A DNA stretch of 64,000 nucleotides from Edaphobacter paludis (GTDB lineage: Bacteria; Acidobacteriota; Terriglobia; Terriglobales; Acidobacteriaceae). A model generated the notes under the pieces. It saw nothing but the letters and a program-made list of their open reading frames with translations, was not told the origin of the DNA and ran no database searches. Made by a program: the position numbers and the translations under genes. The DNA is taken from assembly GCF_039993895.1 (NCBI RefSeq), contig NZ_CP121194.1:1240001-1304000 (forward strand), in the 5' to 3' direction. This document shows positions 1 through 64,000 of this stretch, in pieces; within the stretch, counting starts at the first letter, position 1; each line of letters starts with the position of its first letter.

Positions 1-1233
1 AAGGATGCCCTGATAGCCCTGCTCCGCACCTTGAGCCAGCGAAGCCTCGCCGCGCCATGACTGAATGACTACATCCTTTGGAAGTGCGGGGTTGAGAATC
101 TCGTCCCAACCGACCATATGTTTATGGAGGCCAGTGAGAATCTTCAGCACCCGAGTGTTGAAGTAAGCCTGCAGAGCTGCGTTGTCCTTGAGATGGTGCG
201 CATGCATGAAGGCAACGATGCGGGGATTCGTCTTCCAGTCGGGCGCGGGCGTCTCGTCGCCACCGATGTGCATGTAGGGGTCAGGAAAGATGGTGGCCAT
301 CTCGCCAAGGAAGCGCGCGATGAACTGATAGGTCTCCTCACGCGTTGGATCGAGCTCGTAGTCCGCCACGCCGAAGTCGCGGCGGATCGAGGTGGGAGGA
401 TTGCCGCTGGCGAGTTTGGGATAGGCAACCTGCCACGCAGTACTGTGACCCGGCATTTCAAATTCAGGGACGACGCGGATGCCGCGCGCCCGTGCATAGC
501 TGACAAGTTCCCTGGCATCCTGTTGGGTGTAGTAGAGGCCGTCGGAACCAACAGCGGTGAGTCGCGGATAGAGCTTGCTCTCTATACGGAACCCCTGGTC
601 CTCCGTAAGGTGCCAGTGAAAGACGTTAAGCTTGACGGCGGCCATTCCATCGAGGGTACGCTTGAGCACGTCCATCGGTTCGAAGTGACGTCCGCAGTCG
701 ATCATTAGTCCGCGCCATGGGAAGCGAGGTGAGTCGTGGATCGAGACTAAGGGAAGGATATAGTCGCTGCCGGAAGGTTGTACAAGCTGGACCAGCGTCT
801 CCAGGCCATGCATGGCCCCGACGACCGTAGCGGCTTCAATGTGTGCGCCGGCAGGAGTGACAGAGAGGGTGTAAGATTCGTTCTCGTCGATGGACTGTAT
901 CGCTTCGCCCGCACCCTGCACTTCGATCGTCAAGGGAGCCTCAGCGGACGCAGTGGCCTCAAGGGACAACGGAAGGCCGGTCTTCTGCCTCAATTGCTGC
1001 ACAGTGCGGTGGATGGCGCCATCGAGCCGGGAGTTATCAAAGTGGGTTGTAACCGCACGAAACTGGGAGGTAAGCACAAAACCACCGGCAGATGCTTGCA
1101 GACTGGCCGGCTGTGGCATCAGATTATTAATGAAGATCACGCTGGACGGTACCGTTTGGCTGTACGAAATAGAAGAAGTCAGAAGTATGGTCGCAAAAAA
1201 GAGAAAAGACTTAGTCCAGAAACAGATCTTCAT
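1..1233 (-). CDS. GH20 beta-N-acetylhexosaminidase, exported, C-terminus cut by window edge
   Basis: Reading the minus strand from the ATG at 1233 gives 411 codons without a stop up to the window edge. The first 26 residues form a signal peptide (MKICFWTK, then a hydrophobic run, then SYSQ). An N-terminal GH20b-like domain is followed by the catalytic barrel. That barrel holds RGLMIDCGRHF, FHWHLTEDQGFR, PEFEMPGHS and HIGGDE at residues 322-327, where D326-E327 is the catalytic pair of family 20. The enzyme should release terminal GlcNAc or GalNAc from chitin oligomers, peptidoglycan fragments or glycans in the periplasm. AAGGAT lies about 8 bases before the start. The part beyond residue 411 is outside the window. 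The substrate cannot be told from the sequence. Confidence 0.93.
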   Translation of the reverse strand, partial: MKICFWTKSFLFFATILLTSSISYSQTVPSSVIFINNLMPQPASLQASAGGFVLTSQFRAVTTHFDNSRLDGAIHRTVQQLRQKTGLPLSLEATASAEAPLTIEVQGAGEAIQSIDENESYTLSVTPAGAHIEAATVVGAMHGLETLVQLVQPSGSDYILPLVSIHDSPRFPWRGLMIDCGRHFEPMDVLKRTLDGMAAVKLNVFHWHLTEDQGFRIESKLYPRLTAVGSDGLYYTQQDARELVSYARARGIRVVPEFEMPGHSTAWQVAYPKLASGNPPTSIRRDFGVADYELDPTREETYQFIARFLGEMATIFPDPYMHIGGDETPAPDWKTNPRIVAFMHAHHLKDNAALQAYFNTRVLKILTGLHKHMVGWDEILNPALPKDVVIQSWRGEASLAQGAEQGYQGIL

Positions 1234-1668
1234 GAATGAATCCTTTTGGAGCTCGACGCCAGGTTGTAACTCGTAGCCAAGCCTAACGTATCTTTTTAGA
1301 ACTTAATCTATCTTTTTTGAAAAATGTTCGCCAACGTCCGTCAGCTAAGCATGCTGGACATGAATGAATGAACGAAGCTCTATCGGAACGCCGCGCATTT
1401 TAAGCGCTCTGTACATCATGAGGACCACAAATTCATTTCACGGGACTTTTATATGGAGTGGCGATTAGGGCATTAAATTTCGAGGCATTGCTGTTGCGTG
1501 GCTATTCAAAGCGATCTTCGACCGATATTCGATAGATGTTTGCTTCCCCTGTTTCTTCTGGAGTATCGTGGTCTTACATAAGCTTTAAAACGCATTTAAC
1601 CCGGCAACTTAGGATGTGCGCAGGTGTTTCCATGCGCCAGTAAAAAGCAATGAGAGGACAAGACGCGC
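1234..1668. promoter_or_regulatory. Divergent intergenic region between GH20 gene and cox operon
   Basis: This 435-base gap separates two genes that point away from each other, so it must hold both promoters. No convincing sigma-70 pair could be fixed for either. The GH20 side is AT-rich and carries the direct repeat TATCTTTTT at 1289-1297 and 1309-1317, spaced 20 bases apart, or about two helical turns. That is a possible operator or an UP-like element. No gene is visible. Confidence 0.45.
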
Positions 1669-2769
1669 GTGGCTCGCAGAGCATCACAAATCGGCTTTCT
1701 AGTCAGTAGTTGCTTTTTTATGCTGGTTCCTTCTGCGTTTGGATTATCTTCCGCTGAAGGTCCTCTTCATCGGTTCGCTGCGGCTGGGATGTTTATACAT
1801 TCTCCGTCCTATTTCGCACAAAGCTCGACCAGCATCTTCTCCCCCGCCGCAACGCCCTCGCACTGGATTTTCACGCTTTCCATGTTTGTCCTGAGCATTA
1901 CAGGGCTGATTTTTCTGATCGTCGCGGGCTTGTTGACTTATGCGCTCATCCGCTACCGGCACCGCAATCTGCTGACTTACAACGAACCGACGCAGATCTA
2001 CGGCAGCAATCAGATCGAACTTGCCTGGACGGTTATTCCCGCACTGATCGTCGTGATGCTCTTTCTCACCACATCCCGTGTGATCTTAGCGACCCAGGAT
2101 GCAAAGAAGCCTGCGGATGCAGTCGATGTGGTGGTAGTGGGCCATCAGTTCTGGTGGGAGTTTCGCTATCCTAAACTGGGCATCGTTACTGCGAATGAAC
2201 TGCACGTCCCGGTGAGCGATCCTGCACATCCGACGCCGACTTATCTTGAAATGTCGTCCGCCGATCTTGATCACAGTTTCTGGGTGCCTCGTCTTGCAGG
2301 CAAAATGGACCTGATTCCGAACCGCGTCAACACCATGTGGATCGACCCTGAGACCGCTGGCCTCTACCTGGGACAATGCGCGCAATATTGTGGCGTGCAG
2401 CACGCGAAGATGCTGCTGCGAGTCTATGCGGACAGTCCCAAGGATTTTGCCGCCTGGGTAGCGCAACAGCAGAAGCCCGCGGTAGAAGACCCCACGGTTG
2501 CCGAGGGTCGCGAGGTGTTTCTGCATAATGCCTGCGTCAACTGCCACACTGTCTCGGGCACTATGGCCAATGGACGATTTGGTCCTGACCTGACGCACGT
2601 GGCCAGCCGCGACACGATTGCTTCGGGAGCGGTCGAAAATAACGCTTATAACCTGAAGAAATGGATCGATAATCCGGACTCGTTAAAGCCCGGTGCCTTG
2701 ATGCCTCCTATGCATTTGAACGATCACGATCTGAACGCGATCACAGCGTACCTGACGACGCTTCATTAA
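1669..2769 (+). CDS. coxB: Cytochrome c oxidase subunit II with fused C-terminal cytochrome c (caa3 type)
   Basis: This is the electron-entry subunit of a heme-copper oxidase. After a signal-like start and a transmembrane hairpin (about residues 65-95 and 108-130) comes the periplasmic cupredoxin domain. The CuA ligands are visible as C237-A-Q-Y-C241-G-V-Q-H245-A-K-M248, with an upstream DHSFWVP. A cytochrome c domain follows with CVNCH at 289-293 and the axial Met near MPPMH. At 366 aa it has the length expected for a caa3 subunit II. The GTG start at 1669 follows GAGAGGA. It is the first gene of the respiratory operon, 61 bases before subunit I. Confidence 0.95.
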   Translation: MARRASQIGFLVSSCFFMLVPSAFGLSSAEGPLHRFAAAGMFIHSPSYFAQSSTSIFSPAATPSHWIFTLSMFVLSITGLIFLIVAGLLTYALIRYRHRNLLTYNEPTQIYGSNQIELAWTVIPALIVVMLFLTTSRVILATQDAKKPADAVDVVVVGHQFWWEFRYPKLGIVTANELHVPVSDPAHPTPTYLEMSSADLDHSFWVPRLAGKMDLIPNRVNTMWIDPETAGLYLGQCAQYCGVQHAKMLLRVYADSPKDFAAWVAQQQKPAVEDPTVAEGREVFLHNACVNCHTVSGTMANGRFGPDLTHVASRDTIASGAVENNAYNLKKWIDNPDSLKPGALMPPMHLNDHDLNAITAYLTTLH

Positions 2770-2830
2770 TCGGCAGATCACCCAGGCCAGGATATTGACT
2801 GTTCGCCTGATGGACTGAAGAGAGGAAACG

Positions 2831-4528
2831 ATGGCTGATTCCGTGACTAGCCTCACATCGGTGGAAGCAATTGACGTGACACCGGTGCAAAAACCGCGGC
2901 AATTATTTCTTGAAGTGTTGTACGACTGGATCACCACGGTCGATCACAAGAAGATCGGTTTGATGTATATCGCCTACTCGCTGGTTTTTCTGATCGTGGG
3001 CGGTATCGAAGCCATCATTATGCGGATTCAGCTTGCCGTGCCGCATGGAACATTTGTCTCTCCGCAGGTCTTCAACAGGATGTTTACGCTGCATGGGACC
3101 ACGATGGTCTTCTTCGTGGGCATGCCGATCCTCTTTGGATTTGGAAACTATCTTGTCCCGCTGATGATCGGCGCGCGCGACATGGCGTTTCCACGCTTGA
3201 ATGCCTTTAGTTTCTGGATCTCCGCACTGGGCGGGATCTTGTTGTACTACAGTTTTATCGGTGGGGTAGGGCTTTATGGCGCAGGCAGCGCTCCTGACGT
3301 TGGATGGTTTGCATACGCACCCCTGACCGCGAAGGTCTTCTCGCCGGGACACAGCACGGACTACTGGACGCTGAGTATTTTATTGAGCGGTATCGGAAGT
3401 ATTGGCACAGCGCTCAATATTGTCACCACCATTATCTGCATGCGTTGCCCCGGAATGAAGCTCAACCGAATGCCGCTATTGTCGTGGCTTTATCTGGTGA
3501 CCTCGAGCATGGTTTTCATCGCGATCAGCCCGCTGACCGCTGCGCAGATCATGTTGCTGCTCGACCGCTATATCGGTTCCCATTTCTTCGATACGCAGGC
3601 CGGCGGTTCGGCCGTGCTCTGGATGCACTTCTTCTGGATCTTCGGACATCCTGAGGTTTATATCCTCGTGCTGCCTGCGTTTGCCTTTGCCAACGAGATT
3701 ATCCCTGTCTTCTCGCGTAAGGCGGTCTTCGGTTATCCAGCCATGGTGGCGGCATCCGTAGGCATCGGCTTTATCAGCATGAGCGTGTGGGCGCACCACA
3801 TGTTCGCCGTGGGTATGGGCGCAGGAGCCAACGTTTTCTTTGTCTTTTCAACCATGATCATCTCGGTGCCGACGGGTATCAAGATCTTCAATTGGCTAGC
3901 CACAATCTGGGGCGGCAAGATACGCTTTGCCAGTCCCATGCTGTTCAGCGTTGGGTTCCTGTTTCAGTTCCTCATCGCTGGACTGACCGGCATTATGCTC
4001 TCGGTCGCACCGTTCGATTGGCAGCTTACCGGCTCTTATTTTGTGGTGGCTCACTTCCATTACGTGTTGGTCGGCGCCATTCTGTTCATGATCTTCGCCG
4101 CCTTCTACTACTGGTACCCGAAGGTGACAGGCCGCATGATGAGCGAGCGCCTGGGCAAATGGCACTTCTGGCTTATGGTCATTGGGTTCCACATGACCTT
4201 CGACTTTATGCATATCCCAGGTCTGCTTGGCATGCCGCGCCGTATCTATACCTATGAACCCGGCCGCGGATGGGAGATTTGGAATCTGATCGTCAGCATC
4301 GGCGCTATCGTTCAGGCGGTCGCGACTCTCATCTTTGTCTATAACCTGATCCACTCCTACTACAAGGGAGAGGTGGCGGGCAACGATCCCTGGGACGCAT
4401 GGACGCTGGAATGGTCTACTGCTTCGCCGCCTCCGGTCTACAACTTCGCCACGACGCCGGTTGTCCATAGCCGCCGTCCACTCTGGGATATCAAGCATCC
4501 GGAAGACCCCGACTGGAACTACGAATGA
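2831..4528 (+). CDS. coxA: Cytochrome c oxidase subunit I, A1-type heme-copper oxidase
   Basis: This is the catalytic subunit, reducing oxygen to water and pumping protons across the inner membrane. Twelve hydrophobic segments are expected over 565 aa. Visible motifs are HGTTMVFF, the HPEVY block at 273-277 (CuB His, the D-channel-end Glu and the cross-linked Tyr), HH at 322-323 (CuB) and H408-F-H410 (heme ligands in FVVAHFHYVL). The Glu in HPEVY marks the A1 proton-pumping class. The ATG follows GAGAGGAAACG. It lies between subunits II and III, the usual order. Confidence 0.97.
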   Translation: MADSVTSLTSVEAIDVTPVQKPRQLFLEVLYDWITTVDHKKIGLMYIAYSLVFLIVGGIEAIIMRIQLAVPHGTFVSPQVFNRMFTLHGTTMVFFVGMPILFGFGNYLVPLMIGARDMAFPRLNAFSFWISALGGILLYYSFIGGVGLYGAGSAPDVGWFAYAPLTAKVFSPGHSTDYWTLSILLSGIGSIGTALNIVTTIICMRCPGMKLNRMPLLSWLYLVTSSMVFIAISPLTAAQIMLLLDRYIGSHFFDTQAGGSAVLWMHFFWIFGHPEVYILVLPAFAFANEIIPVFSRKAVFGYPAMVAASVGIGFISMSVWAHHMFAVGMGAGANVFFVFSTMIISVPTGIKIFNWLATIWGGKIRFASPMLFSVGFLFQFLIAGLTGIMLSVAPFDWQLTGSYFVVAHFHYVLVGAILFMIFAAFYYWYPKVTGRMMSERLGKWHFWLMVIGFHMTFDFMHIPGLLGMPRRIYTYEPGRGWEIWNLIVSIGAIVQAVATLIFVYNLIHSYYKGEVAGNDPWDAWTLEWSTASPPPVYNFATTPVVHSRRPLWDIKHPEDPDWNYE

Positions 4529-4547
4529 GAGATTTGAGAGAGTATCG

Positions 4548-5144
4548 ATGAGCACGATTCCAATCACTCCCGACGCAGCCGACGAACCCTGGGTTCTGCC
4601 AGACCGTGGTACGGTGGGCATGGCCTGCCTGATCATGGCGGAGTCCGCGATCTTCGTCATCTTCGTGGTCGCCTATATCTTTTACATGGGCCAGAGCCTC
4701 AGCGGGCCAACGCCGCGGCAGGTGCTCGAACTTCCAATCTTCACCACGATCTGCCTGCTTTCCAGCAGCTTCACACTGCACTGGGCTGTTGCGGCCCTGC
4801 GAAAGAGCAAGATGGGTGCCTTTACGGCGTGGCTTGCAACGACGGTAGCTCTGGGCGCCATCTTCATTATCGGAACAGGCATGGAGTGGTACCACCTGAT
4901 CTATGTCGATGGTTTGACGATTCGGACGAACTTATTTGGCACTACCTTCTATTCGCTCGTCGGTCTTCATGCAACCCACGTCATCGTCGGTTTGCTGATG
5001 CTTCTGGCTGCGCTGATCTTTGCCCTGACCGGCCATGTGACCGAAAAACATGCGCATCGCATGGATGTGCTTTCGCTCTACTGGCACTTCGTTGATGCGG
5101 TATGGGTCGTGGTGTTCACTGTTGTTTACGTCCTCGGACGGTAA
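4548..5144 (+). CDS. coxC: Cytochrome c oxidase subunit III
   Basis: This 198-aa protein has five hydrophobic helices and the subunit III signatures GMEWYHL, FYSLVGLHATHV and LYWHFVDAVWVVVF. Subunit III stabilises the catalytic core and its proton uptake. An open frame extends upstream into coxA, but the ATG at 4548 (MSTIPITPDA) is preceded by TTTGAGAGAG and leaves 19 bases after the coxA stop. It is chosen for that reason. The short five-helix form is common in bacterial caa3 oxidases. Confidence 0.94.
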   Translation: MSTIPITPDAADEPWVLPDRGTVGMACLIMAESAIFVIFVVAYIFYMGQSLSGPTPRQVLELPIFTTICLLSSSFTLHWAVAALRKSKMGAFTAWLATTVALGAIFIIGTGMEWYHLIYVDGLTIRTNLFGTTFYSLVGLHATHVIVGLLMLLAALIFALTGHVTEKHAHRMDVLSLYWHFVDAVWVVVFTVVYVLGR

Positions 5145-5183
5145 AGGTTGTGCACATGTTGAATAACGCTCGAAAGGTACTCG

Positions 5184-6032
5184 ATGTCAGTCTCTGAATC
5201 GGAACACGGACAAGACCATAAGGGAGTGGTGCATCTGCCCACGCCTACCTCATGGCCTATCGTTCTCTCGCTCGGCATTACGCTGCTGCTTGCGGGACTC
5301 GTGACGAGTTGGGTCATCAGCGTGCTTGGTGTAGTGCTGATCGTGCCATCGACTATTGGCTGGTTTCGTCAGGTATTGCCGCATGAGCAACACGAGGCAG
5401 TGCCGGTCATCACGCGGGTCGAAGCTATTACCTCCCGGCGCATTAATGTCATCCGTATCCCTCTTAGCGAAGACCATAGGCAGGTGCTGCCTTATGAGAC
5501 CTACACCATTCTGGCTGGGGTAAAGGGCGGCATTGCCGGCGGTATCGCCATGATTGTGCCGGCGACACTCTACGGTCTTATCCGCTACCACAGCATCTGG
5601 TATTCAATGAATCTACTGGCTGCGGGAGGCTTTGTAAGCTGGGCCAATGCGAGCAATGCCTTTCTGTCGGCCTTTCATCCGGAGGGATTTCTCGCTGCGT
5701 TGGCCATTCACGTTGTTACCTCGCTGCTGGTGGGGTTACTTTACGGCGCAATGCTCCCCATGTTTCCCTGGAAGCCGATCTTCACTGCGGGTTTCGCCGC
5801 TCCGTTTCTCTGGACAGGAATTCTTTACAGCGCACTTGGCGTCATAAGCCCGATTCTCGATCAACGCATCGACTGGCTATGGTTCGTCCTTTCGCAGATT
5901 ACCTTCGGCCTGGTGTGCGGCTTCGTCGTGAATCTGCAGGTGCGCGTGCGAACCGACCAGTTTCGCTCCTTGCCATTCAGTGTTAGAGCCGGCCTCGAAG
6001 GCGCTCACAAGAGAGATGGGGAGGACGAATAA
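5184..6032 (+). CDS. Multi-pass membrane protein of the oxidase operon, possible subunit IV-like N-terminus
   Basis: No family could be named with certainty. The first 75 residues carry an acidic, His-rich start and the pattern HLPTPTSWPIVLSLG followed by two hydrophobic helices. This resembles the small fourth subunit of some bacterial oxidases. The remainder (about 110-270) has glycine-rich hydrophobic helices such as GVKGGIAGGIAMIVPAT and a basic-acidic tail. The gene lies 39 bases after coxC and overlaps the next cytochrome c gene by one base (TAATG), so a role in building or anchoring the oxidase is inferred from position only. A fusion of a subunit IV domain to a second membrane domain is possible. 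Confidence 0.75.
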   Translation: MSVSESEHGQDHKGVVHLPTPTSWPIVLSLGITLLLAGLVTSWVISVLGVVLIVPSTIGWFRQVLPHEQHEAVPVITRVEAITSRRINVIRIPLSEDHRQVLPYETYTILAGVKGGIAGGIAMIVPATLYGLIRYHSIWYSMNLLAAGGFVSWANASNAFLSAFHPEGFLAALAIHVVTSLLVGLLYGAMLPMFPWKPIFTAGFAAPFLWTGILYSALGVISPILDQRIDWLWFVLSQITFGLVCGFVVNLQVRVRTDQFRSLPFSVRAGLEGAHKRDGEDE

Positions 6033-6799
6033 TGAAAGCGAATTCTCTCTTGTCTCTCGTTGCAGTTTCGCTGTTGACCTTCGCTAGCTTCGGTTGCAAT
6101 AGCGCTCCTGGACGTCCAAAGGCTGAACCCGAGATTCCTCGCCCTGAAGAGGTCCACGATTTCGCCACCCTCTATAAGCAGAATTGCGCGGCATGTCATG
6201 GGGAAAACGGCAAACAGGGCGCAGCCATTTCCCTGGCGAACGCCGAATATCTGTCAGTGGCTGGAGAAGACACGCTGCTTCGCATCACAGCAAAGGGTGT
6301 GCCCGGTACGCTGATGCCTCCATTTGCGAAGAGCGCAGGCGGCATGCTGACCGATCAGCAGATTCGGGATCTCGTTGACGGCATGATGCATCAGTGGGGT
6401 AAGCCTGACGCCATCACCGGCCAGAACGCTCCTTCCTATGCGGCAACCGGTGCGGGAGACGTTCAGCAGGGGCAGCAGGTCTTCACCACTTACTGCGCTA
6501 GCTGCCATGGTGCCGATGGCACAGGGCTGACAACTAAAGATGCAGGCGCGAAAGTCAGTCATGGCTCCATCGTTGATCCTTCTTATCTTGCTCTTGTAAG
6601 TGATCAGAGTTTACGCACGACCACGATTGTGGGCCTGCCCAGCCAGGGAATGCCGGACTGGCGCGGCGATGTTCCGTCCCATGCCATGACCGACAAAGAA
6701 GTAACAGACGTAGTCGCATGGCTGGCTTCGCATCGGACGCAGTTTCCCGGCCAGCCCTATCCGAATCCGACAGTCCCAGCAGCACCGCATCAGCAGTAA
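6032..6799 (+). CDS. Diheme cytochrome c, probable lipoprotein
   Basis: The 255-aa exported protein has two heme-binding motifs, CAACH at 52-56 and CASCH at 155-159. Each is followed by a cytochrome c fold with a Met ligand region (LMPPF near 94, GMPDW in the second). The first 22 residues form a signal sequence ending in FASFGC. Cys22 may be lipidated, although the -3 residue is not the usual Leu, Val or Ile. It likely shuttles electrons between the Rieske/cytochrome b complex encoded next and the caa3 oxidase encoded before it. The start overlaps the previous stop as TAATG. Confidence 0.9.
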   Translation: MKANSLLSLVAVSLLTFASFGCNSAPGRPKAEPEIPRPEEVHDFATLYKQNCAACHGENGKQGAAISLANAEYLSVAGEDTLLRITAKGVPGTLMPPFAKSAGGMLTDQQIRDLVDGMMHQWGKPDAITGQNAPSYAATGAGDVQQGQQVFTTYCASCHGADGTGLTTKDAGAKVSHGSIVDPSYLALVSDQSLRTTTIVGLPSQGMPDWRGDVPSHAMTDKEVTDVVAWLASHRTQFPGQPYPNPTVPAAPHQQ

Positions 6800-6818
6800 T
6801 GGCAACATGGAGACATTG

Positions 6819-7460
6819 ATGAACGAACACCATAGTGATCGCCTGACTGGCGATTTGAGCCCGGAAGAGAACAAGTTGCAGAGTGAGCCGAAGAGCGGAC
6901 CCAAAGATCATTCCCGACGGGTCTTCCTCTTCAAATTGTCCTTGCTGCTCAATGGCGCCGTGGGCGTGGTGCTCGCCGTACCCATCGTCCGCTACCTGCT
7001 TGGTCCGATGGTCGAAAAGAAGAGTGCCTATCATTCCTGGATTGCGTTGGGGAACGTCGATGATTTCCCCGAAGGTGAAACGCGGTTGGCCGACTATCGC
7101 AATCCAACGACCACGCCATGGGACGGTGATACCGGCAAGGTTGCCTGCTGGGTGCGCCGTTTGTCGGGAAATCAGTTTCAGGTTTTTGCCATCAACTGCG
7201 CGCATCTCGGATGCCCGGTGCGATGGTTCGCCGAATCGAAGCTCTTCCTTTGCCCCTGCCATGGGGGTGCCTACTATCAGGATGGATCGCGCGCAGCCGG
7301 GCCGCCGGAACGTGGTCTCTTTGAATACAAATACAGAGTGGCTGGAGCCAAACTCATGATTAACGCTGGCGAATTGCCAACGCTTTCAACCCCAGCCAGC
7401 GCGAAGAATGCCAACTTCGTTCCATTGGATAAAGTCGGGTGCGCATCATGGCAGAGCTAA
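6819..7460 (+). CDS. Rieske 2Fe-2S protein of a cytochrome bc complex
   Basis: The 213-aa protein has a twin-arginine-like SRRVFLFKL before a single transmembrane anchor (about residues 35-60), as expected for Tat-exported Rieske subunits. The cluster is bound by CAHLGC and CPCHGG, each with one Cys and one His ligand; the remaining two Cys would form the stabilising disulfide. The ATG at 6819 has GGAG six bases before it. An upstream in-frame ATG at 6807 lacks a ribosome site. The 3' end overlaps the cytochrome b gene by 13 bases. It accepts electrons from quinol at the Qo site. Confidence 0.94.
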   Translation: MNEHHSDRLTGDLSPEENKLQSEPKSGPKDHSRRVFLFKLSLLLNGAVGVVLAVPIVRYLLGPMVEKKSAYHSWIALGNVDDFPEGETRLADYRNPTTTPWDGDTGKVACWVRRLSGNQFQVFAINCAHLGCPVRWFAESKLFLCPCHGGAYYQDGSRAAGPPERGLFEYKYRVAGAKLMINAGELPTLSTPASAKNANFVPLDKVGCASWQS

Positions 7461-9016
7461 AGAAGAACGGGCTCCAGAAGACCGGTATTGAAGTATACGA
7501 ATGGTTTGAGCATCGTCTCGGCCTCGCCAAGCCAGCTTTAGAAGCTGCGGCGCATCCGATTCCGGCGAGCAGTGCAAGCTGGTGGTATGTCTTCGGAAGT
7601 GCGGCAACTGTGCTGTTTGTGTTGCAGATCATGACCGGCATCCTGCTGGCGCTGGTCTACACGCCGTCGGCAAACCATGCGTGGAGCAGCCTGCAGTTCC
7701 TCAACAACAATGTCGAGCTGGGCTGGTTCCTGCGCGCGTTGCATGGGTGGGGATCGGACTTCATGATCGCCATTGTGCTCATCCACATGGTGCAGGTTTT
7801 CATGTTCGGGGCGTACAAGTTTCCCCGCGAGCTTACATGGATCATTGGAGTGTTTCTTCTGCTCCTGACCCTTGGCATGGCCTTCACGGGACAGGTCCTG
7901 CGCTTCGATCAGGATGCCTATTGGGGTCTCGGCATCGGCGCTTCCATCATGAGCCGTGTGCCGATTATCGGCGCTCCTCTTGTGCACTTCATGCTGGGCG
8001 GTCCCATCATTGGCAGCGCGACGCTCTCGCGCTTCTTTACGCTGCATGTCTTCGTCATTCCGGGTCTCTTGCTGGCTGGCGTCGCGCTCCATCTTCTGAT
8101 GGTGCTGCGGCTCGGAATCAACGAGTGGCCGATGCCCGGCCGAATCGTTCGCAAGGCCACGTATGAGGCGGAATACCATAAGCTCACCGAGAAAGATGGA
8201 ATCCCCTTTGTACCGGATGGGGCATGGAAAGACGCCATCTTTGCCGCAGCCATTATCCTGGCGGTTATGGCTTGTGCCTTCTTCTTCGGCCCCTTCGGCC
8301 CAACCGGCCAGCCTGACCCCACCATCATCCAGACGACACCGAAGCCGGATGCTCCGTTCCTTTGGCTCTTTGCCATTCTCTCCCTTCTGCCGCCGAGCAT
8401 GGAGACGCCGGTTATCCTGATTGCGCCAGTGCTGATCATCGGAGCCATGCTTCTGCTTCCACTGGTAGCAGGCGAAGGCGAAAAACACTGGAGCCGCCGC
8501 CCGGTCGCCGTGCTGATGGTCTCAGTCATCGCGGTCTCGCTAGGTATCTTCACCCGTCTTGGCACCACGACTCCATGGAGCCCGGTGATGAATGCGTGGA
8601 GCAGCGATGCGGTCCCTACGAAGTATCTCCATGAGCGGACACCGCTGGAGCGGCAGGGTGCTCTCGTCTTTCAGGACAAGCAGTGCCGCAATTGCCACGA
8701 GGTTGGTGGTGAGGGTGGAAGGAGAGGCCCCGAACTCGATTCCGTTGCAACCCGTTTGACGGAAGACCAGTTGGTGCGTCAGGTACTGCAGGGAGGCGGC
8801 AACATGCCTGCTTACGGCAATGCTCTCAGTCCTGCGGAGACCACGGCGCTCGTCGCCTTCCTGAAGACCTTGAACGGCAACGACCTCAGGCCTGCGCAGG
8901 ATGCCTCGCGCGTTCTGACTGGTGAGAACCCTCCGAATGCGACCGTTCCCGGTGAGAAGAGACCATCGGGTCAATCACACCTGTCGAAGGAAGTTCCCGC
9001 GCAGGGGAAACCGTAG
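7448..9016 (+). CDS. Cytochrome b subunit of bc complex with fused C-terminal cytochrome c
   Basis: This 522-aa protein oxidises quinol together with the Rieske protein. Heme b ligands are H99 and H113 (13 residues between) and H200 and H215 (14 residues between, the b6-type spacing). A C-terminal extension carries CRNCH at 413-417 and an axial Met in NMPAYG, so a c-type cytochrome is fused to cytochrome b and no separate cytochrome c1 gene is needed. The usual PEWY block of the Qo site appears as PFLW (in PKPDAPFLWLF). The ATG at 7448 is preferred over a GTG at 7439. It overlaps the Rieske gene. Confidence 0.92.
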   Translation: MAELKKNGLQKTGIEVYEWFEHRLGLAKPALEAAAHPIPASSASWWYVFGSAATVLFVLQIMTGILLALVYTPSANHAWSSLQFLNNNVELGWFLRALHGWGSDFMIAIVLIHMVQVFMFGAYKFPRELTWIIGVFLLLLTLGMAFTGQVLRFDQDAYWGLGIGASIMSRVPIIGAPLVHFMLGGPIIGSATLSRFFTLHVFVIPGLLLAGVALHLLMVLRLGINEWPMPGRIVRKATYEAEYHKLTEKDGIPFVPDGAWKDAIFAAAIILAVMACAFFFGPFGPTGQPDPTIIQTTPKPDAPFLWLFAILSLLPPSMETPVILIAPVLIIGAMLLLPLVAGEGEKHWSRRPVAVLMVSVIAVSLGIFTRLGTTTPWSPVMNAWSSDAVPTKYLHERTPLERQGALVFQDKQCRNCHEVGGEGGRRGPELDSVATRLTEDQLVRQVLQGGGNMPAYGNALSPAETTALVAFLKTLNGNDLRPAQDASRVLTGENPPNATVPGEKRPSGQSHLSKEVPAQGKP

Positions 9017-9028
9017 AAATGCCGTTGT

Positions 9029-9877
9029 ATGGCCGCTGATATCCAGTCCACCTTCGATTCCTGGGAGCCGTCCTACTGGCTTTCGACAATGGTAGTGGTT
9101 ACTGCCATTGTGTACTTTCGGGGATGGCTGGCGATCCGCAAGACGAGGCCAACGCAATTTCCTCCGTGGAGGCTCGGCATATTTCTGTCGTCCTTGGCAG
9201 TTTTATGGCTGGCCATTGGGTCGCCCATGGACGAATTTGCCGATGCGATGCTCAGTGCGCACATGATCGAGCATCTGCTGCTGATGTCGGTCGTGCCGCC
9301 GCTTGCGTTGCTGGGTAATCCGACGGTGCCACTGCTGCGCGGGCTGCCGCGCTGGGTGCTCAAGTATTTGATCGGCCCGCTGCTACGTATTCGGAGTCTA
9401 CGGAAGTTTACCCACTGGCTAACCCGGCTGCGAGTGGCATGGCTCATTATGAACGTCATCTTTCTGGCGTGGCATGTGCCAGCCGCTTACGACTTTGCCC
9501 TTGAGCATGAAGGCTGGCACATCGTCGAGCACATGTGTTTTCTCTCTGCATCCCTCATCTTCTGGTGGCCGATTATCCGGCCATGGCCTACAGGCAGACG
9601 CGTCTACACCTGGGGACTGATTCTCTACCTCTTGTCAGCAGACGTAGTTAACACCGGGCTGTCTGCCTTCCTCGCCTTCTGCACCCGTCCCATGTATCCG
9701 TATTACCTGGCGGAGCCAAACCCGTTTCACATGAGCCCGCTTGCAGACCAAGTACTCGGAGCCGTCATCATGTGGGTCATGGGCTCTCTCTTCTTTCTTG
9801 TTCCCGCCATGTACATCACGCTTAAGCTCATCAAGCCGGAGCGCGCTCGTACGCGCTACAGCGAATACGGGATATAG
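9029..9877 (+). CDS. ctaG: CtaG-family cytochrome c oxidase assembly membrane protein
   Basis: The 282-aa integral membrane protein has about seven helices and the conserved histidines of the caa3_CtaG family: SAHMIEHLLLM, FLAWHVPAAYDFAL and HIVEHMCFL. Family members are thought to help assemble or load copper into caa3 oxidases. It is the last gene of the plus-strand respiratory operon, 12 bases after the cytochrome b stop, and it converges on uvrC only three bases away. This family is distinct from the Cox11-type protein that shares the CtaG name. Confidence 0.88.
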   Translation: MAADIQSTFDSWEPSYWLSTMVVVTAIVYFRGWLAIRKTRPTQFPPWRLGIFLSSLAVLWLAIGSPMDEFADAMLSAHMIEHLLLMSVVPPLALLGNPTVPLLRGLPRWVLKYLIGPLLRIRSLRKFTHWLTRLRVAWLIMNVIFLAWHVPAAYDFALEHEGWHIVEHMCFLSASLIFWWPIIRPWPTGRRVYTWGLILYLLSADVVNTGLSAFLAFCTRPMYPYYLAEPNPFHMSPLADQVLGAVIMWVMGSLFFLVPAMYITLKLIKPERARTRYSEYGI

Positions 9878-9880
9878 CGT

Positions 9881-11875
9881 TCAGTTCAACACAGGCAACA
9901 CGGCATTGTCTGACGCTTCCGGCGATGTTTCATCGAAGTGCTTGCGAATCCGTTCAGCGGTCGCAGCATTCACCACCGCCGTCAATGCATCCGGTCCTGC
10001 CTGCCTGATTCCGCGCACGCTGCCGAAGTGTTCGATCAGGCGCTGTCGCGTCCTCGGCCCCACACCGGGAATCGCCAGGAGTTCGCTATCGCGGTCGCGC
10101 ATCTCTCTGCGCTTGCGATGATAGGTAACTGCAAACCGGTGGCTCTCATCGCGGATCTTCTGCATCAGGTGCAGCACCGGCGAGCGGCGGTCCAATACCA
10201 CCGGCTCATTCTCCTGTCCATAGACATAAATAATCTCTTCGCGCTTCGCAATCGACGCCAGTGGCTGAAGCGTGATGCCAATCTCCTCCAGCGCTGCATA
10301 CGCCGCATGAAGTTGTCCAAGGCCGCCATCAATCAGAATGAGAGAAGGGAAGGGCTTCTTGTCCTCCTGCAATCGCTTATAGCGCCGCTGGATCACCTCG
10401 CGCATACTCGCGAAGTCATCGACACCAACGACTGTCTTCACCTGAAACTTGCGGTAGTCGGACTTCTTCATAGCTCCGTCCTCCCACACCACCATGGAGG
10501 CCACCGTCTCCGCGCCCTGAATGTGCGAGATGTCGAAGCACTCGATGCGCCGCGGCAACTCTTCCAGCGTCAGCGCGTCCTGCAACGCCTCCTGAATCGC
10601 CTTCATACCGGGTTGCAGCACACGAAAACGTTGATCGTACGACTGCTTCGCATTCTGGCATACCAAGTCGACCAACGACCGCTTTTCACCACGCTGCGGT
10701 ACCAAGATCTCAACACGCTTTCGCGTACGTTCCGACAGCATCTCGGCAAGAACCGTGCGGTCGGGGAACTCGACCGGCGCCAGAACGGATCGCGGCACAT
10801 AATTCTGATCGAGATAAAGCTGCTTCAAAAACGCAGAGAAGAAGACTGACGCATTGAACGCAGCGCCCAACTCCGATACAGGGGCGTACTGCACGAGCTC
10901 CGCCCCCTCACCAATCTCCGGCGCCGTTACCGAAGGATCCGGTTCAATTCGCGGCGATGCTTCAACCTCATCCTTTTCCGCGGTCAACTCATTCAGCGTC
11001 TCTGACAGAAACTCCGGCAGGTCTTCCCAGAAGAAATCGCGGCGGTCGACGATCTTTCCATTGCGCATATGGAAGAGGTTCACAGCGAGCATTTCATTCT
11101 CGTAGTGATAGCCGAAGACATCGGCGTCTTCGTTGTCGGTGGTTGCGATTCTCTGCTTGTCGTTCATCTGATGAACAGTCACAATCTGGTCGCGCAACCG
11201 TCCCGCCAGCTCGAATTGTTCTGCTTCGGCTGCTTCCTCCATGCGTTGCGTCAGCGATCGCTCCAGCTCATCCGTCCTCCCTTCGAGAAAGAGTTGCACA
11301 TCGCGGATCGTTTCTTTGTAAATCTCCGGGGTTGTTAATCCTTCAACGCAGGGCCCAAGGCACCGCTTGATGTAGTACTGCAGGCACGCTCGCGGGTGAT
11401 AACGCGACAAGTCAACCTTGCAACTAGGAATAAGAAAGCTGCGATGAATCAGGTCCACCAGGCGGTAAGCCAGGTTTCCCGGAAAGTAAGGTCCAAAGTA
11501 AGCGGAGCCATCCTTCTTCAATCGCCGCGTTACGAAGACCTTCGGATAACGATCATGCAGCGTCAGCTTGATATACGGATAGGTCTTGTCGTCGCGCAGC
11601 AGAATATTGAATCTCGGCTTCTTCTGCTTGATGAGATTGTTTTCGAGCGCGAGCGCCTCATGCTCGTTGGCGACCGTGATGTACTCCACATCCACGGCCT
11701 CGCGCATCAGGGAGCCGGTCTTCGCATTCGCCTGCGAGGCCTCCAGAAAGTAAGACCGCACCCGCGCCCGCAGGTTCTTCGCCTTGCCGACGTAGATGAC
11801 CTCACCCTCGGCGTTCTTATAGAGGTAGCAACCCGGCTGGGTGGGAATCGTCCGAATTTTCTGGTAGAGGTCCAT
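9881..11875 (-). CDS. uvrC: Excinuclease ABC subunit C
   Basis: This 664-aa nuclease makes both incisions in nucleotide excision repair after loading by UvrA and UvrB. The N-terminal GIY-YIG domain reads GCYLYKNAEGEVIYVGKAKNL. A UVR motif lies near residues 210-235 (EEAAEAEQFELAGRLRDQ), and a C-terminal RNase H-like nuclease follows (ECFDISHIQG, LILIDGGLGQ). Helix-hairpin-helix motifs end the protein (LAIPGVGPRTRQRLIEHFG). Its partner uvrA is at 26954-30040 in this window. A Glu/Asp-rich insert near residues 315-335 varies between species. Confidence 0.97.
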   Translation of the reverse strand: MDLYQKIRTIPTQPGCYLYKNAEGEVIYVGKAKNLRARVRSYFLEASQANAKTGSLMREAVDVEYITVANEHEALALENNLIKQKKPRFNILLRDDKTYPYIKLTLHDRYPKVFVTRRLKKDGSAYFGPYFPGNLAYRLVDLIHRSFLIPSCKVDLSRYHPRACLQYYIKRCLGPCVEGLTTPEIYKETIRDVQLFLEGRTDELERSLTQRMEEAAEAEQFELAGRLRDQIVTVHQMNDKQRIATTDNEDADVFGYHYENEMLAVNLFHMRNGKIVDRRDFFWEDLPEFLSETLNELTAEKDEVEASPRIEPDPSVTAPEIGEGAELVQYAPVSELGAAFNASVFFSAFLKQLYLDQNYVPRSVLAPVEFPDRTVLAEMLSERTRKRVEILVPQRGEKRSLVDLVCQNAKQSYDQRFRVLQPGMKAIQEALQDALTLEELPRRIECFDISHIQGAETVASMVVWEDGAMKKSDYRKFQVKTVVGVDDFASMREVIQRRYKRLQEDKKPFPSLILIDGGLGQLHAAYAALEEIGITLQPLASIAKREEIIYVYGQENEPVVLDRRSPVLHLMQKIRDESHRFAVTYHRKRREMRDRDSELLAIPGVGPRTRQRLIEHFGSVRGIRQAGPDALTAVVNAATAERIRKHFDETSPEASDNAVLPVLN

Positions 11876-12236
11876 GCTTAATGCAGCTTCGTATCCCGGT
11901 TGCCAGACGTCTTAACTTTACTCGCCAGCACTAGCCAGTGCGACGACCTAGCCTCCATGGGTTAATCCTGCCCGTCGCTTATAAACGCAACAGTTTCTCT
12001 TATCGCATCGGACTCCAACCCATCGTAGACCGACTCGGATGCGCAAATGGCGCCGAGTACATTTGACGCGTTTCTCTGTCAAAAGTTCCCGGCTTTTCGG
12101 GCTTACGACACCGGCCGCGATCGGAGGCGGGTTCAAATAGTTGAAAACAAATTGGTTATCGTTACCTCGATTTGGCAGATGAATTGCAATGATGTATGTG
12201 TTGAGGATTGTCACAAATCAACAGGAGATGAAACCA
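11876..12236. promoter_or_regulatory. Divergent intergenic region between uvrC and OmpA-like gene
   Basis: This 361-base gap holds the promoters of two divergent genes. Nothing in it looks like a coding sequence, tRNA or strong hairpin. AT-rich blocks at 11990-12010 and 12138-12175 are the most promoter-like stretches, but no -35/-10 pair is clear enough to call. Confidence 0.4.
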
Positions 12237-13007
12237 ATGAGCTCCAATATGGGATCACCTAGTACCGAAGCAAAGATCAAATCTGCCTGTACGGTTTTTC
12301 TCGCCAGCGCCTTTATTGTTGCCTGCACAGTCGGATGCTCCAGCAAGAACTACGTTCGCTCCCAAGCGGCCCCGATCGTCCAGCAAACCAACGAACTTGA
12401 CGCCAAAACCGCTGCCGACCATCGCAACATTGTCGACACCGACGAGCGCGCCCAAAAGGGCATTGCCGGGGCTCAGACCGCTGCCGAGACTGCCGATCAG
12501 CATGCTGTTGCTGCTGGTCAAGCCGCCAGCACGGCTAATCAGTCCGCGCAGGAAGCCTACAACCGCGTCGATAGCCTCAGCGGCGTCGTCGCAAATCTAG
12601 ACAACTACAAGCCTCTCTCGGATGTAGATGTCACCTTTCGCTTCGACAAGGCTGTGCTTACTTCGTCGGACAAAAAGAAGCTCGATGATTTTGCGGCGAA
12701 TCTAACCAGCGCTCGCGGCTACATCCTGGAGGTAACTGGAGGCACCGACTCTACCGGTGATGCCAACTACAACTACCAGCTCAGCCAGCGCCGCGCAGAT
12801 GCCGTCGTGAACTATTTGGCATCGAAGTACAACATCCCGCCGCATAAGTTCTATCTGATCGGGATTGGTAAGGACCAGGCAGTTGCCAGCAACCGCACCG
12901 CCGCAGGACGTGCACAGAACCGCCGCGTCAATATCAAGCTGATGTCGAACATGGCTAACCAGCCGACCAGCGCTGCTGCTCCCGCACAGCCGAATGGTCA
13001 GTTGTAA
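12237..13007 (+). CDS. OmpA-family peptidoglycan-binding lipoprotein with alanine-rich linker
   Basis: The 256-aa protein starts with a lipoprotein-type signal (AFIVAC fits the lipobox; TVGC a little later is less typical). A polar, Ala/Gln/Asp-rich stretch of about 80 residues (QTAAETADQHAVAAGQAAS) probably forms an extended coiled coil. It ends in an OmpA C-terminal domain with FRFDKAVLTSSDKKKL, SQRRADAVVNYL and AGRAQNRRVNI, the DAP-binding fold. It should tether the outer membrane to peptidoglycan. The ATG at 12237 is nine bases after AGGAG, and the longer frame upstream lacks a ribosome site. Confidence 0.9.
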   Translation: MSSNMGSPSTEAKIKSACTVFLASAFIVACTVGCSSKNYVRSQAAPIVQQTNELDAKTAADHRNIVDTDERAQKGIAGAQTAAETADQHAVAAGQAASTANQSAQEAYNRVDSLSGVVANLDNYKPLSDVDVTFRFDKAVLTSSDKKKLDDFAANLTSARGYILEVTGGTDSTGDANYNYQLSQRRADAVVNYLASKYNIPPHKFYLIGIGKDQAVASNRTAAGRAQNRRVNIKLMSNMANQPTSAAAPAQPNGQL

Positions 13008-13041
13008 GGAAGTAACAAGTTGGTGGTGTAATCCTGCAAAT

Positions 13042-13085
13042 AAGATCAAGCGCCTGCCCGAACAGCAGGCGCTTGATCTTTTTAT
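13042..13085. terminator. Bidirectional intrinsic terminator
   Basis: A perfect 16-base-pair stem (AAGATCAAGCGCCTGC, 13042-13057, with its complement at 13065-13080) encloses the loop CCGAACA. It is followed by TTTTATT on the plus strand and by a T-rich stretch on the minus strand. It sits between the convergent OmpA-like and DUF3311 genes and can serve both. Confidence 0.92.
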
Positions 13086-13297
13086 TCTTTGAATTTCCAA
13101 TACACAACGCCCAGCAATGCAGACGCTGCGATGACCCACGCAAACTGGTACCAGTAGAAAAAAGGAAATCCCCACAGCGCAGGTGTAGCGCGCGCGTACA
13201 TCTGCGGAAAGCACAGTCCCAGATAAGGTAGTACAAGCAACAGCAGCCACCATCTGCGCTGCTTCGGCTGAGCTTTCAATTCACCGCGTTCTTCCAT
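13082..13297 (-). CDS. DUF3311 small membrane protein
   Basis: This is a 71-aa protein with two hydrophobic helices. It shows the DUF3311 pattern: LPYLGLCFPQMYARATP, then GFPFFYWYQFAWV, then a second helix. The function of the family is unknown. In many bacteria such genes sit directly before a sodium/solute symporter gene, but no transporter is adjacent here. The start is uncertain: ATG at 13297 (MEERGEL) is used, ATG at 13318 is possible, and neither has a strong ribosome site. The stop abuts the shared terminator. Confidence 0.75.
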   Translation of the reverse strand: MEERGELKAQPKQRRWWLLLLVLPYLGLCFPQMYARATPALWGFPFFYWYQFAWVIAASALLGVVYWKFKE

Positions 13298-13363
13298 ATG
13301 CTGCAAAGCATAACGCATAATTTGCGTACAAGAAACTGCGCATAAATCAAGTAAAGTGAAGCC

Positions 13364-14233
13364 ATGGACGAGCACACCGCAGAACTAATCCACGACCAAC
13401 CGGCTCCATCCAGCGCAGAAGCTATGGCCGAAGCAATCTCTATCATGGCGCGTCTGCGTGGCCCAAATGGCTGCCCCTGGGACCGTGAGCAGACCTTCGA
13501 TTCCATCAAGCGGCACACGCTGGAGGAGACCTACGAGGTCTTCGACGCGATCGAGCGCCGCGCATGGCCCGACCTGAAGGACGAGCTTGGGGACCTGCTC
13601 CTGCAAGTCCTCTTTTACGCTCAGATGGCCTCAGAAGCTGGCCACTTCACCATCGCCGATGTTGCGGCCAATCTCAACGCCAAGCTCATTCGCCGTCACC
13701 CGCATATCTTCGGCGACGTGCAGGCTGCCGACTCCGACACTGTCCTTCGCAACTGGGAGCAAATTAAGCGCGCAGAGAAAGCGGCATCGTCCAGCACACA
13801 GTCCCCCATCCCATCGTCATTGATGGACAATATTCCGCGCACTATGCCCGCGATGCTGGAGGCCACCAAACTCGGTTCACGCGCTGCCAAAGTTGGCTTC
13901 GATTGGCCCAACGTAGACGGACTCTTCGACAAACTGCAGGAGGAGATTGCCGAGCTTCATGCCGAACTGCCAACCACCCCTGAACAGCCCGTATCTCCGG
14001 CAGTCGAGGAAGAGTTGGGCGATCTCCTCTTCACCGCTGTCAACCTTGCTCGTCATCTCAAGGTCGATCCGGAATCGGCTCTTCGCTCCTCGAACGCCAA
14101 ATTTCGCCGACGCTTTGCCGCGATGGAGTGCGCAGCAGGCAGCGCGGATGCACTGGCAGATATGACACCAACGCAACTCGAAGAACGATGGAGCCACGCA
14201 AAGAACGCCACAACCACGTCGCCAGAGCCATGA
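13364..14233 (+). CDS. mazG: Nucleoside triphosphate pyrophosphohydrolase MazG
   Basis: The 289-aa protein hydrolyses NTPs and dNTPs to monophosphates, acting in house-cleaning and the stringent response. Two all-alpha MazG domains are seen. The first carries GCPWDREQTFDSIKRH, the metal-binding EETYEVFDAIE and DELGDLLLQVLF. The second carries EEELGDLLFTAVNLARHL. It overlaps the next gene by four bases (ATGA), so the two are likely translated together. A Pro/Thr-rich spacer joins the domains. Confidence 0.93.
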   Translation: MDEHTAELIHDQPAPSSAEAMAEAISIMARLRGPNGCPWDREQTFDSIKRHTLEETYEVFDAIERRAWPDLKDELGDLLLQVLFYAQMASEAGHFTIADVAANLNAKLIRRHPHIFGDVQAADSDTVLRNWEQIKRAEKAASSSTQSPIPSSLMDNIPRTMPAMLEATKLGSRAAKVGFDWPNVDGLFDKLQEEIAELHAELPTTPEQPVSPAVEEELGDLLFTAVNLARHLKVDPESALRSSNAKFRRRFAAMECAAGSADALADMTPTQLEERWSHAKNATTTSPEP

Positions 14234-14997
14234 ATACGAGCATGCATACCGATATCCGCATTGCACCGCTCACGCGCCTTGAGGACTTTGAGCGCTGCGT
14301 CGTGGTACAACTGGAAACCTGGGGTTACGGCGACGGCGATGTCGTCCCTCGCCGTATCTTTATGGTCGCGCAGCGCATCGGTGGACAGGTGATCGGAGCC
14401 TTCGATGGAGACACTATCATCGGCTTCGTTATGTCGTTGCCCGGCTATCGTGATGGCCAACCTTATCTGCACTCCCACATGCTGGCCGTCCTTCCTGCCT
14501 ATCGCGACGGAGGTTTGGGGCGCCGGCTCAAACTCGCCCAGCGCGACGATGCCATCGCCAGGGGCTTCAATCTCATAGAGTGGACCTTCGATCCGTTGGA
14601 GATTAAGAATGCATATCTCAACATCGCGCGGCTCGGCGCGATCGTGCGGCGTTACGAACCGGACTTCTACGGCCCATCATCTTCCCCGTTGCAAGGTGGC
14701 TTGCCAACGGATAGGCTATACGCGGAGTGGTGGCTTCGATCTCCCCGAGTAACCGGTCTGCTGCGCGGAGAGCCAGAGACGCTACAAATCCTCGAGCGCG
14801 TAATCGTCCCGCACACCATCTACCAGTGGAAGCAGGATGAGCAGCAGCGAAGCCTGGCACACGCGCTGCAAAGGCGAAACAGGGAGGCGCTTCAATCCGC
14901 ATTCCATCGTGGGCTCACAGTCATCGGCTATGAACGGGATAGGGACGGTAATGGCTCGTTTCTTCTTGGAGCATGGAACGAACCTGATGAAGCTTGA
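14230..14997 (+). CDS. GNAT-family acyltransferase (COG3375-like), possible N-succinyltransferase
   Basis: The 255-aa protein has a GNAT fold with an acyl-CoA loop in MLAVLPAYRDGGLGRRLK and a C-terminal extension. It matches predicted acyltransferases that are often encoded beside o-succinylbenzoate synthase / N-succinylamino acid racemase genes. One such gene follows 80 bases later. In Geobacillus a GNAT partner of this type succinylates D-amino acids before racemisation; the same role here is inference. The ATG overlaps the mazG stop. A longer upstream frame inside mazG is not used. Confidence 0.8.
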   Translation: MNTSMHTDIRIAPLTRLEDFERCVVVQLETWGYGDGDVVPRRIFMVAQRIGGQVIGAFDGDTIIGFVMSLPGYRDGQPYLHSHMLAVLPAYRDGGLGRRLKLAQRDDAIARGFNLIEWTFDPLEIKNAYLNIARLGAIVRRYEPDFYGPSSSPLQGGLPTDRLYAEWWLRSPRVTGLLRGEPETLQILERVIVPHTIYQWKQDEQQRSLAHALQRRNREALQSAFHRGLTVIGYERDRDGNGSFLLGAWNEPDEA

Positions 14998-15077
14998 AAA
15001 ATTGTTTGTAAATTAACCTTCCCAAAGCGATCACGCAACATCCACTCACATCAAAATCTGCGAAAGACAGGAATCAC

Positions 15078-16208
15078 ATGTTCAAGATCGATGCCATCCA
15101 TCTGCGTGAGATCAACTTGCCGCTCGCTCATCCGTTCGAGACCAGCTTCGGCCTCACCACCGGCCGCCGCATCTTGTTGGTTGAACTTGAATCTGACGGA
15201 CTGACAGCATGGGGTGAATGTGTCGCTGGCGAGCATCCTTATTTCAGCGACGAGATGATCGACACAGCGTGGATCATTACTGAGTCGGAACTGGCACCAC
15301 GCCTTCTGGATGCAGAGTTGGAGGGTGGTGGAAGTTGTCCGGAGATCTTCCGGCAAGTCCGCGGTCATCGCATGGCCAAGGCTGCGCTCGAAAATGCCGT
15401 CTGGGATTTAGAAGCCCAAAGCGAACGAGTACCGCTGGCACAGCTTCTTGGCGGTACGCGCACGGTCATCGCCTGCGGAGTTTCGATCGGCATTCAGCCG
15501 TCCATCGAACAACTGATGGACAACATCGCCACTGAACTCGCCGCGGGCTATCAGCGCATCAAGCTCAAGTGCAAACCTGGTTGGGACACCCGCGTCTTTG
15601 AAGCGGTGCGTGCACGCTGGCCTGAGATCACATTGAGCTGCGACGCCAACTCCGCCTATCGGATGAGAGACTTCGACCACATCGCCAGTTGGGATCAGTT
15701 CGACCTGCTCATGATTGAGCAGCCTCTCTGGTACGACGACTTCTACTTCCACTCCATGCTGCAGAAGCGCCTCGAGACTGATCTCTGCCTTGACGAATCC
15801 ATCCGCAATCGCCGTGATGCTCTCGCCGCGATCGACATGGAGTCCTGCCGCATTATCAACATCAAGGTGGGCCGTGTAGGCGGTTTCAGCGAAGCCATTG
15901 CCGTGCATAATGCCGCAGCCGAGCGCGGCATTCCTGTCTGGTGCGGCGGGATGCTGGAGACAGGCATCGGGCGCGCCCACAACATTGCACTCTCTTCGCT
16001 CTCCAACTTTTCGCTCCCCGGCGACGTGTCCTCCTCCAGTCGCTACTGGTCGCAGGACATCATCGAGCCGGAAGTTACAGTCAACAAAAAGGGAGAGATT
16101 GTCGTTCCAACCTCAACAGGCAGCGGCTACAACATACATCGCGAGCGAATCGAGGCGCTGACGGTTCGTCGGCAAACGTTGCGGGCAAAGGCCCGCGTGC
16201 TCGCCTGA
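15078..16208 (+). CDS. Enolase-superfamily N-succinylamino acid racemase / o-succinylbenzoate synthase
   Basis: The 376-aa enzyme has the muconate-lactonising fold: a capping domain (residues 1-125) and a barrel. The catalytic Lys pair is in K162-L-K164-C-K166 (the second and third are candidate acid/base residues of the KxK motif). Metal ligands are D189 (SCDANSAY), the Glu of LMIEQPLWYDD and the Asp of LCLDESI. The opposite-face Lys is in INIKVGRVGG. The pattern RIKLKxKPGWD is typical of the NSAR/OSBS subfamily. With no other men genes in view and a GNAT gene just upstream, amino-acid racemisation is the better guess. AGGAATC precedes the start. Confidence 0.85.
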   Translation: MFKIDAIHLREINLPLAHPFETSFGLTTGRRILLVELESDGLTAWGECVAGEHPYFSDEMIDTAWIITESELAPRLLDAELEGGGSCPEIFRQVRGHRMAKAALENAVWDLEAQSERVPLAQLLGGTRTVIACGVSIGIQPSIEQLMDNIATELAAGYQRIKLKCKPGWDTRVFEAVRARWPEITLSCDANSAYRMRDFDHIASWDQFDLLMIEQPLWYDDFYFHSMLQKRLETDLCLDESIRNRRDALAAIDMESCRIINIKVGRVGGFSEAIAVHNAAAERGIPVWCGGMLETGIGRAHNIALSSLSNFSLPGDVSSSSRYWSQDIIEPEVTVNKKGEIVVPTSTGSGYNIHRERIEALTVRRQTLRAKARVLA

Positions 16209-16215
16209 GTTAATT

Positions 16216-17211
16216 TCATTTCGTTGGCAGCGGAGTGTCCAGCAGCATCCGCACGGCGTCCTGATAGCCTAGCGGGCCTGCCAGCGTCTGGAATGAGCCC
16301 GCGTCGACATTGGTATGAACGTGGATGGTCTTCACCATCAGGGCACGCACGCTGAGGTCCTCTTTGAACTGCGTAAAAATCCACCGATTGCCACCGGCAA
16401 TTGCCTGCTCCAGAAGAAGGTGGCCATCAGGATAGATATGCGCCAGCATTCCCCACCCAAAATTGACTGCACGAAAAATAGTCCCTTCCATGCGAACGAC
16501 CTGACGGCTCTTCGCATCGATCCACACGCGCCCTTCTAGGCCCGTCAGCGCCTGCGCGGGTGTGCTGGGCGGTGAAAACTTTGGATTGGGCTTGCAGTCG
16601 AGCACAATCTCCACCCCGACGCCATTCCTGCTCGTCTGCGGTTGCCCCGGCGTATAGGTGTAGATCATAGCGTCAGGCATCAACCGAATTAGCTGATCGG
16701 CAAGCTTCCTTCCTTCCTCCTCGTTTTTAACGTGTTTAAAATAACTCGATGGCGATGCGATCATGTCGTTCAGACGCTGCCGTTCTGCCTTGTCATCGTC
16801 CTCGGTTAACGGTCGGCCGTCTTTCAAAATCAATCGTGCGACAGACCCATCTTTACTTTCAATGACATCGCGGACCTGGTCTCCCTTCGCGTCGATTACA
16901 TGCATTCGATACCGCAGGTACGAGTTTGAATGATGAAGGTCCTTCAATTCGTTCGCGGCCGCATCGACCGCCCAGGAACGTGGCGACGCCGCCAACGGGG
17001 TCCCCGCCATGCCGAGCATGCTTTCAGACGCGCTTTGGGCGGCGGCCACCGACACAGTCAGGCAGGCGCAGAATCCCAATAACGCCACCCTAGCCCAGTT
17101 CCGCTTCGACAAATGCCCTCCAATGGCCCGCGGCATCAACGGATGAAACGAAACATCGTCACTCTCGCCCACTGCATCGCTCGTCAACTCTACTCCCCAT
17201 TTCGCCGCCAC
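16216..17211 (-). CDS. Exported protein of unknown function
   Basis: The family is not recognised. The 331-aa product has a signal sequence around residues 33-59 (RNWARVALLGFCACL, ending AAAQS), which follows an unusually long polar start. The true start may therefore be internal. The mature part is soluble, with no Cys motif. It contains GRVWIDAKSRQVVRMEG and IYPDGHLLLEQ, a beta-rich pattern that recalls outer-membrane lipoprotein-sorting folds. GTG at 17211 has AGGA about 12 bases upstream. It converges on the racemase gene seven bases away and is divergent from the bactofilin gene. Confidence 0.7.
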   Translation of the reverse strand: MAAKWGVELTSDAVGESDDVSFHPLMPRAIGGHLSKRNWARVALLGFCACLTVSVAAAQSASESMLGMAGTPLAASPRSWAVDAAANELKDLHHSNSYLRYRMHVIDAKGDQVRDVIESKDGSVARLILKDGRPLTEDDDKAERQRLNDMIASPSSYFKHVKNEEEGRKLADQLIRLMPDAMIYTYTPGQPQTSRNGVGVEIVLDCKPNPKFSPPSTPAQALTGLEGRVWIDAKSRQVVRMEGTIFRAVNFGWGMLAHIYPDGHLLLEQAIAGGNRWIFTQFKEDLSVRALMVKTIHVHTNVDAGSFQTLAGPLGYQDAVRMLLDTPLPTK

Positions 17212-17346
17212 CCATTAATGGTGTCCTAAGTCAGACGTGTGAAGCCGGTGCAAAGTTTACTCAGTTTGCCTCATAACATAGGCTTGGGTATAGTTCGGGC
17301 AAGACCTACTTGCAGCAGACAGCATCCCTCAGGAGAGCAAAGTCGA

Positions 17347-17757
17347 ATGAATCCACCAGAAAATTCCACAGTGATCGGTAAGTCGGTCGTAGTTCGCGGA
17401 GATATCTCCGGCAAAGAAGATCTTTTTCTGGACGGCGACATTCAGGGTAATATCAACCTGTCTGAAAATAGGTTGACCCTCGGACCAGACGCGCTCATCG
17501 TCGCCGACGTTACCGTCCGCGACCTCGTCGTCTTCGGCAAGCTTACCGGAAATATTTATGCCACGGGACGTGTCGATCTGCGCCAATCCGCATCCGTTAT
17601 AGGAGACATTACTGCTGGCCGACTCTCCATCGAAGAGAGCGCCATGCTCAAAGGACACGTTGAGTTAAAAGCCGTTGAGGCACAGCCAACTGCTGTCTCA
17701 CAGAGGACTTCTCCTGTCGCTTCATCTAAACCTCTCGTCCTGCAGCCGAAGTCCTAA
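17347..17757 (+). CDS. Bactofilin (polymer-forming cytoskeletal protein)
   Basis: The 136-aa protein consists of one bactofilin beta-helix domain: TVIGKSVVVRGDISGKEDL at the start, then repeated short beta turns (GDIQGNINL, GKLTGNIYATGRVDL, ASVIGDITAGRLSI), with a disordered Ser/Pro tail. Bactofilins polymerise without nucleotide and scaffold envelope or signalling proteins. The ATG follows AGGAG. The open frame extends upstream, but MNPPENS is the natural start. The methyltransferase gene follows after 20 bases, probably in one operon. Confidence 0.92.
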   Translation: MNPPENSTVIGKSVVVRGDISGKEDLFLDGDIQGNINLSENRLTLGPDALIVADVTVRDLVVFGKLTGNIYATGRVDLRQSASVIGDITAGRLSIEESAMLKGHVELKAVEAQPTAVSQRTSPVASSKPLVLQPKS

Positions 17758-17777
17758 ACAGAAAGGGAAGCGGGCGT

Positions 17778-18413
17778 ATGCGCAACCTCTTCAGCAGCGA
17801 TAGTACAAGCGGCGCCAAGGGCACTGGCGGCAACCGTGTGCCGCGTCATTCCAGCGGATGGAAGGAGCTGCTCAAGCATCTGAGTACGCAGGAATCGCTG
17901 CGTGTTCTCGATATCGGCCCCACTTCGTCAACGAACATCAACTACATCACCAGCCTCGGCCACAGCATCTATATGGCGAATTTAGTCGAAGAGGCCGCCA
18001 AGCCAGAGTGGATCATCCCCGCTGAAGGCGACAAGGCTGCCAGCTTCGACGTCGAAGGATTTCTCAAGTCCAACCTCAATTTTTCCGGTCGGATGTTCGA
18101 CGTTGTCATTCTCTGGGACACGGCGGATTACCTGCCTGAATCTCTGCTGGTCCCTGTATTCTCGCGCATTCACGATGTATTGCAGCCCGGCGGCCTGATG
18201 CTCGCGTTCTTCCACGCGTCGCCCGACGCTGAGGCAGCGTTCAATCGTTACCATCTCACCGAGACCGATGTTATCGAGATGCAGCGTGCAGGAAGTTATC
18301 CTCTGCTCAACGTCTATAGCAATCGAAAGATCGAGAATCTGTTGAGCGGCTTTAGTAACTTTCGTTTCTTCCTCGCGAAGGACAGTTTGCGCGAAGTTAT
18401 TATTACCCGCTAA
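17778..18413 (+). CDS. Class I SAM-dependent methyltransferase-like protein
   Basis: The 211-aa protein has a Rossmann methyltransferase core. It shows motif I as VLDIGPTSS near residue 43, FDVVILWDTADYLP as motif IV, and LQPGGLMLAFFH as post-motif. Motif I lacks the usual GxGxG, having GPTSS, so SAM binding may be altered. The substrate is unknown. It starts 20 bases after the bactofilin stop with GGAAG before the ATG, which suggests a linked function, such as modifying something at a bactofilin scaffold (inference). Confidence 0.75.
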   Translation: MRNLFSSDSTSGAKGTGGNRVPRHSSGWKELLKHLSTQESLRVLDIGPTSSTNINYITSLGHSIYMANLVEEAAKPEWIIPAEGDKAASFDVEGFLKSNLNFSGRMFDVVILWDTADYLPESLLVPVFSRIHDVLQPGGLMLAFFHASPDAEAAFNRYHLTETDVIEMQRAGSYPLLNVYSNRKIENLLSGFSNFRFFLAKDSLREVIITR

Positions 18414-18426
18414 TCCATTACGCAAA

Positions 18427-18468
18427 GAAGAAGCGCAAGCACTCGAATCACTGTGATTGCGCTTCTTC
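18427..18468. terminator. Convergent-gene hairpin, probable terminator
   Basis: GAAGAAGCGCAA (18427-18438) pairs with TTGCGCTTCTTC (18457-18468) across an 18-base loop. It lies between the methyltransferase gene and the convergent small basic-protein gene. The T-rich run after it is broken, so termination strength is unclear. Confidence 0.6.
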
Positions 18469-18484
18469 CATCAATTTCAGGTAG

Positions 18485-18751
18485 TTACCCCTTTGGGTTT
18501 TGCTTCCGGCGTTCTGCCCAGCGCTTTTTCATAGCATCCGCGATCCGCTTGCGGCCTTCAGGGCTCAGCTTGCGTTTCCGTGGAGTTACGGTCTTCGTAG
18601 CTGCCACTGCAGTCTTGACGGCGGCCTTACGTCCCTTGGGGCGGCCTGGACCCTTCGATGCAGTCTGTGCCGTTCCCGCGAGCAGCGTGCGTGCCTGCTG
18701 TAACTTTGATATCTGCGCGTCTATCTCAGCAATAATTCGGCTTACTTCCAC
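18485..18751 (-). CDS. Small basic protein with AT-hook-like motif
   Basis: The 88-aa protein has an N-terminal helix with coiled-coil character (IIAEIDAQISKLQQARTLL), then an Ala/Lys-rich linker with GRPKGRK (an AT-hook core). It ends in RKRIADAMKKRWAERRKQ, a short basic helix repeated in many acidobacterial proteins. A DNA-binding, nucleoid-associated role is inferred from composition. The GTG start has an excellent AGGAGGT seven bases upstream. A candidate promoter, TTGCAA-17-TATCGT, lies near 18830-18860 on the same strand. Confidence 0.8.
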   Translation of the reverse strand: MEVSRIIAEIDAQISKLQQARTLLAGTAQTASKGPGRPKGRKAAVKTAVAATKTVTPRKRKLSPEGRKRIADAMKKRWAERRKQNPKG

Positions 18752-19044
18752 TTGTTACCTCCTCTGGGCATCGAATCAATCCAATCACTCGGTCCAGTGG
18801 TATCTATAACTCGAATGTCTGCAATGCCACCTTCGACGATACAGAAGTAGCTATTGGCTTGCAAATAATTTGTAAGTGCATTTCATTTTTTACACATGCT
18901 GCGAAGGCACTCAATGTAGACAACATCTTCCGCCACGACAGTCCGCGGGCAATCGTGCGATCACGCGCGAGAATGTCTAAACGTATTCCAGCAGCATTCT
19001 GTTTTGGTCGTATAAAAAAGCCGGGATGCTAGACTTCATCTGCG

Positions 19045-20706
19045 ATGCGACAAATCCCTCTGCGGCTGTGGCTTATGGCCGCACTTTCCGGCGTTCTTCA
19101 GGTCCTGCCATTTCCTATTGCTGGACCGACCCCACTCTGGCGAACTGCTTTCTGCTGGTTCGCGCTTCTTCCACTTCTCTGGGCGCTCCTTGGTAATAGC
19201 AAGGCGAGAAGCGCCCTCAACTTAAGACAGGGAGCAGCCCTTGGTTATCTCTGCGGCTTCGTCTGGTATCTCGGTAACTGCTATTGGATTTATCAGACGA
19301 TGTACCTCTACGGTGGTCTGGCCAAACCCATCGCCGCGGGCATCCTTGTGCTCTTCTGCTTGTATCTCGGTCTCTATCACGCGCTCTTCGCTACACTCAT
19401 CGCCGCCTGCCGTCAGCGTTTCGGTCGCCAGGCCACACTCGTTCTAGTGCCCTTCGCCTGGGTCGCGGTGGAATTAGCGCGCGCACGAATCACCGGATTT
19501 CCCTGGGACCAACTCGGCATGACTCAGGTGGATAACTCCCTGCTCACGCGGCTCGCTCCAATCACCGGAGTCTACGGATTATCTTTCATCATTGCCGCAG
19601 TGAATGCGCTCTGGCTTGTACGTATTCGCATTCGAGAGCAACGATTCACCCGCCCGGTCCTCACCGCCACCGGGGTAGTTATCATCCTTCTCTACATCGC
19701 AGCGCTGCACTACTTTCACACTCCTACTTACTCCGCAACAAACGCCAAAGCCACGTTGATACAAGAAAATCTTGCCGTAGGCGCGGACAGAACCGGCCCC
19801 GAGCCAAGCGTCCCGCAACTTATCGATTCCTTCTCTCAACTTAGCCTGCATCCTCCACGTTCGCGCTGCAACGGAATTCCGGAGCTCTCCACTACCACCT
19901 GCATCGTCTTCACAACTCCGCCACAGTCTGTTCAGGAAGCCAGCGACCCTACACCAACGAACGTCGTCATATGGCCCGAATCTCCCGCGCCATTTGCCGA
20001 AGACGATCCGCAGTTCCGTTCCGGGATGTCCTCGCTGGCACGCGCTGTACACGCGCCTTTGATCGTCGACGACATCGGGATCAGCAGCAACTCGAACGCT
20101 GCCGACTCCAAGCCATTCGATCGTTTCAATTCCGCATCTTTTATTACGCCAGACGGTAATTTCGCCGCCCGCTATGACAAGATGCACCTTGTCCCATTCG
20201 GCGAATACGTCCCGTTCAAGTCCCTTTTCTTCTTTGCCGGCAGCCTTCTCGCCGAAGCGGGCGACTTATCGTCCGGGAATCACCGCACCGTATTTGCCTA
20301 CGATGGCCATCACTACGGCACCTTCATCTGTTATGAATCCACATTCGCAGACGAGGTCCGCCTCTTTGTTCTCAAGGGCGCCGACGTTCTAGTCAACATC
20401 TCTGACGACGGATGGTACGGCGACACCAGCGCTCCCTGGCAGCACCTCGACATGGTGCGGATGCGGGCGATTGAAAACCATCGCTGGGTTCTTCGCGCCA
20501 CTAACACAGGAGTTACCGCCGCCATCGATCCTCATGGCAGAGTCACCGCCGCCGCTCCCCGCCATATCCGCACGGCCCTTCATGTCGGCTTCGCGTACGA
20601 GCACGACATCACCTTCTACACCGCTCACGGCGACATCTTCGCCTACATCTGTGCCATCATCACCGCACTGGCCCTCGTCTTCAACCTGAAGCCGCGAATG
20701 AACTAA
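19045..20706 (+). CDS. lnt: Apolipoprotein N-acyltransferase
   Basis: This inner-membrane enzyme adds the third acyl chain to lipoproteins. The 553-aa protein has about six N-terminal helices, a carbon-nitrogen hydrolase domain and a last C-terminal helix. The catalytic triad is visible as E312 in VIWPESPAPF, K379 in DKMHLVPFGEYVPF and C429 in ICYESTF. An insert near residues 255-300 is longer than usual. It stands 12 bases before prfB. No strong ribosome site is seen before the ATG. Confidence 0.94.
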   Translation: MRQIPLRLWLMAALSGVLQVLPFPIAGPTPLWRTAFCWFALLPLLWALLGNSKARSALNLRQGAALGYLCGFVWYLGNCYWIYQTMYLYGGLAKPIAAGILVLFCLYLGLYHALFATLIAACRQRFGRQATLVLVPFAWVAVELARARITGFPWDQLGMTQVDNSLLTRLAPITGVYGLSFIIAAVNALWLVRIRIREQRFTRPVLTATGVVIILLYIAALHYFHTPTYSATNAKATLIQENLAVGADRTGPEPSVPQLIDSFSQLSLHPPRSRCNGIPELSTTTCIVFTTPPQSVQEASDPTPTNVVIWPESPAPFAEDDPQFRSGMSSLARAVHAPLIVDDIGISSNSNAADSKPFDRFNSASFITPDGNFAARYDKMHLVPFGEYVPFKSLFFFAGSLLAEAGDLSSGNHRTVFAYDGHHYGTFICYESTFADEVRLFVLKGADVLVNISDDGWYGDTSAPWQHLDMVRMRAIENHRWVLRATNTGVTAAIDPHGRVTAAAPRHIRTALHVGFAYEHDITFYTAHGDIFAYICAIITALALVFNLKPRMN

Positions 20707-20718
20707 ACTGAATACATC

Positions 20719-21850
20719 ATGTTGAGCGACTTAGAATTCACCTACAACCCAGTTCGCGACAAAGTCCGCGACCTGCGGGAGTATCTTTGACTCGGCCCGC
20801 CTGCGCCGTGAACTAGCCACCATCGAAGAAAAAACTGCCGACCCCACCATTTGGGCTGACGCCGCGCGTTCGCAGCCGCTGATGCGCGAACGCAAGCGCC
20901 TCGAAACTCTCCTCGCCGACGATGCCGAGTTAGCACGCCGCTCCGATGACATTGAGGCCTACTTCGAACTCGCCAAAGAGGGCGAAGACACCGAGCCTGA
21001 TCTCACCCGCGAGATCCCCGCTCTTATCGACTTCGCCGATAAGCTCGAATCCAAAACCATGCTCTCCGGCGAGACCGATGCACTCAACGCCATCGTCGTC
21101 GTTCACCCCGGCGCGGGTGGCACCGAATCGCAGGACTGGGCCGAGATGCTCATGCGCATGTACATCCGCTGGGCCGAGCGCCAGAATTTCAAGGTCGAGA
21201 TCAACGAAGTTCAGGACGGCGACGAAGCCGGCATCAAATCGGCCACCTTCACCATCTCGGGCGACTTCGCCTTCGGGCTTCTCTCTGGTGAAACGGGAGT
21301 TCATCGGCTGGTTCGCATCTCTCCCTTTGACTCCGCAAAGCGCCGCCACACCAGCTTTGCCAGCGTCTTCGTCTCGCCGGAGATCGACGACACCATCGTC
21401 ATCGACATCAAGCCAGACGACCTTCGCATCGACACTTATCGTTCCGGTGGCAAGGGCGGCCAGCACGTCAACACCACTGACTCCGCAGTCCGTATCACCC
21501 ATCTTCCCACCGGCCTTGTGGCAGGTTGCCAGAACGAACGCAGCCAACACAAGAACAAGGAAAGGGCGATGAAGCTCCTTCGCTCGCGTCTCTACGAGTA
21601 CGAACTCGACAAGAAGAAAGCCGTCAGCCGAAAGCTTGAAGACTCCAAGCTCGACATCAAGTTCGGCTCGCAGATTCGCAGCTATGTCCTTCAGCCCTAC
21701 CGTATGGCTAAGGATCTTCGCACCCGCGTAGAAGTAGGCGATGTCGATAAAGTTCTCGACGGCGACCTCGAACCTTTCATCCGCGGCTATCTCCGTATGA
21801 GACGCGAAGGTAATTTCCCAGCCGAGATCGCTGAGGAGGAAGAAGTTTAA
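20719..21850 (+). CDS. prfB: Peptide chain release factor 2 with programmed +1 frameshift
   Basis: Release factor 2 ends translation at UGA and UAA. Translation begins at ATG 20719 and runs 23 codons to CTT (20785-20787), followed by an in-frame TGA at 20788-20790. Skipping one T resumes at GAC (20789) and gives 353 more residues, 376 aa in all. The slippery site CTT-TGA-C and an upstream GGGAG match the autoregulated frameshift known from E. coli. Downstream are SPF (the UGA-recognition tripeptide, in RISPFDSAK) and GGQ (SGGKGGQHVN). A short frame starting at 20882 would miss the N-terminal helices. Confidence 0.96.
20776..20791 (+). promoter_or_regulatory. prfB: prfB programmed frameshift site
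   Basis: The sequence CGGGAGTATCTTTGAC holds an internal Shine-Dalgarno-like GGGAG three bases before CTT, then the UGA stop with C as the next base. This is the arrangement that slows termination when RF2 is scarce and lets the ribosome slip +1. Confidence 0.93.
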
Positions 21851-21919
21851 AAGCTCTGATTCGAGGGCCGGTGCTGGCGCATCCAATTTTGAAAGCACCA
21901 AGCGGAGGAGCCGAAGCGT

Positions 21920-22426
21920 ATGACGAAATCCAGCGACACGCCCGATGTTCACCAGGCTTTACGCAAGCAGCTTGTAACCCTGATTCAGGGCGGGGAAGCT
22001 CATGCCACCTTCGAAGATGCGATAAAGGACTTTCCTGCTGAACTTCGTGGCAAGGTTCCAGCCCATCTCCCCTACTCTGCCTGGCAACTCCTCGAACACC
22101 TGCGCATTGCCCAGCGCGACATCCTCGACTTCAGCGCCCCTCCGACCGGTGGCTATCAGCCGCTCGAATGGCCCGATGCCTATTGGCCCAAATCACCCGA
22201 GCCGCCTTCAGCACACGCATGGGACCACTCCATTGCCGCGATCCGCAAAGATCGAGAGCACTTCGAGGCGCTCATCCAGAAGCCGGATGCTGATCTCTTC
22301 AAGCCCTTCCGCTGGGGCAACGGCCAGAACCTTCTACGTGAAGCGCTCCTCATCGCCGATCACACGGCATACCATCTCGGCGAATTCATCGTCCTTCGCC
22401 GCCTGCTCGGTGTCTGGAATAAATAA
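21920..22426 (+). CDS. DinB-family putative metal-dependent hydrolase
   Basis: The 168-aa protein is a four-helix-bundle DinB-like member. It contains WQLLEHLRIAQRDIL and ADHTAYHLGEFIVLRRLLG, whose His residues form the family's metal site. Members act as thiol transferases or have unknown roles; the reaction cannot be told here. GGAGGAG precedes the ATG. The CoA-binding protein gene follows 13 bases later, and with the DsbD gene the three probably form an operon. Confidence 0.82.
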   Translation: MTKSSDTPDVHQALRKQLVTLIQGGEAHATFEDAIKDFPAELRGKVPAHLPYSAWQLLEHLRIAQRDILDFSAPPTGGYQPLEWPDAYWPKSPEPPSAHAWDHSIAAIRKDREHFEALIQKPDADLFKPFRWGNGQNLLREALLIADHTAYHLGEFIVLRRLLGVWNK

Positions 22427-22439
22427 GGGGAGAGGTGCA

Positions 22440-22880
22440 GTGAATCAACCCGAAATCATCCGAGCCATGCTCGGCAACCCTGCTGCGAAGCCGGTCGTCA
22501 TAGCAGTCATCGGCCTGTCGCCGCACCCCGACAAACCCAGCCACTTCGTTCCGGCCTACATGCAGCAGCACGGCTACCGCATCCTGCCCGTCAACCCGAC
22601 GGTAGACAGCGTCCTCGGAGAGAAGTCTTACGCCTCGCTCGCCGACCTGCCCATCAAGCCCGACATCGTCAACGTCTTCCGCCTACCGCGATATATTTCT
22701 GCCATCGTCGACGAGATGCTCCAACTCGGCCTCCAGAGTCTCTGGGTTCAATCGGGCATCATCAACCTCGAAGCCGCCGCTAAAGCCGAGGCAGGCGGCA
22801 TCCATGTCGTCATGGACCACTGCATCATGGTCGAGCACCGGCGAGTTCTTCCACTTTCAGCCTACAATCTAGCTAAATGA
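22440..22880 (+). CDS. CoA-binding domain protein (YccU-like)
   Basis: The 146-aa protein is a single CoA-binding Rossmann domain: VVIAVIGLSPHPDKPSHFVP, GYRILPVNPTVDSVLGEKSY, PDIVNVFRLP and the C-terminal HVVMDHCIMVEHRR. The biological role of stand-alone members is not settled. The GTG start at 22440 follows GGGGAGAGG. A longer frame beginning within the DinB gene is rejected. The stop overlaps the next ATG as ATGA. Confidence 0.88.
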   Translation: MNQPEIIRAMLGNPAAKPVVIAVIGLSPHPDKPSHFVPAYMQQHGYRILPVNPTVDSVLGEKSYASLADLPIKPDIVNVFRLPRYISAIVDEMLQLGLQSLWVQSGIINLEAAAKAEAGGIHVVMDHCIMVEHRRVLPLSAYNLAK

Positions 22881-24961
22881 GAATTCGCTACTCCCTGCTC
22901 GCTGCGGTCTGCATTCTCTTTCCCATCCTGACTGCTCACGCGCAGCTCCCGGTAGCGGGCGACGGCGGCCCCGGCCCTGTAAAAGCCCAGCATTTGACGG
23001 CGGAACTAGTCTCAGCTTCCTCCACCATCGCTCCTGGCGGAACCGTTCAGGCCGGTCTCGTCCTCACGCTTGATCCCCATTGGCACGTCTATTGGATCAA
23101 CGCAGGAGACTCCGGCGAACCGCCGAAGATCACCTGGACGCTGCCCGCCGGAGTCACTGCCAGTCCCATGCAGTTTCCGGTCCCCAGCCGCCTCCCTCTC
23201 GGCCCGCTGATGGACTTCGGCTACGAGAACGTAGCAGCCTTTCCCGTTCAACTCACCGCCGCAAAATCAGTGAAGCCGGGCAATATCCACCTCGACGCCA
23301 AGATCAGCTGGCTGGTCTGCCGTGAGGTCTGCATCCCCGGGAAGGCGCACCTCGGGCTCAATCTCACGGTGGCCCAGGACGCTGCCTCAGTTCCGCCTAC
23401 GGGCGTGTTGGGAGAAGCTCTCAACCTGATCCCACGGCCGCCTCCGGCTGACGTGAAGTTCACGGTCATTGGCGGCAAATCTGATTTCGTCGTTACCATG
23501 ATCAATGGTCACAGGGAGACCAGCGCAGAATTTTATCCCTTTGATGAGGACCAGATTCTGAATGCCGCGCCGCAGACAGTGGAGTCTCTGCCGAACGGCG
23601 TTCGTCTACGCGTCAAGCGGGCCGAAGATCTCGCCAAACTCCCAGCCGAGCTTCACGGCCTCGTTAAACTAAGCGCCACAAAGGCGTACGACGTGACTGC
23701 TCCAGTCACGCCAGGCGAAGTGGCTCCGGCTGTTGGCTCCAAGTCGCCGAACAGCAGCAGCGGGATCACTATCGTCACCGCAATTGGCCTCGCCTTCCTC
23801 GGCGGAATCATTCTCAATCTGATGCCGTGCGTCTTTCCCGTGCTCTTCCTCAAGGGGCTGGCGCTGGTGCAGTCCTCTGGCGAAGAACGCAGCCGCTTGC
23901 GCAGCCATGGCCTTGTCTACACGCTCGGCATCCTGGTGTCGTTCTGGATCATCGTGGCGGTCTTACTCGGGCTGCGGGCGGGCGGCGCGCAGGCTGGATG
24001 GGGCTTCCAGCTTCAGTCGCCGGTCTTCATCGCAGTGCTTGCGCTCGGGTTGTTCTTCTTCGCTCTCTCTCTTGCGGGACAGTTCGAGCTTGGCCTTTCG
24101 CTGACAAGCGTCGGCGGTGAACTGGCGCAGAAGCAGGGCTTTGCCGGCAGCTTCTTTACCGGAGTCTTGGCCACGATCGTTGCTACGCCATGCACCGCTC
24201 CGTTAATGGGAGCGGCGATCGGCTTTGCGCTCGCTCAACCGGCAGGAATTACCTTTGCCGTCTTTACCGCGCTCGGCCTCGGGCTCGCGACGCCGTATCT
24301 ACTACTCAGTTTTCAGCCTGCGTGGACTCGCATTTTGCCGCGTCCAGGTCGATGGATGGAGACGCTCAAGCAACTCACCGCCGTGCCGCTATTTGCCACG
24401 GTAATCTGGCTGGCGTGGCTCTTTGGACGGCTTTACGGCCCGTCCGGCTCGCTGGATCACATGTCTTTTCTGCTGGGCGGCTTTCTTCTTGTAGCGATTG
24501 CCGGATGGATGCTGGCTCGTTGGCCTGCACGCTGGGCCTCGGCGATTGCTGCCGTCGTACTTGGTGCGCTGGCGCTTGCTACATCGCTCTATTCTCCGAA
24601 GGACACAACGCTGGTCTGGCAGCCCTACACGCAGCAGACTTTGGATCAGGCTCGTGCCGGTGGACATCCGGTTTTCATCGACTTCACGGCTGCGTGGTGC
24701 CTGAGCTGCCAGGTCAACGAACGGCTGGTGCTGCGTTCGGCGGATGTGCAGCGGCAACTTGCGGACCACAAACTGACTCTGTTGAAGGCTGATTGGACGC
24801 AGTACGACCCGGAGATTACCAAAGAGCTTGCTTCACTGAACCGGAGCGGTGTTCCTACTTACGTCATCTATCCGACTAGCCAGGCAGCTCCCGCAGATGT
24901 TCTGCCGGAGCTGCTGACCAAGGATGTAGTGCTGACTGCTATCGACCGCGACGCCCGCTAG
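22877..24961 (+). CDS. dsbD: DsbD-type thiol:disulfide interchange protein
   Basis: This membrane protein passes electrons from cytoplasmic thioredoxin to the periplasm. The 694 residues comprise a signal peptide, an N-terminal beta domain (about 30-270, with VCREVCIPGKAH), a membrane domain of about eight helices and a C-terminal thioredoxin domain. In the membrane domain, LMPCVFPVLFLKG and ATPCTAPLMG hold the CcdA-like Cys pair. The thioredoxin domain has the active site WCLSC near residues 607-611. Three-part architecture and length match DsbD/ScsB-type reductases. The start overlaps the CoA-binding protein stop by ATGA. It could serve cytochrome c maturation for the many c-type hemes encoded nearby (inference). 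Confidence 0.9.
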   Translation: MRIRYSLLAAVCILFPILTAHAQLPVAGDGGPGPVKAQHLTAELVSASSTIAPGGTVQAGLVLTLDPHWHVYWINAGDSGEPPKITWTLPAGVTASPMQFPVPSRLPLGPLMDFGYENVAAFPVQLTAAKSVKPGNIHLDAKISWLVCREVCIPGKAHLGLNLTVAQDAASVPPTGVLGEALNLIPRPPPADVKFTVIGGKSDFVVTMINGHRETSAEFYPFDEDQILNAAPQTVESLPNGVRLRVKRAEDLAKLPAELHGLVKLSATKAYDVTAPVTPGEVAPAVGSKSPNSSSGITIVTAIGLAFLGGIILNLMPCVFPVLFLKGLALVQSSGEERSRLRSHGLVYTLGILVSFWIIVAVLLGLRAGGAQAGWGFQLQSPVFIAVLALGLFFFALSLAGQFELGLSLTSVGGELAQKQGFAGSFFTGVLATIVATPCTAPLMGAAIGFALAQPAGITFAVFTALGLGLATPYLLLSFQPAWTRILPRPGRWMETLKQLTAVPLFATVIWLAWLFGRLYGPSGSLDHMSFLLGGFLLVAIAGWMLARWPARWASAIAAVVLGALALATSLYSPKDTTLVWQPYTQQTLDQARAGGHPVFIDFTAAWCLSCQVNERLVLRSADVQRQLADHKLTLLKADWTQYDPEITKELASLNRSGVPTYVIYPTSQAAPADVLPELLTKDVVLTAIDRDAR

Positions 24962-24973
24962 AATAGCCGCGCG

Positions 24974-25624
24974 TTAGGCCTTTTTGAGGGCAATGTGGGC
25001 GGCGCGGACGTCGGTTGCGGTGTAGACGGAGAGGAAGGGTGCTCCGGCTGCGGCGGCCTCGATATGGGCTCGGCCACCTTGTTCCCGGTCGACCAGGCAG
25101 AGGACTCCCGCTACGTTCATTCCGGCTTCGCGAGCGGCTTCGATGGCCGTGATCGTTGAGCCTCCGGTTGTGCAGACATCGTCGACGATTACGACCTGCG
25201 CGCCTTGCTTGAGGAAGCCTTCGATGCGGCGTCCGGTGCCATGAGATTTCTCAGCTTTGCGGACGAGGAAGCCGTGGATGAGGGTGGGGGCTGGGTCGGA
25301 GCCGGTTTCGAGTTCCAGTTCGCTGGAGAGTTCGAGAATCTCGGCGTGATCAGCCAGAGCCCAGGCGCTGGCGCTCGCGGTGTTGGAGACGAGGGGATCA
25401 GCGCCCATGGTCAGGCCGCCTACGGCCTCGGCCTGCGGGATGTGCTGGCGGATGAGGTCATAGAGGACGAGGCCCGAGAGGCGTCCGCCTTCGGCGTGGA
25501 GCGTGGTGGTGCGGCAGTCGATGTAGTAATCGGACTTCTGGCCGCTGGCCAGGGTGAAGTCACCAAGTTTGAAGGAGAGTGTGGCGATCAGATTGAGGAG
25601 GTCAGCGCGGGCATCGTTTGGCAT
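24974..25624 (-). CDS. pyrE: Orotate phosphoribosyltransferase
   Basis: This cytoplasmic enzyme makes OMP from orotate and PRPP in pyrimidine synthesis. The 216-aa protein has LASGQKSDYYIDCR at the N-terminus and the PRPP-binding motif VVIVDDVCTTGGST near residues 140-153. An extra acidic segment (about 93-110) interrupts the usual core. The gene is convergent with dsbD, 12 bases away. Upstream is a repeat-derived leader that contains a candidate promoter and a terminator-like hairpin. Confidence 0.95.
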   Translation of the reverse strand: MPNDARADLLNLIATLSFKLGDFTLASGQKSDYYIDCRTTTLHAEGGRLSGLVLYDLIRQHIPQAEAVGGLTMGADPLVSNTASASAWALADHAEILELSSELELETGSDPAPTLIHGFLVRKAEKSHGTGRRIEGFLKQGAQVVIVDDVCTTGGSTITAIEAAREAGMNVAGVLCLVDREQGGRAHIEAAAAGAPFLSVYTATDVRAAHIALKKA

Positions 25625-25648
25625 GGTCTTCTCGATTGTAGATGGTAT

Positions 25649-25915
25649 CCTCCCCCCCTACTATTTTGTCGCAAAGTCTTCCATTATTGAGACTTAAGTC
25701 CGGACTTCAATTCAAAGTCTCGATTTAGCTTGCCGAGCTGCTGCAAAGTCTTCTAAATGAAGGGGTTGTTAAACAAAAAGTCCCGGTTTGAGCCGGGCGT
25801 GCTATTTAAGTTGTGTATTAAGCATAGCAAATAGGCGGAAACTCTTTTGCAGGTGAGATGTGGTTTGGTTTCAATGGATTAGATGGTGTTGGGACTTGAC
25901 AGGATTTTTGCGGCA
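25649..25915 (-). repeat. Dispersed promoter/leader element, copy A (upstream of pyrE)
   Basis: On the minus strand this roughly 260-base block shares ordered motifs with 42514-42772. These are AAATCCTGTCAAG, a TGCAAAA block, a TATGCT candidate -10, several GACTTT/AGTCC repeats, the palindrome AAGTCCGGACTT, AATGGAAGACTTT, and a TAGTA-G(n)-AGG tract next to the gene start. Spacing and order are conserved while the intervening sequence differs. It carries the probable pyrE promoter and leader. Confidence 0.78.
25775..25797 (-). terminator. Terminator-like hairpin in pyrE leader
   Basis: On the minus strand CCCGG, a six-base loop and CCGGG are followed by ACTTTTTG. It lies between a candidate pyrE promoter and the pyrE start, so it could be an attenuator. 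It may equally be the terminator of the upstream CPBP gene. The stem is only five pairs. Confidence 0.5.
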
Positions 25916-25921
25916 TTCCTG

Positions 25922-25966
25922 CCCACCTTAGCGACGATAAAGCTGCCGCGAAGGTGGGGCACCCGG
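25922..25966. repeat. TGGGGCACCCGG hairpin repeat, intergenic copy
   Basis: CCCACCTTAGCG pairs with CGCGAAGGTGGG across a short loop, followed by the conserved tail GGGGCACCCGG. The same element type occurs at 28736, 44527, 44614 and 47927. It lies in the gap between pyrE and the CPBP protease gene. Confidence 0.82.
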
Positions 25967-26006
25967 CTTGTGCGGTCACTGCATGGGCGAAGAGCGACGG
26001 TGTTGG

Positions 26007-26953
26007 TCAGTGGCCGATGCGGTCGAGGTGGCGATAGCCGCCGGTGACGATGAACAGGGCGATAAAGACCGAGAGGTTGTAGCAGGCATGCACTAGCGCG
26101 GAGCAGGCCACCGACTGGGTGCGGATGCGGACCAGGGTGAGGATGAGGGAGACGACGAAGAGGACGATGAGCGCTCCCCAGGCGTGGGCGAGCTGCTCGG
26201 CGTGAAGGAGGGCGAAGAGAAGGCTGGAGAGGATCGCGGAGAAGAGCAGACCGGCGGTGCTGAGGTTGGTCGTGGTCTGCCAGCGCTGGTGGGCGACCGG
26301 CGTACGAGGCAGGCTGAGCCAGTCGTAGGCGATGGCGAAGGCGGGCAGAAGGAAGCCGCGGAAGCAGATCTCCTCGAAGGCCGGGGCGAGCAGGGTGCCG
26401 AAGGCGGTGACCAGCCAGACGTCGGAGGGGGTGTGGAAGAAGCTGTCCATGGGGATGGACTTGGGCATGGGGATAAGGCTGGAGATGGCCTGGACGGTCC
26501 AGCCGAGGACCAGACCGAGGCCGATGAGCTTAAACGCGTTGCGGCGGACGGCGCTAAAGTTCCATTGCAGGCCGTCGGGGAACGAGCGATGCCAGAGGAG
26601 GGGGAAGAAGAACCAGGAGATGAGCAGGGTCGTGAGATAAGTCACGGCCATGGCGGCGACCAGGAGTTTGGGCTGCTGGGCGGCTGCGGCGAGCTTTTGC
26701 GCGGTGTGGATGGTGAAGAAGCCCAGAAGGGTGGCCTGTGAGATCAGCAGGACAAGTCCGGCAAAGGAGACGAAGAGGAAGGCGTGACCGAGGTGGGGGA
26801 TGCGGCGGGGCGTGTAGTCCGACGAGTCGTTGGGAGTTTCTGGGAGGAACATCGTCGTCTCGTCCTCTGCTCCGGTGGGGCCGAAGGAGGGGATGGCGGG
26901 TGCCTCGGGGGAGGGTTGGTCGATGAAGGCGGAGGTGTCGAGTGGCTGTTCGC

Positions 26954-26957
<4 letters not shown>
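26007..26957 (-). CDS. CPBP-family intramembrane metalloprotease
   Basis: The 316-aa membrane protein has about eight helices after an acidic cytosolic N-terminus. It carries the CPBP (Abi) motif as [14 protein letters not shown] (EExxxR) and a second conserved His in [12 protein letters not shown]. Family members are prenyl-endopeptidase-like proteases, and the substrate is unknown. The start overlaps the uvrA stop by four bases, so it is co-transcribed with the repair gene, although a functional link is not evident. Confidence 0.88.
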
Positions 26958-30040
<3,083 letters not shown>

Positions 30041-30274
30041 GGATGATTGTGGCCGGTGTGGGCCAAGTCTCTAGGATACGGCATTTGGAGGGAGGGCGTG
30101 GCGCAGGGGCGGCAACCCGAAACGGGAAAAACGTATCCGAAGGAGCAATAGGGTTTGCGTTCGGGTTATTGTAATTGCCGCCGGATTTGTAACAATAGCA
30201 ACGTTGAACCATTGCTGTGACGTGTCTGGATCCGTTTCTTGGGGCTCGCGGTCGGGTTGAATCAGGAGTAATTT

Positions 30275-30445
30275 GTGTATTCGTCGATTATGTTGATTTG
30301 CGCGGTGCTGGCTTCCCTGGCAATTGGCGTTCTGGCCGCTTATGGCGTTTGTATTGCGATGTTCAATATCTTCCGCATCCATGCGCGGCAGGTGGCGGTG
30401 AAGTCGGCCCGCGGAGTGGCTCCGGCACGGGTGGTTCAAGGCTAG
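30275..30445 (+). CDS. Small single-pass membrane protein
   Basis: A 56-codon frame begins at GTG 30275, six bases after a clear AGGAG. The product has one transmembrane helix (IMLICAVLASLAIGVLAAYG), then a short amphipathic basic tail with RIHARQVAVKSARG. No family is recognised. The good ribosome site and helix make it likely real. It stands alone between uvrA (divergent) and a convergent exported-protein gene. Confidence 0.7.
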   Translation: MYSSIMLICAVLASLAIGVLAAYGVCIAMFNIFRIHARQVAVKSARGVAPARVVQG

Positions 30446-30487
30446 ATTTCCCCCCTGGCTTTATTTAGTGCGAACTTCCATCTATTT

Positions 30488-31072
30488 TTATTGTGGGTTT
30501 GACTGGCGCTGTTGCTGCTGCTGGCGCATGCGTTCAAGCTGCTCGTAGATCTGCTGCGGGGTCTTGACTCCGTTGGGGGCTTCTTGCGCTGGTGCGGCTG
30601 CGGTTGGTGCGGGAGCCGCATTTTCTTCGGGCTGGTTGGCTATGGGATACTGCGGGCGAACGGGCTCGGAGACGGGAGCTTCGCTGTAGCCTTCGGGATT
30701 GGGTGGCGTGGGGCCGCCGTGGCGCGGGGTCAGGATGAGTTCGGCCGGCGCGGCGGCTGTGGCCTGCATGAGCAGCATGTTGCTTTCGGTGCCGTCAAGA
30801 AGTTCGCCCAGGATTTTTGATGGGGTGGCTGGTCCGTATTGGCCGAAGACACGCTCGTCGGTGACGCCTCCGGTGATCTTCATTCCGGTTTCGTGAGCAA
30901 TGTCGCGCAGAATCTGATTGAGGCTGGAGTTGTTCGCGGCGACGGTGAGTTCGCCGTTGGCGTAAGTGACCTGGGCGTGCTGCGGTGCCTGCTGCGGGGC
31001 CTGGGCTCGCAACAGCGGGGCGAAGGCAAGCGCGGCGGTGAGGATGAAGCGGAATTTGGTGGAGGACTGCAT
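30488..31072 (-). CDS. Exported protein with secretin/STN-like short domain
   Basis: The 194-aa protein begins with a signal peptide (FILTAALAFAPLLRAQA). Residues 35-105 (YANGELTVAANNSSLNQIL, then ETGMKI) resemble the STN fold found at the N-terminus of secretins and TonB receptors. The C-terminal 90 residues are Pro/Ala/Gln-rich and end in a polyglutamine-like run. There is no secretin barrel, so it is a stand-alone domain. Its role is unknown; the periplasm is the likely site. Confidence 0.75.
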   Translation of the reverse strand: MQSSTKFRFILTAALAFAPLLRAQAPQQAPQHAQVTYANGELTVAANNSSLNQILRDIAHETGMKITGGVTDERVFGQYGPATPSKILGELLDGTESNMLLMQATAAAPAELILTPRHGGPTPPNPEGYSEAPVSEPVRPQYPIANQPEENAAPAPTAAAPAQEAPNGVKTPQQIYEQLERMRQQQQQRQSNPQ

Positions 31073-31232
31073 CTTGATTTGGAAGTCGTGTTGATAGGAC
31101 GTGCTGGAACGATAGAGGTTACTGCTTCTGGGAATCAGTCTATCGCGTGGCCATGAGGTATGGTGGGCTAACGGTGGCGAAGGCAGGTTGTACTAGACTG
31201 TCAAAGGAATCCGCGGGCTCGTGCGAGGCTGC

Positions 31233-32255
31233 ATGGTGAAGATGATGATGAGATGCAAGGTTGCTTTGCTGGCGGCGGGGATTCTGTTTTCCGGAATAGC
31301 GTCGGCCGAGGTGTGCACCACGCAATCGCAGATGACGTCCGCTGATCGCGATGCGCTGGCGGCGGCAGGACGCAATCTGGCGACGAAGGTGCAGGCGGAC
31401 GATGTAAAGGGCCTGCAGGCGGCGACAGTGGCGGAGTATGCGAAGGATTTCAGCGGCATCGGCGATGTGGTGGGCACGACTTCGGCGAAGCTGAAGGGCG
31501 GCACGATCGCGGTGGAGCAGGTTTATCTGCTGGATGGCACGCAGTTGAAGAAGAATGCGGATGGGTCGGCTCCGGATGCCCAGTTTTTTTGTTCGCTGAA
31601 CAAGTCTGTAGACGAGGCGGATTTTTTGATTCCGGGGCTGCTGCCGGGACAGTATGGATTTGTGATCGTGAATGTTCAGAGTGCATCTCCCTGGCAGCTC
31701 TCGTTTCTGCTGCGGCACGATCAGGGACAGTGGGCGATGGCCGGCTTCTATCCCAAAGCGTTGACGGCGGCGGGGCATGATGGTCTCTGGTATTGGACGC
31801 AGGCACGGGCAATGGCAGCGCGCAAGGAACATTGGAATGCGTGGCTCTACTACCAGCAGGCCCAGGCGTTATTGCAGCCTGCGGGATTTGTGCAGAGCAG
31901 CCATCTGGAGAAGTTGAAGAGCGAGCAGACTGCGGTTGCCCCTCCCGCGTTGTCCGATGGGATCAATCCGAATACTCCGTTGGTGGTGAAGGGCACGGAC
32001 GGCACGGAGTACCGATTTATTGGATTAGGAGTGGATGATTCGCTGAGCGCGGCGAAGATCGATGTTGTGGCGCACCTGAAGGTAGACCAGATAGGCGACG
32101 CGGCTACAGCGAAGAAGCGTAATTCGGATGCTGCGAGTGCGTTGCTTGCGGCGTATCCGGAATTGCGTAAGGCTTTTCATGGAGTGTGGGTATTTGCCGA
32201 AACTTCGGGCCAGAATCCTTATGCAACCGAAGAGTCAATGAGCGAGATTCATTAA
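31233..32255 (+). CDS. Exported protein of unknown function
   Basis: The family is not recognised. The 340-aa product has a signal peptide (MVKMMMRCKVALLAAGILF, cleaved near ASAEVC) and a soluble mature part. It contains QLSFLLRHDQGQWAMAGFYPK, then a TPR-like helical stretch WTQARAMAARKEHWNAW, and no catalytic motif. The ATG at 31233 has GAGG just upstream; GTG at 31221 and later ATGs are alternatives. The gene is divergent from the STN-like gene. Confidence 0.75.
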   Translation: MVKMMMRCKVALLAAGILFSGIASAEVCTTQSQMTSADRDALAAAGRNLATKVQADDVKGLQAATVAEYAKDFSGIGDVVGTTSAKLKGGTIAVEQVYLLDGTQLKKNADGSAPDAQFFCSLNKSVDEADFLIPGLLPGQYGFVIVNVQSASPWQLSFLLRHDQGQWAMAGFYPKALTAAGHDGLWYWTQARAMAARKEHWNAWLYYQQAQALLQPAGFVQSSHLEKLKSEQTAVAPPALSDGINPNTPLVVKGTDGTEYRFIGLGVDDSLSAAKIDVVAHLKVDQIGDAATAKKRNSDAASALLAAYPELRKAFHGVWVFAETSGQNPYATEESMSEIH

Positions 32256-32401
32256 GCCTTCAGTGAATTTTCAGGCCCGTCACAGCGGGTGCTATCTTGG
32301 AAGTCGTTTTTGCAGAATGATTTGATTGTCCCGGGCCAGAATTGGCAGGCTAAAACTGGCATCTTATGAGCTATTAGTAGATAGAACAGGAAAAAGTCAC
32401 A

Positions 32402-33049
32402 ATGGCAGAGATCAAAAAGACCTTGAGCGAGGCGATCGAAGGCAGACGGGCGACGCCCAGCTTCGATGGCGAGCCGATTCCGGCAGAAGATCTGCAACAG
32501 ATTCTGGATGCTGGCCTCCATGCTCCCAGTGGATACAACATGCAGCCGTGGCGATTTATTGTGGTGCAGTCGCCGGAGCAAAAGAAGCGGCTGCGGGCGG
32601 CGAGTTATAACCAGGGCAAAGTAGAAGAGGCGTCCGCGGTGATCGTGGCCTGCGGCGATGCGGACGGGTGGAGAAAAGACATCGACCTGATGCTGCAGCA
32701 GGGGCGCGAAGGCGGGATGCCGGAGAGCTATGCGGCGCAGGCGCGGAGCAGTGTGACCAACTATCTGTCCAGCTTCAGCAGCGACGAGATGCATGGCTGG
32801 CTGAACAAGATGGTGATGATTGCCTTCACGCACATGATGTTGATGGCTGAGGTGATTGGCTATGATACGGCGCCGATGGAAGGTTTTGAGCAGGAGAAGG
32901 TGCATGAGGTGTTGCGGCTTCCGCTGAGCTACTGGGTAGTGGCGCTGCTGGGAGTTGGCCATCTGAAGGGCGATGATAAGTTCAACGGCGGCCGGTTTGA
33001 CATGGCACATACCGTTTTTGGCGAAGAGTTCGGCAAGCCTCTCAAATAA
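32402..33049 (+). CDS. Nitroreductase-family FMN oxidoreductase
   Basis: The 215-aa protein has the nitroreductase pattern: AIEGRRATPSFDGEPI, then LDAGLHAPSGYNMQPWRFIVV (FMN binding), then LLGVGHLKGDD at the C-terminus. It should use NAD(P)H and FMN to reduce a nitro compound, quinone or similar; the substrate is not known. AGGAAAAAG precedes the ATG. The hydrolase gene follows after 27 bases. Confidence 0.88.
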   Translation: MAEIKKTLSEAIEGRRATPSFDGEPIPAEDLQQILDAGLHAPSGYNMQPWRFIVVQSPEQKKRLRAASYNQGKVEEASAVIVACGDADGWRKDIDLMLQQGREGGMPESYAAQARSSVTNYLSSFSSDEMHGWLNKMVMIAFTHMMLMAEVIGYDTAPMEGFEQEKVHEVLRLPLSYWVVALLGVGHLKGDDKFNGGRFDMAHTVFGEEFGKPLK

Positions 33050-33076
33050 AGAAATGAAGCGGGGAGCGACAGAACG

Positions 33077-34036
33077 ATGAGGCGTGGACTTCGGGTTGTC
33101 GCTCTTCTGCTTTTACTTTGTGTTGTTGCGGGAGGCGTGGTTTATTGCTTTCCGCTTCAACTGGCAGACCAGATGGTTCGCTTCCATCTGTGGCGCGCCG
33201 GCGTGCAGAGCAGATATGTCCAGGCGGGCGGTTACAGGATGCACTTCTTCGAGGCGAAGCCTTCGGGCGGGGCCGAGGGCACACCGCTGTTGCTGGTGCA
33301 TGGGCTGGGAGCGCGTGGCGAGGACTGGGCGCCGATGATTCCCGCGCTGACAGCAAAAGGCTTCCATGTGTACGCGCCTGACCTGCTGGGCTATGGGCGG
33401 TCGGCGCATCCCGATACGAGCTACTCGATTTCGATGGAGGAAGCGGCGATTGTGCAGTTTATGCAGTCCGTCCATCTGAAGCGCGCAGATGTTGGTGGGT
33501 GGTCGATGGGCGGTTGGGTTACGTTGAAGTTGGCGCTGGATCATCCTGAGATGGTGGATCGCCTGGTGGTCTATGACAGTGCGGGCCTTTATTTCCCGGC
33601 GACGTTCAGCCCGGACCTGTTTATGCCGACGGATGTAGCCGAGGTGCGGCGGCTGGCGGCCACACTGACGCCAAAACCGCTCGATATGCCGGGTTTTGTG
33701 GCGAGGGCTGCGCTGCGGAAGCTGGAAGGAAACGCCTGGGTGATTCGCCGCAGCATGACCGCGATGACTAACGGATACGATCTGCTGGATTTTCGGCTGA
33801 ACAATATGCAGCGCCCTGTACTGATTGTGTGGGGAGCGCAGGACGCGCTGATTCCGCTCTCTGTCGGCGAGACGATGCACCGGGATATTCCGGACTCTGT
33901 TCTGAATGTGATGGAGGGCTGCGGGCATCTCGCCCCGGCGGTGTGCTGGAAGCCGGTGGTGCGGAGTACGGTAGATTTTTTGCGAGCGGAACCGCCGATG
34001 CAGGGTGGAGAGAAGACCTTTCCGGCGGAGCAGTAG
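33077..34036 (+). CDS. Alpha/beta hydrolase, membrane-anchored or exported
   Basis: The 319-aa protein has an N-terminal hydrophobic helix (VVALLLLLCVVAGGVVYCF) and an alpha/beta hydrolase fold. It shows the oxyanion block LLLVHGLGARGEDW, the nucleophile Ser in GGWSMGGW near residue 140, the Asp in VWGAQDALIP and the His in EGCGHLAP. It could be an esterase or lipase acting at the membrane. The reaction is not specified by sequence. It is probably in an operon with the nitroreductase. Confidence 0.88.
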   Translation: MRRGLRVVALLLLLCVVAGGVVYCFPLQLADQMVRFHLWRAGVQSRYVQAGGYRMHFFEAKPSGGAEGTPLLLVHGLGARGEDWAPMIPALTAKGFHVYAPDLLGYGRSAHPDTSYSISMEEAAIVQFMQSVHLKRADVGGWSMGGWVTLKLALDHPEMVDRLVVYDSAGLYFPATFSPDLFMPTDVAEVRRLAATLTPKPLDMPGFVARAALRKLEGNAWVIRRSMTAMTNGYDLLDFRLNNMQRPVLIVWGAQDALIPLSVGETMHRDIPDSVLNVMEGCGHLAPAVCWKPVVRSTVDFLRAEPPMQGGEKTFPAEQ

Positions 34037-34043
34037 GTAGATT

Positions 34044-34643
34044 TCAGTCAGGTCGCCATTGATAGGCATCTGGCTGGGGGAGACCGATGTGGCTGAGGAC
34101 TCGGTTGATGAACTGGCGAGCCATCTCGGTGGTGTTCTGCGGGTGGTTGTAGAGCGTGGGAATGACGGGGAAGATAACCGCTCCGGCGTCGGATGCGAGC
34201 TGCATGTTGCGAAGATGAATGCGGTTGAGCGGAGTTTCGCGGACGCACAGCAGCAGCGGGCGGCGCTCTTTGAGGCAAACGTCGGCGGCGCGCTGGATCA
34301 GGTTTGCGGCGAGGCCATTGGCGACGGCGGCGAGGGTTCCCATGGAGCAGGGAAGGATGATCATGGCGTCGGTGGGATAGCTGCCGCTGGCGATGTTGGC
34401 GCCGATGTCGGTTTCGGGATGCTGCTGGACTTTGGCTGAGGGTGCGCCGAGGAGTTTTTCCGTGAGGCCATTGCGGCCGCTGAGCTGCATCTCTTCGGCG
34501 AAGACACGGAGAGCGCTGTCTGAGACGACGAAGTTGACCTTGGCCACGCGGATATCAGCGGCGAGCGCACGCAGGATCTCGGCGGCGTAAATGGAGCCGC
34601 TGGCTCCGGTAACGGCTAGCGTGATGTTGCGGGCGTTAGGCAC
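34044..34643 (-). CDS. ubiX: Flavin prenyltransferase UbiX
   Basis: The 199-aa enzyme makes prenylated FMN for UbiD-type decarboxylases. Seen are TLAVTGASGSIYAAEILRAL at the start, LPCSMGTLAAVANGLAANL (FMN and prenyl site) and RRPLLLCVRETPLNRIHLRNM near the C-terminus. No ubiD gene is in the window. It is convergent with the hydrolase gene and lies 14 bases after the cysteine-cluster gene. Confidence 0.93.
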   Translation of the reverse strand: MPNARNITLAVTGASGSIYAAEILRALAADIRVAKVNFVVSDSALRVFAEEMQLSGRNGLTEKLLGAPSAKVQQHPETDIGANIASGSYPTDAMIILPCSMGTLAAVANGLAANLIQRAADVCLKERRPLLLCVRETPLNRIHLRNMQLASDAGAVIFPVIPTLYNHPQNTTEMARQFINRVLSHIGLPQPDAYQWRPD

Positions 34644-34657
34644 TGGATGATTATCGC

Positions 34658-35251
34658 CTACGCGCCTCGAAGTGCGTAGGCGATGAGGGTTTGGCCGTGG
34701 AGGCCGTGCGCAGTGTTGTAGGCCTCGTTGCTGGCCTCTTCCTGCGCGGGGATGTTGGGATCAAGCTCGCAGGCGGCGATCTCTTCGGTGCTGGCGTGGA
34801 TGTAGCAGAGCTCGCAGGTGGCGAGGTTGTCCTCAGCGGTTCGCATGGGCGGCCCGAAGGTGCGGCAGAGGATGGGGCGATGCTCGTAGAGATCGCACGT
34901 GCCATGGTCGAGGTCGAGCACGGGACAGGGCTCGTCGTTGGCGAACTCTTCGAAGAGAATGGCGGCTTCGTAGTCTTCGTTGAGGATGCCGGTGTGCAGG
35001 TCGCCGGGAAACCAGGGATCGAGGCGGGTCAGGGACTCTTGGACGCGGGCGTTGACGCGGGCGGCTTTGGCAGGGTCGGTTTGGGTGAGGGCTTCGAGGC
35101 CTTCGCGGAGCCGCGCAGCGTCTTCGTGGGCGATGGGGAAGACTCCGATGCAGCACTGGGAGCAGCCGGGTTTGCAGACGAGGTGGTGGCCACTGCGGAG
35201 TGTGGCAGAGGCGAGGGCTGCGTCTACGATTTGAATGAGGGGCTGCTGCAT
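34658..35251 (-). CDS. YkgJ-family cysteine-cluster protein
   Basis: The 197-aa protein has the YkgJ/Fe-S-like cysteine pattern CKPGCSQCCIG at residues 26-36, CPVLDLDHGTCDLYEHRPILCRTFG at about 109-132 and CELCYIH further on. Such proteins bind iron or zinc, and their reaction is unknown. It lies just upstream of ubiX on the same strand and may share its transcript. Confidence 0.82.
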   Translation of the reverse strand: MQQPLIQIVDAALASATLRSGHHLVCKPGCSQCCIGVFPIAHEDAARLREGLEALTQTDPAKAARVNARVQESLTRLDPWFPGDLHTGILNEDYEAAILFEEFANDEPCPVLDLDHGTCDLYEHRPILCRTFGPPMRTAEDNLATCELCYIHASTEEIAACELDPNIPAQEEASNEAYNTAHGLHGQTLIAYALRGA

Positions 35252-35267
35252 CGTGCCTTGGTGCCCA

Positions 35268-36347
35268 TTACTTGCCTGTGGCGAAGTTCGGAACAGACGG
35301 CTCCAGATGTCTCAGGATAAACTCCCTTGCGAGATTTCCGATAGCGGTTGTGGCTAAGGTTACGCCGACGGTTTGAAAGGTGAGTCCCGCCCCTCTGCTC
35401 GACTCCGGATGATAGGTGTTCGCGATTGCACCTGCCGCCATATTTCCGAGGACACGGGAGTAGTTAAATTGCGACTTGCCATTGTCTCCGCGGGTGATCA
35501 GCGTGGAACTGATCGCATGCCAGGTTCGCGAGGGGATACTTCCCGAGCCCTGGTAGAAATATCGTGGATCCTGATGCAGCACGGAGGGCAGGATGGCGCT
35601 CCCGATGATTCGGCTGGAGACCGAGTCCGCAAGGGCTGCCCCATAGCGCTTTCCGTATCCTTCAATTCCGGGGCCATAGCCTGGATAGGTGTTGTTGTAC
35701 TGCTCCGCACCCGCCACTCCTGCGAGGATGACGAACGTGGTGGGATCGCCCATGGTGCGGAACGCCAGCTTGTACTTCTGTTTGGCGGTCATCGGTTCGG
35801 CCTTCCAGATGTAGCTTGTATAAAAATTCTGAAAGACACCAAAGACGCGCTGCTTTTCCTGCTCCTGAATTTGCGCCTGAGCGACTTGCTCGGGCGACGC
35901 GAAGACGGTCGTCGAGGAGGTTGTGGCGATGTTCAGAGCGATTTTCGGGGCCTGGATCGTCTCGCCTGGTCGCACGAAAAACTCCGGAGAGGCAAAGTTC
36001 GCATGATCGGGCGCTGTGACGATGAGCCGAAACTTACCGGCAGGCACTGCGGTAAAAGAGAAAGTTCCGTCGCTGGCTGGGGTCGCCGTCCTGTCGCCCA
36101 GAATGCCGGGCGCGTCCAGGGTGACACTCGCTGCGGGGACGGGGTTGCCTTGCGCATCGAGAACGACGCCGGTGACCTGGGCCGTACCCTGCGCTTCGCC
36201 GGTTTGATTGGGGGCCGGAGCTGACTGGCTCGCCATGTCGGGAGCATCCGGCAAATTCTCGTTGCTTGCCAATGTCTGGCTTATTCCCCGATATGAGCAA
36301 ACTGCCAGCAACAAAACCACAGCAGTACGATATCCAAAACTATTCAT
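35268..36347 (-). CDS. Exported protein with carboxypeptidase-regulatory-like domain
   Basis: The 359-aa protein starts with a signal peptide and a Gly/Pro-rich linker. It then has a carboxypeptidase-D regulatory-like beta domain (about residues 55-130: VTGVVLDAQGNPVPAASVTL, FSFTAVPAGKFRLIVTA). The C-terminal half (ILAGVAGAEQYNN, SVLHQDPRYFYQGSG, TYHPESSRGAGLTF) recurs in acidobacterial hypothetical proteins and may sit in the outer membrane. GAGGG precedes the ATG. The function is unknown. Confidence 0.8.
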   Translation of the reverse strand: MNSFGYRTAVVLLLAVCSYRGISQTLASNENLPDAPDMASQSAPAPNQTGEAQGTAQVTGVVLDAQGNPVPAASVTLDAPGILGDRTATPASDGTFSFTAVPAGKFRLIVTAPDHANFASPEFFVRPGETIQAPKIALNIATTSSTTVFASPEQVAQAQIQEQEKQRVFGVFQNFYTSYIWKAEPMTAKQKYKLAFRTMGDPTTFVILAGVAGAEQYNNTYPGYGPGIEGYGKRYGAALADSVSSRIIGSAILPSVLHQDPRYFYQGSGSIPSRTWHAISSTLITRGDNGKSQFNYSRVLGNMAAGAIANTYHPESSRGAGLTFQTVGVTLATTAIGNLAREFILRHLEPSVPNFATGK

Positions 36348-36544
36348 CTACCCTCTATTTCACAACATCGGCAATTAGAACTACCCACGCTTAAGTGAGA
36401 TGCAATGCAATCCTGCCAAAAAGAGAGAGATTTGTAACAAAATCCCGGAAACCGCAGGCAACCATACGGCTGCAGGTAAGGTACGCCTGCCGGTCGCGGT
36501 GGTCACAAGTTGCGCGTCTGGATAGGGTGATTGCCCATCAATTA

Positions 36545-36583
36545 CTGCAGAATCCTTCCCTTCGTGCGGGATGACAAGAAGGA
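36545..36583. repeat. TTCCCTTCG...GGGATGACAA repeat, copy 1
   Basis: In the gap 36348-36594 the sequence GCAGAATCCTTCCCTTCG followed by GGGATGACAAGAAGG resembles blocks at 42857 and 50023. The core is a small inverted repeat around CCCTTCG..GGG. No gene or other structure is evident in the rest of this gap. Confidence 0.65.
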
Positions 36584-36594
36584 GATGTGCTGTC

Positions 36595-37659
36595 CTATGG
36601 AATGATTCGCCGTTGGCGAAGTGTGGTGAAGAGGTCGAAGAAGCTGTCGTCGGTGGCCTGATAGTCGAGGAAGCCGAGTTTGCGGCTCTTGCTCATGTCG
36701 GTGACGACTTCGATGGGTCGACCGAGGTCGGCGTCCGTGTGCCATGGCGAGATGAGTTTGGAGAGATCAGGCTCAAGGAGATTGTTGGCTTGGGCGATCC
36801 TTCGCCAAAGGGGAGCGGCGTCGGCGAGCTGCTGCTCGAGTGGAGTGATCTCAGGACTGAAAGGGGCGGGCGAGATGCCAAACCATTCCGCGAGGCGAGA
36901 CCACATCCAACTCCAGCGGAAGACGTCGCCATTGACGACGTTGAAGGCCTGATCGCGTCCGGCGGGGGTGGTACAGGCCCACAGGAGATGGCGGGCGAGG
37001 AGCCGGGCGTCGGTCATATCTGTGAGGCTGATCCACTGTGCGGCTGAACCGGGAAAGAGGAAGGGAAGGCCGGTTTCGCGGCAGATAGTGGCGTAGACCG
37101 CAAGGGTGACGCCCATGTTCATGGCATTGCCCAGGGCGTAGCCGATGATTGTGTGAGGACGGTGGATGCTCCAGGTGAAGTGGTCCCGCGCTGCCGCTGC
37201 GAAGACTTCATCTTCCTGTGCGTAATAGAAGTTCTCGATGTCGAGACGGCCCTGCTCCTCGCGGAAGGGCGTGGCAGGCAGCTTGCCTTTGCCGTAGGCC
37301 TCGAAGGGACCGAGGTAGTGCTTGAGGCCAGTGACCAAAGCGACGTGTTGGACTGACTTGGCGGGTGAGACGGCGTCGAGCAGGTTGCGCACCATGGAGG
37401 AGTTGACGCGGATATTTTCGGCCTCGGTGGATTGACGAAGCCAAGTAGTCAGAAAGACGTGGGTAGGCTGGAGGCCTGACAGCGCGGATTGGACGGAAGC
37501 AGCATCAAGGAGGTCGGCAGCGATGGGTTGTACCCCATCCAAATCAGAGGAGGGGTGGCGAGCGAGACCGAGCACCTGCCATCCTTTGGAGGTAAGATGC
37601 GTCGCCAGGTTGTTGCCGACGATTCCGGTGACTCCTGCGATGAGTGCGGTGGGTGGCAT
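36595..37659 (-). CDS. PRISE-type short-chain dehydrogenase/reductase
   Basis: The 354-aa protein is an extended SDR with the nucleotide-binding GVTGIVGNNLATHL. It carries the PRISE-family blocks TWLRQSTEAENIRVNSSM, VTGLKHYLGPFEAYGKGK, DIENFYYAQEDEVF and WSIHRPHTIIGYALGN. The catalytic Tyr lies in the NFYYAQED block. Plant members reduce enones such as progesterone or iridoid precursors; the bacterial substrate is unknown. AAGGGA precedes the ATG. It is downstream of purB on the same strand, separated by 116 bases. Confidence 0.86.
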   Translation of the reverse strand: MPPTALIAGVTGIVGNNLATHLTSKGWQVLGLARHPSSDLDGVQPIAADLLDAASVQSALSGLQPTHVFLTTWLRQSTEAENIRVNSSMVRNLLDAVSPAKSVQHVALVTGLKHYLGPFEAYGKGKLPATPFREEQGRLDIENFYYAQEDEVFAAAARDHFTWSIHRPHTIIGYALGNAMNMGVTLAVYATICRETGLPFLFPGSAAQWISLTDMTDARLLARHLLWACTTPAGRDQAFNVVNGDVFRWSWMWSRLAEWFGISPAPFSPEITPLEQQLADAAPLWRRIAQANNLLEPDLSKLISPWHTDADLGRPIEVVTDMSKSRKLGFLDYQATDDSFFDLFTTLRQRRIIP

Positions 37660-37775
37660 TTTTCCCTTCGAACAGACTCTTCCTATTGGATGAGAGGCGC
37701 CACGGTTTGATGCCTGGCCCGTTGAATTTCAAACGACGTGGGCGCGGAGCGGCAAACAAAATCGGAATATAGAGG

Positions 37776-39083
37776 CTAGTTGGAATCCCCCAGCACGCGG
37801 GCAAAGATAGCGTCTACGTTAGCTAGCTGGCGATTATAGTCGAAGGCGCGGGTTAGCTTTTCGGGGGAGAGGCGGGCGGTGATCTCGGGGACTTTGGCTA
37901 CTTCGTCGCGGAAGATGAGGTCGTTCTTCCACGAGTTCATGGCATGGCCCTGGACGAGGCGGTAGGCGTCTTCGCGGCTCATGCCGGATTCGGTGAGGTC
38001 GAGTAGAAGTTGACCCGAGAAGATGAGGCCGCCGGTGGATTCGAGGTTCTTCAACATGCGCGCGGGGTACACGAGCAGCTTGTCGATGAGGTTCGTGGTC
38101 TTTGCAAGCAGGTAGTCGGCGAGGATGGTGGAATCGGGCAGAATGACGCGCTCGGCGGAGGAGTGAGATATGTCGCGCTCGTGCCAGAGGGCTACGTTTT
38201 CAAACGCCGTCTGCGCGTTGGAGCGGACGACGCGGGCGAGACCGCTGATCTGTTCGGAGACGATGGGGTTGCGCTTATGCGGCATCGCGCTTGAGCCCTT
38301 CTGCTTCTCGGAGAAGAACTCCTCGGCTTCGCGTACTTCAGTGCGCTGCAGGTGGCGAACCTCGGTGGCGATCTTGTCTAAAGAGCTTGCTAGAACCGCA
38401 AGGGTCGCAACATAGGCGGCGTGGAGGTCGCGCTGGACTACCTGAGTTGCGATGGCTACGGGCTTGAGGCCCAGGGCGGCGCAGATGGCCTCTTCGTGCT
38501 CGGGCTTGAGATGGCCGAAGGTGCCGACTGCTCCGGAGAGCTTGCCGACGCGGAGGTCTTCGGCGGCGGCGTCGAAGCGGGTGAGGTTGCGCTGGACTTC
38601 GGCGTACCAGAGGAGGAGCTTGAGCCCGAAGGTGGAGGGCTCGGCGTGGACGCCGTGAGTGCGGCCGATGATAGGCGTGTGCTGGAACTCAATGGCGCGG
38701 CGCTTGAGGACTTCGGCGAGCGCGACGATGCCGGTGCGGATGATGGCGGAGGCTTCCTTGAGCTGAAGCGCCTGCGCGGTGTCGACGACATCGGTGGAGG
38801 TGAGACCGTAGTGCAGCCAGCGGGAATGCTCGGGGTTGTTGATGTGCTCGGCAACGGTGGTGGTGAAGGCGATGACGTCGTGACGGACTTCGGCCTCGAT
38901 CTCGTCGATGCGGGCTACGGTGAAGTTGCCCTTGTCGCGGATGGCGTCGGCGGCGGCCTGCGGAACGAGGCCGAACTTCGCGAGGGCCTGTGAGGCAGCG
39001 GCTTCGACGGTGAGCCAGCAGCGGTACTTGTTTTCGTCAGACCAGATTTTGCCCATCGCGGGGCGAGTGTAGCGGGCGATCAT
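37776..39083 (-). CDS. purB: Adenylosuccinate lyase
   Basis: The 435-aa lyase acts twice in purine synthesis, releasing fumarate from SAICAR and from adenylosuccinate. Seen are [17 protein letters not shown] at the start, [33 protein letters not shown] and the flexible signature loop [12 protein letters not shown]. The ATG at 39083 with AAGGAA upstream is preferred over a longer frame that runs into the glutaredoxin-like gene. It is the last gene of a probable run that starts at the agmatine deiminase. Confidence 0.96.
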
Positions 39084-39114
39084 GATGTTCCTTATTCGAA
39101 CTTTTTTGAGAAGA

Positions 39115-39372
39115 TTACGAGTTGCTGACGCCGAAGAGCTCTGCCATCTCGGCATGGAGGAAGCCGCGGCCGGGGCGATAAGGCTGTATCCATTTGCCGT
39201 CGAGAACGAACTGCGGGATGGCGCGCTTGCCTACATTTTCGAGGACCTCGTCGGCGGCGCCGGGGGTCTCCTCGATGTCGATCTCGGTGAAGGGAATGTT
39301 GTGTTGGGCGAGGAAGCGCTTGGCCTCGCGGCAGTCGCGGCACCATGAGGCTGAGTAGACAGTCAATTCCAT
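39115..39372 (-). CDS. Glutaredoxin-like small thiol protein
   Basis: The 85-aa protein is a single glutaredoxin fold with the active site CRDC at residues 11-14 (YSASWCRDCREAKRFL), the cis-Pro in RAIPQFVLDG and a C-terminal helix. It resembles the NrdH/mycoredoxin-like group and should reduce disulfides in the cytoplasm. It lies 31 bases upstream of purB on the same strand. Confidence 0.88.
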   Translation of the reverse strand: MELTVYSASWCRDCREAKRFLAQHNIPFTEIDIEETPGAADEVLENVGKRAIPQFVLDGKWIQPYRPGRGFLHAEMAELFGVSNS

Positions 39373-39442
39373 GGTTCTATTTTACCTTTTCCGCGCTGCG
39401 CGAGGCCTGTTTGCTGCGTATTGAGCTGCTTTACTGAGCTAC

Positions 39443-40213
39443 TTACTGTTCGTGGTAGTTGCGAATGAGGCCGCCGTCGGTGAAGTAGGTGGAGCCGGTG
39501 ACGTAGGCTCCATCCTCAGAGGCGAGGAAGAGAGCTACCGCAGATACGTCGTCGACTGTGCCCATGCGGCCCAGCGGAATGTTGGCGAGCAGAGCGTTGA
39601 GCTGCTCCTTGTTGTTGAGCAGGTTGGCGTTCATGGGTGTAATGACTGCGCCGGGAGCAATGTTGTTGACCGTGATGCCGAGGGGACCGAGTTCGACGGC
39701 TAGGTTGCGCATTAACATACGCATTCCACCTTTGGCAGCGCAGTAGCTGGCGAAGTGAGGGAAGACCATATCTTCGTGCACAGAGCTGACATTAATGACG
39801 CGGCCGGGCTGCTTGGCCTCGCGTAGGCGGCGGACAAAGGCCTGAGTGAGAAAGAAAGCACCCTTGAGATTGACGTTGAGAACGGCGTCGTAGTCCTTCT
39901 CGGTGACGTCCCAGAAGTCAGCACCGATCTCGATGCCAGCGTTGTTGACGAGGATGTCGCAACGGCCAAGCTGTTTGTAGGTCTCTTCGATGAGATTGTG
40001 CGTGTCGGCGGTCTTGGTGACGTCGCCCAGGACTGTGATGGCTTTTCCGCCAGCGGCTTCGGCCTTGGCCTTGGTCTCATTCGCGCCTTCTGGCTTGAGA
40101 TCGTTGATGACTACTGTTGCTCCTTCGCTGGCGAAACGAATGGCGATGGCCTGCCCAATGCCTGAACCTGATCCACTGATGACGGCAACTTTGCCTGCGA
40201 GACGACCTGACAT
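39443..40213 (-). CDS. Classical short-chain dehydrogenase (glucose 1-dehydrogenase-like)
   Basis: The 256-aa enzyme has the SDR cofactor motif SGSGSGIGQAIA, NNAG (LVNNAGIEIG), the catalytic Ser in VINVSSVHED and the YxxxK motif in SYCAAKGG. The C-terminus has GAYVTGSTYFTDGG. It could be a glucose 1-dehydrogenase or a 3-oxoacyl-type reductase, which sequence alone does not decide. It follows the tadA fusion gene by 27 bases on the same strand. Confidence 0.88.
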   Translation of the reverse strand: MSGRLAGKVAVISGSGSGIGQAIAIRFASEGATVVINDLKPEGANETKAKAEAAGGKAITVLGDVTKTADTHNLIEETYKQLGRCDILVNNAGIEIGADFWDVTEKDYDAVLNVNLKGAFFLTQAFVRRLREAKQPGRVINVSSVHEDMVFPHFASYCAAKGGMRMLMRNLAVELGPLGITVNNIAPGAVITPMNANLLNNKEQLNALLANIPLGRMGTVDDVSAVALFLASEDGAYVTGSTYFTDGGLIRNYHEQ

Positions 40214-40240
40214 GATTTCTTTTCCTCTATTCTTCGTTAT

Positions 40241-41417
<1,177 letters not shown>

Positions 41418-41421
<4 letters not shown>

Positions 41422-42506
41422 GCAGGCTCCTGTTGAGAGAGGCAGTGGAGCGTGCCGAGGCCCCAGACGAGATCGACGGCGTGGATTCCTACGATGTTGC
41501 GGTCGGGGAAGCAGGAGGCGATGGTGTTGAGGGCGTGGCGGTCGTTGGGGTCGTTGAAGGTGGGGACGAGGACGAGATTGTTGGCGATGTAGAAGTTCGC
41601 GTAGCTGGCGGGGAGGCGCTGGCCTTCGAAGATGACTGGCGCGGGCATGGGGAGTTCGACGATCTCGAAGGGCTTGCCGCTCAGATTGCGGGCGGAGCGC
41701 AGGCGATCTCGATTCTCGGCGAGGGGGAGATGGTTTTCATCGTGGGTGTTGGGTTCGACGGCGGTGAGGATCGTGTTCTCGCCTACGAAGCGGGTGATGT
41801 CGTCGACGTGGCCGTGCGTGTCGTCTCCGGCGCAGCCGCGATGCAGCCAGATGGTCTTTTCGATGCCGAGGTAATCGTGAAAGGCCTGTTCGAGATGTTT
41901 GCGGGTATCCTCTTCGCTGCCGAGACCGGGATTGCGCTGCTGGATCTCGGAGAGCAGGCACTCTTCGGTGGTGAGCAGGATTCCTGCGCCGTTGGTGTCG
42001 ATGCTGCCGCCTTCGAGGACGAGGCGGTGAGGCTTGCCGTTCGACACCGTCTCGGGCTTGAACTGGGGCATGTCGTAGTGTTTGGCTACGTGTTGGGGAA
42101 TCTGGTCGTCGCGATGCCAGTTGTCGTATTTCGCCCAGGCATTGAATTTCCAGTCGGTGATGGCTAGTTCTCCCCTGGGGTTTTTTACAAAGATGGGGCC
42201 GGAGTCGCGGAGCCAGACGCGGTCGGTGGGCCAGTGGTGGAAGTGGAGTCGGGCCATGTTGGCTCCCGCGCGCTGGAGCAGACCGGTGGTCCGCCGCTCG
42301 GCGGGGAGGTCGTTGACGAGGATATGGACCTCCTCGACTCCAGAGAGGTAACGAACGATTTCGGCGTAGACCCAGGGGATGGGTTGGAATTTTCCTGGCC
42401 AGTCTTCGGCGTTATGCGGCCACGCGATCCAGGTGGCGGCGTGGGGAGCCCACTCTGCGGGCATGCGGTAGTTCTGTTCGGCTGGCTTCGTTGTGCTGGT
42501 GTCCAT
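41418..42506 (-). CDS. aguA: Agmatine deiminase
   Basis: This 362-aa guanidine-modifying enzyme converts agmatine to N-carbamoylputrescine and ammonia. Seen are MPAEWAPHAATWIAWPHN at the start, RVWLRDSGPIFV, LVLEGGSIDTNG, GDDTHGHVDDITRF and the catalytic Cys in GLGTLHCLSQQ at the C-terminus. The ATG at 42506 stands seven bases after GGAGG, a better spacing than the ATG at 42512. The partner amidase is at 44702-45661. It heads the minus-strand run toward purB, behind repeat copy B. Confidence 0.94.
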
Positions 42507-42513
42507 AGTCATG

Positions 42514-42772
42514 CCTCCCCCTCCCCCTTACTAAAGTACGTAAAGTCTTCCATTGAATAGGTTTAAGTCCGGACTTTCGATGGAGTACCGCGCTAAAGTC
42601 CGCTATTCAAAGGAGTTGCAGCTAAAGTATTCATTCCAAAAGGAAAGGATCTCACTTATACCGAGATTCCCTCTCTGTTTTCAAGTATAGCTTGTTGGAT
42701 AGAACTATTTTGCAATGTCTATCCCCTTTGTTTGTATGTACTTATGCAGGTTTTGGGCTTGACAGGATTTAG
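42514..42772 (-). repeat. Dispersed promoter/leader element, copy B (upstream of aguA)
   Basis: On the minus strand it holds, in the same order as copy A, AAATCCTGTCAAGCCCAAAA, TTGCAAAATAG, a TATACT candidate -10, several ACTTTAG repeats, GAAAGTCCGGACTTAA, CAATGGAAGACTTTACG and a TAGTAAGGGGGAGG tract that ends at the aguA ribosome site. In both copies 20 bases separate the TGCAA block from the candidate -10. It likely supplies the promoter and leader of aguA. Confidence 0.78.
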
Positions 42773-42856
42773 CGTGGTTTCGCGCTTTCGCGAATGAGGA
42801 CGAGGTGTTCGGTGCGGGTTTAGATCTGATTTGCTGTTGGTGTGGAGGAAGGCAAC

Positions 42857-42894
42857 CGCAGATTCCCTTCGGGAGTGACAACCAAGAGGCACGG
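42857..42894. repeat. TTCCCTTCGGGAGTGACAA repeat, copy 2
   Basis: The sequence GCAGATTCCCTTCGGGAGTG, followed by ACAACCAAGAGG, matches 50023-50054 with few changes. It occupies the gap between repeat copy B and the small membrane-protein gene; nothing else is seen in that gap. Confidence 0.72.
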
Positions 42895-42922
42895 CCCGCC
42901 TCTACGCGACCTGCTAATTTGC

Positions 42923-43189
42923 TCAAAAGGTGGAATGCAGAGACAGAACCAAGATCATTCCGAAGATGACATAGGCCGCGCCGATGAGCTTCCAGTTGGT
43001 GGGGGTGATCTGTTCAAAGCGGGAGGCGTTCCGGGTGAAGAGGCGGCGGCCAAGGAGGAAGCGGTAGATGGGGAGGACTTTGGTGGGCGCGGCGAGGTGA
43101 ATCGTTCCCAGAAGAACGTAGGCGGCGGCGATGAAGAGGATGAGGAAGGTGGCGGCCATTTCAGCGTGTGTTGAGTCCAAGGAGAACAT
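42923..43189 (-). CDS. Small two-helix membrane protein
   Basis: The 88-aa product has two hydrophobic helices (FLILFIAAAYVLLGTIHLAA and KLIGAAYVIFGMILVLSL) separated by a basic loop. No family is recognised. A strong AGGAGGT lies about 18 bases before the ATG at 43189, further than ideal. ATG at 43159 is the alternative. It follows the amine oxidase gene by 23 bases and is probably co-transcribed with it. The much longer frame to 43603 is not used. Confidence 0.62.
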   Translation of the reverse strand: MFSLDSTHAEMAATFLILFIAAAYVLLGTIHLAAPTKVLPIYRFLLGRRLFTRNASRFEQITPTNWKLIGAAYVIFGMILVLSLHSTF

Positions 43190-43212
43190 ATGTGAGGCCG
43201 AAGGTGTACCTC

Positions 43213-44496
43213 CTAAGTGGATTGTTGAAGGATTTGCTGGGCGGCTCGTTGGCCTGAGCGGATGGCGGCATGGACGGTGCCCCAGTGGCCGGTGGTATCG
43301 GTGTGTTCGCCTGCGAAGTAGAGGGTGTTGCCGGCGGGGAGGGTCATTTTGGAACAGGCGTCGAGGGCTCCGGCGGCGATGTAGCTGTAGGCGCCGAGGC
43401 TGAAGGGGTCGTGCTGCCAGTCGTGGGTGTGGCAGGAGAGGAGCTGGACGCGGATGTCGGCGGGATTGAGGGAGAAGATCTGGGCGAGGGTTTTGCAGGC
43501 GGCTTCGCTTAGCTGGCTGGGGGTGAGGTTGGCGAGGGCTTCGGAGCGGGGCCCGCCGACCCATCCGGTGAGGGTGTTGCTGGAGGCGGGATGGGGCGTC
43601 CACCAGACGGGCGGCATGGAGGAGAAGGAGAGGAGGAAGCTGAGTTCGCGGAGGCCTGCGGGTGGGAGGTGCTTCCAGAAGGGCTCGCGGAAGACGAGAG
43701 TAAAGCGGCGGGCGTTGCCCATGCGGATGCGGTTGGCTTCGTGGAGGGCGTCGGGGGTGGGGCTGAAGGCGACGGAGTTTTGCTGGAGGACGCCGAGGGG
43801 CAGGGTGATGACGGCTTTGGCGGCATCGTGGGTGATGGGACGACCGTTGGTTTGGGCCTGGATGCGGACGTGGTTGGGGGTCCAGTCGATGCGCTCGACG
43901 AGGGTGTTGAGGGCGAGGGTTCCGCCTGCGTCGGTGAACTTCTGCGCGAGGAATTGGGGGAGGCGGTCGTAGCCGTCCTTGACGCGGAAGAGGCGGTCGC
44001 CTTCGATGGCCTCTTCGGCGGCTTGCTGCAGGCCGAGGGCGTGGGTGCTGATGATGCGGTGGTCGGCGGCGTTGAAGCCTTCGACGTAGCCGATTGCGGC
44101 TTGCTTTTGATCTTCAGGGATGGGGTGATGGGTGAGGTATTCGGCGAAGGTTAGGTCGGGGCCGGGGAGGGACTCGAGCTTGTCGAGGATAGGGGTGGAC
44201 TCCTCTTCTTCGTCGCGGGATTGGAGGCGGCCGTCTTCGTAGGTGAGCATGGAGCCGTCGAGCTCGTAGGTTTCGAGGTTGGCTTCTTCGATGAGGGACC
44301 AGAGCTCGGGCGGGCGGCCGTGGATGAATTCGGCTCCTAGCTCGATGGTTTCGTTGGCTTCGCGGAGGGTGTGGATTCGTCCGCCTACTCGGCTGCTGGC
44401 TTCGAGGAGGGTGACGTTACGGCCTGCTTCGGCGAGGGTACGGGCGGCGGTTAGGCCGGACATACCGGCTCCGATGATGAGGATGTCGGATTGCAT
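43213..44496 (-). CDS. Flavin monoamine oxidase-family protein
   Basis: The 427-aa FAD enzyme has the dinucleotide motif IIGAGMSGLTAARTLAEAG with LLEASSRVGGRIHT, and the C-terminal FAD block YFAGEHTDTTGHWGTVHAAIRSG. It should oxidise an amine, releasing aldehyde, ammonia and peroxide. Lying between agmatine deiminase and N-carbamoylputrescine amidase, it may act on putrescine or another polyamine; that is inferred from position. There is no signal peptide, so it is cytoplasmic. Confidence 0.88.
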   Translation of the reverse strand: MQSDILIIGAGMSGLTAARTLAEAGRNVTLLEASSRVGGRIHTLREANETIELGAEFIHGRPPELWSLIEEANLETYELDGSMLTYEDGRLQSRDEEEESTPILDKLESLPGPDLTFAEYLTHHPIPEDQKQAAIGYVEGFNAADHRIISTHALGLQQAAEEAIEGDRLFRVKDGYDRLPQFLAQKFTDAGGTLALNTLVERIDWTPNHVRIQAQTNGRPITHDAAKAVITLPLGVLQQNSVAFSPTPDALHEANRIRMGNARRFTLVFREPFWKHLPPAGLRELSFLLSFSSMPPVWWTPHPASSNTLTGWVGGPRSEALANLTPSQLSEAACKTLAQIFSLNPADIRVQLLSCHTHDWQHDPFSLGAYSYIAAGALDACSKMTLPAGNTLYFAGEHTDTTGHWGTVHAAIRSGQRAAQQILQQST

Positions 44497-44526
44497 GTTG
44501 GTTGGATGCTGGTGTGGGGAGTTTTA

Positions 44527-44571
44527 CTCTCCGATCCTTCGCCAAAGTGCGCGAAAGATGGGGCAGCCGGC
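44527..44571. repeat. TGGGG(CAG)CCGG hairpin repeat, intergenic copy
   Basis: CTCTCCGATCCTTCGC pairs in part with GCGCGAAAGATGGGG, with CAGCCGG as a variant tail. It is the first of two elements of this type in the gap between the amine oxidase and aguB genes. Confidence 0.7.
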
Positions 44572-44613
44572 GATAGACTGACGTGGATGGTGGCGAGGTT
44601 CGCGCGTAGCGCG

Positions 44614-44655
44614 AATACCCACTCATGCGATGAGACTGCATGAATGGGGCACCCG
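44614..44655. repeat. TGGGGCACCCGG hairpin repeat, second intergenic copy
   Basis: TACCCACTCATGC and GCATGAATGGGG form a stem around GATGAGACT, followed by CACCCGG. It matches the copy inside uvrA. A partial duplication (CACCCGGCATGAATGGGACT) follows directly. Confidence 0.82.
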
Positions 44656-44701
44656 GCACCCGGCATGAATGGGACTCCGGCGTCTGTTTGGAATCGAACT
44701 G

Positions 44702-45661
44702 CTAATCCAGGAAACGTTTGGCTATGCCTTCGTAGGCGTCGATGCGGCGGTCGCGTAGGAAGGGCCAGTGCTGGCGGGTGACTTCGACTAGTTTGGGGTC
44801 GAGGTCGGCGTAGAGGATCTCTTCTTTATCGTGGCTGGCCTGGGCGAGAATGCGGCCGAAGGGATCGGCGATGAAGCTGCCGCCCCAGAACTCGATGCCG
44901 GAGTGGGGGGTGTGGTCACCGGGGCCGTGCAGCTCGACCGTGGCGGGGTTGCCGTCGGCGGCGGGGGCTTTGAATTTAACGTCGCCGTGCTCGTGGCCGA
45001 CGCGGTTGACGGCGCAGACGAAGACTCCGTTGGCGATGGCGTGGGCGCGCTGGGCGGTCTGCCAGGCTTCGTATTGGGCGGTGCCGAACTCTTCCTTCTC
45101 GGAGGGGTGCCAGCCGATGGCGGTGGGGAAGAAGAGGGTTTCGGCTCCGCGGAGGGCGGTGAGGCGGGCGCCTTCGGGATACCACTGGTCCCAGCAGACT
45201 AACGTGCCGATCTTTCCGGCGGTGGTTTCGGTGGCCTTGAAGCCGAGGTCGCCGGGGGTGAAGTAGAACTTCTCGTAGTAGAGAGGGTCGTCGGGGATGT
45301 GCATCTTGCGGTAGGTGTCGGCGATGCGGCCGTCGCGCTCGATGGTGACGGCGGTGTTGTGGTAGAGGCCGGGGGCGCGGCGCTCGAAGAGGCTGGCGAC
45401 GAGGACGACGTTGGCTTCGCGGCAGACGCGGGTGAGGATGTCGGTGGAGGGGCCGGGGATGGACTCGGCGAGGCCGAAGAGGGCGTGGTCTTCGCGCTGG
45501 CAGAAGTACTGGGCGCGGAAGAGCTCGGGCAGGCAGACGAGGGTGGCTCCCTGGGCCGCGGCCTTGTAGACACGCTCAGCAGCGCGGTCGAGGTTGAGCT
45601 GGGTGTCGGGGGAGCAGGACATCTGGATGAGGGCAACGCGGGTGTTTTGGGTGGGTGCCAT
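44702..45661 (-). CDS. aguB: N-carbamoylputrescine amidase
   Basis: This 319-aa nitrilase-family enzyme hydrolyses N-carbamoylputrescine to putrescine, carbon dioxide and ammonia, completing the agmatine route begun by aguA. The triad is visible: Glu in CLPELFRAQYF, Lys in TYRKMHIPDDPLYYEKFYF and Cys in LVCWDQWYPEGARL. Length and the block WPFLRDRRIDAYEGI fit AguB rather than other nitrilases. The ATG at 45661 (AAGG upstream) is preferred over a GTG six codons earlier. Confidence 0.94.
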   Translation of the reverse strand: MAPTQNTRVALIQMSCSPDTQLNLDRAAERVYKAAAQGATLVCLPELFRAQYFCQREDHALFGLAESIPGPSTDILTRVCREANVVLVASLFERRAPGLYHNTAVTIERDGRIADTYRKMHIPDDPLYYEKFYFTPGDLGFKATETTAGKIGTLVCWDQWYPEGARLTALRGAETLFFPTAIGWHPSEKEEFGTAQYEAWQTAQRAHAIANGVFVCAVNRVGHEHGDVKFKAPAADGNPATVELHGPGDHTPHSGIEFWGGSFIADPFGRILAQASHDKEEILYADLDPKLVEVTRQHWPFLRDRRIDAYEGIAKRFLD

Positions 45662-45925
45662 GGGTGCCTTTTTTATCACGGGTGGAATTGTTGTTTTGGT
45701 CGCTTCCAGTTGCCAAGGATAACGCGAGGAGCTGGACTCGATGATAAAAGGCTGAGAGACTGGCGGGAAATCGCCAATTCGGTCTTTTTTCGAGTGACGA
45801 TATCTGATACGTTGGAAGTGCCGAAGAATCCATGACGCTTCTGCGGCTCAACCATCCCACAGCGTTTGTATTCATCACCCGCCAGGTGCGGCCGCCGTGT
45901 ATTTCATGGCAGAAGGAGTGGTACT

Positions 45926-47353
45926 TTGACCGAATTACGTGATTTTCTGGAACTTCCCTACGGTGAACTCGAGGACCTGAACCTGCAGGCGAAGGAGCAG
46001 CGCAAGAAGCGCGTTGCCGCCGATGTGATTCAGGAAGAGCGTCTGAAGTACCTGACCGACGAGAAGCGGATCAAGGCCGTCACCGTGCTGTTCAGCGACC
46101 TCGAAGGCCGTCTGCACATGCTGGACTATGACAAGAAATTTCTGATCAAGAGCTATGACAACCTGACGTTCGATGGCTCGTCGATCCGCGGCTTTACGGC
46201 GCAGCGGGAGAGCGACCTGCGGCTCGGCATCGACTGGAGCGCGTTCTACTGGGCGCCCGCCGATGTGTTTGGCGGCGGCAAGGTCCTCGTCTTCGGCGAA
46301 GTGATCGACAAGAACGGCGGCATCTATAGCGGCGACATCCGCAGCGTGTTGAAGCAGTTTTCGCAGGAGCAGTTCGACAAGCACGGCTACACGCTGAACG
46401 CTGCCAACGAGATTGAAGGATTTCTCTTCGAGGGCATCGATGCTGAGCGGATGTATCACGAGACGGGCAGCTTCGAGTATGTCAACAAGGGCGGCTACTA
46501 TCACTCGCTGCCGGGCGATCCGCTGCGTGAGTTCATCGACACCACGGCGGAAGTGCAGCGCGCCATGGGTTTCGAGAACGAGAAGGACCATCCCGAGGTT
46601 GCGCCGTCGCAGTTTGAGATCAACTACACCTACGGCGAGGTTGTTGCCGCGGCTGACCAGATTCAGCTTTATAAGCTGATCTGCCGCCAGGTCGCCACGC
46701 AGATGGGCATGACGGCTAGCTTTCTGCCGAAGCCGGTGGTCGGCGTCAACGGAAGCGGAATGCACACCAACGTCTCGATCACCAAGAACGGCAAGAACCT
46801 TTTCTGGGATCCGAAGGGCGAAGAGAAGATCTCCAAGATGGCGTGGCAGTTCACCGACCGCATTCTGACGCATGGCAACGATCTTTGCCTGCTGCTGAAT
46901 GCCAGCGTGAATGCCTATCGGCGTCTGGATCCTCACTTTGAGGCGCCGAACCAGATCAAGGCTTCGGCTGTCGATCGTGGATCGATGATTCGAATTCCTA
47001 TCGGCAATGAGAAGTCGTCGCGTGTCGAGGTTCGCTCGGTTGGACCGGATGCGAATCCGTACCTTGTGCTGCATTCGATCTTCAAGACCGGCCTGCATGG
47101 GGAGACTGCGAAGATCAAGAATCTGCGCCAGGCGGAACGGTATCTGCCGGACAACATCTACACCGCGCTTGAGAACTTCCGCGATGCGGAGTGGACGGGG
47201 ACGCTGCTTGGTGACGACGTGAAGGCACGCTATGCCGATCTGAAGCAGGCTTCGGCGGATCGCTGCGCACGGCTGCTGGGGACGATCGTCAAGGCTCCCG
47301 AGGTACAGTTCCATCACGATGTTTACAACCAGTTGCTTTGGAATATCTTCTAG
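45926..47353 (+). CDS. glnA: Glutamine synthetase, type I-like
   Basis: This cytoplasmic enzyme makes glutamine from glutamate, ammonia and ATP. The 475-aa protein shows FDGSSIRGFTAQRESD, NEIEGFLFEG, KPVVGVNGSGMHTNVSI, the latch region NAYRRLDPHFEAPNQIKAS and RSVGPDANPYL. The usual adenylylation site (NLY-LPPEE) is not found; that region reads RYLPDNIYTALENF, so control by adenylylation seems unlikely. The TTG start at 45926 follows AAGGAG at good spacing. The longer frame from 45866 lacks one. A strong terminator follows. Confidence 0.93.
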   Translation: MTELRDFLELPYGELEDLNLQAKEQRKKRVAADVIQEERLKYLTDEKRIKAVTVLFSDLEGRLHMLDYDKKFLIKSYDNLTFDGSSIRGFTAQRESDLRLGIDWSAFYWAPADVFGGGKVLVFGEVIDKNGGIYSGDIRSVLKQFSQEQFDKHGYTLNAANEIEGFLFEGIDAERMYHETGSFEYVNKGGYYHSLPGDPLREFIDTTAEVQRAMGFENEKDHPEVAPSQFEINYTYGEVVAAADQIQLYKLICRQVATQMGMTASFLPKPVVGVNGSGMHTNVSITKNGKNLFWDPKGEEKISKMAWQFTDRILTHGNDLCLLLNASVNAYRRLDPHFEAPNQIKASAVDRGSMIRIPIGNEKSSRVEVRSVGPDANPYLVLHSIFKTGLHGETAKIKNLRQAERYLPDNIYTALENFRDAEWTGTLLGDDVKARYADLKQASADRCARLLGTIVKAPEVQFHHDVYNQLLWNIF

Positions 47354-47372
47354 GCTGTTCGCAGAAAGATTG

Positions 47373-47405
47373 AAGGCCCCCTGTTGCAGGGGGCCTTTGC
47401 TTTTT
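47373..47405 (+). terminator. Intrinsic terminator after glnA
   Basis: An 11-pair GC-rich stem (AAGGCCCCCTG with CAGGGGGCCTT) and a three-base loop are followed by TGCTTTTT. It ends the glnA transcript 20 bases after the stop and lies before the convergent murI. Confidence 0.93.
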
Positions 47406-47435
47406 GGGACCGATGTTGAATATCAGCGAACCGCT

Positions 47436-48344
47436 CTAGCCGCCGAGGTCGAGGAGGTGGACTTCGCTAAGGGGATGGCCGAGAAAGCTGGAGCCGAGGC
47501 GCTGGAATTTTTCTATGGAGTCGGTCGCGTAGAAGCGGCTGGTTGCGGGTGCGCCGGTGGGGTTGGCGGGGAAGTATTCGGCTACGGTGGCGGCGGTGGC
47601 GGCGGCGGAGTCGATGATGGTCATGGGGTGGTTGAGTTCGGCGAGGGTGCGCTTGATAAGCGGCTGGAGTAGCGGGTAGTGGGTGCAGCCGAGGAGAAGG
47701 GTGTTCAGGTTGGGAGCTTCGGCGAAGGCTTCGTTGAGATAGATGCGGAGGACTTCGGCGGTGACGGGGTGGTCGATCCAGCCTTCTTCGACCAGCGGGA
47801 CCAGGAGGGGGCAGGCCTTTTCGATGGCGGCGAGCCCGAGGGCGTTGAGGGCGTGAGCGTAGGCGTGGGACTGGATGGTGGCCGTGGTGGCGAGGACGAG
47901 GACTGAGGGTGAGGTCTGGGGCGGTTCCTCCCCCTTCGCGACGGTAAGACTGTCGGGAAGATGGGGCACCCGGTTGGTTGAGGAGTCGATTGCTTGGTGG
48001 GCGGCTTCGGCTCCGGGTTGGATGACGCCTACGACGGGGATGGGAAGAGCTTGCCTGATGTCTTCGAGGGCGAGGGCGCTGGCGGTGTTGCAGGCGATGC
48101 AGAGGAGATCGGCGCCTTGTTCTTCGAGGAATTTTGCGCTGGAGACGGCGTAGCGGGCGATGGTCTCCTGGGACTTGGAGCCGTAGGGGAGCCGTGCGGT
48201 GTCGCCTAGATAGATATAGCTGGCTCCGGGGATGAGGGGGAGCAGATCTCGGAGGACGGTGAGGCCGCCGAAGCCGGAGTCGAAGACGCCGATGGTGGGG
48301 TTGGGGGGAAGGAGCTTAGCGGGCTTGGCAGTCTTCGCGGTCAT
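47436..48344 (-). CDS. murI: Glutamate racemase, with repeat-derived insertion
   Basis: This enzyme makes D-glutamate for peptidoglycan. The 302-aa protein has FDSGFGGLTVLRDL, the two catalytic cysteines in IACNTASALA (C85) and LLGCTHYPLL, and LPYGSKSQ. Between VIQPGAEAA and VLVLATTATIQS, residues 121-145 form an extra segment with RVPHLPDSLTVAKGEE. That segment is encoded by a dispersed hairpin repeat; ordinary MurI proteins have a short loop here. The start overlaps the GerM-domain gene by four bases, so it is the last gene of a three-gene envelope operon. Confidence 0.94.
   Translation of the reverse strand: MTAKTAKPAKLLPPNPTIGVFDSGFGGLTVLRDLLPLIPGASYIYLGDTARLPYGSKSQETIARYAVSSAKFLEEQGADLLCIACNTASALALEDIRQALPIPVVGVIQPGAEAAHQAIDSSTNRVPHLPDSLTVAKGEEPPQTSPSVLVLATTATIQSHAYAHALNALGLAAIEKACPLLVPLVEEGWIDHPVTAEVLRIYLNEAFAEAPNLNTLLLGCTHYPLLQPLIKRTLAELNHPMTIIDSAAATAATVAEYFPANPTGAPATSRFYATDSIEKFQRLGSSFLGHPLSEVHLLDLGG
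47927..47973. repeat. TGGGGCACCCGG hairpin repeat inside murI coding sequence
   Basis: The plus strand reads CCTCCCCCTTCGCGAC, GGTAAGACT, then GTCGGGAAGATGGGGCACCCGG. The stem is CTTC.CGAC / GTCG.GAAG flanked by CCCC / GGGG. It matches the intergenic copy at 25922 and is translated in frame as part of MurI. Confidence 0.83.
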
Positions 48345-49069
48345 GGCTGAGGGGTTTCCTGCGAGTTGGGCTGGGCTTCGGGCTGGGGCAGCGTTGGAGT
48401 TGTGGTGGTGTCGATGGCGGGGTAGGCGCGCTTCAGGTCGGCGTGGCCGCTAAGGGTGTCGTGGGGCTGACCGTCGACGAGGAAGCGGACCTCGGTGAGT
48501 TGAGGGAAGGCAGCGTGGAGGGTGCCGATGATGGAGAGCAGGGTAAGCTCTTCTACCTGAATGCCGGACGGATGGTTGTCGACGAAGGCGCCGTGCAGAT
48601 TGACGACGGCCAGTTCTCCGGTGGATTTTGCGGTGTGGGCGGGAGCGGCTTTTTCCGTTTGGGGGAGCCCGGTGGTTCCGCTGAGGGTGTTGTTGGGTGC
48701 GGGCGTGGTGATGGGTAGCGAGAGGAAGAAGACGTCGTCTACCGCGGGGCCGCTTTTGAGGGGGTGGGCGGAGGCGGGGAGAGCGTATTCGGCGAGGAGG
48801 TGTTCGAGCAGGGCGCGGGCACGGAGGGTGGGGTCCTGCGGCAGGGCGAGTTGCTCCTGATTGGGGGCGATGAAACCGTCGGCGTCGTTGGCGAGGTAGA
48901 GGGTGACGTCCTGAGTGCTGGCGGTGGTGGGTGCGGCGATGGGAGTGGCGTCGTTGAGCGCGGTGAGGCGCTGGTGCGCCTGGCGGCAGCCGTGGATGAG
49001 GAAGGCGGCCATAAGGAAGACTCCGCCGACGAGGCTCCAGAAGAGAATGCGCTGGTAGCGGGGGATCAT
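48341..49069 (-). CDS. GerMN-domain membrane-anchored protein
   Basis: The 242-aa protein has one N-terminal transmembrane segment or lipoprotein-like signal (ILFWSLVGGVFLMAAFLIHGC), a Thr/Ala linker and a GerMN domain. That domain shows TLYLANDADGFIAPNQ, VNLHGAFVDNHPSG, LLSIIGTLHAAFPQLTEVRFLVDGQ. The C-terminal tail is Pro/Thr-rich. Such domains occur in spore GerM and in cell-wall proteins of non-sporulating bacteria. The position between an amidase and murI supports a peptidoglycan role. It overlaps both neighbours by ATGA. Confidence 0.85.
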   Translation of the reverse strand: MIPRYQRILFWSLVGGVFLMAAFLIHGCRQAHQRLTALNDATPIAAPTTASTQDVTLYLANDADGFIAPNQEQLALPQDPTLRARALLEHLLAEYALPASAHPLKSGPAVDDVFFLSLPITTPAPNNTLSGTTGLPQTEKAAPAHTAKSTGELAVVNLHGAFVDNHPSGIQVEELTLLSIIGTLHAAFPQLTEVRFLVDGQPHDTLSGHADLKRAYPAIDTTTTPTLPQPEAQPNSQETPQP

Positions 49070-49818
49070 TGGGCGGCTCCATCCGCGGTGTTCTCAGCCC
49101 GCCATTTGGTGAGGGCTGTGACGATGGCTTCGGCGGCGTGCTGCTGGTAGTTGGCGTCCGAGACAGGCGTGGAAGTCGCTGTGGTGTTGGTTAGAGGAGC
49201 GAGTTCGACGGCGATGGCAGGGCAGGTGAGGTTGTCGAGCGGAGGGACGGTGGCGTGGCCGAGGAGGACGGGCAGCTTGGCATTGAGCAGGGCTACGCCG
49301 ATCTCGTTGGCGAGAGTGCGGCTTTCGGGGACGAAAGATGCCTGCGCGGTGTTCCAGCGCAGGATGCGCGGCGGTTGGGCTGGGGGCGTAAGGGCGGAGG
49401 TGAAGATATGGATTCCCGAGCCACTGCTGGTGGCGTGGAGGACGAGGCAGACGGCGGGGTGGTCGTGATTGGCGATCTCGGCGCGCTGGTCGGTGGTGAA
49501 GGTGGTGCCGGGGTCGGAGGTGCGGGTGGAGATGACGGCGAAGTTGGCGCCGGAGAGCAGGGCGCGCAGGCGGTTATTGAAGGCGAGGGTGATGTCTTTT
49601 TCGAGGAGGTTGTTGGGGAGGTGGGCTCCGCTGTCGGGACCTCCGTGGGCGGGGTCGAGCAGGATGAGGGTGCGGGTGGGCCTGGGCTGAGGGGCTGCGG
49701 GGGCTATCTGCGGGGTTTGTGGGTTGGGCTGGACTGGCGGAGGGGTTTGGGCGAGGGACGCGAGACTGCCGAGCGTGAGCAGGATGGCGGCGGCGAGTTG
49801 CTTCCGGGGAGGAGTCAA
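49066..49818 (-). CDS. N-acetylmuramoyl-L-alanine amidase, Amidase_3 type
   Basis: The 250-aa exported zinc enzyme cleaves the bond between MurNAc and the stem peptide. After a signal peptide and a Pro/Gln-rich linker, the Amidase_3 domain shows the zinc His in LLDPAHGGPDSGA, Glu in NLLEKDITLAFN, the second His in VCLVLHATSSGSGIHIF and the catalytic Glu in AIAVELAPL. It is the first gene of the operon with the GerM-domain gene and murI. Confidence 0.88.
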   Translation of the reverse strand: MTPPRKQLAAAILLTLGSLASLAQTPPPVQPNPQTPQIAPAAPQPRPTRTLILLDPAHGGPDSGAHLPNNLLEKDITLAFNNRLRALLSGANFAVISTRTSDPGTTFTTDQRAEIANHDHPAVCLVLHATSSGSGIHIFTSALTPPAQPPRILRWNTAQASFVPESRTLANEIGVALLNAKLPVLLGHATVPPLDNLTCPAIAVELAPLTNTTATSTPVSDANYQQHAAEAIVTALTKWRAENTADGAAQ

Positions 49819-49908
49819 TGTCGTTGATTGTAATTGGTCGGGATGGAGGGCGTGGTTGAGGGTGTTGGTTCCTGCCCTGATGAATGTTGGAGCTGCGGGT
49901 TAGGGCAT

Positions 49909-49974
49909 ACCCCCAGGGGCTAAAGCCCCTCGGCTTTTTAAGGGGATATAGAGGGCCAAGGCTGAAGCCTTGGC
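49909..49974. repeat. Paired-hairpin repeat GGGGCTAAAGCCCC / CCAAGGCTGAAGCCTTGG, copy 1
   Basis: Two short perfect hairpins sit 25 bases apart in the gap 49819-50200: AGGGGCTAAAGCCCCT and CCAAGGCTGAAGCCTTGG. Both have a CTNAAG core. The same pair recurs at 56165-56233. The rest of the gap holds the repeat at 50023 and no gene. Confidence 0.85.
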
Positions 49975-50022
49975 GTACCAGAGCCGTTCTCCTCCAGATG
50001 CATTTTGGTGATTCGACAAAAA

Positions 50023-50054
50023 CGCAGATTCCCTTCGGGAATGACAAACAAGGG
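50023..50054. repeat. TTCCCTTCGGGAATGACAA repeat, copy 3
   Basis: GCAGATTCCCTTCGGGAATG followed by ACAAACAAGG matches 42857-42894 and, more loosely, 36545-36583. It contains the small inverted repeat TTCCCTTCGGGAA. Confidence 0.75.
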
Positions 50055-50200
50055 AAGCAACATCTGAGAGGAAATAGCTATAGAAGCAAGAACAACTGCA
50101 ACTGCAAAATCAGGCCGCGGGTTCTTCGCGCTGCGCTCAGAATGGCAGTTTTTTGGGGTTGGCGCGGTCATCTTTATGATGACCGCGCCTGTGATGCTGG

Positions 50201-51535
50201 TTAGTCGAGGGCGTAGATGGCGAGGCCGCTGAGGAGCTTGGGGTAGAAGTCGGTGGACTTCTGCGGCATGACGTCCATTGAGAGGGAGACGTCCTTGAGC
50301 TGGTCGAGGGTGATCGGTTTGATGAGGAAGGCGATGTCGGCTTCGCCGCTGGCTACCAGACCGACGGCTTCGTCGGCTTCGCGGATGTAGCGGATGTTGC
50401 CGAGCTTGGTGATGGAATCGCTGGTGAGGCCGAGGATGCGCTCGAGCACGATGGAGTGGAGCTGGACGACGTCGAGCTGGGCCTGACGGGCGGGGACGTT
50501 GGCAAGTTCTTTTGCGATGACTTCTTTTTTGGCGGAGAGGAGATAGTTGCCGTCTCCGGTGGCGGCTACGAAGGCCACGCCGGGAGTTTTTTCGAGGATG
50601 CTGACATCGGGAGAGTCGAGTTCCTTGATGTCAAAGAAGGCTGAGGCCTTGGTGAGGAAGTCCGGGGAGCTGAACTCGGGAATGTCGTAGACGACGCGGT
50701 GGGTCGGCAGGATGGTGATGCCGGGGGCTTCCATGTTGACGAAGGTCATCATCATGGCAGCTTCTGGGAAGGGCGGTACGGGAAGATGGCCGGAGCCCAG
50801 CTTCTCCTCTTCGTCGCGGGGCTGGTTGAGGGGCAGCTTAAGCTGAGCGCTGCGTTCTTTAGCGTAGGCGACCGAGGTCTCGTAGCGGTGATGGCCGTCG
50901 GCGATGATGAGTTTCTTGTCGGCCATGGCGGTGACGAGGAGATTGATGAGCGTGGGATCGGTCAGCTTCCAGACTTTGTGGACGACGCCGTACTCGTCGG
51001 TGATGGCGAGGTCGGCGGGGGCGCCAGAGTCGAAGATCAGCTTTTCGGCGGTAAAGGCCGGGTCGGAGTAGAGCATGTAGATCTGCTCGCAGTAGGCACG
51101 GGTGGCCTTGAAGAGGCTCATACGGTCAGACTTGTGCTTGGGGAAGGTCTGTTCGTGGCGGTAGACGACCTTGTCGGCGTAATCGTAGAGGTGGCCAAGG
51201 GCAATGAAGCCGCGGCGCTCCCGCACCTCGTTGGTGTGGGGAACGGTGTAGGTCTGGGAGTAGCCGTAGAGGGCAGGTTCTGCTTCTTCGCGGAGGATGT
51301 GGTCTTTGCGCCACTGGCGGAGGGTCTCGGCGGCGCGGGTGTAGCAGTTTTCGTCGTCGGTGTCGGTGGGGAACTGCTTGCCGAGGATGACGCGGATGAG
51401 GTTGTAGGGGCTGGCTTCGTAGTAGCGCTCCTGCATGGCCGGGGTGATCTTGTCGTAGGGCTGAGTGACGACGTCTTCCATTTTGACGCGGGAGGTGTCG
51501 TAACGAAGGGCGCGGAAGGGGTAGATACGGGCCAT
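50201..51535 (-). CDS. DUF1015 family protein
   Basis: The 444-aa protein belongs to DUF1015: ARIYPFRALRYD at the start, VVTQPYDKI, SPYNLIRVILGK, RRGFIALGHLYDY and the strongly conserved IADGHHRYETSVAYAKER near residue 220. The function is unknown. ATG at 51535 is chosen; a TTG six codons earlier has poor context. It stands alone between repeat-rich DNA and the divergent VWA genes. There is no signal peptide, so it is cytoplasmic. Confidence 0.9.
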   Translation of the reverse strand: MARIYPFRALRYDTSRVKMEDVVTQPYDKITPAMQERYYEASPYNLIRVILGKQFPTDTDDENCYTRAAETLRQWRKDHILREEAEPALYGYSQTYTVPHTNEVRERRGFIALGHLYDYADKVVYRHEQTFPKHKSDRMSLFKATRAYCEQIYMLYSDPAFTAEKLIFDSGAPADLAITDEYGVVHKVWKLTDPTLINLLVTAMADKKLIIADGHHRYETSVAYAKERSAQLKLPLNQPRDEEEKLGSGHLPVPPFPEAAMMMTFVNMEAPGITILPTHRVVYDIPEFSSPDFLTKASAFFDIKELDSPDVSILEKTPGVAFVAATGDGNYLLSAKKEVIAKELANVPARQAQLDVVQLHSIVLERILGLTSDSITKLGNIRYIREADEAVGLVASGEADIAFLIKPITLDQLKDVSLSMDVMPQKSTDFYPKLLSGLAIYALD

Positions 51536-51831
51536 GCTTTTGGTTTTCTCCAAGAGGTAAGTATGGGGTTATTGTACGGTGTTGGCGAAAAATAGAAGGC
51601 TTAGCGCCTAATTGCATCGATAACACCGATTAAGAACGGGCGACGGAAAAAGTGACGACTCCGATCGAGAGGGCTGTCGGGTGTGAGGCAGGGAAGGAAA
51701 TAGAGTCGATGGTAACGAATGATTTTGATGGGGCGTCTATCCTTCGGTGTGACCGGAAACACAGTTGGATTGGAATTACTGAAGGAGTATGGTGATACTT
51801 CCCTTCAGGTCGGGGACAGGATGGCGGTCTT

Positions 51832-52899
51832 ATGCGGGACACGCTTCAGGTACGAAGATGGCGGTTGATCCAGCGGTTCGGGTGGGCGTTGGTTGTGGTG
51901 ATGTTTTGTGCGGTGAGCTGGGTTGGGGTGGGATGGGCGCAGGAGAATCCGCTGGGCCAGGTGCAGACGCAGGCGCCCCCTGCTCCGAAGAAGACCGCGG
52001 AGGATTCAAAGCCGGTAATTGAGGGCGCAGCGAACGTTGTGGCCCATGCTACTTCCAACCGGAATGCGCGGATTCGGGTGGATGTGAACCTGGTGCTGGT
52101 TCCGGCGACGGTGACGGACCCCATGAACCGGCTGGTAACGGGGCTGGAGAAGGAGAACTTTCAGGTCTTCGACGACAATGTGGGGCAGGTGATCAAGAGT
52201 TTCTCTACGGAAGACGCGCCGGTGTCGATTGGGGTGGTCTTCGATCTGAGCGGAAGCATGTCGTCAAAGTTCATGCGGTCGCAGAAGGCGCTGACGGAGT
52301 TCCTGCGGACATCCAATCCAAAAGACGAGTTTTTTGTGGTGGGATTCAATGATCGTCCGGCGGTGATTGTGGACTATACGTCCGAGGTGGATGACGTGGA
52401 AGCCCGGATGGTGATGCTGAAGCCGGAGAAGCGGACAGCGCTGATCGATGCGGTTTATCTGGCGGTGAACAAACTGAAAGACGCCAAGTATGAGCGCAAG
52501 GCGCTGCTGATTATCTCTGACGGCGGCGACAATCGGAGCCGGTACACCGAGGGCGAGTTGCGGCGGGCGGTGCGGGAGAGCGATGTTCAGATCTATGCGA
52601 TTGGAATCTTTGATATGTATGCGCCCACTCCCGAGGAGCAACTGGGGCCGCTGCTGCTGGCGGATATGTGCGACGCGACGGGCGGACGGATGTTTCGAGT
52701 GACCGATGTGGCGGACCTGGGCGACATTGCGACACGGATCAGCGCGGAGCTGCGCAACGAATATGTGATCGGGTATACGCCCTCGCAGATGAAGACGAAT
52801 GGGAACTGGCGTAAATTGAAGTTACGATTGCTTCCACCGCCGGGACTTCCTCCGCTGACGGTGCACAATCGCCAGGGGTACTATGCACCTTCGGAGTAA
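51832..52899 (+). CDS. VWA-domain exported protein, acidobacterial type (first of pair)
   Basis: The 355-aa protein has a signal peptide (FGWALVVVMFCAVSWVGVGWAQ). It has a short beta domain with RIRVDVNLVLVPATVTD and GLEKENFQVFDDN. A von Willebrand factor A domain follows, with the MIDAS motif DLSGSMSSK near residue 145 and LLIISDGGDNRSRYTEGE. The layout matches the VWA family that is expanded in Acidobacteria. Its ligand is unknown and the periplasm or surface is likely. It overlaps the second VWA gene by 17 bases. Confidence 0.9.
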   Translation: MRDTLQVRRWRLIQRFGWALVVVMFCAVSWVGVGWAQENPLGQVQTQAPPAPKKTAEDSKPVIEGAANVVAHATSNRNARIRVDVNLVLVPATVTDPMNRLVTGLEKENFQVFDDNVGQVIKSFSTEDAPVSIGVVFDLSGSMSSKFMRSQKALTEFLRTSNPKDEFFVVGFNDRPAVIVDYTSEVDDVEARMVMLKPEKRTALIDAVYLAVNKLKDAKYERKALLIISDGGDNRSRYTEGELRRAVRESDVQIYAIGIFDMYAPTPEEQLGPLLLADMCDATGGRMFRVTDVADLGDIATRISAELRNEYVIGYTPSQMKTNGNWRKLKLRLLPPPGLPPLTVHNRQGYYAPSE

Positions 52900-54016
52900 C
52901 GGTTTTTGGCCGCTGGTTTTGGCGGCGGGGATGTTGATGGTGGGGGTTGGCCCGGTGGCCGCGTGGGCCCAGCAGGCAGGGGCTGCGCAGCAACAGCCTT
53001 CGTTGACGGTAGACCGCGATCCGGTGCCGTCGCCTGACCCGGATACACAGGCTGCGCCGGCAACGGGAGAGGCGCAGGGCCTCGCTCAGCAGACGATTGA
53101 GAAGGGCGCGGGGGGGCGGTATACGCTCCGCGAAAATGCCTATGAGGTGCGGCTGAACGCTACTGTTGTCGACAATGGCGGGCGCTCGATTCAGACACTG
53201 AACAAGGACGCCTTTCATGTGTACGAGGACGGAGTGCCGCAGACGATCTCCTCGTTCCGGCATGAAGATCTGCCGGTTTCGCTGGGAATACTGATCGACA
53301 GCTCGGGGTCGATGTACGACAAGCGGGCGGCGGTGGAGGAGGCTTCGCTGGACCTGGTGAAGCTGTCGAACCCGGAGGACGAAGCGTTCGTGGTGGACTT
53401 CTCCTGGGAGGCGTTCATCGACCAGGACTTCACCAGCGACATCAATAAGCTGCAGAAGGGGCTGGACTATATCAAGTCGAGCGGCGGGACGGCGCTCTAC
53501 GATGCGCTGGTGGCCTCGGCGGACTATACGGCGAAGAACGCCAAGCATCCCAAGCAGGTGCTGCTGGTGATTACAGACGGCGAGGACAATGCTTCGACGG
53601 CGACGCTGGAGCAGACGATTCGCAGGATTCAGGATATCGATGGGCCGGTGATCTACAGCATTGGACTGCTGTTTGGGCAGGATACCGACAAGCGCGAGGC
53701 GCGTCATGCGCGCAGGGTGCTGGAGTCCCTGTCGGAGGAGACGGGCGGCGTGGCTTATTTCCCGAAGTCAGTGCAGGATGTGGATGAGATCGCGGCGGAG
53801 GTGGCGAAGGACATCCGCACGCAGTACACGATTGCGTATCATTCGACCAAGTCGCCGGCGCTGGGCGGATACAGGCAGGTGCATGTGGAGGCGAAGGAGA
53901 AGGGGATGGGCCGGCTTTCGGTGCGGACGCGGGCTGGGTACTTCCCGAGGGTGGCCGATGGAGGGGCCTCGACGGGGGAGAAGGGGTTGACCGATCCAGG
54001 AAAGCGGCCACAGTGA
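52883..54016 (+). CDS. VWA-domain exported protein, acidobacterial type (second of pair)
   Basis: The 377-aa protein is a paralogue of the preceding gene, with a signal peptide (FWPLVLAAGMLMVGVGPVAA), a Gln/Pro-rich linker and the beta domain YEVRLNATVVDNGGRS with KDAFHVYEDGV. Its VWA domain has MIDAS DSSGSMYDKR and LLVITDGEDNAST. The C-terminus repeats the pattern IRTQYTIAYHSTK seen in its partner. It overlaps the partner upstream and the PLP enzyme downstream (GTGA), which suggests coordinated translation. Confidence 0.9.
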   Translation: MHLRSNGFWPLVLAAGMLMVGVGPVAAWAQQAGAAQQQPSLTVDRDPVPSPDPDTQAAPATGEAQGLAQQTIEKGAGGRYTLRENAYEVRLNATVVDNGGRSIQTLNKDAFHVYEDGVPQTISSFRHEDLPVSLGILIDSSGSMYDKRAAVEEASLDLVKLSNPEDEAFVVDFSWEAFIDQDFTSDINKLQKGLDYIKSSGGTALYDALVASADYTAKNAKHPKQVLLVITDGEDNASTATLEQTIRRIQDIDGPVIYSIGLLFGQDTDKREARHARRVLESLSEETGGVAYFPKSVQDVDEIAAEVAKDIRTQYTIAYHSTKSPALGGYRQVHVEAKEKGMGRLSVRTRAGYFPRVADGGASTGEKGLTDPGKRPQ

Positions 54017-54930
54017 TGCGGGTTGCGGAGAATATTACAGAGCTGGTGGGGCAGACTCCGATGGTGCGGCTGGGGCGGTTGAGTCCGGCGGGTGGTGCGG
54101 AGATTTGGGCCAAGCTGGAGTTTCTGAATCCGGGCGGCAGTATCAAGGACCGGGCGGCGCTGGGGATTGTTTTGGATGCGGAGCGGCGTGGTGTGCTGCG
54201 GGCGGGCTCGACGATTGTGGAGGCTACCGCGGGGAATACCGGTGTGGGGCTGGCGCTGATCGGCGTGAATCGCGGCTATAAAGTCATGCTGTACGTGCCG
54301 GAGGGGTTTGCCGAAGAGAAGTGCATTCTGATGCGGGGGTTGGGGGCGACGGTGGTGCGGACTCCCGAGGTTGAAGGGATGGCGGGTGCTATTCGGCGGG
54401 CGCTGGAGTTTGAGGCGGAGACTGAGGGCGCGTTCGCGGCGTTACAGTTTGAGAATCCGGCGAACCCGGATTTTCACGAGCAGACGACGGCGGTGGAGAT
54501 TTGGGAGCAGATGGAAGGGCGCGTCGATGCGTGGGTTTCGGGGGTTGGGTCGGCGGGGACTTTTACCGGGGTGGCGCGGTTTCTGAAGGCACGACGGCCA
54601 TCGGTGATCAATGTGGCGGTGGAGACGCAGGGGAGCGTGTTGCAGGGTGGTTTGCCGGGGCCGCACAAGGTAGAAGGGATTGGGGTGGCATTTGTGCCGG
54701 TTACGTTTGATCGCAGCGTGTGTGACCGGATCATCAAAGTGATGGATGAGGACGCGTTTGCGATGGTGAAGCGTTTGGCTGCGGAGGAGGGTGTGTTCGC
54801 GGGCTCGAGCGCAGGGGCGATGTTGTATGCCGCGGTGGAGATGGCTCGGGAGTTGGGCGCGGGGAAACGGGTGGTGACGGTGATTCCGGATTCGGCGGAG
54901 AGGTATTTGTCGAAGGGGATTTTGGGGTGA
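54013..54930 (+). CDS. PLP-dependent cysteine synthase / cystathionine beta-synthase-like
   Basis: The 305-aa fold-type II PLP enzyme has ELVGQTPMVRLGRL, the PLP Lys in NPGGSIKDRAALG, the phosphate loop ATAGNTGVGLALI and SGVGSAGTFTGVARF. It could make cysteine from O-acetylserine, or cystathionine from serine and homocysteine. The next gene is a cystathionine-type lyase, so the second option (reverse transsulfuration) is attractive. It starts at GTG 54013, overlapping the VWA stop, with AGGAAA upstream; ATG 54016 is an alternative. Confidence 0.88.
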   Translation: MMRVAENITELVGQTPMVRLGRLSPAGGAEIWAKLEFLNPGGSIKDRAALGIVLDAERRGVLRAGSTIVEATAGNTGVGLALIGVNRGYKVMLYVPEGFAEEKCILMRGLGATVVRTPEVEGMAGAIRRALEFEAETEGAFAALQFENPANPDFHEQTTAVEIWEQMEGRVDAWVSGVGSAGTFTGVARFLKARRPSVINVAVETQGSVLQGGLPGPHKVEGIGVAFVPVTFDRSVCDRIIKVMDEDAFAMVKRLAAEEGVFAGSSAGAMLYAAVEMARELGAGKRVVTVIPDSAERYLSKGILG

Positions 54931-54959
54931 GAGTTTAAGGACTAGGACTAGGGGGCCAG

Positions 54960-56120
54960 ATGACAGAGGCGAAGAAGCAGGGATTTGCGACGCGGGCGAT
55001 CCATGATGGGCAGGCGCCGGATCAGTTGACGGGTGCGGTTAATGTGCCGATCTATCTGACTTCGACGTATCAGCAGGAAGAGATTGGCAAGAATAAAGGG
55101 CATGAGTATGCTCGGCTTACCAATCCGACGCGGGATGCGCTGGAGGAGAGCTTGTGCTCGCTCGAAGGCGGGACGAGCGCTCATGCGTTTGCCAGCGGCA
55201 TGGCTGCGATTACGGCGATGTGCACGATGATGAAGGCGGGCGACCATGTGGTGTGCTCGGATAACGTCTACGGCGGCACGGCGCGGCTCTTCGACAAAGT
55301 GATGGCGAACTATGGGCTGATCTTTACCTATGTCGACAGCAGCGTGGCGGAGAATGTGGCGGCTGCGATTACGCCCGCGACCAAGCTGGTGCATATAGAG
55401 ACGCCGACCAATCCGATGATGGCGATTACGGATATTCGGGCGGTGGCCGATATCTGTCATGCGCGTGGGGTGGAGTTAAGTGTCGATAACACTTTCTTAT
55501 CGCCCTATTTGCAGCAGCCTATCGCGCTGGGCGCGGACATCGTGATGCATTCGACGACCAAGTTTTTGAATGGTCATTCGGATGGGCTGGGTGGGGCGCT
55601 CATTTGCACGAAGCCGGAGCAGGCGGAACGGTTTCGGTTTGTGCAGAAGTGTACGGGCGGGATTCTGTCGCCGTTCGAGAGCTATCTGCTGCTGCGCGGG
55701 GTGAAGACGCTGGCGGTGCGGATGAAGCAGCATGATGCCAATGGGCGTGTGGTGGCTGACTTTTTGAAGGGACACAGGGCGGTCAAGCAGGTGTTCTATC
55801 CGGGGCTGGCGGAGCATCCGCAGCATGAGCTGGCGAAGCGGCAGCAGAGTGGATTTGGGTCGATGATCTCGATTGAACTTGGTTCGCTGGAGCGGGCGAA
55901 TATCTTTGCAAAGGCGTTGCGTCTGGGCTATCTGGCGGAGAGCCTGGGTGGAGTGGAGACACTGATCTGTCATCCGGCGAGCATGACTCATGCGGCGGTT
56001 GGCGCGGAGGGACGGGCTCGGCTCGGAATCACCGATGGATTGATGCGGATCAGTGTGGGGATTGAGGACGTGGAGGATATTGTGGCCGACCTGGGGCAGG
56101 CGCTGGATGGGTTGGGATAA
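54960..56120 (+). CDS. Cystathionine gamma-lyase / gamma-synthase
   Basis: The 386-aa fold-type I PLP enzyme of the Cys/Met metabolism family has ATRAIHDGQAPDQLTGAV, YARLTNPTRDALEESL, ASGMAAITAM, HIETPTNPMM, VDNTFLSPYLQQP, the PLP Lys in HSTTKFLNGHSD and RISVGIEDVEDI. It either makes or breaks cystathionine; with the preceding synthase-like gene, a lyase role fits. It starts 29 bases after that gene. Confidence 0.92.
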   Translation: MTEAKKQGFATRAIHDGQAPDQLTGAVNVPIYLTSTYQQEEIGKNKGHEYARLTNPTRDALEESLCSLEGGTSAHAFASGMAAITAMCTMMKAGDHVVCSDNVYGGTARLFDKVMANYGLIFTYVDSSVAENVAAAITPATKLVHIETPTNPMMAITDIRAVADICHARGVELSVDNTFLSPYLQQPIALGADIVMHSTTKFLNGHSDGLGGALICTKPEQAERFRFVQKCTGGILSPFESYLLLRGVKTLAVRMKQHDANGRVVADFLKGHRAVKQVFYPGLAEHPQHELAKRQQSGFGSMISIELGSLERANIFAKALRLGYLAESLGGVETLICHPASMTHAAVGAEGRARLGITDGLMRISVGIEDVEDIVADLGQALDGLG

Positions 56121-56164
56121 TCGGGGCAGGATGATCTGCGGATCACAGCGTGCGTAAGAGAGCA

Positions 56165-56233
56165 TCCCCCAGGGGCTGAAGCCCGCTTTATTGCTCATAA
56201 AAGTACCCCAAGGCTAAAGCCTTGGGGTACCCA
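56165..56233. repeat. Paired-hairpin repeat, copy 2
   Basis: CCCCAGGGGCTGAAGCCC and, after about 25 bases, TACCCCAAGGCTAAAGCCTTGGGGTA repeat the layout at 49909. It lies in the 123-base gap between convergent genes and may also end transcription. Confidence 0.85.
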
Positions 56234-56243
56234 GAAGCCGAGG

Positions 56244-58400
56244 CTATTTTGCTGCAGAATCTAATTTGTCAGCGGCGTGGTTGAGGGCTTCGGTGAGGGC
56301 TGCGAGTTGGGATTGGGCGCGGGTGGCGTCGTTCGCTTCAATGGCTTCGTTGACGCCGGGGATGACGACAGCCTCGTAGCCGGTGTATTCGCCGGGGGCG
56401 TAGATGAGGTGCTTGTACCAGGGGCGGTGGGGTAGACCTTCGGGGTTCAGGAAGGCTTCTTCGGCAGAGCGCAGGGTGCGGTTGAGCGCGGCGGCGTCGG
56501 CTGGTGGATTGGCTTGATCGGTGTGAACGGCGGCAGCCGCTGCTGCAAAGCGTTGCGCGGCGGTTAGAGTGGCGGTGAAGTCGAGTTTGAGGTTGTCTTT
56601 TGCGGCGTGGCGCTGGGCGGCTTCGATGTAGGAGAGAATCTCTTTGCCGTAGGTCTGGTAGTCGTAGGGAAGGACGTCGGCGTCGGCCATGTGGAGCACT
56701 TCGAGGCCGAAGATACGGGCCATCTCCTGTTCGTAGACGAAGGTGGGATCGGCGAATTTGATGAACCAGTTGTAGTCGTCGAAGGTGGAATGATAGACGC
56801 CGTAGCGGCCTTCGGAGCCGATGTCTGTGGAGGGCACGCCGAGGTGCTGGATGAATGGGGTGTAGTCGGAGCCCGAGCCGAGATTGTCGATGGGAGCATC
56901 GTCTTCTTTTTCTTTGGACGATTTGTCACGATGATTTGCGGTTTCGGTATTTCCTTCTTCGTGTTTCTTCCACTGATCGTAGACGGTGCCGCCCTTGGGG
57001 CTGGGAACTTCGCTGGTGATTTCGCGGATGAACTGTTTGAGCGAGGGAACGGCGGCGGCGCTGAAGTTGGGGCCGGAGACGCTGACGTCGGTGTTGAAGT
57101 AGGCGACGGCGTGATTGAGTTCGGCGGCGTGTTGCTCGACCCATTCGGTGGAGCCGATCAGACCTTCTTCTTCGGCGTCCCAACTGGCGAAGAGGATGGT
57201 GCGTCGGGGACGCCAACCTTGTTTGAGCAGATCGCCGATGCCGTGGACGGTTTCGAGCATGGCGGCGGTGCCGCTGTTGGGATCGACGGCACCGTAGACC
57301 CAGGCGTCGCGATGATTGCCGGCGACAACCCAGTCGTTTCTTTCTGCCGGGTCGGTGCCTTCGATTTTGCCGATGACGTTCCAGATGGTGCGGCGGGCGT
57401 AGTCCTGCTGGAGATGCATGTGGACGGTGACCTTGCCGGTGCCGCCGAGATGGTAGGTGAAGGGCAGCGCGCCCTGCCAGCCGTCTGGAACATCGGGCCC
57501 GTCGAGCGCTTTGAGGATGGGTTTGGCATCCTTGTAGGAGAGTGGGTTGGCGGGGATCGTCGAGAGGTCGACGGGGTTTTTAATGCGCTGGGAGTCGGGA
57601 AGATCGGGCGTGGAGGCGATGCCCGGAGTCTCGGGATCGCCGGGATAGATGGGCAGAAACTGGACGGAGCCGCGCTGCACGGCAGAGGCGGGACGGTAGG
57701 GGCCCTTGGGGTACGGGTCGCCGCGGAAGTAGCCGTCGTCGGCGGGGTCGGAGTAGATGAGGACGCCCTTGGCTCCGTATTGCTGGGCGATGTAGACCTT
57801 CACGCCGCGGAAGTTCTCGCCGTAGCGAACGAGAACGATCTTGTCCTTGACGCTGATGCCGAGGCTCGCGAGTTTTTTGAAGTCGGCGAGGGTTCCGTAG
57901 TTGGCGTAGACGACCTGAGCGGTGACGTCGCCGGAGGGAGAGAATCCGTTGAAGGCGGTCAGGATGCGGGGGTCGTTCTGGCCGGGGTCGCCGCCGTATT
58001 TTGCAGGGTCGACGTGCTCGGGCGTGGGGCCGGACATGAGCTTCTTGCCGTCAGCGTCGAAGGCTTCGATGAGGATGCTGACGGGCTTGTTGAGCAGGAC
58101 TTTGTAGGGGACGATGCTGGTTTCGAGGCCTGCAGCCTTGAATTTGTCGGCGACGTAGAGGGCGGTCTTGTAGTCCTCGGGGGAGCTTGCCCAGTGGGGT
58201 TCGGCGGTGAGGATTTTGAGGTGCTCGCCGGCGAGCTTCGCGTCGGGGATGGCCATGAAGGCGGCATCCCATTTGGCTTGCTGGGTGAAGTCGCGATAGC
58301 CGAAGACCTGCTGCAGAGCGGGGGATTGGGCTAATCCTACAAAGGGGACGGCGAGGACGGTGAAGAGGGACAGAAGGAGCCGAGTGCGTGGAGGTGTCAA
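56244..58400 (-). CDS. M28-family metallopeptidase, glutamate carboxypeptidase II-like
   Basis: The 718-aa exported zinc peptidase has a signal peptide (RLLLSLFTVLAVPFVGLAQ) and a PA domain (KDKIVLVRYGENFRGVKV). The M28 catalytic domain has zinc ligands in GNHRDAWVYGAVDPNSGT, WDAEEEGLIGSTEW, NTDVSVSG and YGVYHSTFDDY. A C-terminal dimerisation-like domain ends the protein. Family members trim peptides or folylpoly-glutamate. The open frame extends to 58559, but a hairpin at 58444-58471 and the mscL 3' end lie there. TTG at 58400 with AAGG upstream gives a normal signal peptide. Confidence 0.9.
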   Translation of the reverse strand: MTPPRTRLLLSLFTVLAVPFVGLAQSPALQQVFGYRDFTQQAKWDAAFMAIPDAKLAGEHLKILTAEPHWASSPEDYKTALYVADKFKAAGLETSIVPYKVLLNKPVSILIEAFDADGKKLMSGPTPEHVDPAKYGGDPGQNDPRILTAFNGFSPSGDVTAQVVYANYGTLADFKKLASLGISVKDKIVLVRYGENFRGVKVYIAQQYGAKGVLIYSDPADDGYFRGDPYPKGPYRPASAVQRGSVQFLPIYPGDPETPGIASTPDLPDSQRIKNPVDLSTIPANPLSYKDAKPILKALDGPDVPDGWQGALPFTYHLGGTGKVTVHMHLQQDYARRTIWNVIGKIEGTDPAERNDWVVAGNHRDAWVYGAVDPNSGTAAMLETVHGIGDLLKQGWRPRRTILFASWDAEEEGLIGSTEWVEQHAAELNHAVAYFNTDVSVSGPNFSAAAVPSLKQFIREITSEVPSPKGGTVYDQWKKHEEGNTETANHRDKSSKEKEDDAPIDNLGSGSDYTPFIQHLGVPSTDIGSEGRYGVYHSTFDDYNWFIKFADPTFVYEQEMARIFGLEVLHMADADVLPYDYQTYGKEILSYIEAAQRHAAKDNLKLDFTATLTAAQRFAAAAAAVHTDQANPPADAAALNRTLRSAEEAFLNPEGLPHRPWYKHLIYAPGEYTGYEAVVIPGVNEAIEANDATRAQSQLAALTEALNHAADKLDSAAK

Positions 58401-58443
58401 CGGGGTGCCTTGGAGTGGACTGGTCGGAAAATCTGAAACGTGG

Positions 58444-58471
58444 CGATGCCCACGGCCGGGCGTGGGCATCG
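58444..58471 (-). terminator. Hairpin between mscL and M28 peptidase
   Basis: CGATGCCCACG pairs perfectly with CGTGGGCATCG around GCCGGG. On the minus strand it lies 24 bases after the mscL stop. There is no long T-run, so it may be a weak terminator or an mRNA-stabilising hairpin. Confidence 0.65.
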
Positions 58472-58495
58472 AGGTTTTGTCGCGAAGGTTCCCGC

Positions 58496-58891
58496 TCAGG
58501 CTACCGGCTGGCCGCAGAACTTGCAGCGGTGCGCGGCGAGAGGAATCTCCGAAAGGCACTCTCCGCAGGTCTTGGTGGTAGCGGCTTCAGGTCCTTTGAT
58601 CCTCGCCAGCAGTCGATTTGCAGGAAGCACAATGAGGAAGTAGATGACTGCAGCGAGAAGGACGAATGCGATGACGGCGTTGATGAAATTGCCGTAGGTG
58701 ATGACTCCGCCGTGGAGGTGGAAGACGAGGTAGGAGAAGTCTGGTTTGCCGACGATTGCAGCGACTAGCGGATTGATGATGTCCTTAGTGAGCGACGCGA
58801 CGATGGTGGTGAAGGCGGCGCCGATGATCACGGCGACGGCCAGATCCAGGACATTGCCGCGGAGGACGAAGTCACGAAAGCCTTTGAGCAT
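58496..58891 (-). CDS. mscL: Large-conductance mechanosensitive channel with C-terminal zinc ribbon
   Basis: The 131-aa protein is MscL, a safety valve that opens under membrane tension. TM1 carries FVLRGNVLDLAVAVIIGAAF and TM2 NAVIAFVLLAAVIYFLIVLP. The C-terminus continues as CGECLSEIPLAAHRCKFCG, two CxxC pairs that should bind zinc; E. coli MscL lacks them. ATG at 58891 follows AAGGAGAT. The upstream frame to 58933 is not used. Confidence 0.93.
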   Translation of the reverse strand: MLKGFRDFVLRGNVLDLAVAVIIGAAFTTIVASLTKDIINPLVAAIVGKPDFSYLVFHLHGGVITYGNFINAVIAFVLLAAVIYFLIVLPANRLLARIKGPEAATTKTCGECLSEIPLAAHRCKFCGQPVA

Positions 58892-58996
58892 CGGTTGATC
58901 TCCTTGAAGCGTAAATAATAGTTCTGAAAACACGCCGAGTATACGCCAGCAGAATTCAGGTTGATGCAGAATTTGAAGCAGTTAGTCGCGGAGTGA

Positions 58997-59608
58997 CTAC
59001 TCGCTTAGGATTTGGGGTTTGTTCTCGAAGTCTTCCCCAAAGGTGAAGCGCTCTACGATCATGCAGAAGATGTGCTCGAGTGCAAGGTGCGACTCCTGGA
59101 TGTTCATAGTGACGGCGGAGGGGATGACGACGTTGTAGTTGCAGAGGCAGCGCATCTGGCCGCCGTCGTTGCCGCTGAAGCCGACCGTGGTGATGCCCAT
59201 CTTCTGGGCCTGGTGAAGAGCTTTGACGATGTTCGGTGAGTTGCCGGAGGTGGAGATGCCGAGGAAGACATCGCCGGACTGGCCAAGAGCCTCGATCTGA
59301 CGCTCGAAGAGACGGTCGTAGCCGAAGTCGTTGCCGGTGGCGGTGAGGATGGAGGAGTCGGTGGTGAGGGCAATGGCGCGCAGGGCCGGTCGATTGACGG
59401 TAAGGCGAACAACGAACTCGGCGACGAGGTGCTGGGCGTCCGCGGCGGAGCCTCCATTGCCTGCAACGAGCAGTTTATTGCCGGACTTCATGGCATCTGC
59501 GGTAAGCTTGCCGACGCTGACGAGAGTGTCGGCGATGTGCTCGTCGGCGAGGACAGCCTGCATGGTGGCGATGGATTGGGCCAGTTGCTTCTTAACGAGT
59601 TCCTTCAT
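58997..59608 (-). CDS. gmhA: D-sedoheptulose 7-phosphate isomerase
   Basis: The 203-aa SIS-domain enzyme starts ADP-heptose synthesis for lipopolysaccharide cores by making D-glycero-D-manno-heptose 7-phosphate. Seen are LLVAGNGGSAADAQHLVAEF, ALTTDSSILTATGNDFGYD, GISTSGNSPNIVKAL and the catalytic-region HLALEHIFCMIVE. ATG at 59608 has GGAGG five bases upstream. The much longer frame to 60070 is not coding, since it covers the divergent esterase start. Confidence 0.92.
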   Translation of the reverse strand: MKELVKKQLAQSIATMQAVLADEHIADTLVSVGKLTADAMKSGNKLLVAGNGGSAADAQHLVAEFVVRLTVNRPALRAIALTTDSSILTATGNDFGYDRLFERQIEALGQSGDVFLGISTSGNSPNIVKALHQAQKMGITTVGFSGNDGGQMRCLCNYNVVIPSAVTMNIQESHLALEHIFCMIVERFTFGEDFENKPQILSE

Positions 59609-59760
59609 AGGCCTCCAGTTTGCTTGATCTGTGATTTTATCGTGGGGAATACTGCTATCCCGTAAATGCGTTTTGAATTCCAAGGACAACCGATCTGCGG
59701 GATACAATTTGTTCGTTGAGCAATAGGATGCGTCGCACTGCGACAGGAGATGTAGACCGG

Positions 59761-60708
59761 ATGATGACAAGATTGCTGCAGGTGGGTGGAAGTGTGTTGG
59801 CGGTGGTCTTGAGCCTGGGCATAGCGCAGGGGCAGCAGGCCCCGGATGCGGCGGCAGGGAAGACGTTGCTGCTTTGGCCCGCGGGTGCTCCGGGAGCACA
59901 GGGAACGGCGGATGTGGACAAGCCGACGTTGACGGTTTTTCTGCCGTCCGGCCCAAATGCGACGAAGACGGGAGTGGTGATTGCTCCGGGAGGCGGGTAT
60001 CAGCATCTGGCGATGGGGTACGAAGGTACGGATGTGGCTCGCTGGTTGAATGAGCGCGGGGTTGCGGCATTTGTGCTGAAGTATCGTTTAGGGCCGAAGT
60101 ATCACAACCCCATCGAGATTGGAGATGCGCAGCGGGCGATACGGATGGTTCGCGCCAACGCGGCCGAGTATGGCATCGCGCCGGACCACCTGGGGATGTG
60201 GGGCTTCTCAGCGGGCGGGCATCTGACGGCCACGGCGGGGACGCACTTTGATGCGGGCAATCCCAATGCTGCTGATCCGATTGACCGGCAGGGTAGTCGG
60301 CCTGATTTTCTGATTCTCGCTTATCCGGTGATAACGCTCGAAGCGCCGTATGCGCATGTCAGCTCGCGGAAGTATCTGTTGGGAGATGATCCCGATCCGG
60401 CGGAGGTGCAGTCGTTGTCGGCGGAGTTGCAGGTGACCAAGGACACGCCTCCGACATTTCTGTTCTCGACTACCGATGACGGCACTGTTCCGGTGATGAA
60501 CAGTGTGATGTTTTATTCGGCGCTGGTGAAGGCCGGGGTTCCGGCGGAGATGCACTTGTTTCAGCATGGGCATCACGGCTCGGGGCTGGGGACAGGGAAT
60601 CCTGAGCTGAGCGTGTGGCCCGATCTGCTGATCAAGTGGATGCGGGAGCGGGGTTATGCCTCTCCTACTGCTACGGCGGCGGGGCCGGGGGTTCCGGCAG
60701 GGGACTGA
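59761..60708 (+). CDS. Exported alpha/beta hydrolase, acetyl-xylan esterase-like
   Basis: The 315-aa protein has a signal peptide (LLQVGGSVLAVVLSLGIAQG) and a BD-FAE-type hydrolase fold. It shows GVVIAPGGGYQHLA (oxyanion region), the nucleophile Ser in MWGFSAGGHLTATAG, Asp in STTDDGTVP and His in FQHGHHGSGLG. Such enzymes deacetylate xylan or other plant sugars, in keeping with a soil saprotroph. AGGAGA lies 10 bases before ATG 59761. The small downstream gene starts three bases after its stop. Confidence 0.88.
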   Translation: MMTRLLQVGGSVLAVVLSLGIAQGQQAPDAAAGKTLLLWPAGAPGAQGTADVDKPTLTVFLPSGPNATKTGVVIAPGGGYQHLAMGYEGTDVARWLNERGVAAFVLKYRLGPKYHNPIEIGDAQRAIRMVRANAAEYGIAPDHLGMWGFSAGGHLTATAGTHFDAGNPNAADPIDRQGSRPDFLILAYPVITLEAPYAHVSSRKYLLGDDPDPAEVQSLSAELQVTKDTPPTFLFSTTDDGTVPVMNSVMFYSALVKAGVPAEMHLFQHGHHGSGLGTGNPELSVWPDLLIKWMRERGYASPTATAAGPGVPAGD

Positions 60709-60710
60709 CG

Positions 60711-60989
60711 ATGACGGTTGCGGAGTTTGCGGCGGCGGATAGCGGCGAGTTTACTGGTGCTCTGCTGGCTCTCTGGTGGGACGGGCACGGGGACTGGCAG
60801 AAGGCGCATGAGATCGCCCAGGATGTGCCCGGGGCGGATGGAGCGTGGGTTCATGCCTATCTGCACCGCGAGGAGGGCGATGCAGGGAACGCCGCTTACT
60901 GGTATCGCCGGGCGGGGCGGGGAGTGGCAGAAGGCAATTTGCGCCGGGAGTGGGAAGATATCGTTGCGGAGATGCTTGCGAGAGGCTGA
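60711..60989 (+). CDS. Conserved small protein of unknown function
   Basis: The 92-aa protein has the pattern GDWQKAHEIAQDV, then GAWVHAYLHREEGDAGNAAYWYRRAGR. This small conserved family recurs in several Proteobacteria and Acidobacteria, and its function is not known. The Trp/His/Tyr-rich helix pair recalls TPR-like repeats. It starts two bases after the esterase stop with AGGGGA upstream, so it is translated from the same message. Confidence 0.8.
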   Translation: MTVAEFAAADSGEFTGALLALWWDGHGDWQKAHEIAQDVPGADGAWVHAYLHREEGDAGNAAYWYRRAGRGVAEGNLRREWEDIVAEMLARG

Positions 60990-61182
60990 ATTATTTGGCG
61001 GCGTATGGATTGCGCCTTTGTAATGCAGGGCATCTTGTGTAGATTAAATAAATCAGCGCAAAATGTGGCCTTCGCTCCCATGACGTGGCGATGCGCATTT
61101 TTTTGTTCACACCGCCATGTCCGCGGGTTTGCCGAAGTATCTCTTTCATCGTTCCTCAAAATTCTGAAAAGAGTGTAGACAC

Positions 61183-62607
61183 ATGCGTCTTCGAGCGGCC
61201 AAGGTATTCCTTTCATTTTTGTTCTTGCTGATATTCGGCGGATCGGTCCTGTGTGGATCTGTGGCGATGGCGCAGACACCTGCGACGGCACAGACGGATC
61301 GGATTGCGGCGTTAGAGAAACGGGCGGATGAGAACGCGGCTGCGATTGCGGCGGCGCAGACTGCGGGCGATAACGGCTGGATGCTGGTCTCGGCGGCGCT
61401 GGTGCTGATGATGAGCGGGCCCGGGTTGGCGCTCTTCTATGGCGGCCTGGTGCGGAAGAAGAACATTCTGGGCACGATGATGCAGACCTTCGCCATGATG
61501 GCGGTGATCACAGTGCTGTGGGGGCTGCTCACTTATTCGCTTGCGTTCAGTAGCGGGAATGCGTTTATCGGTGGGTTGCACAATGTGTTTTTGCACGGTG
61601 TGGGGCTGGCGCCGGACAAGGCCTATGCGGGGACGATTCCTCTGCAGACCTTCATGATCTATCAGATGATGTTCGCCATCATTACACCGGCGCTGATTAC
61701 CGGTGCGTTTGCCGAGCGCATGAAGTTTTCTGCGATGTTGGTGTTCATGGTGCTGTGGTCGATCTTTATTTATAGCCCGATGGCGCACATGGTCTGGGGG
61801 CAGGGCGGATTTCTGAATGCAACGGGACGTTTTCCCTGCCTCGACTTCGCGGGCGGTACGGTGGTGCATGTCACCTCGGGCGTGTCGGCGCTGGTGACGG
61901 CGATCTATCTGGGCAAACGTATCGGATATCCGAAGGTTCCGATGCCACCGCACTCGGTGGTGCTGAGCTTTATCGGTGCCTGCATGTTGTGGGTGGGTTG
62001 GTTCGGATTCAATGCCGGTTCTGCGCTGTCGGCGGGTACGCTGGCGACTTCTGCCTTTGTGGCGACCCAGTTCGGCGCGGCGGCGGCGGTCATAGGCTGG
62101 ACGGCGGTGGAGTGGATTCGCCAGGGCAAGCCCTCGGCGTTGGGTGCGATTTCGGGCGCAGTGGCCGGATTGGTCGCCATCACGCCCGCGGCAGGATTTG
62201 TGTCGCCGATGTCGGCCTTGTGGATCGGCCTGATTGCCGGAGCGTTTTGCTTCACGATGGTCGCAAAGGTGAAGAGCTGGTTTGGGTATGACGACTCGCT
62301 TGATGCATTCGGCGTCCATGGTGCGGGCGGAACGCTGGGGGCATTACTGACGGGTATCTTTGCGAACAGCGCGATTAATCCCATCTTTGGTCCCGGCAAG
62401 GCTACGGGACTGTTTGAAGGGAACTGGCGCCAGTTGTTCCACCAGGCGTTCGGCGTGGGATTGGCCTGGACGATTTCGATCGTGGGAACGCTTATTATTC
62501 TGTTCGTCGTAGACAAGACGATGGGCCTGAGAGTAAGCGAAGAAGACGAACGCGTCGGATTGGACCTGTCGCAACACGGCGAAGAAGGATACGATTGGGC
62601 ACATTAG
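61183..62607 (+). CDS. amtB: Ammonium transporter
   Basis: The 474-aa protein has a signal peptide (residues 1-30), a short helical linker (IAALEKRADENAAAI) and eleven helices of an Amt channel. Seen are MSGPGLALFYGGLVRKKN, the first pore His in VVHVTSGVSALVTA and the second in FGVHGAGGTLGALLTGIF. It brings ammonium into the cell, and glnB follows after 43 bases, as usual. No clear sigma-54 promoter was found upstream. Confidence 0.95.
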   Translation: MRLRAAKVFLSFLFLLIFGGSVLCGSVAMAQTPATAQTDRIAALEKRADENAAAIAAAQTAGDNGWMLVSAALVLMMSGPGLALFYGGLVRKKNILGTMMQTFAMMAVITVLWGLLTYSLAFSSGNAFIGGLHNVFLHGVGLAPDKAYAGTIPLQTFMIYQMMFAIITPALITGAFAERMKFSAMLVFMVLWSIFIYSPMAHMVWGQGGFLNATGRFPCLDFAGGTVVHVTSGVSALVTAIYLGKRIGYPKVPMPPHSVVLSFIGACMLWVGWFGFNAGSALSAGTLATSAFVATQFGAAAAVIGWTAVEWIRQGKPSALGAISGAVAGLVAITPAAGFVSPMSALWIGLIAGAFCFTMVAKVKSWFGYDDSLDAFGVHGAGGTLGALLTGIFANSAINPIFGPGKATGLFEGNWRQLFHQAFGVGLAWTISIVGTLIILFVVDKTMGLRVSEEDERVGLDLSQHGEEGYDWAH

Positions 62608-62650
62608 TATCGCTGTAGAAGAAATTGAAGGTGCGAGAGGATAGACGGCT

Positions 62651-62989
62651 ATGCAGAAGATCGAAGCGGTGATTCAACCATCGAAGCTGGACGCAGTGAA
62701 AGATGCGCTGGTGGAGATTGGCGTTGAGGGGATGACGATCACCGAGGCCCGCGGTCACGGGCGGCAGAAGGGGCATACCGAGTTCTATCGGGGCCGGGAG
62801 TATTCGGTGGATCTGCTGCCCAAGGTGAAGCTCGAACTGGTGGTCAAGGACGAGATGTTGGACAGAGCCATTACGGCGATTACGACTGCGGCGCGGACCG
62901 GAACGATCGGCGATGGCAAAATATTTGTCTCGAGGATCGATGAGGCCATTCGCATTCGCAATGATGAGCGGGGCGAGGTCGCGCTTTAG
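62651..62989 (+). CDS. glnB: Nitrogen regulatory protein P-II
   Basis: The 112-aa P-II protein senses 2-oxoglutarate and ATP/ADP and blocks AmtB. The T-loop Tyr51 that GlnD uridylylates is present in GREYSVDLLPKVKLE. The B-loop (TGTIGDGKIFV) and C-terminal RIRNDERG are typical. Position right behind amtB would equally fit the name glnK. Confidence 0.95.
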   Translation: MQKIEAVIQPSKLDAVKDALVEIGVEGMTITEARGHGRQKGHTEFYRGREYSVDLLPKVKLELVVKDEMLDRAITAITTAARTGTIGDGKIFVSRIDEAIRIRNDERGEVAL

Positions 62990-63058
62990 GGCGATCTGTA
63001 ACCATCAATGTTCTTCAGCAGCCTCTCTGGGCTTCAAGTTTTCTTTTGAGGAAACCGT

Positions 63059-64000
63059 ATGAGCACAATTGAGTCCACAGGCAGCGGGATGCGCGAGAAG
63101 TACCAGCGAAGAATGCTGGAGATTCGCGGCGCGTTCGATTCAGGAGCGTCGGGGGCTGCGACGATTGCTGCCCGGTCAAAGGCCATTGATGAGCTTGCGA
63201 CGGGGCTCTGGGCGCAGGAGGTCCAGCGCGACCGGAGGCTGGCCACCGGAATCGCGCTGGTCGCGATTGGTGGTTATGGCCGTGCCCAGCTATTTCCTTA
63301 CTCCGATGTTGACCTGCTGTTTTTGCTGGATGGCAGGCTGGCCGAGAAGGATGTGAAGGACGCGATTCGGCGTGTGAATCAGGAGATGTGGGACTCCGGG
63401 ATACGCATCTCTCCGGCGACGCGTAAGCTCGCGGAGTGCGAGCGGTTCGACGAGGAGAACGCTGAATTCGCGATCTCGCTGATGGACCATCGCCAGCTTG
63501 CCGGCGACGCTCTCCTTTACCGCAAACTGGCGACAGTGACCATACCCAAGCTGCTGCAGCGGGAGCAGAAGGGATTGATGGCCCGGCTGACGGAGTTGAC
63601 GCGGGCGCGCCATGCGAAATATGGCGACACAATCTTTCATCTGGAGCCGAACATCAAGGATTGTCCCGGTGGCCTGCGCGATATCCATGTGTGCGGTTGG
63701 ATGATGCTGCTGCGCGGAGTTGGGCCGGATGGGTCAGGCCGTGTAGGGGGAAGCGGAAACGCGGAAGAAGACAGCGAGTTTCTCAAGGCCGTGGAGTTTT
63801 TGTGGCTGGTTCGGTGTTTTTTGCACTACCGGCACGAGCGCGACGACAACTCGCTGGACTGGCAGGCGCAGGATGCCGCTGCCGCAGCAGGCGTTGGAAT
63901 GGGAATGGCAAGAGGAGCGCCACCGAATGTCGAAGCTGCGTACTGGATGCGGTTCTACTTCCGCCATGCGCGGCGGGTCGAACGGCGTGTATCGCAGATG
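63059..64000 (+). CDS. glnD: P-II uridylyltransferase / uridylyl-removing enzyme, C-terminus cut by window edge
   Basis: The first 314 residues are present. The nucleotidyltransferase core is VAIGGYGRAQLFPYSDVDLLFLL (metal-binding Asp pair), followed by HLEPNIKDCPGGLRDIH, the GlnD signature. The HD and ACT domains would follow outside the window. GlnD senses glutamine and uridylylates P-II at Tyr51. It lies 69 bases after glnB with GAGGA before the ATG, making an amtB-glnB-glnD module. Confidence 0.93.
   Translation, partial: MSTIESTGSGMREKYQRRMLEIRGAFDSGASGAATIAARSKAIDELATGLWAQEVQRDRRLATGIALVAIGGYGRAQLFPYSDVDLLFLLDGRLAEKDVKDAIRRVNQEMWDSGIRISPATRKLAECERFDEENAEFAISLMDHRQLAGDALLYRKLATVTIPKLLQREQKGLMARLTELTRARHAKYGDTIFHLEPNIKDCPGGLRDIHVCGWMMLLRGVGPDGSGRVGGSGNAEEDSEFLKAVEFLWLVRCFLHYRHERDDNSLDWQAQDAAAAAGVGMGMARGAPPNVEAAYWMRFYFRHARRVERRVSQM

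Follow-up and report, generated by a model that had tools for sequence, protein, structure and literature searches.

A short REP-like palindromic element very probably inserted in frame into a permissive loop of glutamate racemase in Edaphobacter paludis

The glutamate racemase gene (murI) of Edaphobacter paludis contains, within an uninterrupted reading frame, a stretch of DNA that resembles a hairpin repeat occurring elsewhere in the genome, which raises the question of how such a segment came to be part of a core protein, and whether it is a tolerated insert or a functional one. We analyzed this locus within a window of 64,000 nucleotides (the whole stretch of DNA under study, from a genome of 4.04 Mb in a single contig; Table 1) and compared it with the rest of the genome and with relatives, which, as named via MurI, belong to Granulicella, Edaphobacter, and other Acidobacteriaceae. 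Very probably, the murI segment is an inserted REP-like element, a short palindrome that is linked to REP-associated tyrosine transposases (RAYTs) and tolerated in a permissive loop of the protein. This reading is built on the intact frame of the gene, the dispersal of the element family, its association with Y1 transposase genes, its absence in the nearest relatives, and the presence of elements in the same loop of three other species.

Table 1. Coordinates of the hairpin copies and their host genes in the window
Feature	Positions	Strand	Remarks
murI, glutamate racemase	47436..48344	-	302 aa; NCBIfam TIGR00067; frame intact across the insert
Degenerate GGTGCCCCA hairpin copy in murI	47928..47973	-	Head CCGGGTGCCCCA, hairpin, degenerate foot; in-frame translation
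uvrA	26954..30040	-	1028 aa; hosts the other in-frame copy of the window
In-frame copy in uvrA	28739..28780	-	15 residues translated
Extragenic copy, murI-type variant	25922..25963	-	Family pattern and similarity to the murI site
Extragenic copy, other stem variant, then a second small hairpin	44618..44653	-	Family pattern

The family consists of a nearly fixed (CC)GGGTGCCCCA head (GGTGCCCCA), followed by a hairpin with a variable stem and a TGGG foot. Its strict pattern was found at 23 places in the genome, as compared with 1 for the reversed-pattern control, and 19 of these 23 fold as hairpins; pattern places without a stable hairpin (L124, L135, L140, and L142) were left out. The 66-bp murI site, used as query in a similarity search, retrieved additional copies elsewhere in this genome (best E-value 4.4e-7), and the search yielded five further, degenerate copies, that of murI included. 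Four copies lie in the window: one in murI, one in uvrA, and two classed as outside genes. Some copies are compound (44618-44700 in the window, L133, L134, L137, and L144), the main hairpin being followed by a second small one, e.g., ATTCGCG...CGCGAACC.

In murI, positions 47925-47972 encode 16 in-frame residues (RVPHLPDSLTVAKGEE), and the copy is identical to the family consensus at 37 of 45 bases. The initial annotation had described a translated copy of a hairpin family at this place, which is borne out apart from limits that were off by one or two bases. The second coding copy to which it referred is most likely the one in uvrA, and both genes are read from the minus strand with open frames.

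The strict pattern was present in all 60 sampled genomes of the genus (that of E. paludis included), with 2 to 270 places in each, and the reversed-pattern controls gave 0 to 5 places; in a few genomes the pattern barely exceeds its control (2 places in G085, and 6 vs. 2 in G105). As is typical of REPs, the family is a short palindrome with many dispersed, mostly extragenic copies, some of which neighbor the gene of a REP-associated tyrosine transposase. What is missing is the canonical GT[AG]G guide 5′ of the hairpin foot. Of 9 aligned copies, 7 have GGTG as the four bases ahead of CCCCA, and the remaining two have GATG and CGTG. As this guide tetranucleotide is absent, a canonical GTAG REP was rejected as an identification and the family was not filed as such; judged by its RAYT neighbors and its hairpin form, it probably works like one.

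At least one family copy was located within about 1.5 kb at 15 of 32 scanned Y1_Tnp loci, where 2.2 would be expected from copy numbers (P = 2.3e-10), and the other 17 loci had no family element. The scanned loci comprised the two Y1_Tnp matches of E. paludis together with 30 of the 44 from 14 relatives, one of which was without any match. One of the E. paludis matches (G000:C1:1337213-1337533) has three copies no more than 325 bp away, and in G111 a murI-type copy is placed just upstream of the likely start of a Y1_Tnp gene (L335). The NCBIfam REP_Tyr_transpos model was applied to these two genes, and both proteins score above its cut-off of 80 bits (114 bits in E. paludis and 102 bits in G111). 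At five loci (L323, L324, L327, L338, and L339), two copies with identical or almost identical stem variants flank the Y1_Tnp gene in inverted orientation. In E. paludis itself, the copies next to the RAYT gene are of another stem variant than that of murI, no murI-type copy was seen at either of the two loci, and the second Y1_Tnp gene is devoid of neighboring family copies. This second gene (L155) is flanked by a different type of repeat (CACGGCTTTAGCCGTG and GGGGCTTTAGCCCC) in place of the GGTGCCCCA family.

The AlphaFold2 model of MurI has a mean pLDDT of 92.7, and its fold agrees with that of solved glutamate racemases (Z 35.1 and rmsd 2.0 over 260 residues to 2gzm). The insert had initially been placed between two core strands; in the model, helix 108-123 precedes it and strand 147-152 follows, and its block means (82, 74, and 87) are lower than the 96-98 of its surroundings. 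Modeling had been proposed as a check on whether the insert is a surface loop, and the insert is predicted to be a loop of lower confidence in an otherwise intact and normal fold. The gap spanned by this loop measures 5 residues in the solved E. faecalis enzyme vs. 29 in MurI of E. paludis.

Among the 62 genomes of the genus that were searched, this loop was inspected in 45, and four of them bear a family element in it, namely E. paludis (G000), G111, G077, and G104. The stem (murI-type), the strand, and the frame are common to the first three; the element of G104, on the same strand, is read in another frame (GAPRLASATWD), has a different stem variant, and departs from the head at one base. 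Identity to the consensus reaches 44 of 45 bases in G111 and 42 of 45 in G077, where the stem is kept through changes on both arms. When murI was compared among sister species, the element turned out to be absent from the closest relatives: G060 (92% identity over 252 columns, loop of 13 residues), G107 (12 residues), and G103 (7 residues). In murI, as at one site of mutS treated below (site b), a palindrome is read in an open frame and is missing from homologues.

Across the genus, the length of the loop varies from 7 to 100 residues, and it exceeds 20 residues in 11 of 43 rows, 7 of which are free of the family. The extra residues of G109 stem from a different dispersed repeat, which has 60 matches across the G109 genome (murI included), and those of G090 belong to a third repeat type, with 3 matches in G090 (murI included) and 3 more in G083. 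Equally long, unrelated loops at this site had been named in advance as an argument against insertion; in form such loops do exist, but two of the seven are themselves other repeats, which indicates a permissive site and leaves the insertion unrefuted. This stretch of MurI is thus a permissive site, probably struck several times. The earlier suggestion that the element is tolerated as a protein linker gains support from the position of the loop in an intact fold, from the 7-13 residues found there in the nearest relatives, and from the occurrence of at least two other repeats in it. MurI of G078 (L221; same loop sequence as L097) has 100 residues in this loop, including near-tandem repeats of the peptide NPASGEN, and a short hairpin is also present there whose head differs by one base from that of the family.

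The MurI tree was computed from 43 rows with the loop excluded; L204, L213, L214, and L220 were omitted because of a pattern misfit or a masked stretch, and no family element was found in their loops. Could the murI element stem from one ancestral insertion, kept in a few species and lost elsewhere, or spread between species via recombination of murI? E. paludis, G111, and G077 agree in loop, strand, and frame, and have a similar pattern of PP residues soon after the element, as would be anticipated in this case. On the tree, however, the bearers stand apart: three changes are needed for these three genomes, forced by the starred branches, and a single clade of murI bearers was ruled out (p-AU 1.9e-70). 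One gain would need 10 losses for the three, or 13 losses when G104 is added, as compared with four changes for all four bearers. In addition, the left parts of the loop differ among the three murI-type bearers in length (9, 12, and 25 residues) as well as in sequence, and with four of the six frames of the consensus open, agreement in strand and frame is not unlikely. A single ancestral insertion is thus very unlikely, and we infer independent origins by repeated insertion into one loop; for G111 and G077 alone, one gain needs only 3 losses, and a shared origin of those two is possible.

The murI copy is one of several that lie in frame within genes. At least 14 of the 137 copies examined in three genomes are in frame inside identified genes, most of the copies being located elsewhere. 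In E. paludis, 6 of 24 copies are in frame (murI, two sites in mutS, uvrA, trmFO, and penicillin amidase), at least 2 of 51 in G084 (acetolactate synthase and mutS2), and at least 6 of 62 in G092 (mutS2, argS, lysS, ATP-dependent DNA ligase, GHMP kinase, and a Clp-type ATPase, L315, whose hairpin is weak and atypical). A copy was counted as in frame only if gene-family or homologue support was available on both of its sides. For initial screening, a codon-usage classifier was used, which overlooked the two mutS copies and wrongly called L137/L008 in frame; that copy precedes a solute-binding protein gene located on the opposite strand. Another 52 open frames without two-sided support were scanned and not counted. 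Among L007, L008, L265, L273, L279, L281, L283, L285, L292, L361, and L384, those with a gene family have their match only downstream of the element, which is probably located ahead of the gene start, and the rest of the 52 had no family match. Also left uncounted was L005, where the frame reads through the element close to the end of an ORF without family match. The figure of 14 of 137 is a lower bound, as only frames of at least 150-250 aa (depending on the step) were scanned. G092 is 8% contaminated and split into 350 contigs (62 hairpins from 84 pattern places). Weak hairpins elsewhere as well as a sample of nine copies from G062 were left out of the tally.

The clearest insertion outside murI is mutS site b, a clean addition of 63 bp (21 codons) immediately ahead of the GPNMGGKS motif, which is absent in 10 of the 10 relatives searched (DNA was aligned for 8). 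Relatives vary at mutS site a and in trmFO, uvrA, and penicillin amidase: some have the same insert or one of another stem variant, and others have none. Both mutS2 copies (G084 and G092), which differ in their stem variants, are found shortly ahead of the conserved HPLLELR stretch. The penicillin amidase elements of E. paludis (L126) and G107 (L228) are identical at 38 of 39 bases, with more diverged flanking codons, which could reflect gene conversion, a fresh insertion, or selection on the hairpin. The inserts in mutS2 (L290) and acetolactate synthase (L277) of G084 also hold further repeat-like stretches (ILSAAKNPRISPEAA and ELSSFREAGGPA), as if such loops collected several repeat families.

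The initial annotation had also considered that the element might be selected for open frames and avoid stop codons in all six. The family consensus is open in four of six frames and the murI copy of E. paludis in five. Shuffled letters and shuffled hairpins served as controls. On average, 3.68, 4.49, and 4.05 frames per element were open in 19, 51, and 21 copies from three genomes, as opposed to 4.02, 4.48, and 4.31 in the shuffled hairpins. Stop-codon avoidance was rejected, there being no excess over the shuffles beyond chance in any of the three genomes and most copies not being in frame; open frames are the ordinary outcome of short length and composition.

A further possibility is that the encoded peptide is functional, either as a useful linker in MurI, MutS, UvrA, and other proteins, or by altering repair activity. 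Six of the 14 in-frame copies belong to mutS (twice), uvrA, mutS2 (twice), and DNA ligase, and three more to trmFO, argS, and lysS, a bias that has its like in unrelated species according to the main text of an earlier study (PMC3733652); strand and frame are, moreover, common to three of the four MurI insertions. Against such a role, the closest relatives lack the insert, the E. paludis copy is degenerate, the same MurI loop houses other repeats, and the stem variant of G104 is read in a different frame. At the mutS, trmFO, and mutS2 sites, the peptide changes with the stem variant, and stop codons are not avoided by the elements. We therefore regard a selected peptide as very improbable. A chance resemblance of an ordinary variable loop to the repeat would suit a loop that varies so widely in length within the genus, but it is refuted by the near-perfect copies in the same loop of G111 and G077, with the consensus identity of the E. 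paludis copy and an E-value against other copies far below chance pointing the same way, and has next to no probability.

Insertion of a REP-like element may have proceeded as follows. RAYT-type HUH transposases, acting in trans, would move the elements as single-stranded hairpins, and the murI hairpin is itself probably mobile. Landing sites would be random or weakly preferred, and copies that break genes would be purged by selection. Those that keep the frame in flexible loops could survive as nearly neutral peptide inserts, MurI presumably being such a case, and would decay afterwards, as the lower consensus identity in E. paludis (37 of 45 bases vs. 44 and 42 of 45 in G111 and G077) suggests.

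REPs within genes have been known since 2013, when they were reported from several species, mostly intergenic otherwise, with some copies in frame in conserved genes, and flexible linkers or loops were proposed by the authors (PMC3733652). As described in the main text of that study, many of them are located in replication and repair genes (uvrA, recB, DNA polymerases, and DNA ligase) and also in tRNA synthetases, and recB of two Xanthomonas species was hit at about the same site. The family analyzed here resembles them in being made of short palindromes that are mostly extragenic and sometimes coding, with repair and tRNA synthetase genes prominent, but it has GGTG(CCCCA) where their elements have GTAG or CGTC at one end (PMC3733652). 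In the main text of the same paper, Acidobacteria appear only for their transposases, and the words mutS and murI are absent. TnpA-REP is described as cleaving a single strand, with GT[AG]G as guide (PMC8266576, PMC6006769). RAYT-type tyrosine transposases with flanking inverted repeats have been termed TIRYT or 'TIRtron' (PMC3733652, PMC6006769), including a sharply defined acidobacterial group in T. saanensis, K. versatilis, A. capsulatum, and G. mallensis (PMC3733652). Inverted family copies with matching or almost matching stem variants likewise flank several of the Y1_Tnp genes studied here; however, the GGGGWSAS motif given in that paper is not matched by TGGGGCACC. A 2025 survey with RepRanger lists predicted REPs for Granulicella aggregans and defines REPs as seldom overlapping coding regions, the terms 'intragenic' and 'in-frame' being absent from its text (PMC12306157); the passages on these REPs, which come from an acidobacterium of the same family as E. 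paludis, name no sequence family. Literature searches, largely confined to papers outside subscription, returned no report of the present family in murI, nor any of intragenic copies in this lineage.

NCBIfam contains models of Rickettsia palindromic elements (RPE), and no RPE domain is among the NCBIfam matches listed for five insert-bearing genes (for UvrA, the best 25 of 191 families). By their description, RPEs are set apart from the RAYT-linked hairpins of about 45 bp analyzed here by a length of 105-146 bp (PMC2229807). They are found in frame in many conserved protein genes, and in guanylate kinase, one RPE-bearing protein that was tested, activity was kept and substrate affinity changed (PMC2229807). 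Relative to these known systems, our results add another lineage and a non-GTAG family.

A more speculative extension, which we hold to be unlikely though less so than the alternatives above, is that REP-like elements enter repair and tRNA-metabolism genes beyond what loop tolerance would explain (9 of 14 in-frame copies), and that the inserts may tune repair and provide heritable mutator variation. The bias is put forward without statistical claim, the sample being small and the two mutS and two mutS2 cases not independent. MutS2 has other proposed roles besides repair. If this reading is true, the bias of the 2013 report would be repeated independently here, in a different phylum and family of elements, and the recurrence of DNA repair genes among the targets, a question that dates from that year, can be tested in this genus. 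With the pattern present in 60 of 60 genomes, the genus is also a good natural set for testing the neutrality of the inserts. Empty sites in close relatives and repeated strikes on one loop indicate that mobile hairpins regarded as 'extragenic' supply peptide inserts to core proteins.
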